A stretch of DNA of 49,681 bases from Acidobacteriota bacterium (GTDB lineage Bacteria > Acidobacteriota > Terriglobia > Acidiferrales > UBA7541). The stretch lies in NCBI GenBank assembly GCA_003167215.1, contig PMTV01000027.1, positions 1 through 49,681 of the forward strand, read 5' to 3'. The notes under the pieces were generated by a model. It made no database searches and was not told the DNA's origin. It worked only from the letters and a program-made list of their open reading frames with translations. The position numbers were made by a program, and so were the translations under genes. Shown here one piece after another: positions 1 to 49,681 of the stretch (position 1 is the stretch's first letter; each line of letters begins with the position of its first letter).

Positions 1-698
1 ATTCGCCGCACCGCGTATTTAAAGACTTGCGCGCCTTCTTGGTGGACGTAATGCATGCGTTTTTCAACCGTCTGTAGTGACGCTGGATTTAGCGAACCGC
101 CCGCCGGCATAAAGAGGTTGCACCCGCCCGAGCCATCGATGTCATGCGCAAAGTCCAGTATGCCCTCGGTTTCAGAAGTAGCCGGTTCAACGAGAACCGC
201 GCCGGCCCCATCGCCAAAAAGAACACAGGTAGCGCGGTCTTTGTAATCGAGAATGGAGGTCATCACGTCGCTCCCGATAACGAGCGCCCTTTTGTGGGTT
301 CCATTGGCAACAAATTGAGCGCCCACCGTGAGCGCGTAGGCAAATCCCGAACAAGCAGCAGAGAGATCGAAGCCCCAAGCGTTTTTTGCGCCCAGGCGAT
401 CTTGAATCAAGCAGGCGGTGGCCGGGAACAACATGTCCGGAGTGACGGTCGCCACGATGATGAGGTCGATTTGTTCAGGCTGCACGCCTCTTGCCGCAAG
501 TAATTTCTTCGCAGCTTCGGCGCCAAGATGCGAAGCGCCAACGCCTGGCTCCGCATAATGCCGTTCACGAATACCGGTGCGCGTGCGGATCCATTCGTCA
601 TTCGTGTCCACTTTTTTTTCGAGATCGAAGTTGGTGACTACGCGCGGGGGCACGTATCCTGCAACTCCGGTAATCTTCGCGGCGATGCGTCTACCCAT
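1..698 (-). CDS. fabH: 3-oxoacyl-ACP synthase III (FabH), 3' end cut off by the window edge
   Basis: Read on the minus strand from an ATG at 698, this gives about 232 residues before the window ends. The start is supported by GGAG about 7 bases upstream. The protein begins [20 protein letters not shown], followed by the family hallmarks [13 protein letters not shown] and the nucleophile region [10 protein letters not shown] with Cys116. The catalytic His and Asn lie past the edge and cannot be checked. The family condenses acetyl-CoA with malonyl-ACP in the cytoplasm to start fatty acid synthesis. The CysxHisxAsn type and the conserved N-terminus make FabH much more likely than another thiolase-fold enzyme. 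No other fab genes are visible on this side. Only the substrate (acetyl versus branched primer) is uncertain. Confidence 0.93.
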
Positions 699-798
699 TC
701 AGTTTCTCCAGGATGGAATCAATAGCCCGCGATTGTATGCAATCGGTTGTATGCGTGACAAGCAAAACACGCTCCCCTCGATCTTCCGCGAGGGCGCG

Positions 799-1203
799 CT
801 AAGGTGCAATTTCGAAGCGGTAGGTGATCTCTGCGGTCTTTCGCAACATCGCTGCCACAGAGCAGTATTTGAACTGGCTCAACTCGATTGCGTCCCGTAC
901 TGCTTTAGGTTCTAGGTCTCCTGCTAGCCGATAAATCATCTCGATTTTTGTCCATACCGATGGCGGCTCGCTCGCACGCTCTCCGGAAATGACGATCTCG
1001 AGCGATGTCAGGTTCTGACGCTTCTTTGCCAGAATCATAACCACGTCCACGGAAGTGCAGGCCCCCAGCGCGCCAAGAAGCATTTCCATCGGGCCCGGGG
1101 CGGCATTATGCTTTCGATCCGCGTCAAATGATACCGAGTGGCCTGATGGCAACTTTGCAGTGAACTCTTCGCCTGCGACCCACTTGACCGCCGCTGTTTG
1201 CAT
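799..1203 (-). CDS. OsmC/Ohr-family protein
   Basis: This is a 134-residue protein. I chose the ATG at 1203 because a perfect AGGAGG sits 5 bases upstream; an in-frame start 18 bases earlier lacks this support. The fold signature is clear: PGPMEMLLGALGACTSVD with Cys49, and SQFKYCSVAAML with Cys114. These are the two cysteines that form the peroxidatic pair in OsmC and Ohr enzymes. Such proteins reduce organic hydroperoxides in the cytoplasm, usually with lipoyl or thiol donors. The length is normal (about 135-145). It lies on the same strand between the c-di-GMP gene and fabH but has intergenic space on both sides, so it is probably its own unit. Whether it is OsmC, Ohr or a YhfA-like subgroup cannot be decided by eye. 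Confidence 0.88.
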   Translation of the reverse strand: MQTAAVKWVAGEEFTAKLPSGHSVSFDADRKHNAAPGPMEMLLGALGACTSVDVVMILAKKRQNLTSLEIVISGERASEPPSVWTKIEMIYRLAGDLEPKAVRDAIELSQFKYCSVAAMLRKTAEITYRFEIAP

Positions 1204-1366
1204 GATTACCTCCTGATCCACATTGAAATGCAGATGGAACTGTATCGAGGCTCCAGTGAGGCGTCCAGCACTGTCGTACGATTTTCGGAATCTGCCGATA
1301 TTACCGCGGCTTGATTCGTGGCGGACGATTGTGAGTTTTCTTGAATATTACAGGGGCGCAACCGCC

Positions 1367-4300
1367 CTATAGGAGATTGCTATCTGACAGGTCTGGGGCG
1401 CCGACAATCGCTTCGATCCGAACCCGCGGTGAACGCCGCATCGTCTCGATGAAGAGTCGAACGAGTTCGGGATCAAACTGATTCGCGGCACAGCGCTCGA
1501 GTTCGGAAAATGCGTCTTCGGAACTGCGCGCCTTCTTGTAGGTGCGCTCAGAAGTGATCGTATCGTAGGCGTCAGCAATCGCGATTACGCGCGCCCCGTA
1601 AGGAATTTTTTCGCCTTGTAGCCGGTCGGGGTAGCCTGTGCCGTCGAAAAATTCATGATGATGCCGAACCATCAGCCGAATTCGATTCATCGCCTGCAAA
1701 GGCTCCAGTATCTTGGCGCCGAGTTCTGCATGGGTCTTCATCGTTTCCCATTCAGATGCGTCCAGGGGACCTGACTTGTTCAAAATGGTTTCCTGAATCC
1801 CCACTTTGCCGATGTCATGAAGCAGAGCCGCCAGTCGAATTTCTTCCACTTCCGCCTCGCTCATCCCCAGCGCCTTGGCAATCACAACGGTGTAGGCCGA
1901 GACTTTCTGGGAATGCCCTTGGGTGTAGTGGTTTTTCGCGTCTATCGCGAGCGCGAGTGAAGTGACCGTTTCGACTACGGCGACCGGCAACGTATCGGGC
2001 GGCACGCCTCCGCTTTGTTCGGCCAGTGAACGGGTGAATTGTTCGAGACGCCGGTAGATCTCTTCGAAGGCCTCAGGCCCGGTGGAGAACAGACGCTTCA
2101 GCGTGACCCCTAGATAAGCCTCCAACACATCTTTTTTCCATTTTTTCGTGTCGTTTGGGCCGCCTTCCTCCGCGCTCGATACCGAGTTGCCGCCCTGGTG
2201 CTTGGAAAGGTACATCGAGGAGTCTGCCACCTGGATCAACTCTTGCGGTGTTGACCCATGGACCGGGAATCCCGCGATGCCAAAACTTGCCGTAATATTC
2301 TTATCGCGCAGAAGCGGATCAGACGCCACCCAGCCGCGGAGCTTGCTTGCGAGCTGCCGGGCCTGCTCCACCGTGGTTTCAGGCATTAATATGACGAACT
2401 CATCTCCGCCGTAGCGTGCCACGACATCAGACCGCCGGCAGTTCTGTTCGAGGATATGTCCCACGCGTTGCAGTACAACGTCGCCTTCCAAGTGTCCATA
2501 AAAATCATTTACGAATTTAAACCGATCGAGATCCATCAAGACCAGTGCAAACGGCCGGTTGGCGCGTGTCGATCGTTTCCACTCGGAAGATAACGTCTCC
2601 ATCAGGTATCGGTGCGTCTTGACGCCCGTAAGGCCGTCGGTGATCGCCTGCTCTTGCGCTTTCTGGAATGTCAGAGCATTGTGCAGCGCGCCTGCAAAAA
2701 GATCGGCAAGAGTCCGAAGCAGCAGGCCTTCCTCCTCGTCGAATTCACAAGCCTCGGAGGATTCGATGTACAGAACGCCTAGCAACTGTTCGGCATATGT
2801 TACCGGGAGCGCGATGGCCGAAACGGAGCTTGCCAGGACCAAGCGCGGCGAGGACGTATTCACTTCCCGCACGATAGCCATTCGTCCTGTGCGCGCGACC
2901 TCTCCTACCAAGCCTTCGCCCAACGGAATTCTCCGCCCCACAGCGTCTCTACGAGCCCCGGCTTCTGCCTGAATCACCAACTCCTTCGCTGAATAGTCGA
3001 GCGTAGCGATGCCGATGTGGTCATACTTCAGACCATTTTCAATCTCCGCAGCAATCTTCGCGAGCATCTCTTCCGGATCCAAAGTGGTAATCGCGCGACT
3101 GGAGACATTGTTGATCAGCATCAGATGGCGCGATTTTTTCTGTTCCTCGGAAAAGAGCCGGGCGTTTTCCAGCGCCACCGCCGCTTCGCTTGCTAACACG
3201 CGCATCAACTCAACGTGACCTTCGTCAAATACCCGTTCTTGTTTGCTGTGCACCGCCATCACGCCGACTGCGCGGTTGTAAAGAATCAGAGGTACCGCGC
3301 AAATGCAACCGGCAAGACGAGTCGGTTCGAAGCCCAACCGTTTAGCTTCCTCTTCATAGTGGTCTCGAATGAGAAGGGGTTGACAGGTATTCACGACGTA
3401 TTCGGTCAAATGGTTTCCGGCGGTTCGAATTCGTTTAGGCAATCGGTCGCCTTCGAGTACATCGATTTCAAATCGCACTTGCTGAGTCTTGTGATCGTAG
3501 AATGCGATGAAAAGGCTGCTCACATCGAGCAGGCGCTTCATCTCGGAATAAATACGATCGAACAACGCATCAGGCTCGAGTGTCGAGCTCAGTGCTCGTC
3601 CTATTTCATTTAGAATGTGGAGCTCTTCGCTGCGCCGCGATGTCTGCTGAACCAGATAACTATTCTCGACTGCCATCCCAATCTGATGGCCCAACGCCAA
3701 AAGCAGCCGCAATTCCGCAGGAGTGAAATTTCGATTATCCGGTGTTCCGAGGAGCAACACTCCGAAGACGCGCTCTTTTGCTTGCAGACTGATTCCCACT
3801 ACGGTACGCAGGTTTTGTCCCAGCAGCAGTTTTCGTACGTGCCGGAACGCTTCTTCTTTCTCCAAAGCTGCCCACTTCGAGTCCGTCTCCAAATCGCGGA
3901 GAACAACAAGTCCGCCAAGGCGTGCCACCAGGTTAACGATATAATCGTCTAGATTGTTTTCTTGTATCGTCGCACAGAATGTATCCCCCAAACCGGTGAC
4001 GACCACTGAAGTCGGTCCATTCTCTTCGCCATAATGCAAGCAAAGCGCACCCGCTGGTATGCGCACGACATTTAAAACGCGGTCCAGCGCTTGCGCCAGC
4101 ATCTTCTGAATCTCGCCACCGGAAAAGCTTGACGTAGCCAGGTTCAGATTCGAAAGCGCCAGCATGTTCCGCTCAACTCGACGGCGCTCTTCTTCGTAAA
4201 CCGCCATCACCATGAGCACGCCGACGAAAAGTTCAAACAGCAGAACCACCGCTAGGAGATCATGCCCGGCCAAGAATTCCGATCGGCCTTGAAAAATCGT

Positions 4301-4786
4301 CGTAAGACTCAGCAATCCCCATCCCATGAAAGTGATCGCCAGAAACTGGTCAGCGCGGGATTCCTGTTTGCGGCCCTCTTGCCAAAAGGTGCGCGCAATA
4401 AAGAAGAACAGCAGTCCAACACCCAATTCCAAGGGTACGTTTACCCATTCACGCGAATAGCCCAAGGCCCAGATTGCCGCCGCCACACCGAGGCCCGCTA
4501 CACCGCCCCAGGAGACCGTGAGGCGCGCGTACATTCTCGCCGCACAGTAGAATGACAGTGCCGCAGCCGCGAGCAACCACTCATCCACTGTCTCGACCCA
4601 CGTAAGAGGCGCCAACCAAGTGCCGAGTGCCGGAACTAAAAAGTGAAGAGACAACAGTAGCCATCCTGCGGCCCAAACGAGCATATATTCCTGGCGTTTT
4701 TGCTGATATATGTAGGAAAAGAACAACGCCAGCAGGAAGGCGCCTGCCAGGAGAACGGTCGCAGTCATATTGATATGGTTCAGCAA
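1367..4786 (-). CDS. Membrane GAF-GAF-GAF-GGDEF-HD-GYP c-di-GMP turnover protein
   Basis: This is a 1139-residue protein. Residues 1-200 hold about seven hydrophobic helices, followed by three GAF-like blocks (about 215-375, 390-545, 560-705), a GGDEF domain (about 715-875) and an HD-GYP domain (about 935-1120). The synthase motif YGGDEF is intact (793-797), and an RxxD inhibitory site (RRSD, 784-787) precedes it by five residues. The phosphodiesterase motifs HDIGK (990-994) and HHHEFFDGTGYP are also intact. It can therefore in principle both make and degrade c-di-GMP at the inner membrane, with GAF sensing. The TTG at 4786 has GGAG 7 bases upstream; an ATG at 4768 has no clear ribosome site. 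Having GGDEF and HD-GYP on one chain is less common than GGDEF-EAL. Confidence 0.93.
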   Translation of the reverse strand: MLNHINMTATVLLAGAFLLALFFSYIYQQKRQEYMLVWAAGWLLLSLHFLVPALGTWLAPLTWVETVDEWLLAAAALSFYCAARMYARLTVSWGGVAGLGVAAAIWALGYSREWVNVPLELGVGLLFFFIARTFWQEGRKQESRADQFLAITFMGWGLLSLTTIFQGRSEFLAGHDLLAVVLLFELFVGVLMVMAVYEEERRRVERNMLALSNLNLATSSFSGGEIQKMLAQALDRVLNVVRIPAGALCLHYGEENGPTSVVVTGLGDTFCATIQENNLDDYIVNLVARLGGLVVLRDLETDSKWAALEKEEAFRHVRKLLLGQNLRTVVGISLQAKERVFGVLLLGTPDNRNFTPAELRLLLALGHQIGMAVENSYLVQQTSRRSEELHILNEIGRALSSTLEPDALFDRIYSEMKRLLDVSSLFIAFYDHKTQQVRFEIDVLEGDRLPKRIRTAGNHLTEYVVNTCQPLLIRDHYEEEAKRLGFEPTRLAGCICAVPLILYNRAVGVMAVHSKQERVFDEGHVELMRVLASEAAVALENARLFSEEQKKSRHLMLINNVSSRAITTLDPEEMLAKIAAEIENGLKYDHIGIATLDYSAKELVIQAEAGARRDAVGRRIPLGEGLVGEVARTGRMAIVREVNTSSPRLVLASSVSAIALPVTYAEQLLGVLYIESSEACEFDEEEGLLLRTLADLFAGALHNALTFQKAQEQAITDGLTGVKTHRYLMETLSSEWKRSTRANRPFALVLMDLDRFKFVNDFYGHLEGDVVLQRVGHILEQNCRRSDVVARYGGDEFVILMPETTVEQARQLASKLRGWVASDPLLRDKNITASFGIAGFPVHGSTPQELIQVADSSMYLSKHQGGNSVSSAEEGGPNDTKKWKKDVLEAYLGVTLKRLFSTGPEAFEEIYRRLEQFTRSLAEQSGGVPPDTLPVAVVETVTSLALAIDAKNHYTQGHSQKVSAYTVVIAKALGMSEAEVEEIRLAALLHDIGKVGIQETILNKSGPLDASEWETMKTHAELGAKILEPLQAMNRIRLMVRHHHEFFDGTGYPDRLQGEKIPYGARVIAIADAYDTITSERTYKKARSSEDAFSELERCAANQFDPELVRLFIETMRRSPRVRIEAIVGAPDLSDSNLL

Positions 4787-5100
4787 GTCATAGCTCCGAC
4801 CGAGATTGCCGATACTTATCTTCAGAATAGCAGAAAATTGCCGGGCGCCCGTCCGCGTGTCTGGTCAGGTTTCGTTGCGGTCAACGTCCCCCGTTTCATC
4901 CAAAAGTGGTCAACGCGACGGACCATCCGGACCCAATAGGACTCAGAGTCCATTCAAACTGCGGGATTTGCTGCCTTCGCGTACAGATCCCCCGGTGCGT
5001 TGCATAGCTTGCGTAGGCTGATTTGGCGCGCTGCTCGATTTTGCTCATCCGTTCCGCTAAGATTAACCGTTTGCCTGAAACAGGAAGGAACCTTTCGAGC
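4787..5100. other. Divergent intergenic region between the c-di-GMP gene and gltX
   Basis: These 314 bases separate two divergent genes. On the minus side an extended -10 candidate is listed separately. On the plus side a weak -10-like TAAGAT at 5058-5063 lies about 38 bases before the gltX ATG, without a good -35. I found no T-box, riboswitch or small ORF that I could support. Confidence 0.5.
4824..4832 (-). promoter_or_regulatory. Extended -10 promoter candidate for the GGDEF/HD-GYP gene
   Basis: The minus strand reads TGC-TATTCT, an extended -10 with a 4/6 hexamer match. Transcription would start near 4817, leaving about 30 bases of leader that contains the GGAG in front of the TTG at 4786. 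There is no good -35, so this is only a candidate. Confidence 0.4.
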
Positions 5101-6573
5101 ATGACACTTACGCTAAAACCGCGCGTGCGTTTTGCCCCGTCACCTACGGGCTTTCTCCACGTCGGCGGGGCACGCACCGCTCTGTTCAATTGGCTGTTCG
5201 CGAAACACGAGGACGGCACTTTGTTGCTGCGTATCGAAGATACGGATGTCGAGCGGAACAAGCCGGAACTGGTTGACGGAATTCTAGTGGCACTTCGCTG
5301 GCTCGGAATCGAATGGGACGAAGGCCCGTTCTTTCAGTCACAGCGCATTGAGATGTATCGTGCTGCCGCCGAACGCATTCTGGCGAGCGGCGCCGGTTTC
5401 GCATGCTATTGCAAACCAGTGGCTTATGCCGGCGGCGATGCGGCCGAAGAGCACGATGGCGAGGGTGACGACGAGGGCAAGGCAGTGAAGGCGGTCGCTT
5501 GCCCTTGCCGAGATTTGATGCCGGAACAGCGCGCTGCCAAGGAAAAAGAAGGCGTTCCAGCCGCAATTCGTTTTCGCACTCCGCTCACGGGCACGACCCA
5601 TTTTGAAGATGCCGTCTTCGGCCCACGAGACGTGCAGAACGCCGAAATCGAAGACTTCGTACTCCTGCGTTCTTCCGGCCTGCCTACCTATCAGCTCAGC
5701 GTGGTCGTGGACGACATCGATATGCGCATCACTCACGTTATTCGCGGAGCAGATCACTTATCCAACACGCCAAAGCAGGTGCTGATTTATAACGCGCTGG
5801 GAGCTGCGCCGCCCATATTTGCTCACGTTCCGCTGATTCTTGGTCCTGACCGTACACGGCTGTCAAAACGGCATGGCGCTACCAGTGTCGGCTCCTACGC
5901 GGAAGAAGGTCTTCTCCCAGAGGCATTTCGCAATTTTTTGGCGCTTCTCGGATGGTCTTCCGGCAACGATACTGAATTCATGCGCACAAATGAGCTGATT
6001 GAACGATTCACGCTTTCCGGTGTGAGCCGCACCAACGCTATTTTCGACCGCGCCAAACTAGAGTGGTTCAACACACAATATTTGCAGAAGCCGCCCGTCG
6101 AGGAACTATTGCCATATGTGGAAGCGGAGCTCAAGCGCGCAGGCTTGTGGAAGGAAACCTGGGCCACTACCGATCGCGCATGGTTTGCGCACACCGTAGA
6201 CTTGATTCGCTCGCGAACCCGCCTGCTGGGGGATTTCAGCGGGTGGGCCCGGGCGTTTTTCGCCGACGATTTCGACTACGACCCGGAAGCACGCGCAAAA
6301 TTTTGGAAGGATGAGAAACTTCCGGTGCTGATGCTTAAGCTAACAGACGCGCTGGAAGCGCTACCGGAGTGGAGTCATGATGCTTGCGATGCGGCGTTGC
6401 GCGGGGTCGCAGCTTCCGAGGGTGTCAAGGCGGGCTTGCTTATAAATGCGACGCGGGTTGCGATCGTGGGCCGGGCCGTCGCCCCTCCTCTTTTCGAGAC
6501 CATGGTCGCGATCGGCAAGGATCGAGTGATTGCGCGTCTCCGCCGTGCCCTGCGCGCTATTCCCGTTCGCTAG
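5101..6573 (+). CDS. gltX: Glutamyl-tRNA synthetase
   Basis: This is a 490-residue protein. The ATG at 5101 follows AGGAAGGA by about 10 bases and starts at the family N-terminus (MTLTLKPRVRFAPSPTGFLH). The open frame extends 26 codons further upstream without support. The class I signatures are present: PTGFLHVGG with the HIGH equivalent HVGG (20-23), and LSKRHG (about 253-258) as the KMSKS equivalent. It charges tRNA-Glu in the cytoplasm. The zinc-site region keeps Cys102/Cys104 and Cys134/Cys136 (CYC and CPC), but an acidic, low-complexity stretch rich in Glu, Asp and Gly lies between them. An amidase-family gene is nearby, but nothing shows whether this is a discriminating enzyme. It is convergent with the DsbD-alpha-like gene. 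Confidence 0.96.
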   Translation: MTLTLKPRVRFAPSPTGFLHVGGARTALFNWLFAKHEDGTLLLRIEDTDVERNKPELVDGILVALRWLGIEWDEGPFFQSQRIEMYRAAAERILASGAGFACYCKPVAYAGGDAAEEHDGEGDDEGKAVKAVACPCRDLMPEQRAAKEKEGVPAAIRFRTPLTGTTHFEDAVFGPRDVQNAEIEDFVLLRSSGLPTYQLSVVVDDIDMRITHVIRGADHLSNTPKQVLIYNALGAAPPIFAHVPLILGPDRTRLSKRHGATSVGSYAEEGLLPEAFRNFLALLGWSSGNDTEFMRTNELIERFTLSGVSRTNAIFDRAKLEWFNTQYLQKPPVEELLPYVEAELKRAGLWKETWATTDRAWFAHTVDLIRSRTRLLGDFSGWARAFFADDFDYDPEARAKFWKDEKLPVLMLKLTDALEALPEWSHDACDAALRGVAASEGVKAGLLINATRVAIVGRAVAPPLFETMVAIGKDRVIARLRRALRAIPVR

Positions 6574-6632
6574 GCGTGCCCGGCCTTCTGACATTGATCG
6601 GTTGAAGTCGGAGTACGAAAACAAGGAGCGGA

Positions 6633-7238
6633 TCAGCGCGCAGGCACGAGCCTCGAGAAAATTTCGGGATGGACCTCACGAGACGATACGCCTTCCCTAG
6701 CGAGTTCAAGTTTCGCGCTTAGTGGGAATTTCACAGGGGGCAGGCACGTGGAGTCGTTACACGCTTGGTAACGCAATATCATCGGAATTTCTGTCGGTCC
6801 CAGTGTGGCTCCAACTTTCGCCGACAATCTAAGCAGAAAGGTAACACTCTCGGTATATACATCCAGAGGTTGATTCGGCGAAAAGGTGAACTTCTCAAGC
6901 TGTCCCTTTGGGTAAATCGTATCGGCCAATTCAAATCCGGAGGGAAGTTTCGGCGTCAACGTCGTAGCAATGAGATATTCTTCCGACGGTTTGTGCGAGT
7001 TCATGTGAAAGCCGGAGGCGATGTCCACAACTACTGCAATTTTGAACTCTCTCCCGCGCGGCACGGGGTCAAGCGAAACGAATATACGGGGCTTAACGAC
7101 CTCGGACGCATTCGTTAGATTTGGAGGTTCCTGAGGCGAAGGGAACCGCAGCGCGGCATTCCCGCGCGCTACCAATACAGCGCCGGCGCAAAAAATGCAT
7201 AAGACGCAAAAACTGACGGTCCGCCGGGTGCGTATCAT
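6633..7238 (-). CDS. Exported DsbD N-terminal (alpha) domain-like protein
   Basis: This is a 201-residue protein with an N-terminal signal segment (about 7-27) and then one immunoglobulin-like domain matching the periplasmic alpha domain of DsbD. The diagnostic part is RYQACNDSTCLPP with Cys160 and Cys165, close to the redox pair of DsbD-alpha (known spacing CxxxxxC; here four residues intervene), followed by KFPLSAKL. The domain accepts electrons from the transmembrane part and passes them to periplasmic thiol proteins. Here it stands alone, and the transmembrane partner is the separate CcdA at 8219-9088. It starts 3 bases after the stop of cyaY, so the two are probably cotranscribed. Function is inferred from the motif and the neighbours. 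Confidence 0.75.
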   Translation of the reverse strand: MIRTRRTVSFCVLCIFCAGAVLVARGNAALRFPSPQEPPNLTNASEVVKPRIFVSLDPVPRGREFKIAVVVDIASGFHMNSHKPSEEYLIATTLTPKLPSGFELADTIYPKGQLEKFTFSPNQPLDVYTESVTFLLRLSAKVGATLGPTEIPMILRYQACNDSTCLPPVKFPLSAKLELAREGVSSREVHPEIFSRLVPAR

Positions 7239-7241
7239 CGC

Positions 7242-7574
7242 CTAAACCTGAACTGTCGATCCTGTTTTTTCGCTGAGAATCCGGCTCATCAACTGGCTCA
7301 ACGTCTCGCCGGTCTTATCCAGCACAAATGCTTGCGCGGAATCCGACCATCCGAGTTTAAAACTCGTGGTCAGTGCGGAAATCCAGATTTGCCGCACAGG
7401 CGCGTTCGGGCTGATTACAAAGCGGGTCTCGTCCTCATCCTCGAACTCGATTTCCAGTTTTCCGCTCCCGCCTTCAACTTCAAATTCATTTTCATCGCTC
7501 AGCTCCAGCAGACGCTTGCGTAAGGTTTCAAATGCCGCGTCGCATTTCTTTTGGAATTCCTGTTCGTCCATCAT
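7242..7574 (-). CDS. cyaY: Frataxin-like iron-donor protein CyaY
   Basis: This is a 110-residue protein of typical frataxin length. It has the acidic first helix (MDEQEFQKKCDAAFETL), the acidic strand LEIEFEDEDETRFVISPNAP, and the core motif RQIWIS, all characteristic of CyaY. CyaY binds iron and modulates Fe-S cluster assembly in the cytoplasm. Two adjacent ATGs (7574 and 7571) are possible, and only a distant AGGAG lies upstream. It sits between the TlpA-like gene and the DsbD-alpha-like gene, 3 bases from the latter. CyaY is best known from proteobacteria and mitochondria, so its presence in an acidobacterial-looking window, inside a thiol-redox group, is noteworthy. An Fe-S scaffold gene lies about 31 kb away. 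Confidence 0.85.
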   Translation of the reverse strand: MMDEQEFQKKCDAAFETLRKRLLELSDENEFEVEGGSGKLEIEFEDEDETRFVISPNAPVRQIWISALTTSFKLGWSDSAQAFVLDKTGETLSQLMSRILSEKTGSTVQV

Positions 7575-7656
7575 GGCAGGGTCAGGTTACTCCTGTTGCG
7601 CGCACGGGATCAAGAATCGGCAACTACAGAACGCGCGGCAATCCTTGGTGAATCAC

Positions 7657-8214
7657 TCAGAGCAGTCCCTTGATTTCCTTGTCGAGATCTCCCTCATCCG
7701 CGAGACCGATATACCGCTTTTGAATCTTGCCATCGCGAGAAATCACGACGGTGGTGGGGAATCCGATCAGTCCGCCAAATTTAGCAGCAATATCATCATC
7801 GCCGAGCACGATCGGATAATTCATGGTCATCGAATGGCCATCAACGTCGAAGTGCGTCGATTGAACGTAGGGAGCAACGACGCTTTTCCCTTCGTCGTCC
7901 ATTGCCACACCGAGTATGGTGAAGCCCTTGTCCGCATATTTCTGCTGAAAACTAATCATCCAGGGAATTTCCACGCGGCAAGGTTCGCACCACGTAGCCC
8001 AGAAATTCACGATCACCACTTTGCCTTTCAGACTAGCAAGCGTTACGTCCTGCCCGTCCACATTCTTGAAGGTCACAGCAGGCTCGTCCGGCCGAGGCTC
8101 GCTCGAACCCGCGGGCTTGCTGTTAGCGGCTCCAGAATTACAGGCTGAAAAATTCGTAGTGACAATCAGTGCGAGTAACAAAAGCAGTAGAAAAAGATTC
8201 GGTGCCCGTCGCAT
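7657..8214 (-). CDS. TlpA/ResA-like thioredoxin-fold lipoprotein
   Basis: This is a 185-residue protein from the ATG at 8214, which has GGAG 8 bases upstream. A TTG 27 bases earlier would overlap ccdA without benefit. After a hydrophobic leader, FSAC with Cys25 is a plausible lipobox. The mature part is a thioredoxin fold with NFWATWCEPCRVEIPW (active-site Cys76 and Cys79) and the cis-proline segment GFPTTVV. Such proteins keep periplasmic cysteines reduced, for example in apocytochrome c before haem attachment, using electrons from CcdA. The gene follows ccdA by 4 bases on the same strand, which supports that pairing. A downstream client, the di-haem cytochrome at 42258-42962, is encoded elsewhere in the window. 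Confidence 0.9.
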   Translation of the reverse strand: MRRAPNLFLLLLLLALIVTTNFSACNSGAANSKPAGSSEPRPDEPAVTFKNVDGQDVTLASLKGKVVIVNFWATWCEPCRVEIPWMISFQQKYADKGFTILGVAMDDEGKSVVAPYVQSTHFDVDGHSMTMNYPIVLGDDDIAAKFGGLIGFPTTVVISRDGKIQKRYIGLADEGDLDKEIKGLL

Positions 8215-8218
8215 TTGT

Positions 8219-9088
8219 TCAGCTCCACTTTGTAAAAGCATTCAAGAATGCAAGTTTACCTGATAACCAGGTCAGTCGGTTCATGAACACGAGCCCGCCA
8301 ATAGCAAGTAATAGCACACCGCTGAAAACCTCCACGACATGCAAATAGCGGCGAAAGCGCTGATAGAATTTCAAAAAACGGCCGATGGCCAGAGCGGTAA
8401 CAAGAAATGGAATCGCGAGCCCGGCCGAATAGCACGCCAAAAGGAAAACACCCTGCCCAATTGTTTCCCGCGTCGCTGCAATTGCTAGCACACCCCCTAA
8501 AATCGGGCCGATACAGGGCGTCCATCCGAAAGCAAATGCGAAACCCATCAAAAATCCGCTGACGATTCCGGGCTGGCCGCCCAAATTTCGGAAATGGACG
8601 TCGCGATTTAACCAGCGAGTCATGGCCGGTCCCAGCAGAAAAATGATAGCGACGGAATAAAAGTGGACGGCCTTCAGGGTAGGTCCGGCAATTCCGGGCC
8701 GCACAGTCATCGCCACGCCCACTGCAATAAGAATAATTCCAATCACAAAACCTGCGCGCAAAGAAATGTTTGCCAGCCAACCGATCAAGTGCAACCCGAA
8801 CAATATGATTAGCGCTCCAGCCAACGGCGCCAGCAAGCTGCGATTGCGCACCAGAAATGAACCCACGGCGCTGGCAGACGCACCAAATGTGATGAACACA
8901 ATCGAAAATCCAAACACGAATGCGAGGGCGGAAGTCAGCAATCCCGTGCGCGGAGTTTGCCCTTCCTTGAGTTGCTCCACACCGATTCCCGAAAGCATTG
9001 AAATATATCCGGGCACCAATGGCAGCACGCACGGAGAGAGGAATGAAACAAGTCCTGCAACAAACGCGGCGAGTACGGAGACACCCAT
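8219..9088 (-). CDS. ccdA: CcdA/DsbD-type transmembrane thiol-electron transporter
   Basis: This is a 289-residue, almost wholly hydrophobic protein with six to eight predicted membrane helices. The two redox cysteines lie in the family motifs FLSPCVLPLVPGY (about residue 20) and GWTPCIGPILGG (about residue 190). It carries reducing power from cytoplasmic thioredoxin across the inner membrane. It is the first gene of a minus-strand group with the TlpA-like lipoprotein (gap 4 bases), then cyaY and the DsbD-alpha-like gene. The group therefore contains a transmembrane carrier and two possible periplasmic acceptors. The length is slightly above a minimal CcdA because of an extra loop between the two halves. 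Confidence 0.93.
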   Translation of the reverse strand: MGVSVLAAFVAGLVSFLSPCVLPLVPGYISMLSGIGVEQLKEGQTPRTGLLTSALAFVFGFSIVFITFGASASAVGSFLVRNRSLLAPLAGALIILFGLHLIGWLANISLRAGFVIGIILIAVGVAMTVRPGIAGPTLKAVHFYSVAIIFLLGPAMTRWLNRDVHFRNLGGQPGIVSGFLMGFAFAFGWTPCIGPILGGVLAIAATRETIGQGVFLLACYSAGLAIPFLVTALAIGRFLKFYQRFRRYLHVVEVFSGVLLLAIGGLVFMNRLTWLSGKLAFLNAFTKWS

Positions 9089-9206
9089 CGGATATTATTG
9101 AGCCTCTTAGAGATAGTTAGGAAGCCGTGCTCGGCTCAGACTTGCATTTTCACACATTCATTAGACGCGCGGCTACGCTTTTCGGCTGGGCGCAATGAAG
9201 GCTTCC

Positions 9207-10646
9207 CTATTGTTGCACTGCGAATTCCGGATGCCGAGTGTGCCATTCGGTGGCATCTTCGTAAGTATGAGCGATCGCAAGCACACTGGCTTCCGCCCAA
9301 CGCGGCCCGATAAGCTGCAATCCTATGGGTAAGCCGCCGCGCGTGAATCCGCAAGGAATGGAAATGGCCGGATGACCTGTGAGGTTTGCGGGCCGGTTCA
9401 AACGCACAAGGGCTGAGCGCACTGATTCGTTTTCACCTGCGATTTCTGTTTCGTCCTCATCAATCCGCGGCGCGGCTATCGGAACTGTCGGCGCCAGAAT
9501 TGCATCCACCCGCTCGAACGCTGCTTCAAAATCGCTTTCCATTTGTCGCTTTACTTCAAATGCTCTAAGGTAATCCACTGCGCGCACTTGCGTTCCCATC
9601 TCGAGTCGGCTGCTCACATCCGCTCCGTATTCCGCGGCGCGCGCGGGAAAGAATCCCTGCGACTGATGGTAACGCGTGGCTTCGGACAACGCGATATTCG
9701 TGCTGGGCTCCAGGGAATCGCCAAGATGAGGAAGCGAGACGTCCTCGAACCGTGCGCCTGTCGAGACAAATACTTTTGCCGCAGCCTTAATCGCGCTCTG
9801 GACTTCCGCATCAACGCGCTCGAAGAAGTATTCTCTTGGCCATCCCAACCGGAATCGTTGCGAACGATCTCGCTTTAGTTTTCGAAAATCCGGAGGCGTT
9901 GTGGCCTTGGGATACTTGCCGGCAATTGCCTGCAGCATAATGCACGCATCAACGACATTTCGTGCAAGGGGCCCTGCATGATCCAAGCTCCCGGCCAGCG
10001 GAATCACGCCTGCAACACTTACAAGACCATACGTCGGCTTCAGCCCCACGATGCCGCACAGCGCCGCAGGGATACGAATGGATCCACCGGTATCGGTTCC
10101 CACAGACGCAAAACACATTCCCGTGGCAGTGGCCGCAGCCGAGCCGCCGCTTGAGCCGCCCGAAATACGGTCGAGCGCCCAGGGATTGTGCACTGCGCCG
10201 TAATGAGGATTCTGGTTTGAGATCCCGTAAGCAAATTCGTGCATGTTCGTCTTACCCAGCAGAATCGCGCCTGCACTAGCGAGCCGCGCGGCGACGTCGC
10301 TGTCTTCGTTCGGGATGAAATTGCCCAGAATTTTCGACCCAGCGGTCGTGCGGATACCGCGTGTCCAGAAATTATCTTTGAGCGAGACCGGAATGCCAAA
10401 AAGAGGGCTGGCTAGTTTCGCGCTTCCTCGGCGAGTCCGGATAAATTCGAGTTCGGCCGCTCGAGCTTTTTTCCGCGCACGATCCGCGAGCACAGTCAAA
10501 AAAGCGTTGATCGATGGGTTCAGCTGTTCGATGCGGGCGAGCGCCACATTCACCAGTTCTAGCGGAGAGATTTCCTTGCGCCTCAGCAAACGCGCAGCCT
10601 GTTGGATAGAAAGAAAAGCCAGCTCAGATTCCAGTCTTGAAATCAT
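9207..10646 (-). CDS. Amidase-signature family enzyme (GatA-like)
   Basis: This is a 479-residue protein. All three catalytic elements are present: Lys90 in IPVSLKDN, the cis-Ser in ISGGSSGGSA (about 165), and the nucleophile Ser189 in GTDTGGSIRIPAA. The length and overall pattern match GatA, the glutaminase subunit of tRNA amidotransferase, but also stand-alone amidases. There is no gatB or gatC next to it. Instead it starts 9 bases after the stop of lptD, with a GGGCGG stretch before the ATG. I therefore call it an amidase and leave the substrate open. A ring-opening or aryl amidase is as likely as a tRNA role. Confidence 0.88.
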   Translation of the reverse strand: MISRLESELAFLSIQQAARLLRRKEISPLELVNVALARIEQLNPSINAFLTVLADRARKKARAAELEFIRTRRGSAKLASPLFGIPVSLKDNFWTRGIRTTAGSKILGNFIPNEDSDVAARLASAGAILLGKTNMHEFAYGISNQNPHYGAVHNPWALDRISGGSSGGSAAATATGMCFASVGTDTGGSIRIPAALCGIVGLKPTYGLVSVAGVIPLAGSLDHAGPLARNVVDACIMLQAIAGKYPKATTPPDFRKLKRDRSQRFRLGWPREYFFERVDAEVQSAIKAAAKVFVSTGARFEDVSLPHLGDSLEPSTNIALSEATRYHQSQGFFPARAAEYGADVSSRLEMGTQVRAVDYLRAFEVKRQMESDFEAAFERVDAILAPTVPIAAPRIDEDETEIAGENESVRSALVRLNRPANLTGHPAISIPCGFTRGGLPIGLQLIGPRWAEASVLAIAHTYEDATEWHTRHPEFAVQQ

Positions 10647-10655
10647 ACCGCCCGC

Positions 10656-13049
10656 TTAGAAAATCTTCTCCGCGCGTCGCAGCGTTCCGGCAGAGCCAAT
10701 ATTAGCGATGCGAAACACCACGAGATACTGATTCTCATTGCGAATCGTACCGAACGAAAACCGGCGGTATTCGAAACCGAATCCACAACAAGAGCCGTTA
10801 TAACTGGCTTCCAGAATCTGGTTTTGGAAGGCTTGCTGCGTAAAGTCGTAGCTCAGGCCCGCCGTGGCATTGAACCCAACTCGCGTCAAATCGCCATACC
10901 CTACAAGCGCGCGTACTTGATTCGAGCGAGATTCAAAGACGAAATTCGGCGGATTCTCGTCAGTGGGCGTCGCAAGATTCGTCGTTGAAAAATGCGCGAG
11001 CGTCAGAAATGACTGCTTGTAAGGTTTGAGCTTCAGCAGCGTGCCAATAGCAGTCAGTTGGTTCCGTTTGGGATCAAAATTCAAAATGAATTCTGTGTCG
11101 AAGTGTTTGCCCGGCTCGATTCGCAGGTCGCTTACGATCGGGGAGAAGCGTCGCGGCGAATCAGCAAACGCAAACGGCGTAACTTCGTCTAGAGTCTGAA
11201 ATACATTTCGCTGGCCGTTAATCAGCGCTCCGCCGAATGTCGGATCGAAAAAATACTTTTGCACAAGACGCCAGCTCACCAGTTCTTCGGTATCGCCGCC
11301 CTCTTTGTGACGATACAGCCGCTGTGTGATTCCATATTCGATTTCGTTGGTGTCGGTCAGCGTTTCGTCTTCATCAAAACGGATGATGCGAGTGAAATTG
11401 TTTACGCCGTTTACGTAGTTGTAGACGATATCAGGTTCGATCACGTGTTTCCATTTCGTGCCGGACTCGCCCCAGACTCGGTCAAATGACGGCGGACGAA
11501 TATCCATTGAGAATTCTTCCGTCGTTCGAAAAAATCCTCTGTCAACGAATGAACCGTTGTCCACTCGGCCGCCATAATAAGTTGACCTCAGCGTGAAGGT
11601 CGGCGTCAAATCCAGCCAAGGACCGAAGTGAAGGGGCATCGTCACACTCGGCGCCAATTCGCTTCGACCAACAAAATTCGGCGTATCCAGCGGCGTTGCT
11701 TCCACAGTATCGCTACGATGCGCCGCATCCGAGAAGCCTTCGAATGAAAAATAAATAGGAAGCTGGTGAAAAGGCGCCTGGTCAACTGAACTGAAGCGCA
11801 CCTCCGGGGCCGTCCGCAATGACACATAGGTGTCCGGCGAAGCGCTCAAATAGTTCTGGTAGCTAAGCGCTGCGAAATTCAGACTGAACCCGCGGAAGTT
11901 ATTCGTAAGAAAGGCGGAGTTGCGCACCTCCGAATTCACCGCTTGCGTAAATGTCTCACTCCAGGCCAGCCGGTAGGTTAGCGAAGTCAAGTTGTCTAAA
12001 TCGGCCACCGCACGCCAGCCATCCGGAAGCAGGGCGGTAAAGAGCAACCGCGCTTCGTGCCCGCCTTGGTTGATCGCTGGAACGGGAGGCTGTCCCGGCA
12101 CCTGCGGCTGTTCTAAGCCGCGATCTATAACCCCGGTGTAGGTTGCGTCGAGTTTCGCATTTTCCCACGGACGCATGCGCAGTTCCGCTCTCTGGCTCCA
12201 GCCTCTTCTGCTGTAATAATTGCCGCCAATGGTTGCGTCCATCCAATCTGTGGGCGCCCAGTAATACGATTCACCCAAAATGTATCCCTTATTCGAACTG
12301 TCGCCGATGTTCGGAATCATGAATCCGGATTCTCGCTCTTTCCCCGCGGGAAAGGTCGCGTACGGAAGATACAGAACGGGAACAGAAAAGATTCGAAAGT
12401 CGCCGTTCTCCAGATGCACTGACTTCTGCAAATAAACGGTAGCCTCCGGAGCATAAAATTTCCAGGTAGGCCGATCCGGATCGCACACAGTCATCCACGC
12501 TTTCTTAATATGATATGTATGCTCGTCTAGCCGCTCCGCCTCATCCGCCTCAAAGTAGAGCGGGTTGGGGCTAACAAGCAGAGTTGGTGTTGGGTGCCGC
12601 TCAATCGAAAACGTGGCGCGCACATGAAAAAACGTCCCGTGGCCGGTGCGCACTTCATAGTGCGCTTCGTCTGCTTCCACGTGTTGCGTCATGTAGTCAA
12701 GCTGGACATGGCCGCGCGCTATCACCACGTAGGTATCTTCGTTGTACTCCACATGGTCCGCGCGCAACCGCGTGTTCTCATAACGCACATCCACATTTCC
12801 ATCTGCGTAATAGATATTCCCCACTTGCCGCTGTTGATCTGCTTCAAGCGTCGCCGTCTGATCGCTGTTCGTTGGGCCCCCCGGCGCAGTCTTTGCAAGG
12901 CGGGGTGACTGTTTTGTCGAAGGATTCTGCGGCAGAGTTTTTGTGGCGTCTTGCGCATCTGTAAAGCGTGGACTCACAAAAAAAATCACGAACAAAGCGA
13001 AAAGAGGACGCAGCCTGCGGAGAGTTAGCTTGCTTTTGGCGTCAGGCAT
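10656..13049 (-). CDS. lptD: LPS-assembly outer-membrane protein LptD
   Basis: This is a 797-residue protein with a signal segment at about 12-32. It is followed by an OstA-type beta-jellyroll domain (about 70-200: LEADQQRQVGNIYYADGNVD and a repeat around RARGHVQLDYM-like text) and a large beta-barrel to the end. The motif VPVLYLPYATFP followed by ESGFMIPNIG is characteristic of the LptD barrel entry. The protein ends in a beta-strand region near the C-terminus. LptD inserts lipopolysaccharide into the outer leaflet, so the host has an LPS-bearing outer membrane. It lacks the dense cysteine pattern of the E. coli protein. The start ATG has no obvious ribosome site. The amidase follows 9 bases downstream, which suggests cotranscription. 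Confidence 0.93.
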   Translation of the reverse strand: MPDAKSKLTLRRLRPLFALFVIFFVSPRFTDAQDATKTLPQNPSTKQSPRLAKTAPGGPTNSDQTATLEADQQRQVGNIYYADGNVDVRYENTRLRADHVEYNEDTYVVIARGHVQLDYMTQHVEADEAHYEVRTGHGTFFHVRATFSIERHPTPTLLVSPNPLYFEADEAERLDEHTYHIKKAWMTVCDPDRPTWKFYAPEATVYLQKSVHLENGDFRIFSVPVLYLPYATFPAGKERESGFMIPNIGDSSNKGYILGESYYWAPTDWMDATIGGNYYSRRGWSQRAELRMRPWENAKLDATYTGVIDRGLEQPQVPGQPPVPAINQGGHEARLLFTALLPDGWRAVADLDNLTSLTYRLAWSETFTQAVNSEVRNSAFLTNNFRGFSLNFAALSYQNYLSASPDTYVSLRTAPEVRFSSVDQAPFHQLPIYFSFEGFSDAAHRSDTVEATPLDTPNFVGRSELAPSVTMPLHFGPWLDLTPTFTLRSTYYGGRVDNGSFVDRGFFRTTEEFSMDIRPPSFDRVWGESGTKWKHVIEPDIVYNYVNGVNNFTRIIRFDEDETLTDTNEIEYGITQRLYRHKEGGDTEELVSWRLVQKYFFDPTFGGALINGQRNVFQTLDEVTPFAFADSPRRFSPIVSDLRIEPGKHFDTEFILNFDPKRNQLTAIGTLLKLKPYKQSFLTLAHFSTTNLATPTDENPPNFVFESRSNQVRALVGYGDLTRVGFNATAGLSYDFTQQAFQNQILEASYNGSCCGFGFEYRRFSFGTIRNENQYLVVFRIANIGSAGTLRRAEKIF

Positions 13050-13295
13050 CAGCGGAAGTGCCGAAATTAACCTTTGCGAAACAAAAAAAGGAAAGTTGAG
13101 ACTAACATGCGCTTCTCATAGCCGCAATCGCGCCAACGGACCGGGTGTGCCAACCTCTACTGAGAAGAACTAGCACCCGCGCGGGTTGCCTAATAAGCTA
13201 CACTCACTTCTCTCCAGGTTCGGTTGCGTGGCCCATGGTCGTGCTAACATACGAGCCGTTCCGCCACTGGAGCTTCCGCAGCGCAAAACGGACCA

Positions 13296-14234
13296 GTGAT
13301 AAGAATATGCACGGAGTGTGGCGCCCTCTTGCTCGAGGACGCCGATAATTGTTCTTTTTGTGACGCACCTCTAGTCGAAAGCGGCGAAAACCTGGAACCG
13401 GTAGCCGTCGGCGCCGCTTCGCCCGCTATCGGCGCTTCCTCGCAGGCATCTTTTGGTGGTGCGCAATCGGTCGAGCCGGAATGGCGTCGCGAGGTCTCCC
13501 GGCGTCTTGAAGACTATCGCGCGCGCCGCCGGCATCTCCGTCCCGATGATTCGCAGTCAGGCCTTCCCTTTTCTCGCCAGTCCAAAATCGACGAGGAAGA
13601 GGCTGCTCGGGAGCGCCAGCGAGAGGCCGAGAGGCAGCGCCAGGCAGAACGCCCGCGCGCCCGCCCGATCCAACGCCAAACCGAGCGAGTCGAAATCTGC
13701 ATTCAGCCCGAGCTGGACTTCTCAAATGCTCCGCACGACCGCGCGCACCCTCAAACGGCTCTGGTGCCCGTAGCGAATCTCACCGAGCGCCGCAAAGCCG
13801 GCTCGCTCGACGCTCTATTTCTAGGCCTAACCTATGCGGGATTCCTCGGGCTGTTCCACTCGCTAGGGGGCCAGCTCCTGGCCGAAAAAGCGGACGCCAT
13901 CGTCTATCTCGCGGCGTTCTTTCTCTTCTATGCGGTTTATTTCTTTCTCTTCACCACTTGCGCGGAGGCTACGCCCGGCATGCAGCTCCGGTGCCTTACA
14001 ACCGTACGCCTCGATGGCACCGTGCCCGATACGCGCCAACTGCTGTGGCGCAGCTTCGGGTACGTCCTTGCGGGCGCGACCCTGATGCTCGGCTTCTTGT
14101 GGGCTTTGTGGGACGAAGATCGCTTCACATGGCAGGACCGGATCTCGCAGACTTACATTACCGCCGCGATGCCGTTGATCGAGCAGGATGCGCTCGAACT
14201 CCCCGCCGGCCGTCATTCCTTCGCACGCAAGTAA
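13296..14234 (+). CDS. RDD-family membrane protein with N-terminal zinc ribbon
   Basis: This is a 312-residue protein starting at a GTG. Residues 1-25 form a zinc ribbon (Cys5, Cys8, Cys19, Cys22 in CTECG and CSFCD). About 30-165 is a low-complexity linker rich in Arg, Glu and Gln, partly helical (EEEAARERQREAERQRQAE). From about 168 an RDD domain follows: GSLDALFLGLTY, three hydrophobic helices, the motif ATPGMQLRCL and a terminal WQDRISQTYI. RDD proteins are inner-membrane proteins of mostly unknown function; some have been linked to ion exchange. The linker probably reaches into the cytoplasm. It is transcribed away from lptD and towards the Oar-like gene, with a shared terminator downstream. 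Confidence 0.8.
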   Translation: MIRICTECGALLLEDADNCSFCDAPLVESGENLEPVAVGAASPAIGASSQASFGGAQSVEPEWRREVSRRLEDYRARRRHLRPDDSQSGLPFSRQSKIDEEEAARERQREAERQRQAERPRARPIQRQTERVEICIQPELDFSNAPHDRAHPQTALVPVANLTERRKAGSLDALFLGLTYAGFLGLFHSLGGQLLAEKADAIVYLAAFFLFYAVYFFLFTTCAEATPGMQLRCLTTVRLDGTVPDTRQLLWRSFGYVLAGATLMLGFLWALWDEDRFTWQDRISQTYITAAMPLIEQDALELPAGRHSFARK

Positions 14235-14339
14235 GTAGGCACCACACCGAGGGAAGTGAGCGGACTTGTTATATCAAGCAGCGATCCGTTCGAGGAAGAT
14301 CACGGCCTGAAAAGTCTTCTGAGATGTCTTTAGATAGAA

Positions 14340-14376
14340 AAAGCCAGAAAGCCCCTAGTGCGGGCTTTCTGGCTTT
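14340..14376. terminator. Bidirectional intrinsic terminator between the RDD and Oar-like genes
   Basis: There is a perfect 15-bp inverted repeat, AAAGCCAGAAAGCCC with a 7-base loop and its complement, ending in T on one strand and, by symmetry, in T on the other. It lies 106 bases after the RDD stop and 59 bases after the stop of the convergent receptor gene, so it can end transcription from both sides. Confidence 0.85.
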
Positions 14377-14434
14377 AGAAGTTAAGGGACCTGCCTAACG
14401 CCCTAGCAGCAGATCAGAAGTTAGAAATCGACCC

Positions 14435-17400
14435 TTACCAGTTGACCTTTGCGCCAAAGAGAACTGACCGCCTCGTGCTTGGGAATAGGCTCGGGTTCCC
14501 AAAGCCGGTCTCGAAGCTGGAAAAACCCGCGTCGTCGATAAAGGGATCAACGCTGGAGTAATTGTTATGGTTGAAAGCGTTGAGCATCGTCGTGCGGAAC
14601 TGAACGTTTGAACGCTCGTTGATTTTGAACGATTTGACTATCCCGATGTTGGAAATATTCGTTTTGGCGTCCTTCAAAGTGTTCCGTCCCACGTTGCCGA
14701 AGGGCGTGCCAAATATTTGCTGCGATTCCCCGCCATTTGTGATGAAGCGAACCTGCTTGTTCGTTACCTGCGTCGCGGTGCCGCCGCCGGTCTGGTTCAT
14801 GACGTTATAGCTAATTAGCGTATTGGCTGGCAGTAAGCAAGCGGGGATAACAGGAGCAGGAGGCGGGGCTTGGAAGAGCGCGCACCCGTCTGCGGCATAA
14901 ATTCCCACTTGCCCCACTGGCGCGCTCGAGCTTCCCAGGAATGGCCGTGCGGTTTCGTACGTGCCGATAAAAGCGTTGTCAAATGACACGTCGCCGCCTA
15001 CTCCGCCGCTGAAATAGCTCGAGAAGTCTTGGACGGCAGTGTAGGGCTGGCCGGAGGAGAGGATGTAGTTGGCCGAAAAAGCCCACCCGCCGAGCAGGTG
15101 TCCCACCACTCCGGACTGCGAGCGGTAGAACGGAAGCTGCTCATAAACGTTCAAAGTGAAGGCTTGCGGAATGTTCAATCCGGATAATCCGTTCTCGGCG
15201 GACGTGAAGTTGAGAGGATTTTGCGAGAACGCCAAGGTAGTCGCTCCGCCAAAGGTGCTGAATATTTCACTGGCGTTGTCGGTCGTCTTGCTCCAGGTAT
15301 AGTTGGCCGTCATGGTCAGTTGTTTGTAGAGATTCGTTGCGCGAAACTGAACTTGCAACCCATTGTAATCGGAATACGCGGTGTTGGTCCGCTCCCGCAG
15401 AACGCCCTCATTGCAATTCACGCGTCCTATTGCATTCGGCACAACCGCATCCGCCGCAGGGCAAGGCGTTACGTTAGCGGGCAGAGCGCTCGGGAACACT
15501 GCCGCAGTGTCCGCAATGAAAGGATTTGCGTTGATGGATTGGAACAGATTTCCGCCGTGGTTTCCGACGTAGCGAGCCTCGACGGCGGTCGCGTTCGAAA
15601 TCTGCCTCTGGACTCCGAGAGACCAGCTTTGAACCATATCCGGACCAAAATGCGGTGTGACAGTTGTTTGGTCAAAGTCCCGCGGGTCGGCGACCCCGGT
15701 TACAAGAGACGGAGCAAGCAGCGAGCGCACGGCTGGTCCGTTGGGAACTGCAGGCAGCGAATTGGTAACGTCACCGCTAATAGGATCTACCGTCAGACCT
15801 ACCGTCTGCGCGAGCACGACAGGCGCTGAAGTTGAGATGTTGAGGTAGATGTTGTACACCGGCGGATCGTACGACAGTCTGTACCCACCCCGAACCACTG
15901 TCTTCCCGTTCCCACCCGTCAGCCAGTTATCCATGCTCGGGCTCCAGGCGAACCCAACGCTGGGACCCCAGCTATTCTTGGGAGCTGGAATTTCAGGAAA
16001 CGTGGTAACCGATGTTGGCAGGGCGGGATTCCATAGTGGTATCTTTAGGCTGTCGACAGTTTCATTGTGGAAGAGATTCGCCGGCTGGCCATAGTAAGAC
16101 CAAGTCAGACCGAGATTCAACGTCAAGTTCGGCCTCAACTTGTAATCGTTCTGGACGTACAGGAATGTGTCCTTTTCGCTGAAGTCGATTCTGGGGTTTC
16201 CGTCCGAAACATTAATGTGGTTTGGAACGTTACACGCGAACGCCGAAAGCGCATCCAAGAATCCACCCGGCGCGACCGTGCAATCCGGGGTGACTACGTT
16301 TGTCGCGCCGGTATTGGTAAACGCCGCAAAGTTGTACGTGCCGTTATAGTTCGGAAGGAATACGTTGGGAGACTTCTGGTAGGTGAAATTCACACCTGCT
16401 TTCCACTGGCTCTTCCCGTGGACGTAACTCCACTGGTCCTGAACCTGATAGTTATTCACAATGCGGCCCTGTGGCGCGTTGTCGGCCGGTCCAAAGCCAA
16501 GAATGGATGGTCCTCCCGAGTTCGTAATTCCGATACTTGCCAGTGCGTTTTCAATATTGCCCTGAACCGGGACCGTGTTCCCGATCGAATTGCCGCCAAA
16601 TTCGGTGTTCTGCCGGCCATAAGACAGCCGAAGCTCGTTCGTCATAGACGGCGAAATCGTGTGAGTCCAGCCAATCAGCCCGGTTTGGCTGCGGCTCGGA
16701 ACTGATGCCGGATAACCCGCTGCTGCTGTCCCGAATGGGTCGCCGTCAATGGAATTTGCATAGTTGTAGATATAGCGCAGGTACACTCTGTCCTTTGAAT
16801 ATTGGAAATCGGAGCGGCCGATGAAATCGTATTCGTGAAAGGGAGTGCCTAGAGTCCTCTGGACGCCGTTGAATTCCACAACACACGACGGGTTGGTGCT
16901 GGAGCCGATAAGTGTGAGGTCCTGCGCCGTACCAAGGGGCGTCGGGTTCCCTGCTCCTATTCCATAGGGTCCAAAGGTCCGCAACGCCGCTACGCTGGCG
17001 CTATTCGGATAGCAAGCCGCCAACTCCCCCAAGCCAACGGGCGTGGGAGTCAAGGAGCCGCTTTGGAACACCGAATTCGACTCGATAATCTGCGTGTCAA
17101 ACCCGCCAAAAACGAAGACGTGGTCTTTCACCACGGGACCGCCGATTGTCGTACTGGCAAACACATTGTTGAACCAAGGTGGTTCCGTTAGGTCGTTGAA
17201 TGGTTCCTTCTGTGTATTCTCCAGGCTGGTCAGGACTGAGTTGCCTTCGGCTCCGTTGATATTGCCGTGCCAGTTGTTAGTGCCCGATGGAGTCACCAGG
17301 TTGACCACGGAACCGGAGTTGCGTCCATACTCAGCACCGAAGTTGTTGGTTGTAACCTGGTATTCCTGAACGAAGTCAGGGTTTGAAAGGAACAGCGAGG

Positions 17401-18055
17401 GTCCGGCAACCGAGTTGTCGTTGTTATTCTGACCGTCGATTTGTTGGTCGTTATTCCGGCCGCGAATACCGTCCACCGAAAACCCCACTCCGTTAGAATT
17501 CGAAAAAGTGTTGTCGCGCGTCATATTGACGCCGGGAATTTGCAGGGCGAGGAAATCCATTCCCTCGTTCTCCTGCAAACCAGCAAAACTCGTGATCTGT
17601 TGCGTGGTGAACGTGGTAGAGACCTGGGCCTCAGTTGTTTCCAGCAAGGGGGGAGCTTCAGTGACTTCCACGGTGACAGTGGAAGCGCCGATGGCCAATT
17701 TGATCAATCCTACGCCCTGGTCCGTGCCAGCTGCTACCTCGACGTTATTCACCACGTACTTGCTGAAACTCGGCTTCGTAAACTCCAAGCTGTACGTTCC
17801 GATCTGCAACTCCGAGACCCGGAATAATCCGGCACCGTCCGTTGAAGTGGTTGCAACGGACCCCGTTCCGGTATTGATGACCCGGACTTGCACGCCAGGG
17901 ACGACCGCGCCTGATGCGTCGATCGTGGTACCCGATATGGACCCGCTGGACACTTGCGCACGGGTTGGAGCTCCCGTCAGAAGAATCAGCGCCAAAACGG
18001 CCAGAGTACCCCACACACCTAGGCGTGCTGCGCGACTTAAAGAGAATGTGTTCAC
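14435..18055 (-). CDS. Oar-like TonB-dependent outer-membrane receptor with carboxypeptidase-regulatory domain
   Basis: This is a 1206-residue protein. I chose the GTG at 18055, preceded by AGGGGGAG, because it opens directly into a signal peptide (VNTFSLSRAARLGVW... to APTRAQ). The frame continues 48 codons upstream, but with no signal-like sequence. Residues about 35-120 form a carboxypeptidase-regulatory (Ig-like) domain (GSISGTTIDASGAVVPGVQV). Then come a plug-like region (NGVGFSVDGIRGRNNDQQIDG) and a very long barrel ending in an aromatic residue (GAKVNW), as outer-membrane proteins do. This architecture is greatly expanded in Acidobacteria and is thought to import oligosaccharides or peptides. 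Its substrate is unknown. No TonB/ExbB genes are in the window. Confidence 0.9.
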   Translation of the reverse strand: MNTFSLSRAARLGVWGTLAVLALILLTGAPTRAQVSSGSISGTTIDASGAVVPGVQVRVINTGTGSVATTSTDGAGLFRVSELQIGTYSLEFTKPSFSKYVVNNVEVAAGTDQGVGLIKLAIGASTVTVEVTEAPPLLETTEAQVSTTFTTQQITSFAGLQENEGMDFLALQIPGVNMTRDNTFSNSNGVGFSVDGIRGRNNDQQIDGQNNNDNSVAGPSLFLSNPDFVQEYQVTTNNFGAEYGRNSGSVVNLVTPSGTNNWHGNINGAEGNSVLTSLENTQKEPFNDLTEPPWFNNVFASTTIGGPVVKDHVFVFGGFDTQIIESNSVFQSGSLTPTPVGLGELAACYPNSASVAALRTFGPYGIGAGNPTPLGTAQDLTLIGSSTNPSCVVEFNGVQRTLGTPFHEYDFIGRSDFQYSKDRVYLRYIYNYANSIDGDPFGTAAAGYPASVPSRSQTGLIGWTHTISPSMTNELRLSYGRQNTEFGGNSIGNTVPVQGNIENALASIGITNSGGPSILGFGPADNAPQGRIVNNYQVQDQWSYVHGKSQWKAGVNFTYQKSPNVFLPNYNGTYNFAAFTNTGATNVVTPDCTVAPGGFLDALSAFACNVPNHINVSDGNPRIDFSEKDTFLYVQNDYKLRPNLTLNLGLTWSYYGQPANLFHNETVDSLKIPLWNPALPTSVTTFPEIPAPKNSWGPSVGFAWSPSMDNWLTGGNGKTVVRGGYRLSYDPPVYNIYLNISTSAPVVLAQTVGLTVDPISGDVTNSLPAVPNGPAVRSLLAPSLVTGVADPRDFDQTTVTPHFGPDMVQSWSLGVQRQISNATAVEARYVGNHGGNLFQSINANPFIADTAAVFPSALPANVTPCPAADAVVPNAIGRVNCNEGVLRERTNTAYSDYNGLQVQFRATNLYKQLTMTANYTWSKTTDNASEIFSTFGGATTLAFSQNPLNFTSAENGLSGLNIPQAFTLNVYEQLPFYRSQSGVVGHLLGGWAFSANYILSSGQPYTAVQDFSSYFSGGVGGDVSFDNAFIGTYETARPFLGSSSAPVGQVGIYAADGCALFQAPPPAPVIPACLLPANTLISYNVMNQTGGGTATQVTNKQVRFITNGGESQQIFGTPFGNVGRNTLKDAKTNISNIGIVKSFKINERSNVQFRTTMLNAFNHNNYSSVDPFIDDAGFSSFETGFGNPSLFPSTRRSVLFGAKVNW

Positions 18056-18218
18056 GGACTCCCCCTTTTCAATTTTCCTTTGAGTTCTGCTGAGCGCTGG
18101 CAAGAGATCGAAATTTCGAGAAACTACGGCAGGTTGGTCTTGGATTGAATTCAGACAGGAACGGTCAAATGAAATACGTCGCACGTTATAGTCCCCCACC
18201 CCGAGGAAACTTTAGTGC

Positions 18219-18237
18219 AAACTAGGATTTCTAGTTT
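18219..18237. promoter_or_regulatory. Palindromic operator-like site AAACTAG-N5-CTAGTTT
   Basis: Perfect 7-bp arms are separated by GATTT. The site lies downstream of the best minus-strand promoter candidate, inside the receptor leader, where a bound repressor could block transcription. It could alternatively be a small hairpin in the RNA. The regulator is unknown. Confidence 0.4.
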
Positions 18238-18273
18238 TCTAACAGACAGTCGCTAACCGAAATCTATGCACGC

Positions 18274-18302
18274 TATATACCAGTATTGGAACGAATCGAC
18301 AA
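18274..18302 (-). promoter_or_regulatory. Promoter candidate for the Oar-like receptor
   Basis: On the minus strand TTGTCG (18302-18297), a 17-base spacer ending in TGG, and TATATA (18279-18274) form a sigma-70-like promoter with an extended -10. The start would be near 18267, giving a leader of about 210 bases. A second option is TGG-TATAGT near 18388-18396. Confidence 0.45.
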
Positions 18303-18570
18303 GCACGAAATTTTATTGAAAAAAAAGACGTTACCTCTAGCACACAAAACCATCAAACGCGTGGAATATTATAAAATGTAACAGCACTATACCAGTTTCG
18401 GTAGTCAGGGTGATTGTCGAGTATTTCAACTTATTTCGTCGCCGAATTTATACCGGAGATTCATTCTCTTGATCGGTTGAACGCTGTTTTCATCCTCTCC
18501 GACGGGAAAGACTGCGGTGTCATCAAAATACACTCGGGTGGATTCAAGCGAAGCGAAACTGAAGGTCGAA

Positions 18571-18579
18571 TGGTATAAT
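18571..18579 (+). promoter_or_regulatory. Extended -10 promoter for the S41/deacetylase unit
   Basis: The plus strand has TGG-TATAAT, a perfect extended -10 element, 99 bases before the ATG of the S41-like gene. No good -35 is present, which is normal for this promoter class. Transcription would start at about 18586. Confidence 0.6.
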
Positions 18580-18677
18580 CAATGTTTGCGATCGTCGCCA
18601 CCCGAAGCAAACCTGTGCAGCACGCCCGCGTCTAACCGGGGGTACTGCAAAACCGGGGCGGAGAAAAGGAAAAGCGC

Positions 18678-19895
18678 ATGAGCCCGCTATCGAAGAAAAT
18701 TGTCATCATACTATCTCTCGTCGTGCTCGCCTTTGTGGCTACCGGTTATCTTCGCGCCCGCTCGAACGACGAAAAAGCCTACCGCGCCCTCACCGTGTAC
18801 AGCGAAGTGCTGGACAAGGTCCAGAACGATTACGTGGACGACCCGAACATGGCTCAAGTAACCAGCGGAGCGCTTCACGGATTGCTAGATTCCCTGGACT
18901 CGGAATCTGCTTACCTTAGCCCGCTCGAATACAAGGATTACAAAGAAAAGAGCGCTACGAAGGCTTCTGGTGAGACGGGCCTTGTGCTTATCCGGCGCGG
19001 ATACATCGCGGTGCTCGGATCCTTACCGGATACGCCGGCCGCGAAAGCCGGTTTGCGCATCGGCGATATCATCGAAAAAATCGCGGGCTTTAGCACGGGA
19101 CAAATGGCAATCGGTCAGGCTGAACTTCTGCTTCGTGGCGCCCCCGGGACCGTGGTGAAGATCTCCGTAATTCGCCGTGGAAAGACGGAACCGCAAGACC
19201 TAGACCTGACGCTTGAAAAACTCCCTGCACCCAAGCTTCTCGAAGACAAGCTCCAGGGTGATATCGCCTACCTCCGCGTTCCAAAGTTTGACGCAGGTAT
19301 GACAAAACAAATTCGCGAAAAGCTCGTACAGTTTCAGCATCAGGGCGTCAAGAAACTGATTCTCGACCTGCGCGATTGCCCTTCCGGTGAAGATCAAGAA
19401 GGAATTGCTACCGCCCAGCTTTTTGTTTCTTCCGGAACCATCACTACACTCAAAGGTCAAACCGTCAATCCCGTTGTTTCCACAGCGGAACCGTCGAAAG
19501 TCGTCTGGACGGATCCAGTATCGGTGTTGATTGGAATCGGAACTGCCGGACCGGCTGAAATCGTGGCGGGCGCCATTTCCGGTAATCATCGCGGAGACAC
19601 TGTGGGCGACCGCACTTATGGCACAGCATCGACACAGAAGCTGATTGAAATGGATGATGGTTCTGCAATGATTTTGACCGTCGCGAATTACTACACTCCG
19701 GACAACAAGGAAATTCCCGCCAACGGAGTTGCGGCCACCGCCGAGGTTCATCCCTCGATCGATGAGGTTATTGCCGCAAGCGATCAGAACCAGCCGGTTC
19801 CGTCCGAGAAGCCCGTTTCTGCCGACGATCCCGTGATCAAGAGAGCCATTGAAATTCTGCAGGGTGCTGCGACCCCAGCGCGAAAGGCTGCGTAG
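18678..19895 (+). CDS. S41 (CtpA/Prc-like) family protein lacking both catalytic residues
   Basis: This is a 405-residue protein with one N-terminal membrane anchor (about 7-27), a PDZ domain (about 90-180: GYIAVLGSLPDTPAAKAGLRIGD) and an S41 peptidase core. The known family uses a Ser in an SASAxEI-type motif and a Lys exactly 25 residues later in a FGKG-type motif. Here the corresponding stretches read TAGPAEIVAG and TYGTASTQ. The Ser position is Gly291 and the Lys position is Thr316, again exactly 25 apart, so the alignment is unambiguous. It is therefore expected to be inactive as a protease and may act as a PDZ scaffold. AAAAGGAAAAG provides the ribosome site. The deacetylase-family gene follows by 6 bases. 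Confidence 0.88.
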   Translation: MSPLSKKIVIILSLVVLAFVATGYLRARSNDEKAYRALTVYSEVLDKVQNDYVDDPNMAQVTSGALHGLLDSLDSESAYLSPLEYKDYKEKSATKASGETGLVLIRRGYIAVLGSLPDTPAAKAGLRIGDIIEKIAGFSTGQMAIGQAELLLRGAPGTVVKISVIRRGKTEPQDLDLTLEKLPAPKLLEDKLQGDIAYLRVPKFDAGMTKQIREKLVQFQHQGVKKLILDLRDCPSGEDQEGIATAQLFVSSGTITTLKGQTVNPVVSTAEPSKVVWTDPVSVLIGIGTAGPAEIVAGAISGNHRGDTVGDRTYGTASTQKLIEMDDGSAMILTVANYYTPDNKEIPANGVAATAEVHPSIDEVIAASDQNQPVPSEKPVSADDPVIKRAIEILQGAATPARKAA

Positions 19896-19901
19896 TTCCT
19901 C

Positions 19902-21029
19902 GTGAAGGTGCGTCCGGGACCTGCCTTCCCGGGGGTCACAGATGCGCCGCGGATTCTGATTCTTCTCACCGCAATAATCGTTCTCTTCCTCGGCGGTTGC
20001 GGAAAGAAAAAAATCTCGAAGGCTGAGCTCCGCGAAGTTACCAGCGAAATCGTCACCGCCGCGCAAAAGATTTCCGGACACAAATCAGAGGTTACGATTC
20101 GGCCCGAGCTTCAGCTTTCGAAGAATGGAACGCCGGGGAAATTAGCCGCGGATAACGTTTACGTCTCGCTCTCCGACGCCTCGCAAGCCGGAGCGATCGC
20201 AAAGGCGCTGGATGAAATCGCGCGCCGTCATGAACTCTCGGTCAGAGAAACTACTTCGAACGGGATCATGCGGTTTGACTATGTAACCGGCGGCATTCGC
20301 ACACATACGATTCACGTGGTCATACCGCTCACGGCTCGCTCAAATATTGCTATGACACAGGGCCGCCGGGATGCGCGGCTCGCGATCATTATTGATGATC
20401 TGGGCTACGACCGCGAGGCCGCCGATTCGCTGCTCGCACTCGGCTTTCCGCTCACCGTTTCCGTCCTGCCGCATTTGCCGTTGTCCACCGAAGTCGCCGA
20501 AGAGGCTTACCGGCGGGGAGATCAAGTGATGCTGCATCTTCCGATGCAGTCCGAGAACGCCACAGCAAAAACAGAGGAAGTCGAGCTACGAGTGGGAATG
20601 AACGAACAGCAGGTGGATTCGGCATTAGCCGGAATGCTGGAGACGGTGCCGCATGCCGTTGGCGTGAACAATCATCAAGGATCCCGCGCGACGGCAGATC
20701 CTGCGTTAATGGCCGCGTTGATGCCGGAACTGCGCCGGCGCGGTCTGTTTTTCGTCGATAGCCGCACCATGGCTTCGACGGTGGCCTACAGCACGGCTGA
20801 GCGCTTGGGAGTGCGCGCCGCCTCGCGAAGGGTATTTCTCGATGACTCGGAGAATCGCGAAGCAATCCTCAAGCAGCTTGAACTTGCCGCTCACGATGCG
20901 GAACGCGAGGGATTCGCAATCGCAATTGGACATCCAAGGTCCGACACGATCGCCGTTCTTGCTCTCGATCTCCCGCGACTCGCATCCCGCGGCATCCACT
21001 TGGTGTTTGTTTCGGACGTGGTTCAGTGA
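19902..21029 (+). CDS. Divergent polysaccharide deacetylase (YibQ-like) lipoprotein
   Basis: This is a 375-residue protein. The GTG at 19902 lies 6 bases after the S41-like stop and leads into a hydrophobic segment with the lipobox LGGC (Cys33), so it is probably a lipoprotein. Residues about 155-370 match the divergent polysaccharide deacetylase family: LAIIIDDLGYD, LPHLPLS, VMLHLPMQ, GVNNHQGSRAT, FFVDSRT and the closing IAIGHPR. The family folds like NodB-type deacetylases. Its substrate is not established, but in several bacteria the gene sits beside a CtpA-type protease and the envelope division protein EnvC. That matches the pairing here with a dead S41 protein, which points to envelope or peptidoglycan work. 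Confidence 0.87.
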   Translation: MKVRPGPAFPGVTDAPRILILLTAIIVLFLGGCGKKKISKAELREVTSEIVTAAQKISGHKSEVTIRPELQLSKNGTPGKLAADNVYVSLSDASQAGAIAKALDEIARRHELSVRETTSNGIMRFDYVTGGIRTHTIHVVIPLTARSNIAMTQGRRDARLAIIIDDLGYDREAADSLLALGFPLTVSVLPHLPLSTEVAEEAYRRGDQVMLHLPMQSENATAKTEEVELRVGMNEQQVDSALAGMLETVPHAVGVNNHQGSRATADPALMAALMPELRRRGLFFVDSRTMASTVAYSTAERLGVRAASRRVFLDDSENREAILKQLELAAHDAEREGFAIAIGHPRSDTIAVLALDLPRLASRGIHLVFVSDVVQ

Positions 21030-21121
21030 GGGGCTCCCGGCGAAGTTTTTTTCTTTGGCGAAGAAACTGATTCAGCGCTCGCCGAGGCTCATCGTCTTCG
21101 CGCGGATTCTTCCGTACTTTG

Positions 21122-22276
21122 TTAATAGTCGCCTCCCACTTTGTCGAACAGCGGCGTGCACGAGAGGAGTCGCCCTTTGGTGCCGTCATGGACGGCGAAT
21201 TGCACTCGGCGGCCGTTCGTATGCATTCCCCACAAACTTCCGGCGCCAAAGTCGCCATTCTTGTTCAGCGCATAAAACTGAAGATGAAATTGTTTCAGAC
21301 GGTCGGGGAACGGTTTGTAGTTGCGAGCAACGCGGTGCAGAGCCTCGAGGCACGCGTCGGTTGGCGACATGCCCTTGCGCATCATTTCGACTATCGTGTG
21401 GCCGCCGGAAATCTTGATATTTTCTTCGCCGCGCCCGGTCGAGCCCGCTGCTCCGATGTCGTTATCAACAAAGAGTCCCGCGCCGAGTATAGGGGAGTCG
21501 CCGACACGCCCCGCAATCTTCCATGCGAGACCAGAAGTCGTGGTCGTGCCGGAAATATCTCCCTTCGAGTCGACCGCGATACAATTGATCGTTCCGGTGG
21601 GTGGATGCATGACGACATCTTCGATATGATCGCGCCATGCCATCTTTTCGGGAGTATCAAGTAACTGCGCGAGTTTTTCTTTCCATTCCGGGCTATCCAG
21701 GCCTGGACGCCAATTCTCTGACGAGGACGCTTTCCACGCGAGCCAAGCAATGCGGGATCTGTCGGTGAGGAGATCCATGGTCTTGAACCCTTCATCGACC
21801 GCAAACTTCTCTGCCCCAGCGCCCACGATGAAAACGTGATTTGTTTTCTCCATCACAGTTTTAGCCACCAGCGATGGATTCTTGATCTTCTGAATCGAAC
21901 CAACGGCCCCAGCGCGCCGCGATGGACCATGCATCACCGATGCGTCAAGCTCGACCACACCCTCTTCGTTGGGCAATCCGCCGTAGCCGACAGAATCATC
22001 GTTCGGGTCGTCTTCCACCTTTGTGACAACGGCCAGCACGGCATCGAGCGTATCGCCGCCGGACTTCAGAATGGCCATTCCATCATCCAGATGTTGCAGC
22101 CCATTGGCCGCGGAAACAATTAGCGGGCGAACGCCTTGCGCTGAAGCCTGCGCGTTTGCTTGCGGCAATAGTTTGCCGGTTGCGGGAACAGCGGCTCCGA
22201 AAAGCCCGCGCGTACCCGCGGCGAGGCCGCCTGCCAGAGTGGAAAGAAAGAATCTCCGGCGCGTCCATTTTTCCAT
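21122..22276 (-). CDS. Tat-exported N4-(beta-N-acetylglucosaminyl)-L-asparaginase (glycosylasparaginase)
   Basis: This is a 384-residue protein. The ATG at 22276 has GGAG 7 bases upstream and opens with the twin-arginine signal TRRRFFLSTLAGG, so it is exported folded. The rest matches the Ntn-hydrolase glycosylasparaginase family: SVGYGGLPNEEGVVELDASVMHG near the start, the autocleavage site GTINCIAVD with the new N-terminal Thr229, and GRVGDSPILGAGLFVDN. The precursor cuts itself before this Thr to form alpha and beta chains. It releases aspartate from GlcNAc-asparagine, which fits scavenging of glycoprotein debris. It is convergent with the deacetylase gene and divergent from the S9 peptidase gene. 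Confidence 0.93.
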   Translation of the reverse strand: MEKWTRRRFFLSTLAGGLAAGTRGLFGAAVPATGKLLPQANAQASAQGVRPLIVSAANGLQHLDDGMAILKSGGDTLDAVLAVVTKVEDDPNDDSVGYGGLPNEEGVVELDASVMHGPSRRAGAVGSIQKIKNPSLVAKTVMEKTNHVFIVGAGAEKFAVDEGFKTMDLLTDRSRIAWLAWKASSSENWRPGLDSPEWKEKLAQLLDTPEKMAWRDHIEDVVMHPPTGTINCIAVDSKGDISGTTTTSGLAWKIAGRVGDSPILGAGLFVDNDIGAAGSTGRGEENIKISGGHTIVEMMRKGMSPTDACLEALHRVARNYKPFPDRLKQFHLQFYALNKNGDFGAGSLWGMHTNGRRVQFAVHDGTKGRLLSCTPLFDKVGGDY

Positions 22277-22607
22277 TGGGTGCTCCACAGTGTGATCGGT
22301 TCGAGTGCAGCATAATTGCTAAGAAGCGTGGGAACAAGTGGAATCGGTCGGGCTAGATCTATTCGTCCTAAACGCTCAACTCTTCTGTTTGAATCGGAGA
22401 AAAAGCCGGTCGGTCGTCGGCGCTACAAATGAAAATTCCGCGCAAAGAAACCAACGGGGCACGCCTGCTTTGGTGGTCTAGATCCGACGTCGTAGAGTGT
22501 CTGGTTCGCAGCTAAAGAAAAATGAGGAAGGCTTCCCGGCGTTCCGACTCCCGGCCTTGATTTTGTGGCAGGGACCGCGCAACATGGCGGCGTCCGAAAG
22601 GAGAACC
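22277..22607. other. Divergent intergenic region between asparaginase and S9 peptidase genes
   Basis: These 331 bases contain a weak minus-strand promoter candidate (listed separately) and the ribosome site of the S9 gene. Open frames here lack ribosome sites and family motifs. I see no RNA gene or repeat. Confidence 0.5.
22309..22337 (-). promoter_or_regulatory. Weak sigma-70-like promoter candidate for the asparaginase gene
   Basis: On the minus strand TTGTTC (22337-22332), a 17-base spacer and TATGCT (22314-22309) are correctly spaced but match only 3/6 and 4/6. The start would fall about 25-30 bases before the ATG at 22276. Confidence 0.3.
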
Positions 22608-24659
22608 ATGAGCGAAAATCTATTGTCGCGGAGACTTGGTTTTCTCTTGGCCGTCATCTTAGTATCTATCGCCGTTGGGGCGCCGAGCCAGTGTGCGCAG
22701 AAATCCTCAGATGCACAGACTACGCCGAAAACAAACTCGCTCGATGACGCAATGAAAGCGATGTTTGACGTGCGCACGTTCGCGCAGGCCGAGATTTCGC
22801 CCGATGGAAACAAGGTGGCTTGGGTGGAATCACTTCCCGGGCCGGGCGGAGCACCCTCGGCGAATTCGGCGATTTACGTGGCCGAAGTCAGCGCGCCCGA
22901 CGCGAGAACGCGCATTACAGCCGGCGATGGCAAAACAGCGTACGAGGAACATGACGTGGCGTGGTCGCCGGACGGGAAACAGATCGCATTTCTGTCCGAC
23001 GCTTCAACGCAGGGGCAGCTTCAGCTCTTCGTCATGAATTCCTCAGGCGGCAGCGCAAAACAAGTGACTCATATGAAAGGTTTCCTCGCCAGTCCCGGCT
23101 GGTCGCCCGACGGGAAAACGGTCGCGCTGCTTTTCACCGAAAACGCGACACGCGCGGCCGGGCCACTGGTGGCGGAGACCCCCGATGAGGGCGTCGTCTC
23201 CGAAGAATTCCTAGAGCAGCGACTGACCCTTGTCGATCCCGCCGCTGCAACCGTGCGACAAATTTCACCCGCGGATATGTACGTGTACGAGTTTGACTGG
23301 GCGCCCGACAGCAACCGTCTGGTCATTACCGCCGCGCACGGCAATGGCGACAACAACTGGTACATCGCAGGCTTATTTAAAATTGATGCAGCTTCCGGTG
23401 CGATGACCGGCATCGTCGCAAAACCCGGCATGCAGATCGGCGTTCCTAAGTGGTCGCCTAACGGAAGAACAATCGCGTTCATCGGAGGCCTGATGAGCGA
23501 TGAGCCGATCGTCGGCGGCGATGTCTATCTCGTGCCGGAAGCGGGCGGCAACGCGGAAAACATAACTCCGAATATACATACAACTGCGAGTTGGCTAACG
23601 TGGACGCCGGATTCCAAGAAGGTTCTGATCGCTCAGTATGCCGACGGCGTGAGCGCAATCCATGAAATGAGCCTCGATCGAAGCAGCTCGCTTGACACAT
23701 TTTTTGATGGCTCGATCCTCTCCGGGGACTTTGGAATGCTGTTTTCCATCTCGGGTGATGCCGAAACGATTGGTTTGATTCGACAGTCGTTCGACAAGCC
23801 TCCAGAGGTGTGGGTAGGAAAATCGGGAGAGTGGAAGCAGATTACCCATCGAAATGACGGCCTGCGTCTAGCGTGGGGTAAATCCGTGAGCCTGCATTGG
23901 ACCACGGACATCGGCAAAGTGCAGGGCTGGCTTACGTATCCAAACGACTTTGATCCCGCGAAAAAGTATCCGCTGATTGTGCGCGTGCACGGCGGTCCGT
24001 CTTGGGCGGTTACTCCGGCTTGGCCCACTCGCTGGAGCTACGCAATGGCCTTGCCTTCGCAGGGTTACTTCGTATTCCAGCCAAACCCGCGCGGAAGCTA
24101 TGGGCAGGGCGAAAAGTTTGCGGCTGCGAACGTTAAAGATTTCGGGTACGGCGATTTCCGCGACATCATGGCCGGAGTAGATGAAGCGATAAAATCCGCT
24201 CCGGTCGATCCCGAACGTATCGGTCTCACCGGCTGGAGCTATGGCGGCTACATGACCATGTGGGGAGTAACTCAGACGAACCGCTTCCGCGCCGCTGTGG
24301 CAGGCGCAGGCCTTTCCGACTGGTTGAGCTACTACGGCGAGAACAAAATCGACCAGTGGATGCCACCGTTTTTCGGCGCAAATGTTTACGACGATCCAGC
24401 GGTGTATGCAAAAAGCTCACCAATCACGTTTATCAAGAATGTGAAGACTCCGACGCTGGTGGTCGTAGGCGATAGCGACGGGGAATGCCCGCCGCCACAA
24501 TCCTACGAATTCTGGCACGCGCTGAAAACGACGGGCGTGCCTACACAGTTCGTCATTTATCCACACGAAGGCCATGAATTCGCCGATCCAGCGCACAGCC
24601 GCGACGTGATTGAGCGGGCCGTGGGCTGGTTCAATCAATACCTGCAACCATCGCGCTAA
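22608..24659 (+). CDS. Exported S9 prolyl-oligopeptidase-family peptidase
   Basis: This is a 683-residue protein. The ATG at 22608 has AGGAG 6 bases upstream and leads into a signal peptide (about 8-30); the longer open frame before it has no such support. Residues about 50-420 form a WD40-like beta-propeller with repeated WSPDGK/WSPNGR blades. From about 435 an alpha/beta hydrolase domain carries the triad Ser544 (GWSYGGYM), Asp624 (VVGDSDGE) and His656 (PHEGHEF). It should cleave short peptides, as dipeptidyl or acylaminoacyl peptidases do, in the periplasm or outside. Together with the asparaginase and the M42 peptidase it suggests a peptide-scavenging lifestyle. Confidence 0.95.
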   Translation: MSENLLSRRLGFLLAVILVSIAVGAPSQCAQKSSDAQTTPKTNSLDDAMKAMFDVRTFAQAEISPDGNKVAWVESLPGPGGAPSANSAIYVAEVSAPDARTRITAGDGKTAYEEHDVAWSPDGKQIAFLSDASTQGQLQLFVMNSSGGSAKQVTHMKGFLASPGWSPDGKTVALLFTENATRAAGPLVAETPDEGVVSEEFLEQRLTLVDPAAATVRQISPADMYVYEFDWAPDSNRLVITAAHGNGDNNWYIAGLFKIDAASGAMTGIVAKPGMQIGVPKWSPNGRTIAFIGGLMSDEPIVGGDVYLVPEAGGNAENITPNIHTTASWLTWTPDSKKVLIAQYADGVSAIHEMSLDRSSSLDTFFDGSILSGDFGMLFSISGDAETIGLIRQSFDKPPEVWVGKSGEWKQITHRNDGLRLAWGKSVSLHWTTDIGKVQGWLTYPNDFDPAKKYPLIVRVHGGPSWAVTPAWPTRWSYAMALPSQGYFVFQPNPRGSYGQGEKFAAANVKDFGYGDFRDIMAGVDEAIKSAPVDPERIGLTGWSYGGYMTMWGVTQTNRFRAAVAGAGLSDWLSYYGENKIDQWMPPFFGANVYDDPAVYAKSSPITFIKNVKTPTLVVVGDSDGECPPPQSYEFWHALKTTGVPTQFVIYPHEGHEFADPAHSRDVIERAVGWFNQYLQPSR

Positions 24660-24743
24660 AGTGTCTGCTGTGAGTGCCTGGCGAGCCTGATCTGTGACGT
24701 ACCTCGGCCGCACAGCCATTGCCCTTTTTTTGCCTGTCTATCC

Positions 24744-24775
24744 GGCCAGTAACCGTTCTAGTCCGAAAACTGGCC
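24744..24775. repeat. Inverted repeat GGCCAGT-N18-ACTGGCC
   Basis: Perfect 7-bp arms enclose an 18-base loop between the S9 and TPR genes, shortly after a run of seven T (24725-24731). A second small hairpin (CCCCGC/GCGGGG) lies just before the ribosome site of the TPR gene. Either could be a leader structure or a weak terminator; there is no T-run after the first. Confidence 0.4.
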
Positions 24776-24861
24776 CTGCGTTCTATTTCCATCCGCAATT
24801 CCCGTCGATAGTCTCTAATCAGCCCCGCTAGTGTCTGGCGGGGCAAAGAAGGAGCCAGCCT

Positions 24862-25347
24862 ATGTCCCACTGGATTGGAACTACATCCCCAGCCGATGCA
24901 GGAATGAACGATTTCAAAGAATGCCTGAAACACCTTCGCGACGGCCATGCCGATGAGGCCCTTCAACATGCGCGGCGCGCTCTGGGCGTGGCGCCCAAAA
25001 ATCCGTTTTACCTATCCTATACAGGACTACTGGCCGCGCTTTCTGAAAAGCGCTTCGGAGATGCGGAAACACTCTGTCGGGAAGCGCTGGGAATGAAACA
25101 CAATCACGCCCAGCTCTATTTGAACTTGGCCGAGGTTTACTACCAGGCTGGGAGAACGCCGGAGGCGATCCAAACCCTGGAGAAGGGTATGGTCTCTGCG
25201 GGACGTGATTTTCGGATTCGCCGCGCGCTGGAAAAAATCGGAATGCGCCGGGCGCCGGTGCTTACGTTTTTGCACCGCAGCCACCCTCTGAATTCCACTC
25301 TCGGCAGATGGCGTCATCGTTTTACCGGGCCGCATAAAGCAGCCTGA
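24862..25347 (+). CDS. Small tetratricopeptide-repeat protein
   Basis: This is a 161-residue protein with AAGGAG 7 bases before the ATG. Residues about 15-125 form three TPR units (ECLKHLRDGHADEALQHARRAL, then YLSYTGLLAALSEKRFGDAETLCREAL, then YLNLAEVYYQAGRTPEAIQTLEKG). The C-terminal 40 residues are basic (RHRFTGPHKAA). There is no signal peptide, so it is probably a cytoplasmic adaptor. Its partners are unknown; the flanking genes (S9 peptidase, dNK) give no hint. An intrinsic terminator follows directly, so it ends its transcription unit. Confidence 0.85.
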   Translation: MSHWIGTTSPADAGMNDFKECLKHLRDGHADEALQHARRALGVAPKNPFYLSYTGLLAALSEKRFGDAETLCREALGMKHNHAQLYLNLAEVYYQAGRTPEAIQTLEKGMVSAGRDFRIRRALEKIGMRRAPVLTFLHRSHPLNSTLGRWRHRFTGPHKAA

Positions 25348-25392
25348 ACGAAGCCGGCACTGCAGCGGCTAAAGCTCTCCTCCTTGCCGTAA

Positions 25393-25440
25393 CCGGGATG
25401 GGGTCACTGGCGGGTGAACCTGTCCCGGCCCCCTTTTTTT
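25393..25440 (+). terminator. Intrinsic terminator after the TPR gene
   Basis: CCGGGA (25393-25398) pairs with TCCCGG (25423-25428). Further pairing inside the loop (GGTCAC with GTGAACC, one bulge) extends the stem, and CCCCC plus seven T follow. This is a strong plus-strand terminator. Confidence 0.8.
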
Positions 25441-25469
25441 AAACATTCAAGAAAAACGGAAACTGCGTT

Positions 25470-26126
25470 CTAGCCCTGACCCAGAGGAAGGAAGTATTGC
25501 GTGCCCTTCACAGGCTGGCGAAGCCTCCGCAAGAGCTCCTGCAGGTCCTCGTTGCGTTCGACGAAATCAATCTCCGAAGTGTCCACGACGAGTAGGTTCG
25601 AAGCCGAATAGCGAAAAAAGAAGTGTTCGTATGCATTCGCTACGGCTTCCAGATACTCCGGTGAGATTTGCTTCTCGGTGGGATCACCCTTTTTTGAAAC
25701 CCGCTTCAGAAGAACCTCCGGCTTGGCTTGCAAATAAATCACCAGATCGGGCACAGCTACCGAAGATGCAAGCATACCGAAATAACGTTCGTACAGTTTG
25801 AGCTCTTCATTATCAAGATTGATGTAAGCGAAAATTTTATCGCGCTCGAATAAGAAATCGCTGATTATCGGAGCAGCGGAGTCTTCCGGCTGGATTTGCA
25901 TCAGACGGCGATGGCGCTCATAAAGGAAATACATTTGCGCGCGGAACGCTGCGCCGCTTTTTTCATCGTAGAAATCGCCCAGGAATGGATTGTCCTCGCA
26001 GTCGAAAATGCGGCGCGCGTGAAGCTGTTCTGCAAGAACCTTTGCGAGAGTCGATTTGCCGACACGTATGGGTCCTTCGACCACGATGTGCCGGGGCGGC
26101 TTGAAGTTTGGTTTGGATCCATTCAC
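25470..26126 (-). CDS. Deoxynucleoside kinase (dAdo/dCyd kinase family)
   Basis: This is a 218-residue protein starting at GTG 26126. A P-loop GPIRVGKST (18-26), the substrate-site segment IISDFLFERDKIFAYINL and the lid/LID-type RVSKKGDPTEKQISPEYLEAVANAYEHFFF place it in the dNK family. These enzymes phosphorylate salvaged deoxynucleosides in the cytoplasm. The IxxDFLFERDK form of the DRS motif resembles bacterial dAK/dGK or dCK-type enzymes; the exact base preference is open. No ribosome site precedes the GTG. Instead a perfect extended -10 element ends 8 bases before it, so the mRNA is probably leaderless. Confidence 0.9.
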   Translation of the reverse strand: MNGSKPNFKPPRHIVVEGPIRVGKSTLAKVLAEQLHARRIFDCEDNPFLGDFYDEKSGAAFRAQMYFLYERHRRLMQIQPEDSAAPIISDFLFERDKIFAYINLDNEELKLYERYFGMLASSVAVPDLVIYLQAKPEVLLKRVSKKGDPTEKQISPEYLEAVANAYEHFFFRYSASNLLVVDTSEIDFVERNEDLQELLRRLRQPVKGTQYFLPLGQG

Positions 26127-26134
26127 GCCGCGGG

Positions 26135-26143
26135 ATTATAGCA
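26135..26143 (-). promoter_or_regulatory. Extended -10 promoter directly in front of the dNK gene
   Basis: The minus strand reads TGC-TATAAT, with only 8 bases (CCCGCGGC) between the hexamer and the GTG at 26126. Transcription starting 6-8 bases after the hexamer would begin at or within 2 bases of the start codon. Confidence 0.65.
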
Positions 26144-26209
26144 GAGGCGTAAATCCTTACGCACCGTTCCCGGAGCTGCTCATGAGGCTGCGCACATGCT
26201 GAAAGCGAA

Positions 26210-28492
26210 TTACCAGGCCTTTGCGATCACCGTGATGATGCGCGCCAGCGAATCCACGTCCCGAGTGTCAATCACTTCGGCGGGAGAATGCGAGTACCGC
26301 AATGGCCAGCCAAGCGCGATGTCCACCGAACCGTAACGGACGAAAGCCGAGCCGTCGTTTCCTCCTCCTGTAACGCCGTACTGCACCGGGATCTGATTCG
26401 TGCGCGCAAGTTTGATGACTTTCTCGACCAGATCCGGCGGGATGATGTTCGAGCTATCGATCGCGCGAATGACGAATCCTTTGCCGATTTCAGCGTCAGC
26501 GTAGCGTTTTGTTTCGATCGGCGAGTCAGAACTTACGAATGTGTCCACGGCAAAAACATAATCTGGAACGTGGCCTTCCGCGGCAAGACGTTTCGCAACC
26601 GCGGCTGCTCCAACCAGACCTTCTTCTTCTCCTGTGGACCACACAAATGTGACATCGCGGGCCTTCAGCGGGCCTCCTAACGCCCAAACAGCGGAGATCA
26701 AGGCCGCGTCGCCTACGCGGTCGTCGAAAGCGCGGCCGTTTGCTCGATTGCCAAGGAGGGGTCGATACGCTTTTGGAATTGTGATGGAATCGCCCACTTT
26801 GATATTCAGTTTTGCAACGTCTTCAGGGCTACGGGCACCGACGTCCACGCGAATCGCATTCTCGGGTCCGGGCGGCCACTCGAATTTCGGTTCGTCCCAG
26901 CCGTTGGGAAGCTCAACGATCGCATCGTTGTCCCCGTCGTCGCTATGTACGAGCGCCGGATGACCGGCAAAAAAACTAAGCTCTCCGCCTCCGCGCCATA
27001 CGACCTCAAGCCGCCCGTCTTTTGATATCGATTTCACCTCGAAACCGATTTCATCCATGTGCGCAACCACCAGAATCCGAGGCGATTTACTCTCGGCTGG
27101 GGCCGTGCCGAGTTGCAGGATCAAATTTCCTGCTTCATCTGTATCCGGCTTCGCCCAAGTCGGTAAAAGCTTTTTGACGTCCTCGCGAACAGGTCCTTCG
27201 TGGTTGCTCACGCCATAACTTGGAACGAGGACGCGGAGAATTTCAATGTTGGAAGGATGATTTATTACCATCCCATCCTTTGTCGCAGATCCTCCTGTGA
27301 CTCTCGTTGGAACTTCCAAGCCTTCTTGGAGGTATAGCTGGAGGAGATTTTCCAAACTCGCGAGATCTGACATATCAATCAACTCGGCAGGCGTGTTGGA
27401 CCAGTCCGTTGCAATTCCTAGGTGCGCCCATTTCGCCGGCAAGGTGGGCGAAGGAAGATAACTTCGTGGAAGCAACGAAGCAGAGAAATCGGAATTGATC
27501 CCAAGCTTATTGGAATCTGCGAGTTGCTTCAGGTCTGCGGAGAGGCCCGCCGGAGTGCCGTTCGTTTCCTCCAGACCGATGAGAACCCCACTGCCCGGGT
27601 CGCGCCGCGGTGCACGATGTACGCCTTCCATTCCGGCGACGGGTCCCCCGGGAAAGAGCCGGCCAATGTAAATCATTTCGTCGGGTCTCGTTGTGCTCAA
27701 AATGCGCTGAAGCCCGCGGGCTCCGGTCCATTGCTGAACGACAAAAGCGATCGTCAGCGTGCCTTTTATCTTTGACGGATCGATACCACGAAGCAAGTCT
27801 ACGAGCGCCGCCGCGCCAAAGCGATCACCGATTGAAGCTCCAGCCATCTTGCCGTAGCCAAGGCTGCTCGCCGCGCGACTGATCGCAATGGGGCTCAGGA
27901 TATTAACGCCGGCCTTCCGGGCCTGCGCTGCAGAGCTGGCACCAATATCAATGTACATATTTTCGAGATCGCTCGATTTCGGCGTGTTCGCGCGGCCGCC
28001 CTGGAGGTGGACGGAAAGGCCGGCAACGACGCCGTCAATCCATTTCCCGGTTGTTGTTCCGACCTTCACAGGTTGGGCAGAGTAAAGTTCGTTAAAGATT
28101 GGAGGTAGGCCACCCTGCGGAAGGCGTTGCACTCGCAAGTAGCCGTCGTCGGTGACTTCGCTAACCACGAAGCCCGGCTCGTCGATGGGCGTAACGATAA
28201 GACGGTTGGGCGCACCAGCGCCGATTGTTACGACTATGTCACCGAGGTTGTCAGTCTTGGGGTTGCGCGCCGATATTTCGGAACGAATTTTTCCAGCAAG
28301 CTCATTTTCATAGCCGGAAACGCCCGGGATTTGCACGAGCGCGCTCAAGTCTCGCGCCATATTCGCGCGTGGCGTTTGCAGCATCTCCGGCATTGAAGAT
28401 TGGGACGCCTGCGCGCCAACGGGCGCGGAATTCGCCAAGCTGCTAAAGGTGAACAATGAAAGATGGAAAGCGGCAAGAAGCGAACGATTCAT
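26210..28492 (-). CDS. Exported M42-type aminopeptidase with duplicated, degenerate N-terminal half
   Basis: This is a 760-residue protein. The ATG at 28492 has GAGGA 5 bases upstream and starts a signal peptide (about 1-30). The C-terminal half (about 410-760) is a complete M42 metallopeptidase: VAHMDEIGF (His478), GRAFDDRVGD, STGEEEGLVG, FAVDTF and RYSHSPAEV (His735) supply the two-metal site. The N-terminal half (about 45-395) repeats the same fold, but every ligand segment is altered: VTPIDEPGF, ASIGDRFGA, QQWTGARGL, IYIGRLF and DWSNTPAEL. This is about twice the normal M42 length (340-370), so it is an internal duplication with one dead half. The role is probably peptide trimming in the periplasm, and the dead half may serve in oligomer assembly. 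Confidence 0.88.
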   Translation of the reverse strand: MNRSLLAAFHLSLFTFSSLANSAPVGAQASQSSMPEMLQTPRANMARDLSALVQIPGVSGYENELAGKIRSEISARNPKTDNLGDIVVTIGAGAPNRLIVTPIDEPGFVVSEVTDDGYLRVQRLPQGGLPPIFNELYSAQPVKVGTTTGKWIDGVVAGLSVHLQGGRANTPKSSDLENMYIDIGASSAAQARKAGVNILSPIAISRAASSLGYGKMAGASIGDRFGAAALVDLLRGIDPSKIKGTLTIAFVVQQWTGARGLQRILSTTRPDEMIYIGRLFPGGPVAGMEGVHRAPRRDPGSGVLIGLEETNGTPAGLSADLKQLADSNKLGINSDFSASLLPRSYLPSPTLPAKWAHLGIATDWSNTPAELIDMSDLASLENLLQLYLQEGLEVPTRVTGGSATKDGMVINHPSNIEILRVLVPSYGVSNHEGPVREDVKKLLPTWAKPDTDEAGNLILQLGTAPAESKSPRILVVAHMDEIGFEVKSISKDGRLEVVWRGGGELSFFAGHPALVHSDDGDNDAIVELPNGWDEPKFEWPPGPENAIRVDVGARSPEDVAKLNIKVGDSITIPKAYRPLLGNRANGRAFDDRVGDAALISAVWALGGPLKARDVTFVWSTGEEEGLVGAAAVAKRLAAEGHVPDYVFAVDTFVSSDSPIETKRYADAEIGKGFVIRAIDSSNIIPPDLVEKVIKLARTNQIPVQYGVTGGGNDGSAFVRYGSVDIALGWPLRYSHSPAEVIDTRDVDSLARIITVIAKAW

Positions 28493-28619
28493 ATATTCCT
28501 CGGCCAAGTGAGAAGCACAATCGCGCGGCGACGCGAATGTATCTCAGAGACCGTTGTGGTGCAAATTGAAACGGGATCTGGAATTGAAATACCTTGGTTA
28601 CCAGGACACACCATGCGAT

Positions 28620-30281
28620 TTAAGCGCGGCAAAGCTCGGCGAGGATTGCGTCACGGCGGTCGAGCGCAATCCGGTCGGCCCGATTTAGGACCAGGATGTA
28701 ACCAATGGATGCCAGGCCAGCAAGAATCAGAAAGATGACGGCGGCTATCCAAACTTTTCCGAAGGCTCTAGCGATTAGAAGTGTGACGGCAGCAAGGCCG
28801 AACACCGCAGCCTGGATGCCTAGGCTGGCGAAGACAGTGGTAGTTGAGGCGCGTTGCTTACCGAACGCTCCGTAGTCAATTTTCTTGGGTGTATAAATCG
28901 AAAGCAGGTTGCCTGCAGTTAGATTCAGAAGCAGTGCGAAGGCAACTCCTGTAACCGTCGCAAACGTTACATCCGCGGCCGGCGGATGAAACATGAAACC
29001 CACGGCAATCCAGACTAGGACCACCTCGCAAGCAAGCACTAGCGCGTGCGCGAGATTTTTGCCCAGCAGGATCTCCCGAAAGCTCGCCGGAGAAACATAA
29101 AAAAGCTGCATACCGACGGCATCTGCTCCGAAACAGTTGTAAACCAGATTCGTCAGGATGAGCAGGGCATAGGCTGAGCCAACAGGAAAAGCCAAGTCCG
29201 GCGCGTGCGCAAGAAAATTGCTTTGCCTCGCTGAAGCTTGGGGGCCGAGGCGGAAAACCAGAAGAATAACCACCGGCATGACGAAAGTGAACAACATGGG
29301 TCCGCTGCGCGAGAGGTAATGAAATTCCTTTTCCAGGATCGCTGCGACGGGACCGGGAACGCCTGATACGTTCCATCCTAAACGAATGGCGCGTTTTTCC
29401 TTTGGCAAATTGCTGCGCGCCACGGCTTCACTTAAATTCTCTCCATGATATTGCGCCCGAAGGCGAACGTTCAGCAGCCACAGGATAGCAAGCGCGTAGG
29501 CGCACTCTAGAGCGAAGGCGGCAAGCGCCGGCGTGAAGGCGCCGTGCATAGCGCGGGCAATTGCTTCTGCGGCTAGGCCTGGGGGAATAGCGCGCTCGTA
29601 CGGCAACACCTGCGTCGTAATTCTGGATACCTCGGGATGCCTGTGCCGGCCGATTCGGCTCACGAGCGGGCCGATAAATTGGAAGCAGATGATAAAGATA
29701 AAAAAAACGGCTCCGAGAATTTCGCGGGTGCGCCGTTGAGCCAGCCAGCGTTCGACCCAAACGAAAATCATGCGAGCGAGCAAGATATTGAATATTGCGA
29801 AAGCGACCAGCACGAGGGTGGCCCACAGGAAAAGACCGGGCTGGGAGACGCCAATCCCGATTGCCAATCCGAGCAGCCACAAACACCCCAGCGCCGTGGA
29901 CGGGTCGAGCGCTCCATACACCAGGCGGATCAAGAAGTATGATGGAAAGGAAAGTGGAAAGCGGAGCAGATTTGACGAATCCACATTTTCCGTGAGCGCA
30001 GAAGCCATCACGGGGAAAAGCTGCCAGAACAAAAACACCGGCCAGAGCAGAATCGCGATCCATTCTACTTTTCCGTGAGAAACAAAATACCAACCAAGGG
30101 CGCCGAGCGCAAAGGAGCCTCCCAGTCCGACGACTCCGAACGCCAGGAACATAAATCCGCGAGCGACCACTTCGAGGCGGCCGCGAATCGTGCGCAGTCC
30201 GTTGACGAAAAGCTGCCAGCGAACCCGTGCGATGGCAGCGAACTGCCCGCGCATATAAGGCGAGAAACTCAGCCCAGCCAT
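28620..30281 (-). CDS. ABC transporter permease (ABC-2-like)
   Basis: This is a 553-residue protein. The ATG at 30281 has AGGA 7 bases upstream and overlaps the end of the ATPase gene by 13 bases, the usual translational coupling; the longer frame upstream only shadows the ATPase. About twelve hydrophobic helices are visible in two blocks (about 35-260 and 320-545) around a soluble loop (FHYLSRSGPMLFTF). There is no signal peptide and no large extracellular domain, so a MacB-type protein is unlikely. The pair resembles drug or lipid exporters with few close relatives of known substrate. I cannot name the cargo. Confidence 0.85.
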   Translation of the reverse strand: MAGLSFSPYMRGQFAAIARVRWQLFVNGLRTIRGRLEVVARGFMFLAFGVVGLGGSFALGALGWYFVSHGKVEWIAILLWPVFLFWQLFPVMASALTENVDSSNLLRFPLSFPSYFLIRLVYGALDPSTALGCLWLLGLAIGIGVSQPGLFLWATLVLVAFAIFNILLARMIFVWVERWLAQRRTREILGAVFFIFIICFQFIGPLVSRIGRHRHPEVSRITTQVLPYERAIPPGLAAEAIARAMHGAFTPALAAFALECAYALAILWLLNVRLRAQYHGENLSEAVARSNLPKEKRAIRLGWNVSGVPGPVAAILEKEFHYLSRSGPMLFTFVMPVVILLVFRLGPQASARQSNFLAHAPDLAFPVGSAYALLILTNLVYNCFGADAVGMQLFYVSPASFREILLGKNLAHALVLACEVVLVWIAVGFMFHPPAADVTFATVTGVAFALLLNLTAGNLLSIYTPKKIDYGAFGKQRASTTTVFASLGIQAAVFGLAAVTLLIARAFGKVWIAAVIFLILAGLASIGYILVLNRADRIALDRRDAILAELCRA

Positions 30282-31090
30282 GAAAGTTCCTGATCGGCGT
30301 GACGTGTACCGCCAACGATGCGAAGGAAAATTTCCTCGAGCGTAAGCTTTTCTCCCGGTGCGGAGACGGCGGGTGACGCGCCGGCCATAGCAGCAGCGGC
30401 TTGCGCCTCGACTCCTGCGCGAAGTTCTTCCAGAGAGCCCTGAGCAACCAAGCGCCCCCGGTGAATGATGGCCAGATGGCTGCACAGTCGCTCGACGATT
30501 TCGAGAACGTGTGAAGTGAGGAAAATCGTGGCGCCCCGCGCAATCATGCGCTGGAGCATGGCCTTGAGCGTGCCTGACGCAATCGCGTCCACGCCTTCGA
30601 AAGGCTCGTCGAGAAAAAGAATTCTAGGGCCGTGAATCACGGCGGCGGCGAGCGCAAGCTTCTTCTGCATTCCGTGCGAGTAGTCCGTGACGAGAGTTTT
30701 TGGCTGCTCGGCAAGCTGCATGAACTCGAGAAGCTCGGCCGTGCGTTTGCCGGCGGTCTCACGATCGAGACCGTACATGCGGCCGACAAAATTCAAATAT
30801 TCAGCGCCTGTAAGCCGCCCGAACAGCGCCATACCTTCGGGTACGACTCCGATTTGGCGCTTTACTTCGACGGGATTTTTCGCCAGATCGAGACCAAGGA
30901 GTTGAATGCTGCCGGAGCTAGCCGCAAGCAGGCCCGTGAGCATTTTAATGGTCGTTGATTTTCCGGCGCCGTTGGGGCCGAGAAATCCGAAGAATTGCCC
31001 CGGCGAGACAGAAAGATGCACGTCTTGCACCGCGACGAAGTCGCCAAAACGGCGGGTCAAGGCCTGTGTTGCGATGGCAGGAACATCCAT
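30269..31090 (-). CDS. ABC transporter ATP-binding protein
   Basis: This is a 273-residue protein with Walker A GPNGAGKST (about 39-47), Q-loop VVPEGMALF, signature YSHGMQKKLAL, Walker B ILFLDEPFEGVDA and H-loop FLTSH. The signature has His-Gly-Met where most ABC proteins have Ser-Gly-Gly-Gln; this form is known in the ABC-2/CcmA-like drug-export branch. The C-terminal 40 residues are an Ala-rich extension (EAQAAAAMAGASPAVSAPG) plus an exporter-type tail (LTLEEIFLRIVGG). It energises the permease encoded immediately downstream. The start ATG lacks a clear ribosome site. A short inverted repeat lies 12 bases upstream. Confidence 0.92.
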   Translation of the reverse strand: MDVPAIATQALTRRFGDFVAVQDVHLSVSPGQFFGFLGPNGAGKSTTIKMLTGLLAASSGSIQLLGLDLAKNPVEVKRQIGVVPEGMALFGRLTGAEYLNFVGRMYGLDRETAGKRTAELLEFMQLAEQPKTLVTDYSHGMQKKLALAAAVIHGPRILFLDEPFEGVDAIASGTLKAMLQRMIARGATIFLTSHVLEIVERLCSHLAIIHRGRLVAQGSLEELRAGVEAQAAAAMAGASPAVSAPGEKLTLEEIFLRIVGGTRHADQELSWLG

Positions 31091-31101
31091 AGATTTTGGA
31101 C

Positions 31102-31119
31102 TCTAGCATATTCGCTAGA
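31102..31119. promoter_or_regulatory. Inverted repeat TCTAGC-N6-GCTAGA before the ABC operon
   Basis: Perfect 6-bp arms around ATATTC lie 12 bases upstream of the ATPase start. The position suits a repressor operator at a promoter with a short leader. No regulator gene is adjacent, so this is only a structural observation. Confidence 0.35.
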
Positions 31120-31186
31120 ATTGCAGAATGCGAGGTCCATAGGGCAGTCCGGCAAACGCAGAGACGGTCCATTTCGATCGCTCGTT

Positions 31187-32959
31187 TTAGCGAGTATTGA
31201 CGGGCGCAATCGGCAATGCTGATGGTTGCGGAAAAAGCGCGAGGACCGCGGGCAACTCCAATCGAAATGTGCAGCCACCCTCGGGACGATTGAATCCCAA
31301 AATCGTTCCGCCATGTTCCTGCATGACCCCGTAACAAATACTGAGGCCCAGCCCGGTACCCTTACCGACCGGCTTTGTAGTATAGAACGGGTCGAAAACC
31401 TTTTCGGGATCGAGCATGCCGGGGCCGGTATCGGAAAATTCGATGACCACGTTGCCTCTCTCACGCAGCGTGCGGATCATCAGTATGCCACCGCCGGCGG
31501 TCTCCATGGCGTCCACCGCATTGCTGATCAGATGATAGAAAACTTGAAGCAACTGGTTCGGATCTCCGCGAATAGCTGGAAGCACGCTGCGGCTTTCGAG
31601 TTCTATGCGGATATTTTTTTCGCGCAAATCTAGATTGCGAAGCTGTACGGCTCCGGTGAGTACGGTATTGAGATCGAGCAATTGCTTTTCGGCAGGTACT
31701 TGCCGCGCAAAGCTGAGAAGGTTGGTAACCAGATCTTTTGTGCGCCTGGCTTGCTCACGAATTTTTTCTCCCAGCGCATGCGGGCGTGTGTTTCGGGGAT
31801 TCTCAACGGTCAGCACATCAGCGTAACCAAGGATGGCCGTGAGCGGATTATTTATTTCGTGCGCCGCGCCAGCGGCGAGTTGGCCGAGCGAGGCAAGTTT
31901 TTCGGACTGTACGAAATGGGTCTGGAGACGTTTGACGTTCTCGAGCGACTCCCAGAGCTCGTGCACGAGACCGGTGCGTTCCTGATAGACCATATGCTGC
32001 CGCAGGAAAACCAGGGATGTGCCGACGAACAGAGTGACTAAAGTTACGACGAGGCGAAATCTCACCACCGGTGCAGGAGCACCGCTGACGAAAACATCCC
32101 ATGCAGCCAGCACCAGGGCCGCGAGCACGCCGAACATAGCGAGACGTACAGGCCATTGCGTATTTCGCCGCGTGGGAGTTGGCGCGGGCTCAGGTTCGAA
32201 TGCCAGATCGTGCGCAACGATTCCCGCGATCCCCAGCCATACGAATGCCGCAAGTGCGGGAAGCCTAACCAACGATCCGCTGTAGATTCCTGGGTTGCGC
32301 ACAGCCATGGCCGCCAAAACAAACCCGACGATGTAGAGTGAAGTTGCTCCGAAGAGATGACCATAAATAGTTCGCCATGCACCTTTGGCGCGAAAAAAAA
32401 GAAATCCGAATCCGATGGCCACGACGAGATTTTCGACCATGTAGCTGCCCACGTCGCGCGAGTTGAACAACGCGGAATCGGGCCAGACCGTTTTCCAAGG
32501 CATCGCCGCGAAAATATAAACGTACAGCCAAAGAATCGAAAGCAGGAGCAAATCGAGCAAACCGAAGCGAAGCGTCTCGCGCATTTTTCTGGCATGGGGC
32601 GCCAAAGCCAAAGTAGCCATGAACGGCACGGTGTGAAGGAAGAACAGAAGGTCTAAATAGAACGGAACATTCTCATCTTGATGAACGACCAATTGCGCGT
32701 AAGTGCGAACCAGGATGCCAGCGAGCCACAGCGTACACCCGAGCGCGAGAAGCATCCAAAAAGCGTTGCGCCGTCTGTACGGCGAGGCGGCATTCCAAAG
32801 CAATGTGGTATTGGCAAAAAGCGGGATCAAACACGCCAAGAGATAGCTCAGGGCCGTTTGCGTTGAGTCGTGCGGCAGCAATAAACCGACGACCATGTAG
32901 CCACCGGCAAAAAACAACCAAGCGCCTAAGATGAGGGCGGACGACCGAGAGGATTTCAT
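31187..32959 (-). CDS. Multi-TM sensor histidine kinase
   Basis: This is a 590-residue protein from ATG 32959. An upstream TTG would add 21 residues, but a 17-bp palindrome lies within that extension. Residues about 8-325 hold about ten hydrophobic helices without a large periplasmic domain. Then come a coiled-coil linker and a complete kinase core: AAHEINNPLTAI with the phosphorylated His367, the N-box LISNAVDAM, DTGPGM and GKGTGLGLSI. It belongs to the group of kinases that use HisKA plus HATPase_c, often paired with sigma-54 activators. No response regulator is encoded in the window. The ExeA-like ATPase with a sigma-54-like promoter lies just upstream on the same strand, so a functional link is possible but not shown. 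Confidence 0.9.
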   Translation of the reverse strand: MKSSRSSALILGAWLFFAGGYMVVGLLLPHDSTQTALSYLLACLIPLFANTTLLWNAASPYRRRNAFWMLLALGCTLWLAGILVRTYAQLVVHQDENVPFYLDLLFFLHTVPFMATLALAPHARKMRETLRFGLLDLLLLSILWLYVYIFAAMPWKTVWPDSALFNSRDVGSYMVENLVVAIGFGFLFFRAKGAWRTIYGHLFGATSLYIVGFVLAAMAVRNPGIYSGSLVRLPALAAFVWLGIAGIVAHDLAFEPEPAPTPTRRNTQWPVRLAMFGVLAALVLAAWDVFVSGAPAPVVRFRLVVTLVTLFVGTSLVFLRQHMVYQERTGLVHELWESLENVKRLQTHFVQSEKLASLGQLAAGAAHEINNPLTAILGYADVLTVENPRNTRPHALGEKIREQARRTKDLVTNLLSFARQVPAEKQLLDLNTVLTGAVQLRNLDLREKNIRIELESRSVLPAIRGDPNQLLQVFYHLISNAVDAMETAGGGILMIRTLRERGNVVIEFSDTGPGMLDPEKVFDPFYTTKPVGKGTGLGLSICYGVMQEHGGTILGFNRPEGGCTFRLELPAVLALFPQPSALPIAPVNTR

Positions 32960-32978
32960 GTAAGCAAGGCCCAGAATC

Positions 32979-32995
32979 AAGTCTACAGTAGACTT
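32979..32995. promoter_or_regulatory. 17-bp palindrome AAGTCTAC-A-GTAGACTT before the histidine kinase
   Basis: Perfect 8-bp arms around a single central base, 20-36 bases upstream of ATG 32959. It looks like a repressor operator. The TCTAC/GTAGA half-sites resemble, but are not identical to, dyads bound by BlaI/MecI/CopY-type repressors, which are numerous in Acidobacteria. That assignment is a guess. Confidence 0.5.
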
Positions 32996-33253
32996 AATTA
33001 GGCGGGCAGCGAAGTTCGGCAAAGCATTCTAATAAATAACGTAGAGGCTCTTCCAGCGGCTCAATCGGATTCGGGCTCACTTCTAACCAAGGTTGCGGCG
33101 CCGCGCTCGCCCGGCTGTTCAGAATCAGTTGGCTCCGGACGAGGGGGATTTACTTTTCCGGTAAATATGTTAAATGAAGGATTGAATGGAAATCTTGCAC
33201 CGCTTTACAAGCGTTGCGGACCGCCATGGGTGGAAACGTGAAAGCCCGCTTTA

Positions 33254-33271
33254 TTGTGATAAGTATCACAA
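33254..33271. promoter_or_regulatory. CRP/FNR-type dyad TTGTGATA-AG-TATCACAA
   Basis: This is an 18-bp perfect inverted repeat with 8-bp arms. It fits the CRP-class consensus TGTGAT-N4-ATCACA completely and matches the dyads at 45.1 and 48.0 kb. It lies 23 bases beyond the stop of the ATPase gene and about 300 bases before the histidine kinase start. I see no well-placed -10 on either side, so its target is unclear. Confidence 0.6.
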
Positions 33272-33293
33272 AGGTCTCCGAAGCTTGGGTCCG

Positions 33294-34835
33294 CTAGCGC
33301 CGGTGGGCCGAACTGAGGGGTTGTTGCAGCCATCGAAAAATGGCTGTCCTAATTTGCCGCATGGATTGGAGGATGATGGACACATACCTATCCAGCTGCG
33401 TGAGCCAATCGCGATGCAAAAGAAACGGAACCCGGTCCGGCTTTTGATGCACATTCTTCCAGTGTCGGTATGCCGGGCGCTGGTGCACTTCAGGTGTCGG
33501 TGTTGCAGACCGCCGCAAGCTTGAAAGTGTTATTAGCCACCACTGGCGAAACTTTTGTCCTGTATGGGGGCTTGACGAGACCCAATGACGCTGGCGCCGG
33601 AACTTCTCGGCGCTGCGAATTTCCACGTTGGACCGATGCGCTTCCGGCGAAGCACTTGCATGAGCGGATGGGCTCGAGGCCGGGGTCCTAGGGGCTGGGG
33701 AAACATTTCGAGCAGGTGGGGCGGGCGCGGGCAAAACCACCGGCCAGTGTTTCGGCGGCTCGGTTGGCGCGGATGCGGTAGCCGGCGCGAAAGAAACATC
33801 AGTTAAGGGAGACGGCCCCGAGATGCTTGGAGTCGCCGAGTGTGCCTGGAGATCTGAAAGCGCCGGAGCGGGTTGGTTCTTCGGGCTGACCTTAGGAAAG
33901 TAAGATGAAACGCCGGCCACTGCGGCGTGAGCGCGTTGCGTCTCACGTTGTTTGGGCGCTGCGCCCGGTGTCGGCAGCCACCCGAAAGTCGATTGAATTG
34001 ACTCCGGGCTGGTGGTTGAGGGACTGGGAGTTAACTGGAACTCGCCGGCCACTTCCTCGACTATGCGCGCCGGCACCGGCCGAAGTTGTTCAACGTAGGC
34101 ATTGATCAGCGAGTGCTCGCAGATCAAGTTGATCACACGCGGAATCCCGCGCGCATACAAATAAACTGCGTCCATTGCTTGACTCTGAAAGATCGATTCA
34201 CCGCCAGCGCCTGCGATTCGCAGCCGCCGTTCGATGTAATCGTGCGTCTGTTCCAAGGTCAGCGAGCCTATTTTGCAGCGAACCGCGATCCGTTGCCGGA
34301 GCTGGCGCCCCTGAGGCCGGTTAAGGTTGACTTCCAACTCCGGCTGTCCCGCGAACACGATCTGGAGCATTTTGTCGGAAGGAGTCTCGATGTTCAGCAG
34401 TAGTCTTATTTCCTCGAGCCTCTCGAACGACAAGCCCTGCGCCTCGTCCACGATCAAAACCGGGCTCACGCCGGCTCGGTAGCACTCGAACAACCAGCGG
34501 TTGAACCGGATCGGAAGATTCGTTCGATCATTCGGTTCGATTGCGATTCCGAAATCACAGGCCATCAAGTTGAAGAGGTCACCTTCGCCCAAATTCGAAT
34601 TGAAAACAAACGCTGTCGGCGTCCCCATCTGGCGCAGCCAGTCGAGCAACTGATTAATCAACATGGTCTTGCCCGTCCCTACTTCGCCGGTGAGGAGGAT
34701 GAGACCCCTGCGGTTCTGAATCCCGTAGGCAATCCGCTGCAGAGCCTGTCCAGTTTGCTGCGTGGGAATGAAAAAACGCGGATCGACGTTAACGTTGAAC
34801 GGACTCTCGCGCAGGCTGAAGAAGCTGTTGTACAT
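33294..34835 (-). CDS. ExeA/GspA-type AAA ATPase with proline-rich C-terminal region
   Basis: This is a 513-residue protein. The ATG at 34835 has TAAGG 6 bases upstream. The start MYNSFFSLRESPFNVNVDPRF is characteristic of the GspA/ExeA and exosortase-associated ATPases. Walker A GEVGTGKT (50-57), Walker B VLIVDEAQ (126-133) and the region RGIPRVINLICEHSLI complete the AAA core (about 1-270). The remaining 240 residues are rich in Pro, Ala and Ser (about 275-420), followed by a basic Trp/Arg-rich tail. Unlike ExeA it has no recognisable peptidoglycan-binding domain. It may power assembly of a secretion or exopolysaccharide apparatus, but no such genes are in the window. Confidence 0.85.
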   Translation of the reverse strand: MYNSFFSLRESPFNVNVDPRFFIPTQQTGQALQRIAYGIQNRRGLILLTGEVGTGKTMLINQLLDWLRQMGTPTAFVFNSNLGEGDLFNLMACDFGIAIEPNDRTNLPIRFNRWLFECYRAGVSPVLIVDEAQGLSFERLEEIRLLLNIETPSDKMLQIVFAGQPELEVNLNRPQGRQLRQRIAVRCKIGSLTLEQTHDYIERRLRIAGAGGESIFQSQAMDAVYLYARGIPRVINLICEHSLINAYVEQLRPVPARIVEEVAGEFQLTPSPSTTSPESIQSTFGWLPTPGAAPKQRETQRAHAAVAGVSSYFPKVSPKNQPAPALSDLQAHSATPSISGPSPLTDVSFAPATASAPTEPPKHWPVVLPAPAPPARNVSPAPRTPASSPSAHASASPEAHRSNVEIRSAEKFRRQRHWVSSSPHTGQKFRQWWLITLSSLRRSATPTPEVHQRPAYRHWKNVHQKPDRVPFLLHRDWLTQLDRYVSIILQSMRQIRTAIFRWLQQPLSSAHRR

Positions 34836-35035
34836 TTGTGCCTTAGAAGAAAGAAGCTGGTGTTACGCCCACCGCATCATCTGTCTCCTATGCTTTAGAG
34901 TAAAGATACCAATGGAAATGCGTGTTCCAGGTGAGCAACAGCGGGTTCTAGAACCAAGTCTAGCTTGAGTAAGCTTGCCACTCACCGAAGTGCCTTCCAA
35001 ATACACCGTGATTCGCCCGTGATTGGCGGTAAGAG

Positions 35036-35051
35036 GCAATTGTGCGCCCAA
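35036..35051 (-). promoter_or_regulatory. Sigma-54-like promoter for the ExeA-like ATPase
   Basis: The minus strand reads TTGG-GCGCACAA-TTGC, so the -24 GG and -12 GC elements have exactly the required spacing (8 bases between TTGG and TTGC). The CAC of the full consensus is GCGC here. Transcription would start near 35024, leaving a leader of about 190 bases. Confidence 0.5.
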
Positions 35052-35136
35052 TTTCCGACGGGTTTTATGGGCGTGTCAAGAATTTTACCTTTTCGCTCTG
35101 AACGTTAAGCGTCCCAATGGTTCTGTCCGACTGCAG

Positions 35137-35166
35137 TTGACTTCGAGTTCTGAACATCCCTAACAT
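35137..35166 (+). promoter_or_regulatory. Sigma-70-like promoter for the Ser/Thr kinase
   Basis: TTGACT (35137-35142) and TAACAT (35161-35166) are separated by 18 bases. Transcription would begin near 35173, 22 bases before the proposed CTG start. The leader contains the inverted repeat AAGGGT-GGA-ACCCTT (35175-35189). Confidence 0.5.
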
Positions 35167-35194
35167 AGGCGCTCAAGGGTGGAACCCTTCCCAT

Positions 35195-37360
35195 CTGATC
35201 GGCCAAACCATCTCCCACTATTGCATCGTCGCCAAACTCGGCGAGGGTGGTATGGGCGCCGTGTATCGGGCCCAGGACCTAGCGCTAGGCCGCGAGATCG
35301 CCCTCAAATTTCTTCCCGCTGAAATGGCAGCCGATCCTCAAGCCCGCAAACGCCTTCTCAAAGAAGCGCGGGCGGCCTCGCGCTTGAACCATCCCAGCAT
35401 CGCAACGATTTACGAGGTAAACGAATCAGAAGACCAACCGTTCATCGCCATGGAGTTGGTGACCGGCTCGACGCTGAAACAAATCCTTCAACGTGGTGCG
35501 TTGGACACGGCGCAATTTCTCGATATCGCCCGCCAAATCGCTGAAGGGCTGCAGGAAGCTCATAACGCCGGCGTCTTTCATCGCGACATCAAGCCCGCCA
35601 ACATCATGCTCGACGCGAAATCGCGTGTGAAAATCCTCGACTTCGGAATTGCCAGCTTGGCTCGACGAGACCGCGGGGCCGGCGAAACCGAGGAAACTTT
35701 CGCCACTCGCACTTCGACGCAAAATAGCACCGGCGGCACCGTTCCTTACATGTCTCCCGAACAGCTTCGCGGTGAGCCCGCCGAAGCTCGCAGCGACATT
35801 TTCTCTTTTGGTGTTCTGCTCTACGAATGTTTGACCGGGCGTCTGCCTTTTCGCGGTGAGACCTCAATCGACGTCCTTCACGCCATTCTGCGGACACCTC
35901 ACACGCCCTTGCGGACCCTTCTCCCGCACATCTCCCCGGAGTGGGAGAAACTGATCGACCGCTGCCTGGCGAAATCCGTCGACCAGCGTTGCGCTTCGAT
36001 GGAGGAAGTTCTCGACGCGCTTCGTAGCGTGGCGGCTCCTTCCCTACGGCCGGAAAAAACTGTTGCCGTGCTGTACTTCGCGAATCTTAGCGACAACAAA
36101 GAGGACGAATACTTTCGCGATGGCATGACCGAAGACATCATCACGGAACTCGCGAAGATTAAGGAGCTGCAGCTTTTTCCACGATCCGCCGTGCTCCCGT
36201 TTCGCGACAAGCCCCTTCCCGCTGCGCAGATTGGCCAACAGCTGGCGGCCGCCTACGTACTGGAAGGCAGCATCCGCCGCTCCGGCAGCCGTTTGCGAAT
36301 TACCGCGCAACTTGCCGAGACGCGCACTGGGCATTCCGTCTGGGCCCAGCGTTACGACCGCCAGTTAGAAGACGTCTTCGAAATCCAGGACGAAATCGCG
36401 CAAAATATCGCCATGGCGCTTCGCGTGATACTCACGGAAAAGGAAAAGCGCGAAATTGAGAAGGTGCCCACTCGGGACGTGCAGGCGTACGATTATTACC
36501 TTCGCGGCCGGAAGGATTTGTTTCAATTTCGCCGCAAGGGCCTGGAATTCGCGCGGCAAATGTTTGCCCGCGCCATCGTCATCGACCCCGGCTACGCGCT
36601 CGCTTTTGCAGGCGTCGCGGACTGCTGCTCGTTTCTCTACATGTACTTTGAGGCGAGTGAAGATAATTTAAAAGAAGCGGTTGCCGCCAGCCGCCGCGCC
36701 GTCGAGCTCGATCCCGAATCAGCCGAAGCGCACGCCTCGCGCGGCCTGGCGGAATCATTGAGCAAGAATTATGAGGCGGCCGAAAAAGAATTCGACCGCG
36801 CCCTCCGGCTGAATGCGAAGTTGTTCGAAGCCTGCTATTTTTATGCGCGGTCCTGTTTCTCCCAGGGGAAGATGCGGGAGGCCGCTGACTTGTTCGAGAA
36901 GGCCAGCCTCTTGAATCCTGCCGATTATCAATCGCGTATATCGCTCGGAAATTGCCTTCAGGCTACCGGCCGCCCGGACGAGGCCCGTGAAGCATTCGCC
37001 GATGCCTTGCATGTCGCGGAGCGCCACCTTGAGATATATCCCGAGGATGTGCGCGCCCTGTACCTCGGAGCCGGTGCACTTTCTCAACTCAGCGACCGCC
37101 AGCGCAGCCTCGAATGGGCCACGCGTGCCCTGGCAATCGATCCCGAGGAAAGCACGATTCTCTACAACGTGGCTTGCACCTATTCGCTTCTGGGGGAAAA
37201 AGAGAAATCTTTGGAGTGTCTCGAAAAGGCGGTCCGCAACGGATTTGGCCATAAGGAGTGGATCGAAAACGACCCGGACTTTACCTCACTGCGCGACCAT
37301 CCTCGATTCCAGGTTTTGCTCAAAAGCTTCTCTGCTGACCTGTCCAAAACCTCGGGCTAG
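35195..37360 (+). CDS. Ser/Thr protein kinase - TolB-like - TPR protein, apparently with a CTG start
   Basis: Read from CTG 35195, this gives 721 residues. The start of this family normally reads M-IGQTISHY; here the same position is CTG followed by IGQTISHY. There is no in-frame ATG, GTG or TTG between the upstream stop (35138-35140) and ATG 35252, and that ATG would cut the glycine loop GEGGMGAVY (16-24). The kinase core is intact: Lys38, HRDIKPAN (129-136), DFG (149-151) and SPEQL. A TolB-like domain follows (about 290-420: VAVLYFANLSDNKEDEYFRDGMTEDI), then about six TPR units to the end. No membrane helix separates kinase and TPRs, so it may be cytoplasmic. Substrates are unknown. Confidence 0.88.
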   Translation: MIGQTISHYCIVAKLGEGGMGAVYRAQDLALGREIALKFLPAEMAADPQARKRLLKEARAASRLNHPSIATIYEVNESEDQPFIAMELVTGSTLKQILQRGALDTAQFLDIARQIAEGLQEAHNAGVFHRDIKPANIMLDAKSRVKILDFGIASLARRDRGAGETEETFATRTSTQNSTGGTVPYMSPEQLRGEPAEARSDIFSFGVLLYECLTGRLPFRGETSIDVLHAILRTPHTPLRTLLPHISPEWEKLIDRCLAKSVDQRCASMEEVLDALRSVAAPSLRPEKTVAVLYFANLSDNKEDEYFRDGMTEDIITELAKIKELQLFPRSAVLPFRDKPLPAAQIGQQLAAAYVLEGSIRRSGSRLRITAQLAETRTGHSVWAQRYDRQLEDVFEIQDEIAQNIAMALRVILTEKEKREIEKVPTRDVQAYDYYLRGRKDLFQFRRKGLEFARQMFARAIVIDPGYALAFAGVADCCSFLYMYFEASEDNLKEAVAASRRAVELDPESAEAHASRGLAESLSKNYEAAEKEFDRALRLNAKLFEACYFYARSCFSQGKMREAADLFEKASLLNPADYQSRISLGNCLQATGRPDEAREAFADALHVAERHLEIYPEDVRALYLGAGALSQLSDRQRSLEWATRALAIDPEESTILYNVACTYSLLGEKEKSLECLEKAVRNGFGHKEWIENDPDFTSLRDHPRFQVLLKSFSADLSKTSG

Positions 37361-37478
37361 GGCTTGGTTGGAGCGGCGCATAAACACGCCATAGCTTGTA
37401 AATTCAGTGGAGAGTGATCCCGCGACAACGGTCTCACAATATGCTAGCGTTTCTTTGTACGACAACGCGAGAAACTCG

Positions 37479-38318
37479 ATGGACGTTTTCGAAGAAATTG
37501 TAAGAATCAGAAGAGCCGGACACCGCGCCGCGCTTGCAACCATTGTGCATACGAACGGCTCGATTCCGAGCTATGAAGCTTCGCGCATGCTGATCCGCGA
37601 CGATGGCTCAATACTGGGGACCGTGGGCGGCGGCTGCGTCGAAGCAGAAGTATGGGCTGCGGCTAAGGAAGTAATTCAAAGCGAGCAACCGCGCAAGATG
37701 ACGTTTAATCTGAACCACGAAGCCGGCTTCGATTCCGGCCTCATTTGCGGAGGTACGCTGGAGATTTTTGTGGAGCCCATTTTGCCCGAGCCCATGCTTT
37801 ATATTTTCGGCGGTGGGCACATTTCCACATCGCTGGCGCGCGTGGCGCACCAAGCCGGATTTTCGATTGGGATTGTGGATGACCGCGACACGTTTGCAAA
37901 CGCAGAACGCTTCCCCATGTCGTCGGAAATTTATACTTCTTACGAAGATGCCTTTGCAAAGATCCGACCTAATTCTGCGACCTACATTGTCATCGTCACG
38001 CGCGGACATAGAGATGACATGCGCGTTTTGTCCTGGGCGGTGGAAACCGAATCGCGAGGCTTCTCGCCATGCTACGTCGGAATGATCGGCAGCAAACGCA
38101 AAGTTCTGTCCATTTATAAAGCATTGGAAATGGACGGCATCTCGCCTGACAAATTTGAGCGCGTTCACGCACCCGTCGGCCTCGACATAGGCGCTCTCAC
38201 TCCCGAAGAAATTGCGGTGAGTATCACCGCCGAGATCATCGCCGTCCGGCGCCACGCTGTGAATCTCCCTCACAAATCCGTACAACTTTCCAAAATTGCA
38301 AGCTCGCAACAAGACTGA
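37479..38318 (+). CDS. xdhC: XdhC/CoxI-family molybdenum hydroxylase maturation factor
   Basis: This is a 279-residue protein. I chose ATG 37479 because the family N-terminus begins there (MDVFEEIVRIRRAGHRAALATIV); a GTG 24 codons earlier adds unrelated sequence. The N-terminal XdhC domain has GTVGGGCVEAEVW (Cys53) and GLICGGTLEIF. The C-terminal Rossmann part begins YIFGGGHIS (about 108) and includes VDDRDTF and YVGMIGSKRK. XdhC proteins bind molybdenum cofactor, help add its terminal sulfido ligand, and deliver it to hydroxylases. The mocA-like gene follows by 6 bases, and the client enzyme iorA-iorB lies just downstream on the same strand. Confidence 0.92.
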   Translation: MDVFEEIVRIRRAGHRAALATIVHTNGSIPSYEASRMLIRDDGSILGTVGGGCVEAEVWAAAKEVIQSEQPRKMTFNLNHEAGFDSGLICGGTLEIFVEPILPEPMLYIFGGGHISTSLARVAHQAGFSIGIVDDRDTFANAERFPMSSEIYTSYEDAFAKIRPNSATYIVIVTRGHRDDMRVLSWAVETESRGFSPCYVGMIGSKRKVLSIYKALEMDGISPDKFERVHAPVGLDIGALTPEEIAVSITAEIIAVRRHAVNLPHKSVQLSKIASSQQD

Positions 38319-38324
38319 ACGGCC

Positions 38325-38909
38325 ATGCTCGCCGTCGCCATCCTGGCCGCCGGTGAATCGCGGCGCATGGGCCTGCCGAAGGCGCTGCTTACTTATGGCG
38401 GGAAGACTTTCGCCGAACATCTCGTGGCCGCGACACGCCACGAACGCGTTGGTCTGACGCGAATCGTTTTGGGAGCCCAAGCCGTGGAAATTCGCAGCCG
38501 GCTGCCGCTCGATCCCGCGTGGATTCTCGACAATCAGAATTGGCAAGAGGGGCAGCTTTCTTCCATCCAGGCTGTGATTCGCAGCCTTCCTCCCGGCGCA
38601 ACGGAGGGACTGATGCTCTGTCCCGTGGATCATCCGTTGATATCAAGCTTTCTCGTGGCGCAGCTCATTCAGGAATTTGATTCCACGAAGAAACAAATCG
38701 TGCTGCCTAGCTACAAGCGAAAGCGCGGACACCCCGTGATCTTTCGCGCGACGCTTTACAATGAATTGCTGGCCGCTTCGCACGAGGTCGGCGCGCGCGA
38801 AGTGGTCTGGGCGCATCCAAGCGACGTTGCCGAAGTTGAGACTGACGAAGAGGGTGTCATTCTCAATTTGAACGATCCAGAAATATTGAAGAAGGCCCTC
38901 GGTGAGTAA
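38325..38909 (+). CDS. mocA: MocA-like molybdenum cofactor nucleotidyltransferase
   Basis: This is a 194-residue protein with the signature LAAGESRRMGLPKALL (7-22), the pocket segment GQLSSIQAVI and the metal-site motif CPVDHP, ending with a short acidic tail. MocA attaches CMP to molybdopterin to make the cytosine dinucleotide form used by xanthine-dehydrogenase-family hydroxylases; MobA makes the GMP form. The neighbours (xdhC 6 bases upstream, iorAB downstream) favour MocA. The family also includes some unrelated nucleotidyltransferases, so the exact product is inferred. It is convergent with the IscU-like gene, with only 19 bases between the stops and no obvious terminator. Confidence 0.85.
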   Translation: MLAVAILAAGESRRMGLPKALLTYGGKTFAEHLVAATRHERVGLTRIVLGAQAVEIRSRLPLDPAWILDNQNWQEGQLSSIQAVIRSLPPGATEGLMLCPVDHPLISSFLVAQLIQEFDSTKKQIVLPSYKRKRGHPVIFRATLYNELLAASHEVGAREVVWAHPSDVAEVETDEEGVILNLNDPEILKKALGE

Positions 38910-38928
38910 GAATGTCATCGAGCGAGTT

Positions 38929-39285
38929 TCAAACCAGTTTAAAAAATAGAGCGGAGAGGGCGTCTCCGCAAAGTTGCGCGGCGTGGAGAGTAGAAGGGGG
39001 AAGCGTTCCCAGCGCTTCGGAAATTTGTTGCGGCGTGATCGAAAGAAATTCACTCGGAAGCTTCCCCGCCAGTAGGTCCGTGAGCACGGAGCTCGAAGCG
39101 ATGGCGGCGACGCATCCCTGGGTCTTGAATCGCGCCTCCACCACACGCCCTGCTTCCAAGCGCACAGACAATTGCAATACATCGCCGCAAACCGGGTTTA
39201 CGACCTCGACGACGGCAGTTGCGTCCGGAATGTCGCCGACATTGTGAGGATTCCGAAAATGTTCGAGCACCGTTTCATTGAACAT
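38929..39285 (-). CDS. IscU/NifU-N-like iron-sulfur cluster scaffold
   Basis: This is a 118-residue protein from ATG 39285, where the conserved MFNETVLEHFRNPHNVG begins; a GTG eight codons upstream is possible. The first two cluster ligands are standard: NPVCGD and the Cys in FKTQGCVAAIASSS. In place of the usual HCS-type third site it has LHAAQLCGDAL: the His is kept, the adjacent Cys is Ala, and a Cys appears four residues after the usual place. It lies between the cofactor genes and iorAB but on the opposite strand. That suggests, without proving, supply of [2Fe-2S] clusters to IorA. No cysteine desulfurase gene is nearby. Confidence 0.87.
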   Translation of the reverse strand: MFNETVLEHFRNPHNVGDIPDATAVVEVVNPVCGDVLQLSVRLEAGRVVEARFKTQGCVAAIASSSVLTDLLAGKLPSEFLSITPQQISEALGTLPPSTLHAAQLCGDALSALFFKLV

Positions 39286-39628
39286 AACATTCACAATATA
39301 GTTTGCCACCCAACTTCACGCAGAACAAATTGCAACGTTTGGCGCGGAGCGGAATCACTGATAATTAGATTTGTGTCCGGGCAAGCCATCGACGTGTCCG
39401 AGTCGTCTTCTTTGGCATGACCGGGACATTCCCTAGGTGGTCGTTGTCCGATCGCCAAACGTACTAAGTTGCAAGGAAGTTATTCCCGTCACATAATCCT
39501 GTGGTTGATTCGACGCGCTTTTTGGGTGCGTTTAACTTCAACCCATTTGTCTTGCGGCACATGGCGCTCCATTTTTCAGACATCAACCACTTGCATCGCA
39601 GCCAAGCGGAAAAAGAAGGAGGCATCGC
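39286..39628. other. Intergenic region before the iorAB operon
   Basis: These 343 bases hold a sigma-70-like promoter for iorA (listed separately) and a long-range inverted repeat: ACGTTTGGCG at 39335-39344 and its perfect complement at 39453-39462, 108 bases apart. TTGCAA flanks both arms. No gene is supported. Confidence 0.5.
39469..39497 (+). promoter_or_regulatory. Promoter candidate for iorA-iorB-cytochrome operon
   Basis: TTGCAA (39469-39474) and CATAAT (39492-39497) are 17 bases apart. The start would be near 39504, giving a leader of about 125 bases. Confidence 0.45.
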
Positions 39629-40099
39629 TTGATTTCATTCACCGTGAACGGCAAGGCAGTCAGCGTAGCGGACCCGCCTTCGACGCCTCTGCTCTGGGTG
39701 ATTCGCGATTCACTGAAACTTACCGGCACGAAATTCGGCTGTGGAATGGCGTTATGCGGAGCTTGCACGGTTCACATTGACGGCGAGGCTGTTCGTTCAT
39801 GTGTCGCTCCCGTTTCGCGCGCCGAAGGAAAGAAGATTACGACTATCGAAGGTATTTCGCCCGACCTTACGCATCCGCTACAGCTAGCATGGATCGAGAT
39901 TGACGTGCCGCAATGCGGCTATTGCCAGTCCGGCCAGATCATGAGCGCGGCAGTGCTTCTAGCGGAAAATCCGGCACCCACGGACACCGATATTGACGAA
40001 GCTATGTCCGGAAACATTTGCCGCTGCGGCACTTACCCGCGCATTCGCGCCGCGATTCACCGCGCCGCGGAAATCAAAGCGCAGCGGGGTGCGAAATGA
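39629..40099 (+). CDS. iorA: [2Fe-2S] subunit of isoquinoline-1-oxidoreductase-type molybdenum hydroxylase
   Basis: This is a 156-residue protein. The start codon is TTG; AGGAGG lies 6 bases upstream, and the protein begins at the family N-terminus ([12 protein letters not shown]). The first cluster is a plant-ferredoxin type (Cys38, Cys43, Cys46, Cys58 in CGMALCGAC and CVAP). The second is the helical type (Cys96, Cys99, Cys131, Cys133 in CGYCQSGQ and NICRCG). It passes electrons from the molybdenum centre of IorB to the next carrier. Its stop overlaps the ATG of iorB by four bases (ATGA), so the two are translationally coupled. There is no FAD subunit, which is typical of this branch. Confidence 0.95.
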
Positions 40100-42261
40100 C
40101 CGTAGCCACGCAAATGAAGCGCCGTGATTTCTTGAAAACAGGAGCGGCAATCGGCGGGGGCTTATTGCTAAATCTCTATGTCCCGGATTGGGCGCCCGCG
40201 CGCGCAGCCCAATCGACGACCCAGCCTGTGGTGTTGAATGCTTTCGTGCACATCGGCAACGATGACCTTGTCACTGTGGTTTCGAACCATTCCGAAATGG
40301 GGCAGGGAATCTACACTTCGCTGCCCATGTTGATTGCCGAAGAGCTCGAAGCCGATTGGAGCAAGATTCGCGTGCAGGCCGCTCCTGTGGCGGCAGTGTA
40401 TAACCACACCGTTTACGGCATCCAGATGACAGGTGGAAGCACGACGACGAATTCTGAGTACGATCGATTCCGCAAAATGGGCGCCATGGCTCGCGTGATG
40501 CTCATTTCTGCCGCCGCACAATCCTGGGGCGTTGATACGAAAAGTTGCCACGCAGAAAAGGGATTTGTGGTTCATGGCGCTAGCGGGCGGCGCGCATCAT
40601 TCGGCAATCTTGCTGAGGCTGCTGCAAAGCTCGAGCCTCCCAAAGATGTTGCGCTCAAGGATCCGAAAGATTTCACCATCATCGGCAAGTCAATGCAGCG
40701 GCTGGACACGCCTTCAAAAACCAATGGCACCGCGCAATTTGGGCTCGATGTTTACATTCCCGGGATGCTAACGGCCGTTGTAGCGCGCTCGCCCGTCTTT
40801 GGTGGCAAAGTTTCGAGCTTCAATGGTGACAAAGCAAAAGCGGTCCCTGGCGTCGTGAATGTGTTGGAAGTTCCTTCGGGCATCGCGGTGATCGCCAATG
40901 GTTTTTGGCCCGCGAAGCTGGGCCGCGAGAAGCTGGACATCGTTTGGGATGAAGGCCCCGGCGGAGAAATATCTACTGTTGGGATGCGCGAGCAGTATGC
41001 GGCGCTATCGAAAAATCCCGGGACAGTCGCACGCAAGGTTGGCGACCCAGCCACCGCATTAGCTGGAGCGGCAAAAACAATCACCGCCGAGTACGAAGTG
41101 CCTTATCTTTCGCACTCGATGATGGAGCCTCTAAACACGGTCGTGGATTTGCACGACGATCATTGCGAAATCTGGACCGGCACTCAATTTCAAACCGGCG
41201 ATCGCGCTGCGGCTGCCGCTGTGGCAGGCCTTAAGCCCGCGCAGGTAGATCTTCACACAACTCTCCTCGGGGGTGGATTCGGACGTCGCGCGAACCCTGC
41301 TTCCGATTTCGTATCCGAAGCGGTTCACGTCGCGAAAGTTGCAAAAGCTCCGGTGAAAGTTGTGTGGACGCGAGAGGACGACATTCGCGGTGGTTGGTAT
41401 CGACCGATGTGGTACGACCATTTTGCGGCGGGGCTCGATGCCAGCGGCAATCCCGTAGCATGGACCCACACGATTGTGGGCCAGTCGATTTTCGACGGCA
41501 CCATGTTCGCTAGTTTCGGAATTAAAGACGGAGTTGACGCGGCATCGGTGGAAGGTGCAGCGGACATCATTTACAGCATTCCGAATATCCAAGTGGATTT
41601 GCACAGTCCTAAGAATGAAGTGCCGGTGCAATGGTGGCGCTCCGTGGGCCACTCGCACACCGGATTTTCGGTGGAAGCGTTTCTAGACGAAGTAGCTCAC
41701 GCGGGCGGGAAGGATCCTTACCAGCTTCGCCGCGCTCTTCTGGCGAATCAACCGCGGATGCTTGCCGTGCTCGATCTCGCAGTCGAAAAAGCGCATTGGG
41801 GCGGACCGCTCCCGCGAGGGCACGCGCGCGGAGTCGCCACACATTTTTCTTTCGATAGTTACGTCGCGCAGGTTGCCGAAGTCTCGGTGGAAAAAGACGG
41901 CCGCGTCCGGGTGCATCGTATCGTCGCTGCCGTGGATTGCGGCCGCACGGTCAATCCGGACACGGTGAAGGCACAACTCGAAGGCGGGATCATATTTGGA
42001 CTAACTGCCGCGCTAAAGACTGAAATCACGCTCGACAAAGGCCGTGTGCAGCAGCGGAATTTTAACGACTATCCCATGGTGCGGATGTTTGAGTCGCCTG
42101 AAATCGAGGTTCATATCGTCCCGAGCACGGAGAAACCCACGGGCGTGGGCGAACCGGGAGTACCGCCGGTTGCGCCGGCAGTTGCGAATGCGATTTTCGC
42201 CGCCACCGGCAAACGCGTGCGGCGTCTCCCGATCAAGCCTGAAGATTTGCGCTCCGCATGA
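40096..42261 (+). CDS. iorB: Molybdenum-binding subunit of isoquinoline-1-oxidoreductase-type hydroxylase, Tat-exported
   Basis: This is a 721-residue protein. The ATG at 40096 overlaps the iorA stop and leads into the twin-arginine signal [16 protein letters not shown], so the complex is carried to the periplasm. The cofactor motifs are in place: [21 protein letters not shown], and near the C-terminus [14 protein letters not shown], which holds the catalytic Glu. Family members hydroxylate N-heterocycles or oxidise aldehydes with water as the oxygen source. The natural substrate here is unknown. The next gene, a di-haem cytochrome, is coupled by another ATGA overlap and is the likely electron acceptor. 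Confidence 0.94.
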
Positions 42262-42962
42262 AGACTCATCGCGAGGATGCGAAGATGCCGAATAATACAA
42301 AATGGCAGGTTCTTACAGCGCTTCTCCTGCTGGGATTCGCCGGCGCGTTTCTGGCGCTGTGGTCCCAACAATCCACATCCGCGAATGCAGGAAAGGCTGC
42401 ACCCGCGCGCGGGCTTAGTTCAGCGAACGCACTTGCGGAAATGGGTGTCACAACAGTATCAGCCACGGATACCGATGCTGCGGCAGCACAAGCCGCTTTT
42501 GAACGGGCCTACCCCGTTTTCGTTTCGCCACGCTGCCAGAATTGCCATCCATCAGGCGACGCTCCACTGCAAGGCGACGACAGTCACGTCCATGCGCAAA
42601 ATGTAAAGCGTGGTACGGATGGTCACGGCGTTTACGGGATGAGGTGTCAAACCTGCCACCAGGACGCGAATCTTCCAGGCGCGAACATGCCTCCGGGGAA
42701 TCCGAAGTGGGGATTACCGCCTCCTCAAATGAAAATGGTTTTTGTGGGCAGAACTTCCGGAGAGCTTTGCCGTCAATTGAAAGATCCCAAGCTGAATGGT
42801 GGCCGCAGTCTCGCGCAAATTCTCACGCACGTTGCTGCCGACGATCTCGTTGGCTGGGGATGGAATCCCGGTGACGGACGCACGTTGCCTCCACTCAATC
42901 GCCCGGATTTTGTTGCTGCTATGCAGGAATGGGTAAACGATGGCGCGGCCTGCCCGAACTAG
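42258..42962 (+). CDS. Di-haem cytochrome c-like electron acceptor of the Ior complex
   Basis: This is a 234-residue protein starting at ATG 42258, overlapping the iorB stop (ATGA). A membrane anchor or signal segment (about 16-34) is followed by two haem-attachment motifs, CQNCH (93-97) and CQTCH (130-134). Between and after them are His- and Met-containing loops ([15 protein letters not shown]) that could supply axial ligands. The C-terminal 80 residues ([19 protein letters not shown] onward) match the uncharacterised part found in proteins that accompany IorAB. It should take electrons from IorA in the periplasm and pass them to the respiratory chain. Maturation could use the CcdA/TlpA-like pair elsewhere in the window. 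Confidence 0.88.
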
Positions 42963-43005
42963 AAGCAAACTTAGGCAAATGAGCGGCCTGAAGCGTTGAA
43001 GTAAT

Positions 43006-43884
43006 CTACTCGACTCTGGCAGGAATCATCAACGATGCCACTGCAGCGCTTGCCAAGGACAGCCCCGCGCAAATCAACATTACGGTTCGGAATCCAAAAA
43101 CAAATGCATGGGAAATTGATACCCGGATTAGCGCCGTCGTATTCGCATCCAGGCCAGAGGGCAGGTCAAGACCGGCGAGTTTGATCTCGTTCGAGCGAAT
43201 GTATTGGAGAATGCCGGGCGGAAGCGATGCGCTCGCGAGATTACGATTCAAGGTGGAACTGAATAATCTCACCATTACGATCCCAAAGATTGCAATGGCA
43301 AGAACGCCCGCAACCCGAGCGACCGCGTTATTGACGCCCGAGGCGGTACCAGCACGGTCCTGCCCCACTGAACTCATCACCACCGTTGTGAGCGGAGCCA
43401 CGCTAATCGCCATTCCAAGGCCGAGAACAACGAACGCCGGAAAGAATGTTTTCCAATAACTAGCTTCAACATCCGGTATGGCGAAGAGAACGAAGCCTAT
43501 TGCTGCAATCACCGGCCCGATGATCAGGGGAGCCTTCGGTCCGTAGCGCGTGACCAGCCCGCCGGACCATTGCGAAAGGAAGAACATCAGCAGAATTAGT
43601 GGGAGCGCAGCCTCGCCGGTCGCAGTCGTCGAGTATCCCTGCACCTGAATAAGGTTCATTGGGAACAAAAAAAAGAAGATTCCAAGAGCGGCGTAGGGAA
43701 ACAGCGTGAGCAGGTTCGCACCACTAAAACTGCGGGACTCAAACAGTGTCAGCCGGATCATGGGTGAACTTACCCTGGCCTCAATGAACGCGAAACCCAT
43801 CAAACAGCCGAATCCTACAATCAGGCTTCCGAAAACCAGAGGTTGGTTCCAACCGAGACTAGTCGACTCTATGAACCCGTAGAA
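43006..43884 (-). pseudogene. MFS (DHA2/EmrB-like) transporter remnant, C-terminal half only
   Basis: The open frame runs from a stop at 43887-43885 to 43006, 292 codons. The first ATG-type start (TTG 43803) comes only after conserved sequence, because WNQPLVFGSLIVGFG upstream is already transporter-like. The sequence matches the second half of a 14-helix DHA2 drug exporter: PMIRLTLFESRSFSGANLL, GYSTTATGEAALPL, SQWSGGLVTRYGPK and GTASGVNNAVARVAG. About 200 N-terminal residues and their helices are missing. The preceding frame segment belongs to a different gene remnant, so a deletion joined the two. A functional half-transporter is unlikely. Confidence 0.75.
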
Positions 43885-44130
43885 TCATCGTTCGACGCGG
43901 TCGGTTCGTACTTTGCCGGCTTTGGGCAGCTCCAGATTGAGGATGCCGTTCTTCAACGTGGCAGTTACCACTTCGGCCGGCTCTTGTAGACCATCTGGCC
44001 TTTCGTGCGCCACGGAGTGAGTCAGCTTGCTATCCTCAATGTGCCAGTCCCGAACAGGACGATCGGTGACGCCCGTCACAAGCGCGTGTGACCGGTGACT
44101 AACCCGGATTACGGGAGGTTTAGCGAAGGA
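43885..44130 (-). pseudogene. Probable small heat-shock protein (Hsp20) C-terminal remnant
   Basis: This open frame is 82 codons long, with a GTG at 44079 as its only plausible start and no ribosome site. The last 30 residues, EVVTATLKNGILNLELPKAGK, fit the final alpha-crystallin strands (usual pattern ATLKNGVLxLxLPK). The part before (VTGVTDRPVRDWHIEDSK) does not look like Hsp20. The normal 80-100 residue crystallin core is absent, so I read it as a decayed or truncated gene. Its TGA is followed in the same frame by the MFS remnant. Location beside a universal stress protein gene fits the usual company of Hsp20. It could also be an unrelated short ORF. Confidence 0.45.
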
Positions 44131-44150
44131 TCAACGCTTCGCGCCATTCG

Positions 44151-45056
44151 CTAACCTCGCACGGTAAGGACTGGGCAGCGGGCGTGCGCTACGACTTTAT
44201 GTGCAGTGGCACGCTCGAGATGTGTCGCGGCACCAAGGCGGCCGGCAGCGTCGCGAACTCCCATAACGATTAAATCCGCACCGTGCAGTTTCGCGAACTC
44301 CACGATCCCGTCAGCCGGCTCGCCATATTCCACAGCAACTTCGGGCGGAAACTCAAAGTTTGCACCCTTCGGAACGATTTCGTAAAGGCGGCTAATCGCC
44401 TCCGCTACCGATACCTCAAATAATCGAAGGTCAGAATCATCGAGCGGACCCGGCTTGTGCATTACGGTGAGGAGTACAAGATGAGATTGATTTTGTTGCG
44501 CGAGCGACAAGGCATAGGGCGCGGCCGCGAGGGACTCCGGGCTAAAATCCGTCGCGAAAAGCACTCGGTGAAACCGAGCGCCGTTATGAATGCTGGGACG
44601 AACGCCGGGACCGATCGTAAGTACCGGCACCGGTGAACGGCGAAAGATTTCTTCAGCGACTGAACCCAGGAGTAACTTCTCCGCGCCGGTCCGTCCGTGC
44701 GTTCCGAGAATTATCAAGTCGATGTCTTCTTCTTGAATGGCTTCTTGAACTGCCGGCCAAACTTCGATTCCCCGCTCTACCGACGTTACGTGTTGCAGAC
44801 CGGAGAGCTCAGAGTCGATGCGCTGCATTTCAGCATGCGCTTTTTCGTCTTCGGCTTGGATCGCCAACGCTGTCAACCCGGGCGTCGAGTAGATAAGAGG
44901 TTCAGGGATCAAAATGTGCAACGCGTGCACTTTGGCTCCAAATCCGCGACCACAGGTGATAGCGTACTGAAGTGCCGCCTCCGAAGGTTTTGAGAAATCT
45001 GTCAGGTAGAGAATATTCTTCACTTTTACTGGCGCTACAGACTCGATTGTTGGCAT
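44151..45056 (-). CDS. Tandem-domain universal stress protein
   Basis: This is a 301-residue protein from ATG 45056, with GGAGG 6 bases upstream; a longer frame adds nine unsupported residues. It holds two UspA domains. The first (about 10-150) has the ATP-binding motif GTHGRTGAEKLLLGSVAEEI. The second (about 160-300) has a changed loop, GVRDAAGRLGAATHLERATA, so it probably binds nucleotide less well or not at all. Such proteins support survival in stationary phase, low oxygen or nutrient limitation. The gene is divergent from the Pat-type gene, and two CRP-type dyads 22 bp apart lie between them, closer to this gene. Confidence 0.92.
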   Translation of the reverse strand: MPTIESVAPVKVKNILYLTDFSKPSEAALQYAITCGRGFGAKVHALHILIPEPLIYSTPGLTALAIQAEDEKAHAEMQRIDSELSGLQHVTSVERGIEVWPAVQEAIQEEDIDLIILGTHGRTGAEKLLLGSVAEEIFRRSPVPVLTIGPGVRPSIHNGARFHRVLFATDFSPESLAAAPYALSLAQQNQSHLVLLTVMHKPGPLDDSDLRLFEVSVAEAISRLYEIVPKGANFEFPPEVAVEYGEPADGIVEFAKLHGADLIVMGVRDAAGRLGAATHLERATAHKVVAHARCPVLTVRG

Positions 45057-45101
45057 GTTGCACCTCCAAGCTTCACGCTGCACTCCGTCTTGTTAATTTG
45101 A

Positions 45102-45117
45102 TGTGATCCGCATCACA
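45102..45117. promoter_or_regulatory. CRP/FNR-type dyad TGTGAT-CCGC-ATCACA
   Basis: Exact match to TGTGAT-N4-ATCACA. Its centre (45109.5) is 53 bases from the usp ATG and exactly 22 bp from the next dyad. Confidence 0.75.
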
Positions 45118-45123
45118 ATCAAC

Positions 45124-45139
45124 CGTGACAATTGTCACG
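45124..45139. promoter_or_regulatory. CRP/FNR-type dyad CGTGACAATTGTCACG
   Basis: A 16-bp perfect palindrome with the GTGA-N6-TCAC core. Its centre (45131.5) is 41.5 bases before an A at 45173 that would be the start for the rightward gene, though the -10 there (TTAACT) is weak. Confidence 0.7.
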
Positions 45140-45309
45140 CTTTGGTTCGTCTATTTCGGATTAACTGAAACAAGGTCCAGAGAATGGCACCGGCCAATTA
45201 GGAAAATCCACGTCACCGGACGCACCGGCTGGTCGCGCACGGCGGAATCGGGATAGGCGAACGTCTGAATCCTTTCAACTTGATCGGACAACAAGAGGTC
45301 GCAAAAAAG

Positions 45310-48006
45310 ATGACTGACCGTGATCCTCTGTCTTGTTTTTTTTCACCAAAATCGGTTGCTGTTATTGGCGCAACGGACCGCGAAGGCAGTGTTGGGCGAA
45401 CGATCCTAGCCAATCTCCGAAACAGAAGTTTTTCGGGCAAAGTCTACGCCGTCAATCCTCATCGAGCCGAAGCCTTAGGCCTTCCTTGTTATGCCAATAT
45501 CGAAGCGATTCCCGAAAAAGTAGATTTGGCTGTAGTGGTAACGCCAGCGTCAACCGTGCCTTCCCTCATCCGAGAATGTGTCGGCGCCGGCGTGCGATCT
45601 GCGATTGTCATTTCAGCCGGTTTTAAAGAACGTGGCCCAGAAGGCGCGAAACTCGAAGAGGAAATTCAAACAGAACTTCGTCGCGGAACGATGCGCCTGA
45701 TAGGTCCTAACTGCCTCGGCATGATGAACCCGAGTTTAGGACTCAACTCCACCTTCGCAAAGGATATTGCCCAGCCGGGGAATGTAGCTTTCCTCAGTCA
45801 AAGCGGAGCCTTGCTAACAGCGATCCTCGATTGGAGCTCAAGGGAAAAAGTTGGATTTAGCGCAATCGTTTCCACGGGTTCAATGCTGGATGTAAGCTGG
45901 GGAGATTTGATTTCATTTTTCGGCGAGGACCCACAAACAAAGAGCATTCTCCTGTATATGGAATCTATTGGCGACGCACGTGCTTTCCTTTCCGCGGCGC
46001 GCGAAGTCGCCCTCAGCAAACCAATCATCGTTATTAAGGCGGGACGATCGGAAGCGGCGTCGCATGCAGCCAGTTCGCATACGGGCGCTCTCACAGGTAG
46101 CGATGAAGTATTCGACGCGGCCTTTCGGCGCTGTGGCGTTCTTCGCGTTCAAAACATTTCGGACCTGTTTTATATGGCGGAATTGCTAGGTAAGCAGCCT
46201 CGTCCGCGCGGGCGACGGCTCACCATCCTAACAAATGCTGGAGGTCCAGGTGTGCTGGCGACGGACGCATTGATTGCAACGGGCGGGGAACTTAGTTGTC
46301 TGTCCAAAGAATCCATGGACGTTCTGAATGCAATCCTTCCACCGCATTGGAGTCATAACAATCCCATAGACATACTCGGCGACGCTGATCCGGAACGATA
46401 CGCGTGTGCTGTCAAGATTGCGATTGAAGATCCCAATAGCGATGGTTTGTTGGTAATTCTAGCTCCGCAAGGAATGACCGATCCTGCGCGGGTGGCTGAT
46501 CGTTTGAAGCCATACGCCAAAGGTAGCGGAAAACCTGTGTTAGCGAGCTGGATGGGCGGAAATGCAGTTTTAGAAGGGGAAACAATTCTAAACAGTGCCG
46601 GAATTCCGACGTTCGCCTATCCCGATACCGCCGCGCGAGCGTTCAACTATATGTGGCGATACAGCCATAACCTTGGCGCCTTATACGAAACTCCCTTGGC
46701 CGGTGATCAGCTGGAGACGGGCGAGACGAATCGTCGAAAGGTGGATGAGATTTTGCGACGAGCCGTAGCTTCGGGCCGTTCGCTGTTGACAGAAATCGAG
46801 TCGAAAGAAGTGCTTAGCCTCTACGGGATACCGACAGTACAGACATACTTGGCTCACAGCGCGGAAGAGGCAGTCAGCTTTGCCCAAGCGATTGGATTTC
46901 CGGTCGTCTTGAAACTTCATTCGGAGACAGTAACGCACAAAACTGATGTAGGTGGTGTAATGCTGAGCCTCGAAAACGAAGAGGCTGTGAGGCAGGCGTT
47001 TCACAGCATTCGATCATCTGTGACAGCGAAAGCCGGCACCGGGGCCTTTCTCGGAGTTACCGTCCAGCCCATGGTGCGGCTCGACGGATACGAGCTAATC
47101 CTCGGAAGCTCGGTGGACGCACAATTCGGCCCCGTGATTTTGTTCGGGTCCGGCGGACAACTGGTCGAGGTGTATCGCGACCGCACGCTGGCGCTCCCGC
47201 CGCTAAATACAACATTGGCGCGACGCATGATGGAGCAAACGCGAATCTTTGGAGCGCTGAAAGGAGTTCGAGGACGCGCGGCTGTGGACATAGCTCTCCT
47301 CGAACAAGTGTTGGTACGCTTCAGCCGCATGGTCGTCGAACAGCGACGGATCAAGGAAGTAGATATAAATCCGCTCCTTGCGTCGCCAGAGGGCGTGCTG
47401 GCGCTCGATGCACGAATCGTCCTTTACGGACGAGAAATTTCAGACGACGACCTTCCGCGCTCAACTATCACTCCCTATCCCTCGCAATATGTATCGCGCT
47501 GGAAAACAAAAGATGGAATGGAAATACTCTTTCGGCCAATCCGGCCGGAGGACGAGCCGATGATGGTGAAATTTCACGAGACACTTTCCGATGAAAGCGT
47601 TCACCTGCGATACTTCCACATGGAAAATCTGGATACGCGCATTGCGCACGAACGGTTAATCCGAAAATGTTTTATCGACTACAGCCAAGAGATGGCACTC
47701 GTTGCGGAGTACACTACGCCGGACACTGGCCAGCGCGAAATCCTGGCAGTCGGCCGACTGAGCAAATCGCGAACTGCGAAGGAGGCAGAAGTAGCTGTTC
47801 TCGTGAGCGACCACTACCAAAGACGCGGGCTCGGTACAGAGCTTTTGCGCCGGCTCATACAGGTGGCTCGCGAGGAAAAGGTTCAAGAAGTTGTTGTTCA
47901 TATCCTTCTGGAAAATATCATAATTCGCGCACTCGCCGGCCGCTTCGATTTCAAAATCCGCGAAAGTGATGACCCGGGGATAGTCGTTGCGGTTCTAACT
48001 CCCTAA
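45310..48006 (+). CDS. Acyl-CoA synthetase (ADP-forming)-GNAT fusion, Pat/YfiQ type
   Basis: This is an 898-residue protein. ATG 45310 (AGAGG about 11 bases upstream) is preferred over TTG 45280, which has no ribosome site. The order is CoA-binding domain (about 10-140: [20 protein letters not shown]), succinyl-CoA-ligase-like domain with [10 protein letters not shown] (His257), ATP-grasp domain (about 485-705: [30 protein letters not shown]) and a GNAT acetyltransferase (about 730-890, acetyl-CoA loop [11 protein letters not shown]). This is the layout of the protein-lysine acetyltransferase Pat, which controls acetyl-CoA synthetase. The phospho-His site is kept, so ADP-forming acyl-CoA synthetase activity is possible too. 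It precedes the alcohol dehydrogenase gene. Confidence 0.92.
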
Positions 48007-48033
48007 ACCCGCTTACGACGATGGTCATACAAT

Positions 48034-48051
48034 TTGTGATGTTCGTCACAA
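48034..48051. promoter_or_regulatory. CRP/FNR-type dyad TTGTGA-N6-TCACAA
   Basis: Perfect 6-bp arms, TTGTGA and TCACAA, around TGTTCG. Its centre (48042.5) is 63.5 bases before the predicted start of the adh transcript, the position of a class I activator site. Confidence 0.75.
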
Positions 48052-48056
48052 CCGAC

Positions 48057-48099
48057 CGTGATTCGGGGCACATTCCTACGAATTGCTGAGCGTGATAAT
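48057..48099 (+). promoter_or_regulatory. adh promoter: weaker CRP-type dyad plus -10 GATAAT
   Basis: CGTGA-N6-GCACA (48057-48072) is an 8/10 match centred at 48064.5. The -10 GATAAT (48094-48099) puts the start at an A at 48106, so the dyad sits at -41.5, the class II position. The leader is 18 bases and includes GGGAGGAA. Confidence 0.6.
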
Positions 48100-48123
48100 T
48101 GTGTCAGCAGGCGGGAGGAATCT

Positions 48124-49221
48124 ATGTCCGCGACATTTACGCCAGAAACTGAGCAGCGCAAACCAGCTATCTCCGATATGAAGGCTCTGGTATTCCGGGC
48201 CCCTAATCAAATCGGGTTGGAACAAGTTCCAATCCCAAAGGCTGGTCCCGGCGAAGCTGTCATCCGGGTGACGCTCACCACAATCTGCGGAACTGATCTT
48301 CACATTCTCAAAGGCGAATACCCGGTCAAACCCGGCCTTACGATCGGCCACGAACCGGTAGGAGTCATTCACGAGCTCGGAATTGGCGTTAGCGGCTACA
48401 AAATAGGTGACCGCGTGCTCGTTGGTGCTATCACACCTTGCGGTCAGTGCACCTATTGCCTGAGTGGAAAATGGTCACAATGCGGTGGCCCGATCGGTGG
48501 CTGGAAATTTGGAAATACGATCAATGGCGCGCAAGCCGAATACCTATTGGTACCTAATGCCCAGGCAAACTTGGCCAAGATTCCTGACGACTTGACAGAT
48601 GAACAGGTAGTTCTCTTAGCGGACATTGCATCTACGGGGATCTCCGCTGCGGAAAGTGCTGAGGTACAAATTGGAGATACAGTTGCGGTGTTTGCTCAAG
48701 GCCCCATCGGGCTATGCGCCACAGCGGGCGCAAAACTGAAAGGTGCAAGCTTAATTATCGCTGTCGAGTCCGATCCGGCGCGCATTCAAATGTCCAAACG
48801 CATGGGCGCCGATATTGTTCTCGACCACACCAAAATGGATGTGGTCGCCGAAATTCGGCGTCTTACACAAGGCGAGGGAGTGGATGTCGCGATTGAGGCC
48901 TTAGGAACACAGCCTACGTTTGAAAATGCGCTACGTGTCCTTCGCGCAGGCGGAACTCTGTCAAGCTTGGGAGTGTATTCAGGAAAACTCTCCGTTCCGG
49001 TTGAGCCCTTCGCCGCGGGATTGGGTGACCATAAGATCGTCACCACATTGTGTCCTGGTGGCAAAGAGCGCATGCGACGGCTGATGGAATTAGTGCGGCA
49101 CGGAAAACTAGATCTAACGCCGCTGATAACCCACACATTTTCTCTCGATCAGATCACCGAGGCCTACAAACTCTTTGGAGAGCGAAGAGATGGTGTAATA
49201 AAGGTTGTTATCAGACCGTAA
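48124..49221 (+). CDS. Zinc-dependent alcohol dehydrogenase
   Basis: This is a 365-residue protein. ATG 48124 has GGAGG 6 bases upstream; an upstream frame lacks support. Catalytic zinc ligands are Cys55 (TTICGTDLH), His76-Glu77 (GHEPVG) and the Asp in LADIASTG, as in the secondary-alcohol branch. The structural zinc has Cys106, Cys109, Cys112 and Cys120. The Rossmann motif is QGPIGLCA, followed by an acidic residue (VESDPARI) that favours NAD(H). It should interconvert alcohols and aldehydes or ketones in the cytoplasm and could re-oxidise NADH in low oxygen. Regulation by paired CRP-type dyads matches the usp/Pat region. Confidence 0.95.
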   Translation: MSATFTPETEQRKPAISDMKALVFRAPNQIGLEQVPIPKAGPGEAVIRVTLTTICGTDLHILKGEYPVKPGLTIGHEPVGVIHELGIGVSGYKIGDRVLVGAITPCGQCTYCLSGKWSQCGGPIGGWKFGNTINGAQAEYLLVPNAQANLAKIPDDLTDEQVVLLADIASTGISAAESAEVQIGDTVAVFAQGPIGLCATAGAKLKGASLIIAVESDPARIQMSKRMGADIVLDHTKMDVVAEIRRLTQGEGVDVAIEALGTQPTFENALRVLRAGGTLSSLGVYSGKLSVPVEPFAAGLGDHKIVTTLCPGGKERMRRLMELVRHGKLDLTPLITHTFSLDQITEAYKLFGERRDGVIKVVIRP

Positions 49222-49367
49222 GAGGTTGAAGCCCAGATCTTAGTTGGGCCTTGAGGCATCGCCTGATTTGGCGACCATTATCTTCCAAGACTCTTTCGCA
49301 ATCGCCCAATCTTCTTGGGCTCGAATGATCAAGATGCGCACGGCCGACGACGCTTACCAGCAGTTCG

Positions 49368-49681
49368 ATGTACGTTGCGTTGATTCAGACAGCTTCTGCC
49401 CTGCCATTTTTCTTACTCGCGCTACCCGCTGGATCAATCGGAGACATCGTTGACCGACGCAAACTGATCTTATCGACAGAAATCTGGATGTTCGCCATAG
49501 CCGCCGTTCTAACAGTTGTTACGTTTACAGGAACGATGACCCCTTGGCTCTTGCTCCTGCTTACGCTGGCTCTCTCGCTCGGAGATGCCATCGAGGCTCC
49601 GACGTGGCGCGCGATATTTCCTGAGTTAGTCCACAAGAACGATTTGACTCCCGCTCTCGCGCTAAATGGAATTGAGTTCAA
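49368..49681 (+). CDS. MFS transporter (MFS_3/EntS-like), N-terminal part, runs off the window
   Basis: From ATG 49368 to the edge the frame gives MYVALIQTASALPFFLLALP, then AGSIGDIVDRRKL and further helices ending LALNGIEF. This matches helix 2 onward of the MFS_3 exporter family. In known members about 30-50 residues (first helix and a WMQ..AAWLMTSL-type stretch) come before this point. Here the same frame is closed by TGA at 49326-49328, and TTLTSSS just before the ATG still looks homologous. Traces in another frame are suggestive only. The gene is therefore either frameshifted near 49335-49350 or truncated. There is no ribosome site at 49368. Substrate unknown. Confidence 0.6.
   Translation, partial: MYVALIQTASALPFFLLALPAGSIGDIVDRRKLILSTEIWMFAIAAVLTVVTFTGTMTPWLLLLLTLALSLGDAIEAPTWRAIFPELVHKNDLTPALALNGIEF

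Follow-up and report, generated by a model that had tools for sequence, protein, structure and literature searches.

A CtpA-type S41 protein without catalytic serine and lysine, kept through most of the Acidobacteriota: a probable scaffold or regulator of peptidoglycan remodelling

One gene in the 49,681-nucleotide stretch of acidobacterial DNA analysed here (the window) encodes a protease-like protein of the CtpA/Prc type that appeared to have lost its catalytic residues. This raises the question whether a protease has decayed at this locus or whether a protein that no longer cuts has been maintained in another role. The original prediction favoured a maintained pseudoenzyme, with an undamaged frame and an intact PDZ domain, which might scaffold or regulate cell-wall enzymes. 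The open reading frame was intact over its 405 codons, and the encoded protein covers the entire 165-position model of Peptidase_S41 (PF03572) in Pfam with 121.6 bits. A hydrophobic anchor at the N-terminus is followed by a PDZ domain and then by the full S41 domain. The features of the gene and of its downstream neighbour are listed in the table. Upstream, on the opposite strand, window positions 14435-18199 encode a large TonB-dependent-receptor-like outer-membrane protein with a carboxypeptidase-regulatory-like domain at its N-terminus.

Table. Positions in the window of the pseudoprotease gene, the adjoining deacetylase gene and their parts
Feature	Positions	Strand	Basis or remark
CtpA-type S41 pseudoprotease CDS	18678..19895	+	405 aa, ORF undamaged
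N-terminal membrane anchor and long helix, residues 1-51	18678..18830	+	sequence; AlphaFold2 helix 3-51
Glu76 replacing active-site His (= His84, P. aeruginosa CtpA)	18903..18905	+	residue comparison
PDZ domain, residues 97-184	18966..19229	+	Pfam PDZ_6; structural matches
S41 core domain, residues 195-357	19260..19748	+	Pfam PF03572
Gly291 (GGA) replacing catalytic Ser	19548..19550	+	alignment, orthologues
Thr316 (ACA) replacing catalytic Lys	19623..19625	+	alignment, orthologues
Gln320, retained (= CtpB Gln338)	19635..19637	+	82/82 family orthologues
C-terminal tail, end -KAA	19866..19892	+	conserved among orthologues
Divergent polysaccharide deacetylase CDS (YibQ/SddA family, PF04748), putative lipoprotein	19902..21029	+	Pfam
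SddA-like lipobox LGGC, residues 30-33	19989..20000	+	sequence
Asp165-Asp166, SddA metal site	20394..20399	+	= E. coli SddA D31/D32 (PMC12440217)
His212, SddA metal site	20535..20537	+	homologue comparison
His258, SddA metal site	20673..20675	+	homologue comparison

The window protein was aligned residue by residue with H. pylori CtpA. Ser300 of that enzyme corresponds to Gly291, Lys325 to Thr316 and Gln329 to Gln320, and the 25-residue spacing of the Ser-Lys pair is preserved between Gly291 and Thr316. The nucleophile motif SASASE reads TAGPAE, with Gly291 on the serine, and the lysine motif FGKGSVQ reads YGTASTQ, with Thr316 on the lysine. The 89 genomes of the window's GTDB family (Ca. Acidiferrales, Terriglobia, Acidobacteriota) were then searched, and an orthologue, here called the short CTP, was found in 83 of them. 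Gly was present at position 291 in all 82 orthologues covering the site, and Lys was present at position 316 in none of them (33 had Leu, 26 Thr and 12 Ser, with Ala, Ile, Met or Asn among the others). The replacement of both residues, as originally described, was confirmed by the alignment and by the orthologues. All four Gly codons were used at position 291 in 78 orthologues, with no other residue, indicating that the glycine has been held by selection and not merely inherited by recent descent.

The account of a lost Ser-Lys dyad proved correct but incomplete, since the third active-site residue, His84 or Gln331 in P. aeruginosa CtpA, is affected as well. The histidine is replaced by Glu76, while the glutamine is retained as Gln320. 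At the position equivalent to His84, His occurred in none of 81 family orthologues, as compared with 14 of 14 long active CTPs. In P. aeruginosa CtpA, Gln331 is of minor importance, and either S302A or K327A singly abolishes activity in vivo (PMC11021448). As each of these two exchanges is sufficient, there is strong reason to conclude that the window protein would have no proteolytic activity.

A dyad masked by a shifted alignment was ruled out, because the residues T289, E294, G315 and Q320 flanking the motifs line up correctly in every orthologue of the family. The alignment with S41 proteins also placed no Ser or Lys elsewhere that could stand in for the dyad. A substitute dyad was likewise ruled out: no Lys, His or Cys reached at least 90% conservation in the set of dyad-less sequences (pseudo rows), so that none is visible. 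It is very improbable that peptides are still cut through other residues of the cleft, for example with Thr289 as nucleophile. Thr289 is kept in 94% of the pseudo rows, Glu294 in all of them and Gln320 in 82 of 82 family orthologues, as such a mechanism might require. Position 289 is, however, Ser or Thr in active CTPs also, where it is not the nucleophile; Thr289 is unaccompanied by a conserved Lys, His or other base, and more than 10 different residues were seen at position 316.

The selection acting on the gene was estimated as dN/dS (Nei-Gojobori) in close relatives, with the pseudo-CtpA and SddA genes taken from the same genome pairs. The values were 0.026-0.136 for pseudo-CtpA and 0.086-0.159 for SddA, and the dead protease is therefore at least as constrained as its neighbour. 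The overall median of 0.34 includes saturated pairs and was set aside. Relaxed selection was not found, in agreement with the idea of a maintained pseudoenzyme. Single in-frame TGA codons in two relatives (locus L083 of genome G014 and locus L082 of genome G082) could be taken as signs of a decaying pseudogene or of a metagenome assembly error; in these two loci they probably reflect a frameshift or assembly error. For the gene as a whole such an explanation has next to no probability, as the frame is intact in about 80 genomes, and the dN/dS values and the four glycine codons speak against decay. The 83 genomes together with the dN/dS values thus refute pseudogene decay as well as an error of sequencing or assembly.

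An AlphaFold2 model of the window protein was built from a 52-row alignment, an earlier 26-row model being weaker, and reached a pLDDT of 91.5 and a pTM of 0.86. It matched H. pylori CtpA with a Z score of 38.0 (346 residues, rmsd 3.0) and P. aeruginosa CtpA with 37.1, and it was closer to resting CtpB (4c2e, TMq 0.70) than to active CtpB (4c2c, TMq 0.55). The CtpA fold is whole in this prediction. With the single sequence, H. pylori CtpA was the top match in the PDB (E 3e-48) and P. aeruginosa CtpA was also among the best; with the family profile, P. aeruginosa CtpA ranked first of all solved CTPs (E 4e-70). The PDZ domain, which had been called intact, is so in its fold, matching CTP and DegS PDZ domains at Z 13-15, but not in its peptide-binding loop, where GG[LI]G has become GExG-like; the second Gly of this carboxylate loop is present in just 14%. 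Arg162 in the PDZ domain of H. pylori CtpA is mostly lost in the window's family, but the window protein itself has Arg153 at this place.

The modules of interphotoreceptor retinoid-binding protein (IRBP) are non-proteolytic relatives within S41. By analogy, the cleft of the window protein might have been repurposed for a ligand other than a protein tail, and the changed PDZ loop and a match of IRBP modules to the model at Z 17.8 can be counted for this. IRBP nevertheless ranked far below the CtpA proteins (Z 37-38), and the complete CtpA architecture is retained, PDZ included, which leaves this explanation little credit.

The distribution of the protein was followed through the phylum in 297 drawn genomes, in 42 more divergent genomes searched by profile and in fetched loci, giving 69 families, all of them acidobacterial. 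A contig scan returned almost exclusively acidobacteria, one record being labelled Bacillota. This short second CtpA-type protease with its dyad gone was present in nearly every acidobacterium surveyed. The dyad was missing from 98 of 102 short CTP rows (about 400 aa) from the 69 acidobacterial families. Gly was the commonest replacement of Ser (82 of the 98 pseudo rows), and the lysine site held Arg, Leu, Asp, Ala, Ile, Met and more. Ser, Lys and His were jointly missing from 89 pseudo rows, and the active-site His was present in only 2 of the 98. In one family (f28) the short CTP seemed to be absent. A second, diverged pseudo-CtpA with Gly/Asp at the dyad was seen at locus L085 (genome G004, contig C3); it clusters with family f3 in the tree and was possibly acquired by transfer.

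Almost all genomes examined also had a longer CTP of about 500-720 aa with intact Ser, Lys and Gln, which in the window's own genome lies on contig C13. Ser, Lys, His and Gln were all kept in the 14 long CTPs compared, this copy included. In a tree built with the motif residues masked and without an outgroup from other phyla, the short CTPs formed one clade against the long CTPs (bootstrap 100, SH-aLRT 100). The suggestion that the substitution might define a clade was borne out, the clade being almost phylum-wide.

The Ser+Lys exceptions among the short CTPs came from family f26 (three genomes) and family f31 (one genome). The f26 rows lie deep within the pseudo clade, beside Gly-Lys and Gly-Arg rows, and still lack the active-site His, having Phe there; the f31 row branched basally in the clade, as judged from a quick tree alone. 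A regain of the dyad is possible at the three f26 loci (L186, L188 and L226 in genomes G130, G342 and G117). The AU test rejected a pseudo-only clade excluding the f26 Ser-Lys forms (p 0.00015). The masked tree would accommodate two histories: a single loss of the dyad followed by a return of Ser and Lys in f26, or many losses in which Gly was favoured each time. More tentative, and rather doubtful at present, is the fuller history in which the CtpA of the cell-separation operon gave up catalysis early in the Acidobacteriota and turned into a non-proteolytic hub for wall remodelling, surviving its operon partners, with Ser and Lys later regained in f26. If this were true, f26 would show a protease active site rebuilt in nature. 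In any case these genomes allow dead and apparently intact members of one clade to be compared directly.

The gene starting 6 bases past the stop codon of the pseudoprotease matches Polysacc_deac_2 (PF04748) with 245.8 bits, and the claim that it belongs to a family found beside CtpA held, as this is the YibQ/SddA family that neighbours envC-ctpA. The P. aeruginosa ctpA gene is flanked by envC and by PA5135, the latter being orthologous to E. coli yibQ/sddA (PMC12569750). SddA deacetylates denuded glycan strands at the septum and also modulates amidases (PMC12440217). The DDHH metal residues were kept in 142 of 142 SddA-like ORFs from the fetched loci, some of which overlap, and a lipobox-like motif was present in 60 of 68 SddA-like relatives. 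By these sequence features the downstream gene is an SddA/YibQ-family deacetylase with its metal site intact.

The gene immediately upstream of the short CTP codes for an EnvC-like M23 protein in 35 of the 69 families, and the one immediately downstream for SddA in 20; both were present in 14 families, either one in 41 and neither in 28. In the window's family SddA adjoins the short CTP in 69 of the loci with room for it, and EnvC is not adjacent; the window genome has no clear EnvC orthologue beside pseudo-CtpA and no FtsX_ECD match. In 22 of 29 loci of family f2, which from named matches is probably Acidobacteriaceae, the next gene downstream has the same orientation and encodes a bifunctional PBP with transglycosylase and transpeptidase parts (observed in L096-L120, L168 and L169). 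Among 26 tested genomes from families keeping the short CTP, 18 had no SddA and 25 had Amidase_3. A function dependent on SddA alone was therefore rejected, and SddA cannot be the sole partner. Taken with the neighbour counts, this means that pseudo-CtpA outlasts SddA and that its neighbours are repeatedly peptidoglycan genes.

PDZ domains of CTPs bind short C-terminal peptides ending in Ala. The short CTPs themselves end in -AA in 71 of 82 family orthologues and, across divergent linkers, in 45 of 69 families, as compared with 3 of 222 other genes of the same loci and none of 14 long CTPs. In these 45 acidobacterial families the tail has the form -[K/R]AA and looks like a PDZ ligand or a degron. 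It is not a general feature of CtpA, as the end of H. pylori CtpA is APKKK according to its cloning primer. According to the title of entry 4c2g, CtpB was crystallised with a peptide ending in Val-Pro-Ala. The sequence of the -KAA tail suggests docking in the protein's own PDZ domain or in that of the long CTP.

The latter could mean that pseudo-CtpA regulates the long active CTP of the same cell, which would be tuned or fed through mixed oligomers or through the tail docked in its PDZ domain. The conservation of the tail, its rarity in the background and its absence from long CTPs fit this proposal, as do the presence of a long active CTP in nearly all genomes searched and the assembly of CTPs as dimers and hexamers (PMC11021448). 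The two paralogues are, however, just about 30% identical, their genes were not seen together, and the tail may instead serve the protein's own PDZ domain or its turnover. Such regulation of the paralogue is considered unlikely, though the most credible of the competing explanations.

The strong selection and the usual cell-wall-remodelling neighbours make a non-cutting scaffold or regulator the most likely function. We thus favour, with a probability of about 0.6, an ancient, clade-defining CtpA pseudoprotease that would scaffold or regulate peptidoglycan remodelling; the role originally proposed for cell-wall enzymes fits the gene neighbourhoods. The 28 families with neither neighbour, the genomes without SddA, the lack of a clear EnvC orthologue beside the gene in the window genome and the Ser-Lys members in f26 count against this reading. 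From the operon slot and the best profile match we infer orthology to the proteobacterial CtpA. The gene would be the acidobacterial form of the CtpA from the envC-ctpA-yibQ(sddA) operon, made non-proteolytic long ago and kept in that state through most of the phylum. The predicted topology of the protein places the anchor in the inner membrane and both the PDZ domain and the S41 core in the periplasm. As the active-site Ser, Lys and His are gone, it should bind and not cut. This presumed platform would gather or restrain peptidoglycan-remodelling proteins, candidates being SddA here, EnvC-like M23 proteins in other families and the bifunctional PBP in f2, and CTP proteolysis would be left to the longer paralogue of the same genome.

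The closest known system is P. aeruginosa CtpA (S41A), which shares the domain order, the fold and, in many families, the operon slot between EnvC and YibQ/SddA; it differs in having Ser302, Lys327 and His84 where Gly291, Thr316 and Glu76 are found here. H. pylori CtpA and B. subtilis CtpB have the same fold but are active proteases. E. coli SddA (YibQ), the septal denuded-strand deacetylase, shares PF04748 and DDHH with the downstream gene; it carries a signal peptide for periplasmic export (PMC12440217), whereas the SddA-like protein here is a putative lipoprotein. In Agrobacterium, ATU2773 is an SddA homologue without Zn ligands, encoded in an envC operon, for which a regulatory role was suggested (PMC12440217). 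There it is the deacetylase of the operon module that is dead; in the acidobacterial module it is the protease, and the deacetylase is intact. The rhomboid pseudoproteases known as iRhoms lost their catalytic residues and were kept as regulators (PMC3149277), as is proposed here, but they are an unrelated eukaryotic family with demonstrated function. Pseudoproteases as such are already known. A bacterial S41 or CtpA pseudoprotease was not reported in the open-access literature searched, and to that extent a CtpA pseudoprotease appears to be new.

Work on CtpA/Prc proteases has dealt with their degradation of peptidoglycan hydrolases. That a CtpA without the dyad occurs through most of a phylum, and is more constrained than the enzyme beside it, implies that the CtpA body has an important function independent of cutting. 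This would bear on what active CtpA does besides proteolysis, and on the organisation of SddA, EnvC and PBPs in the Acidobacteriota, whose cell division is little studied.
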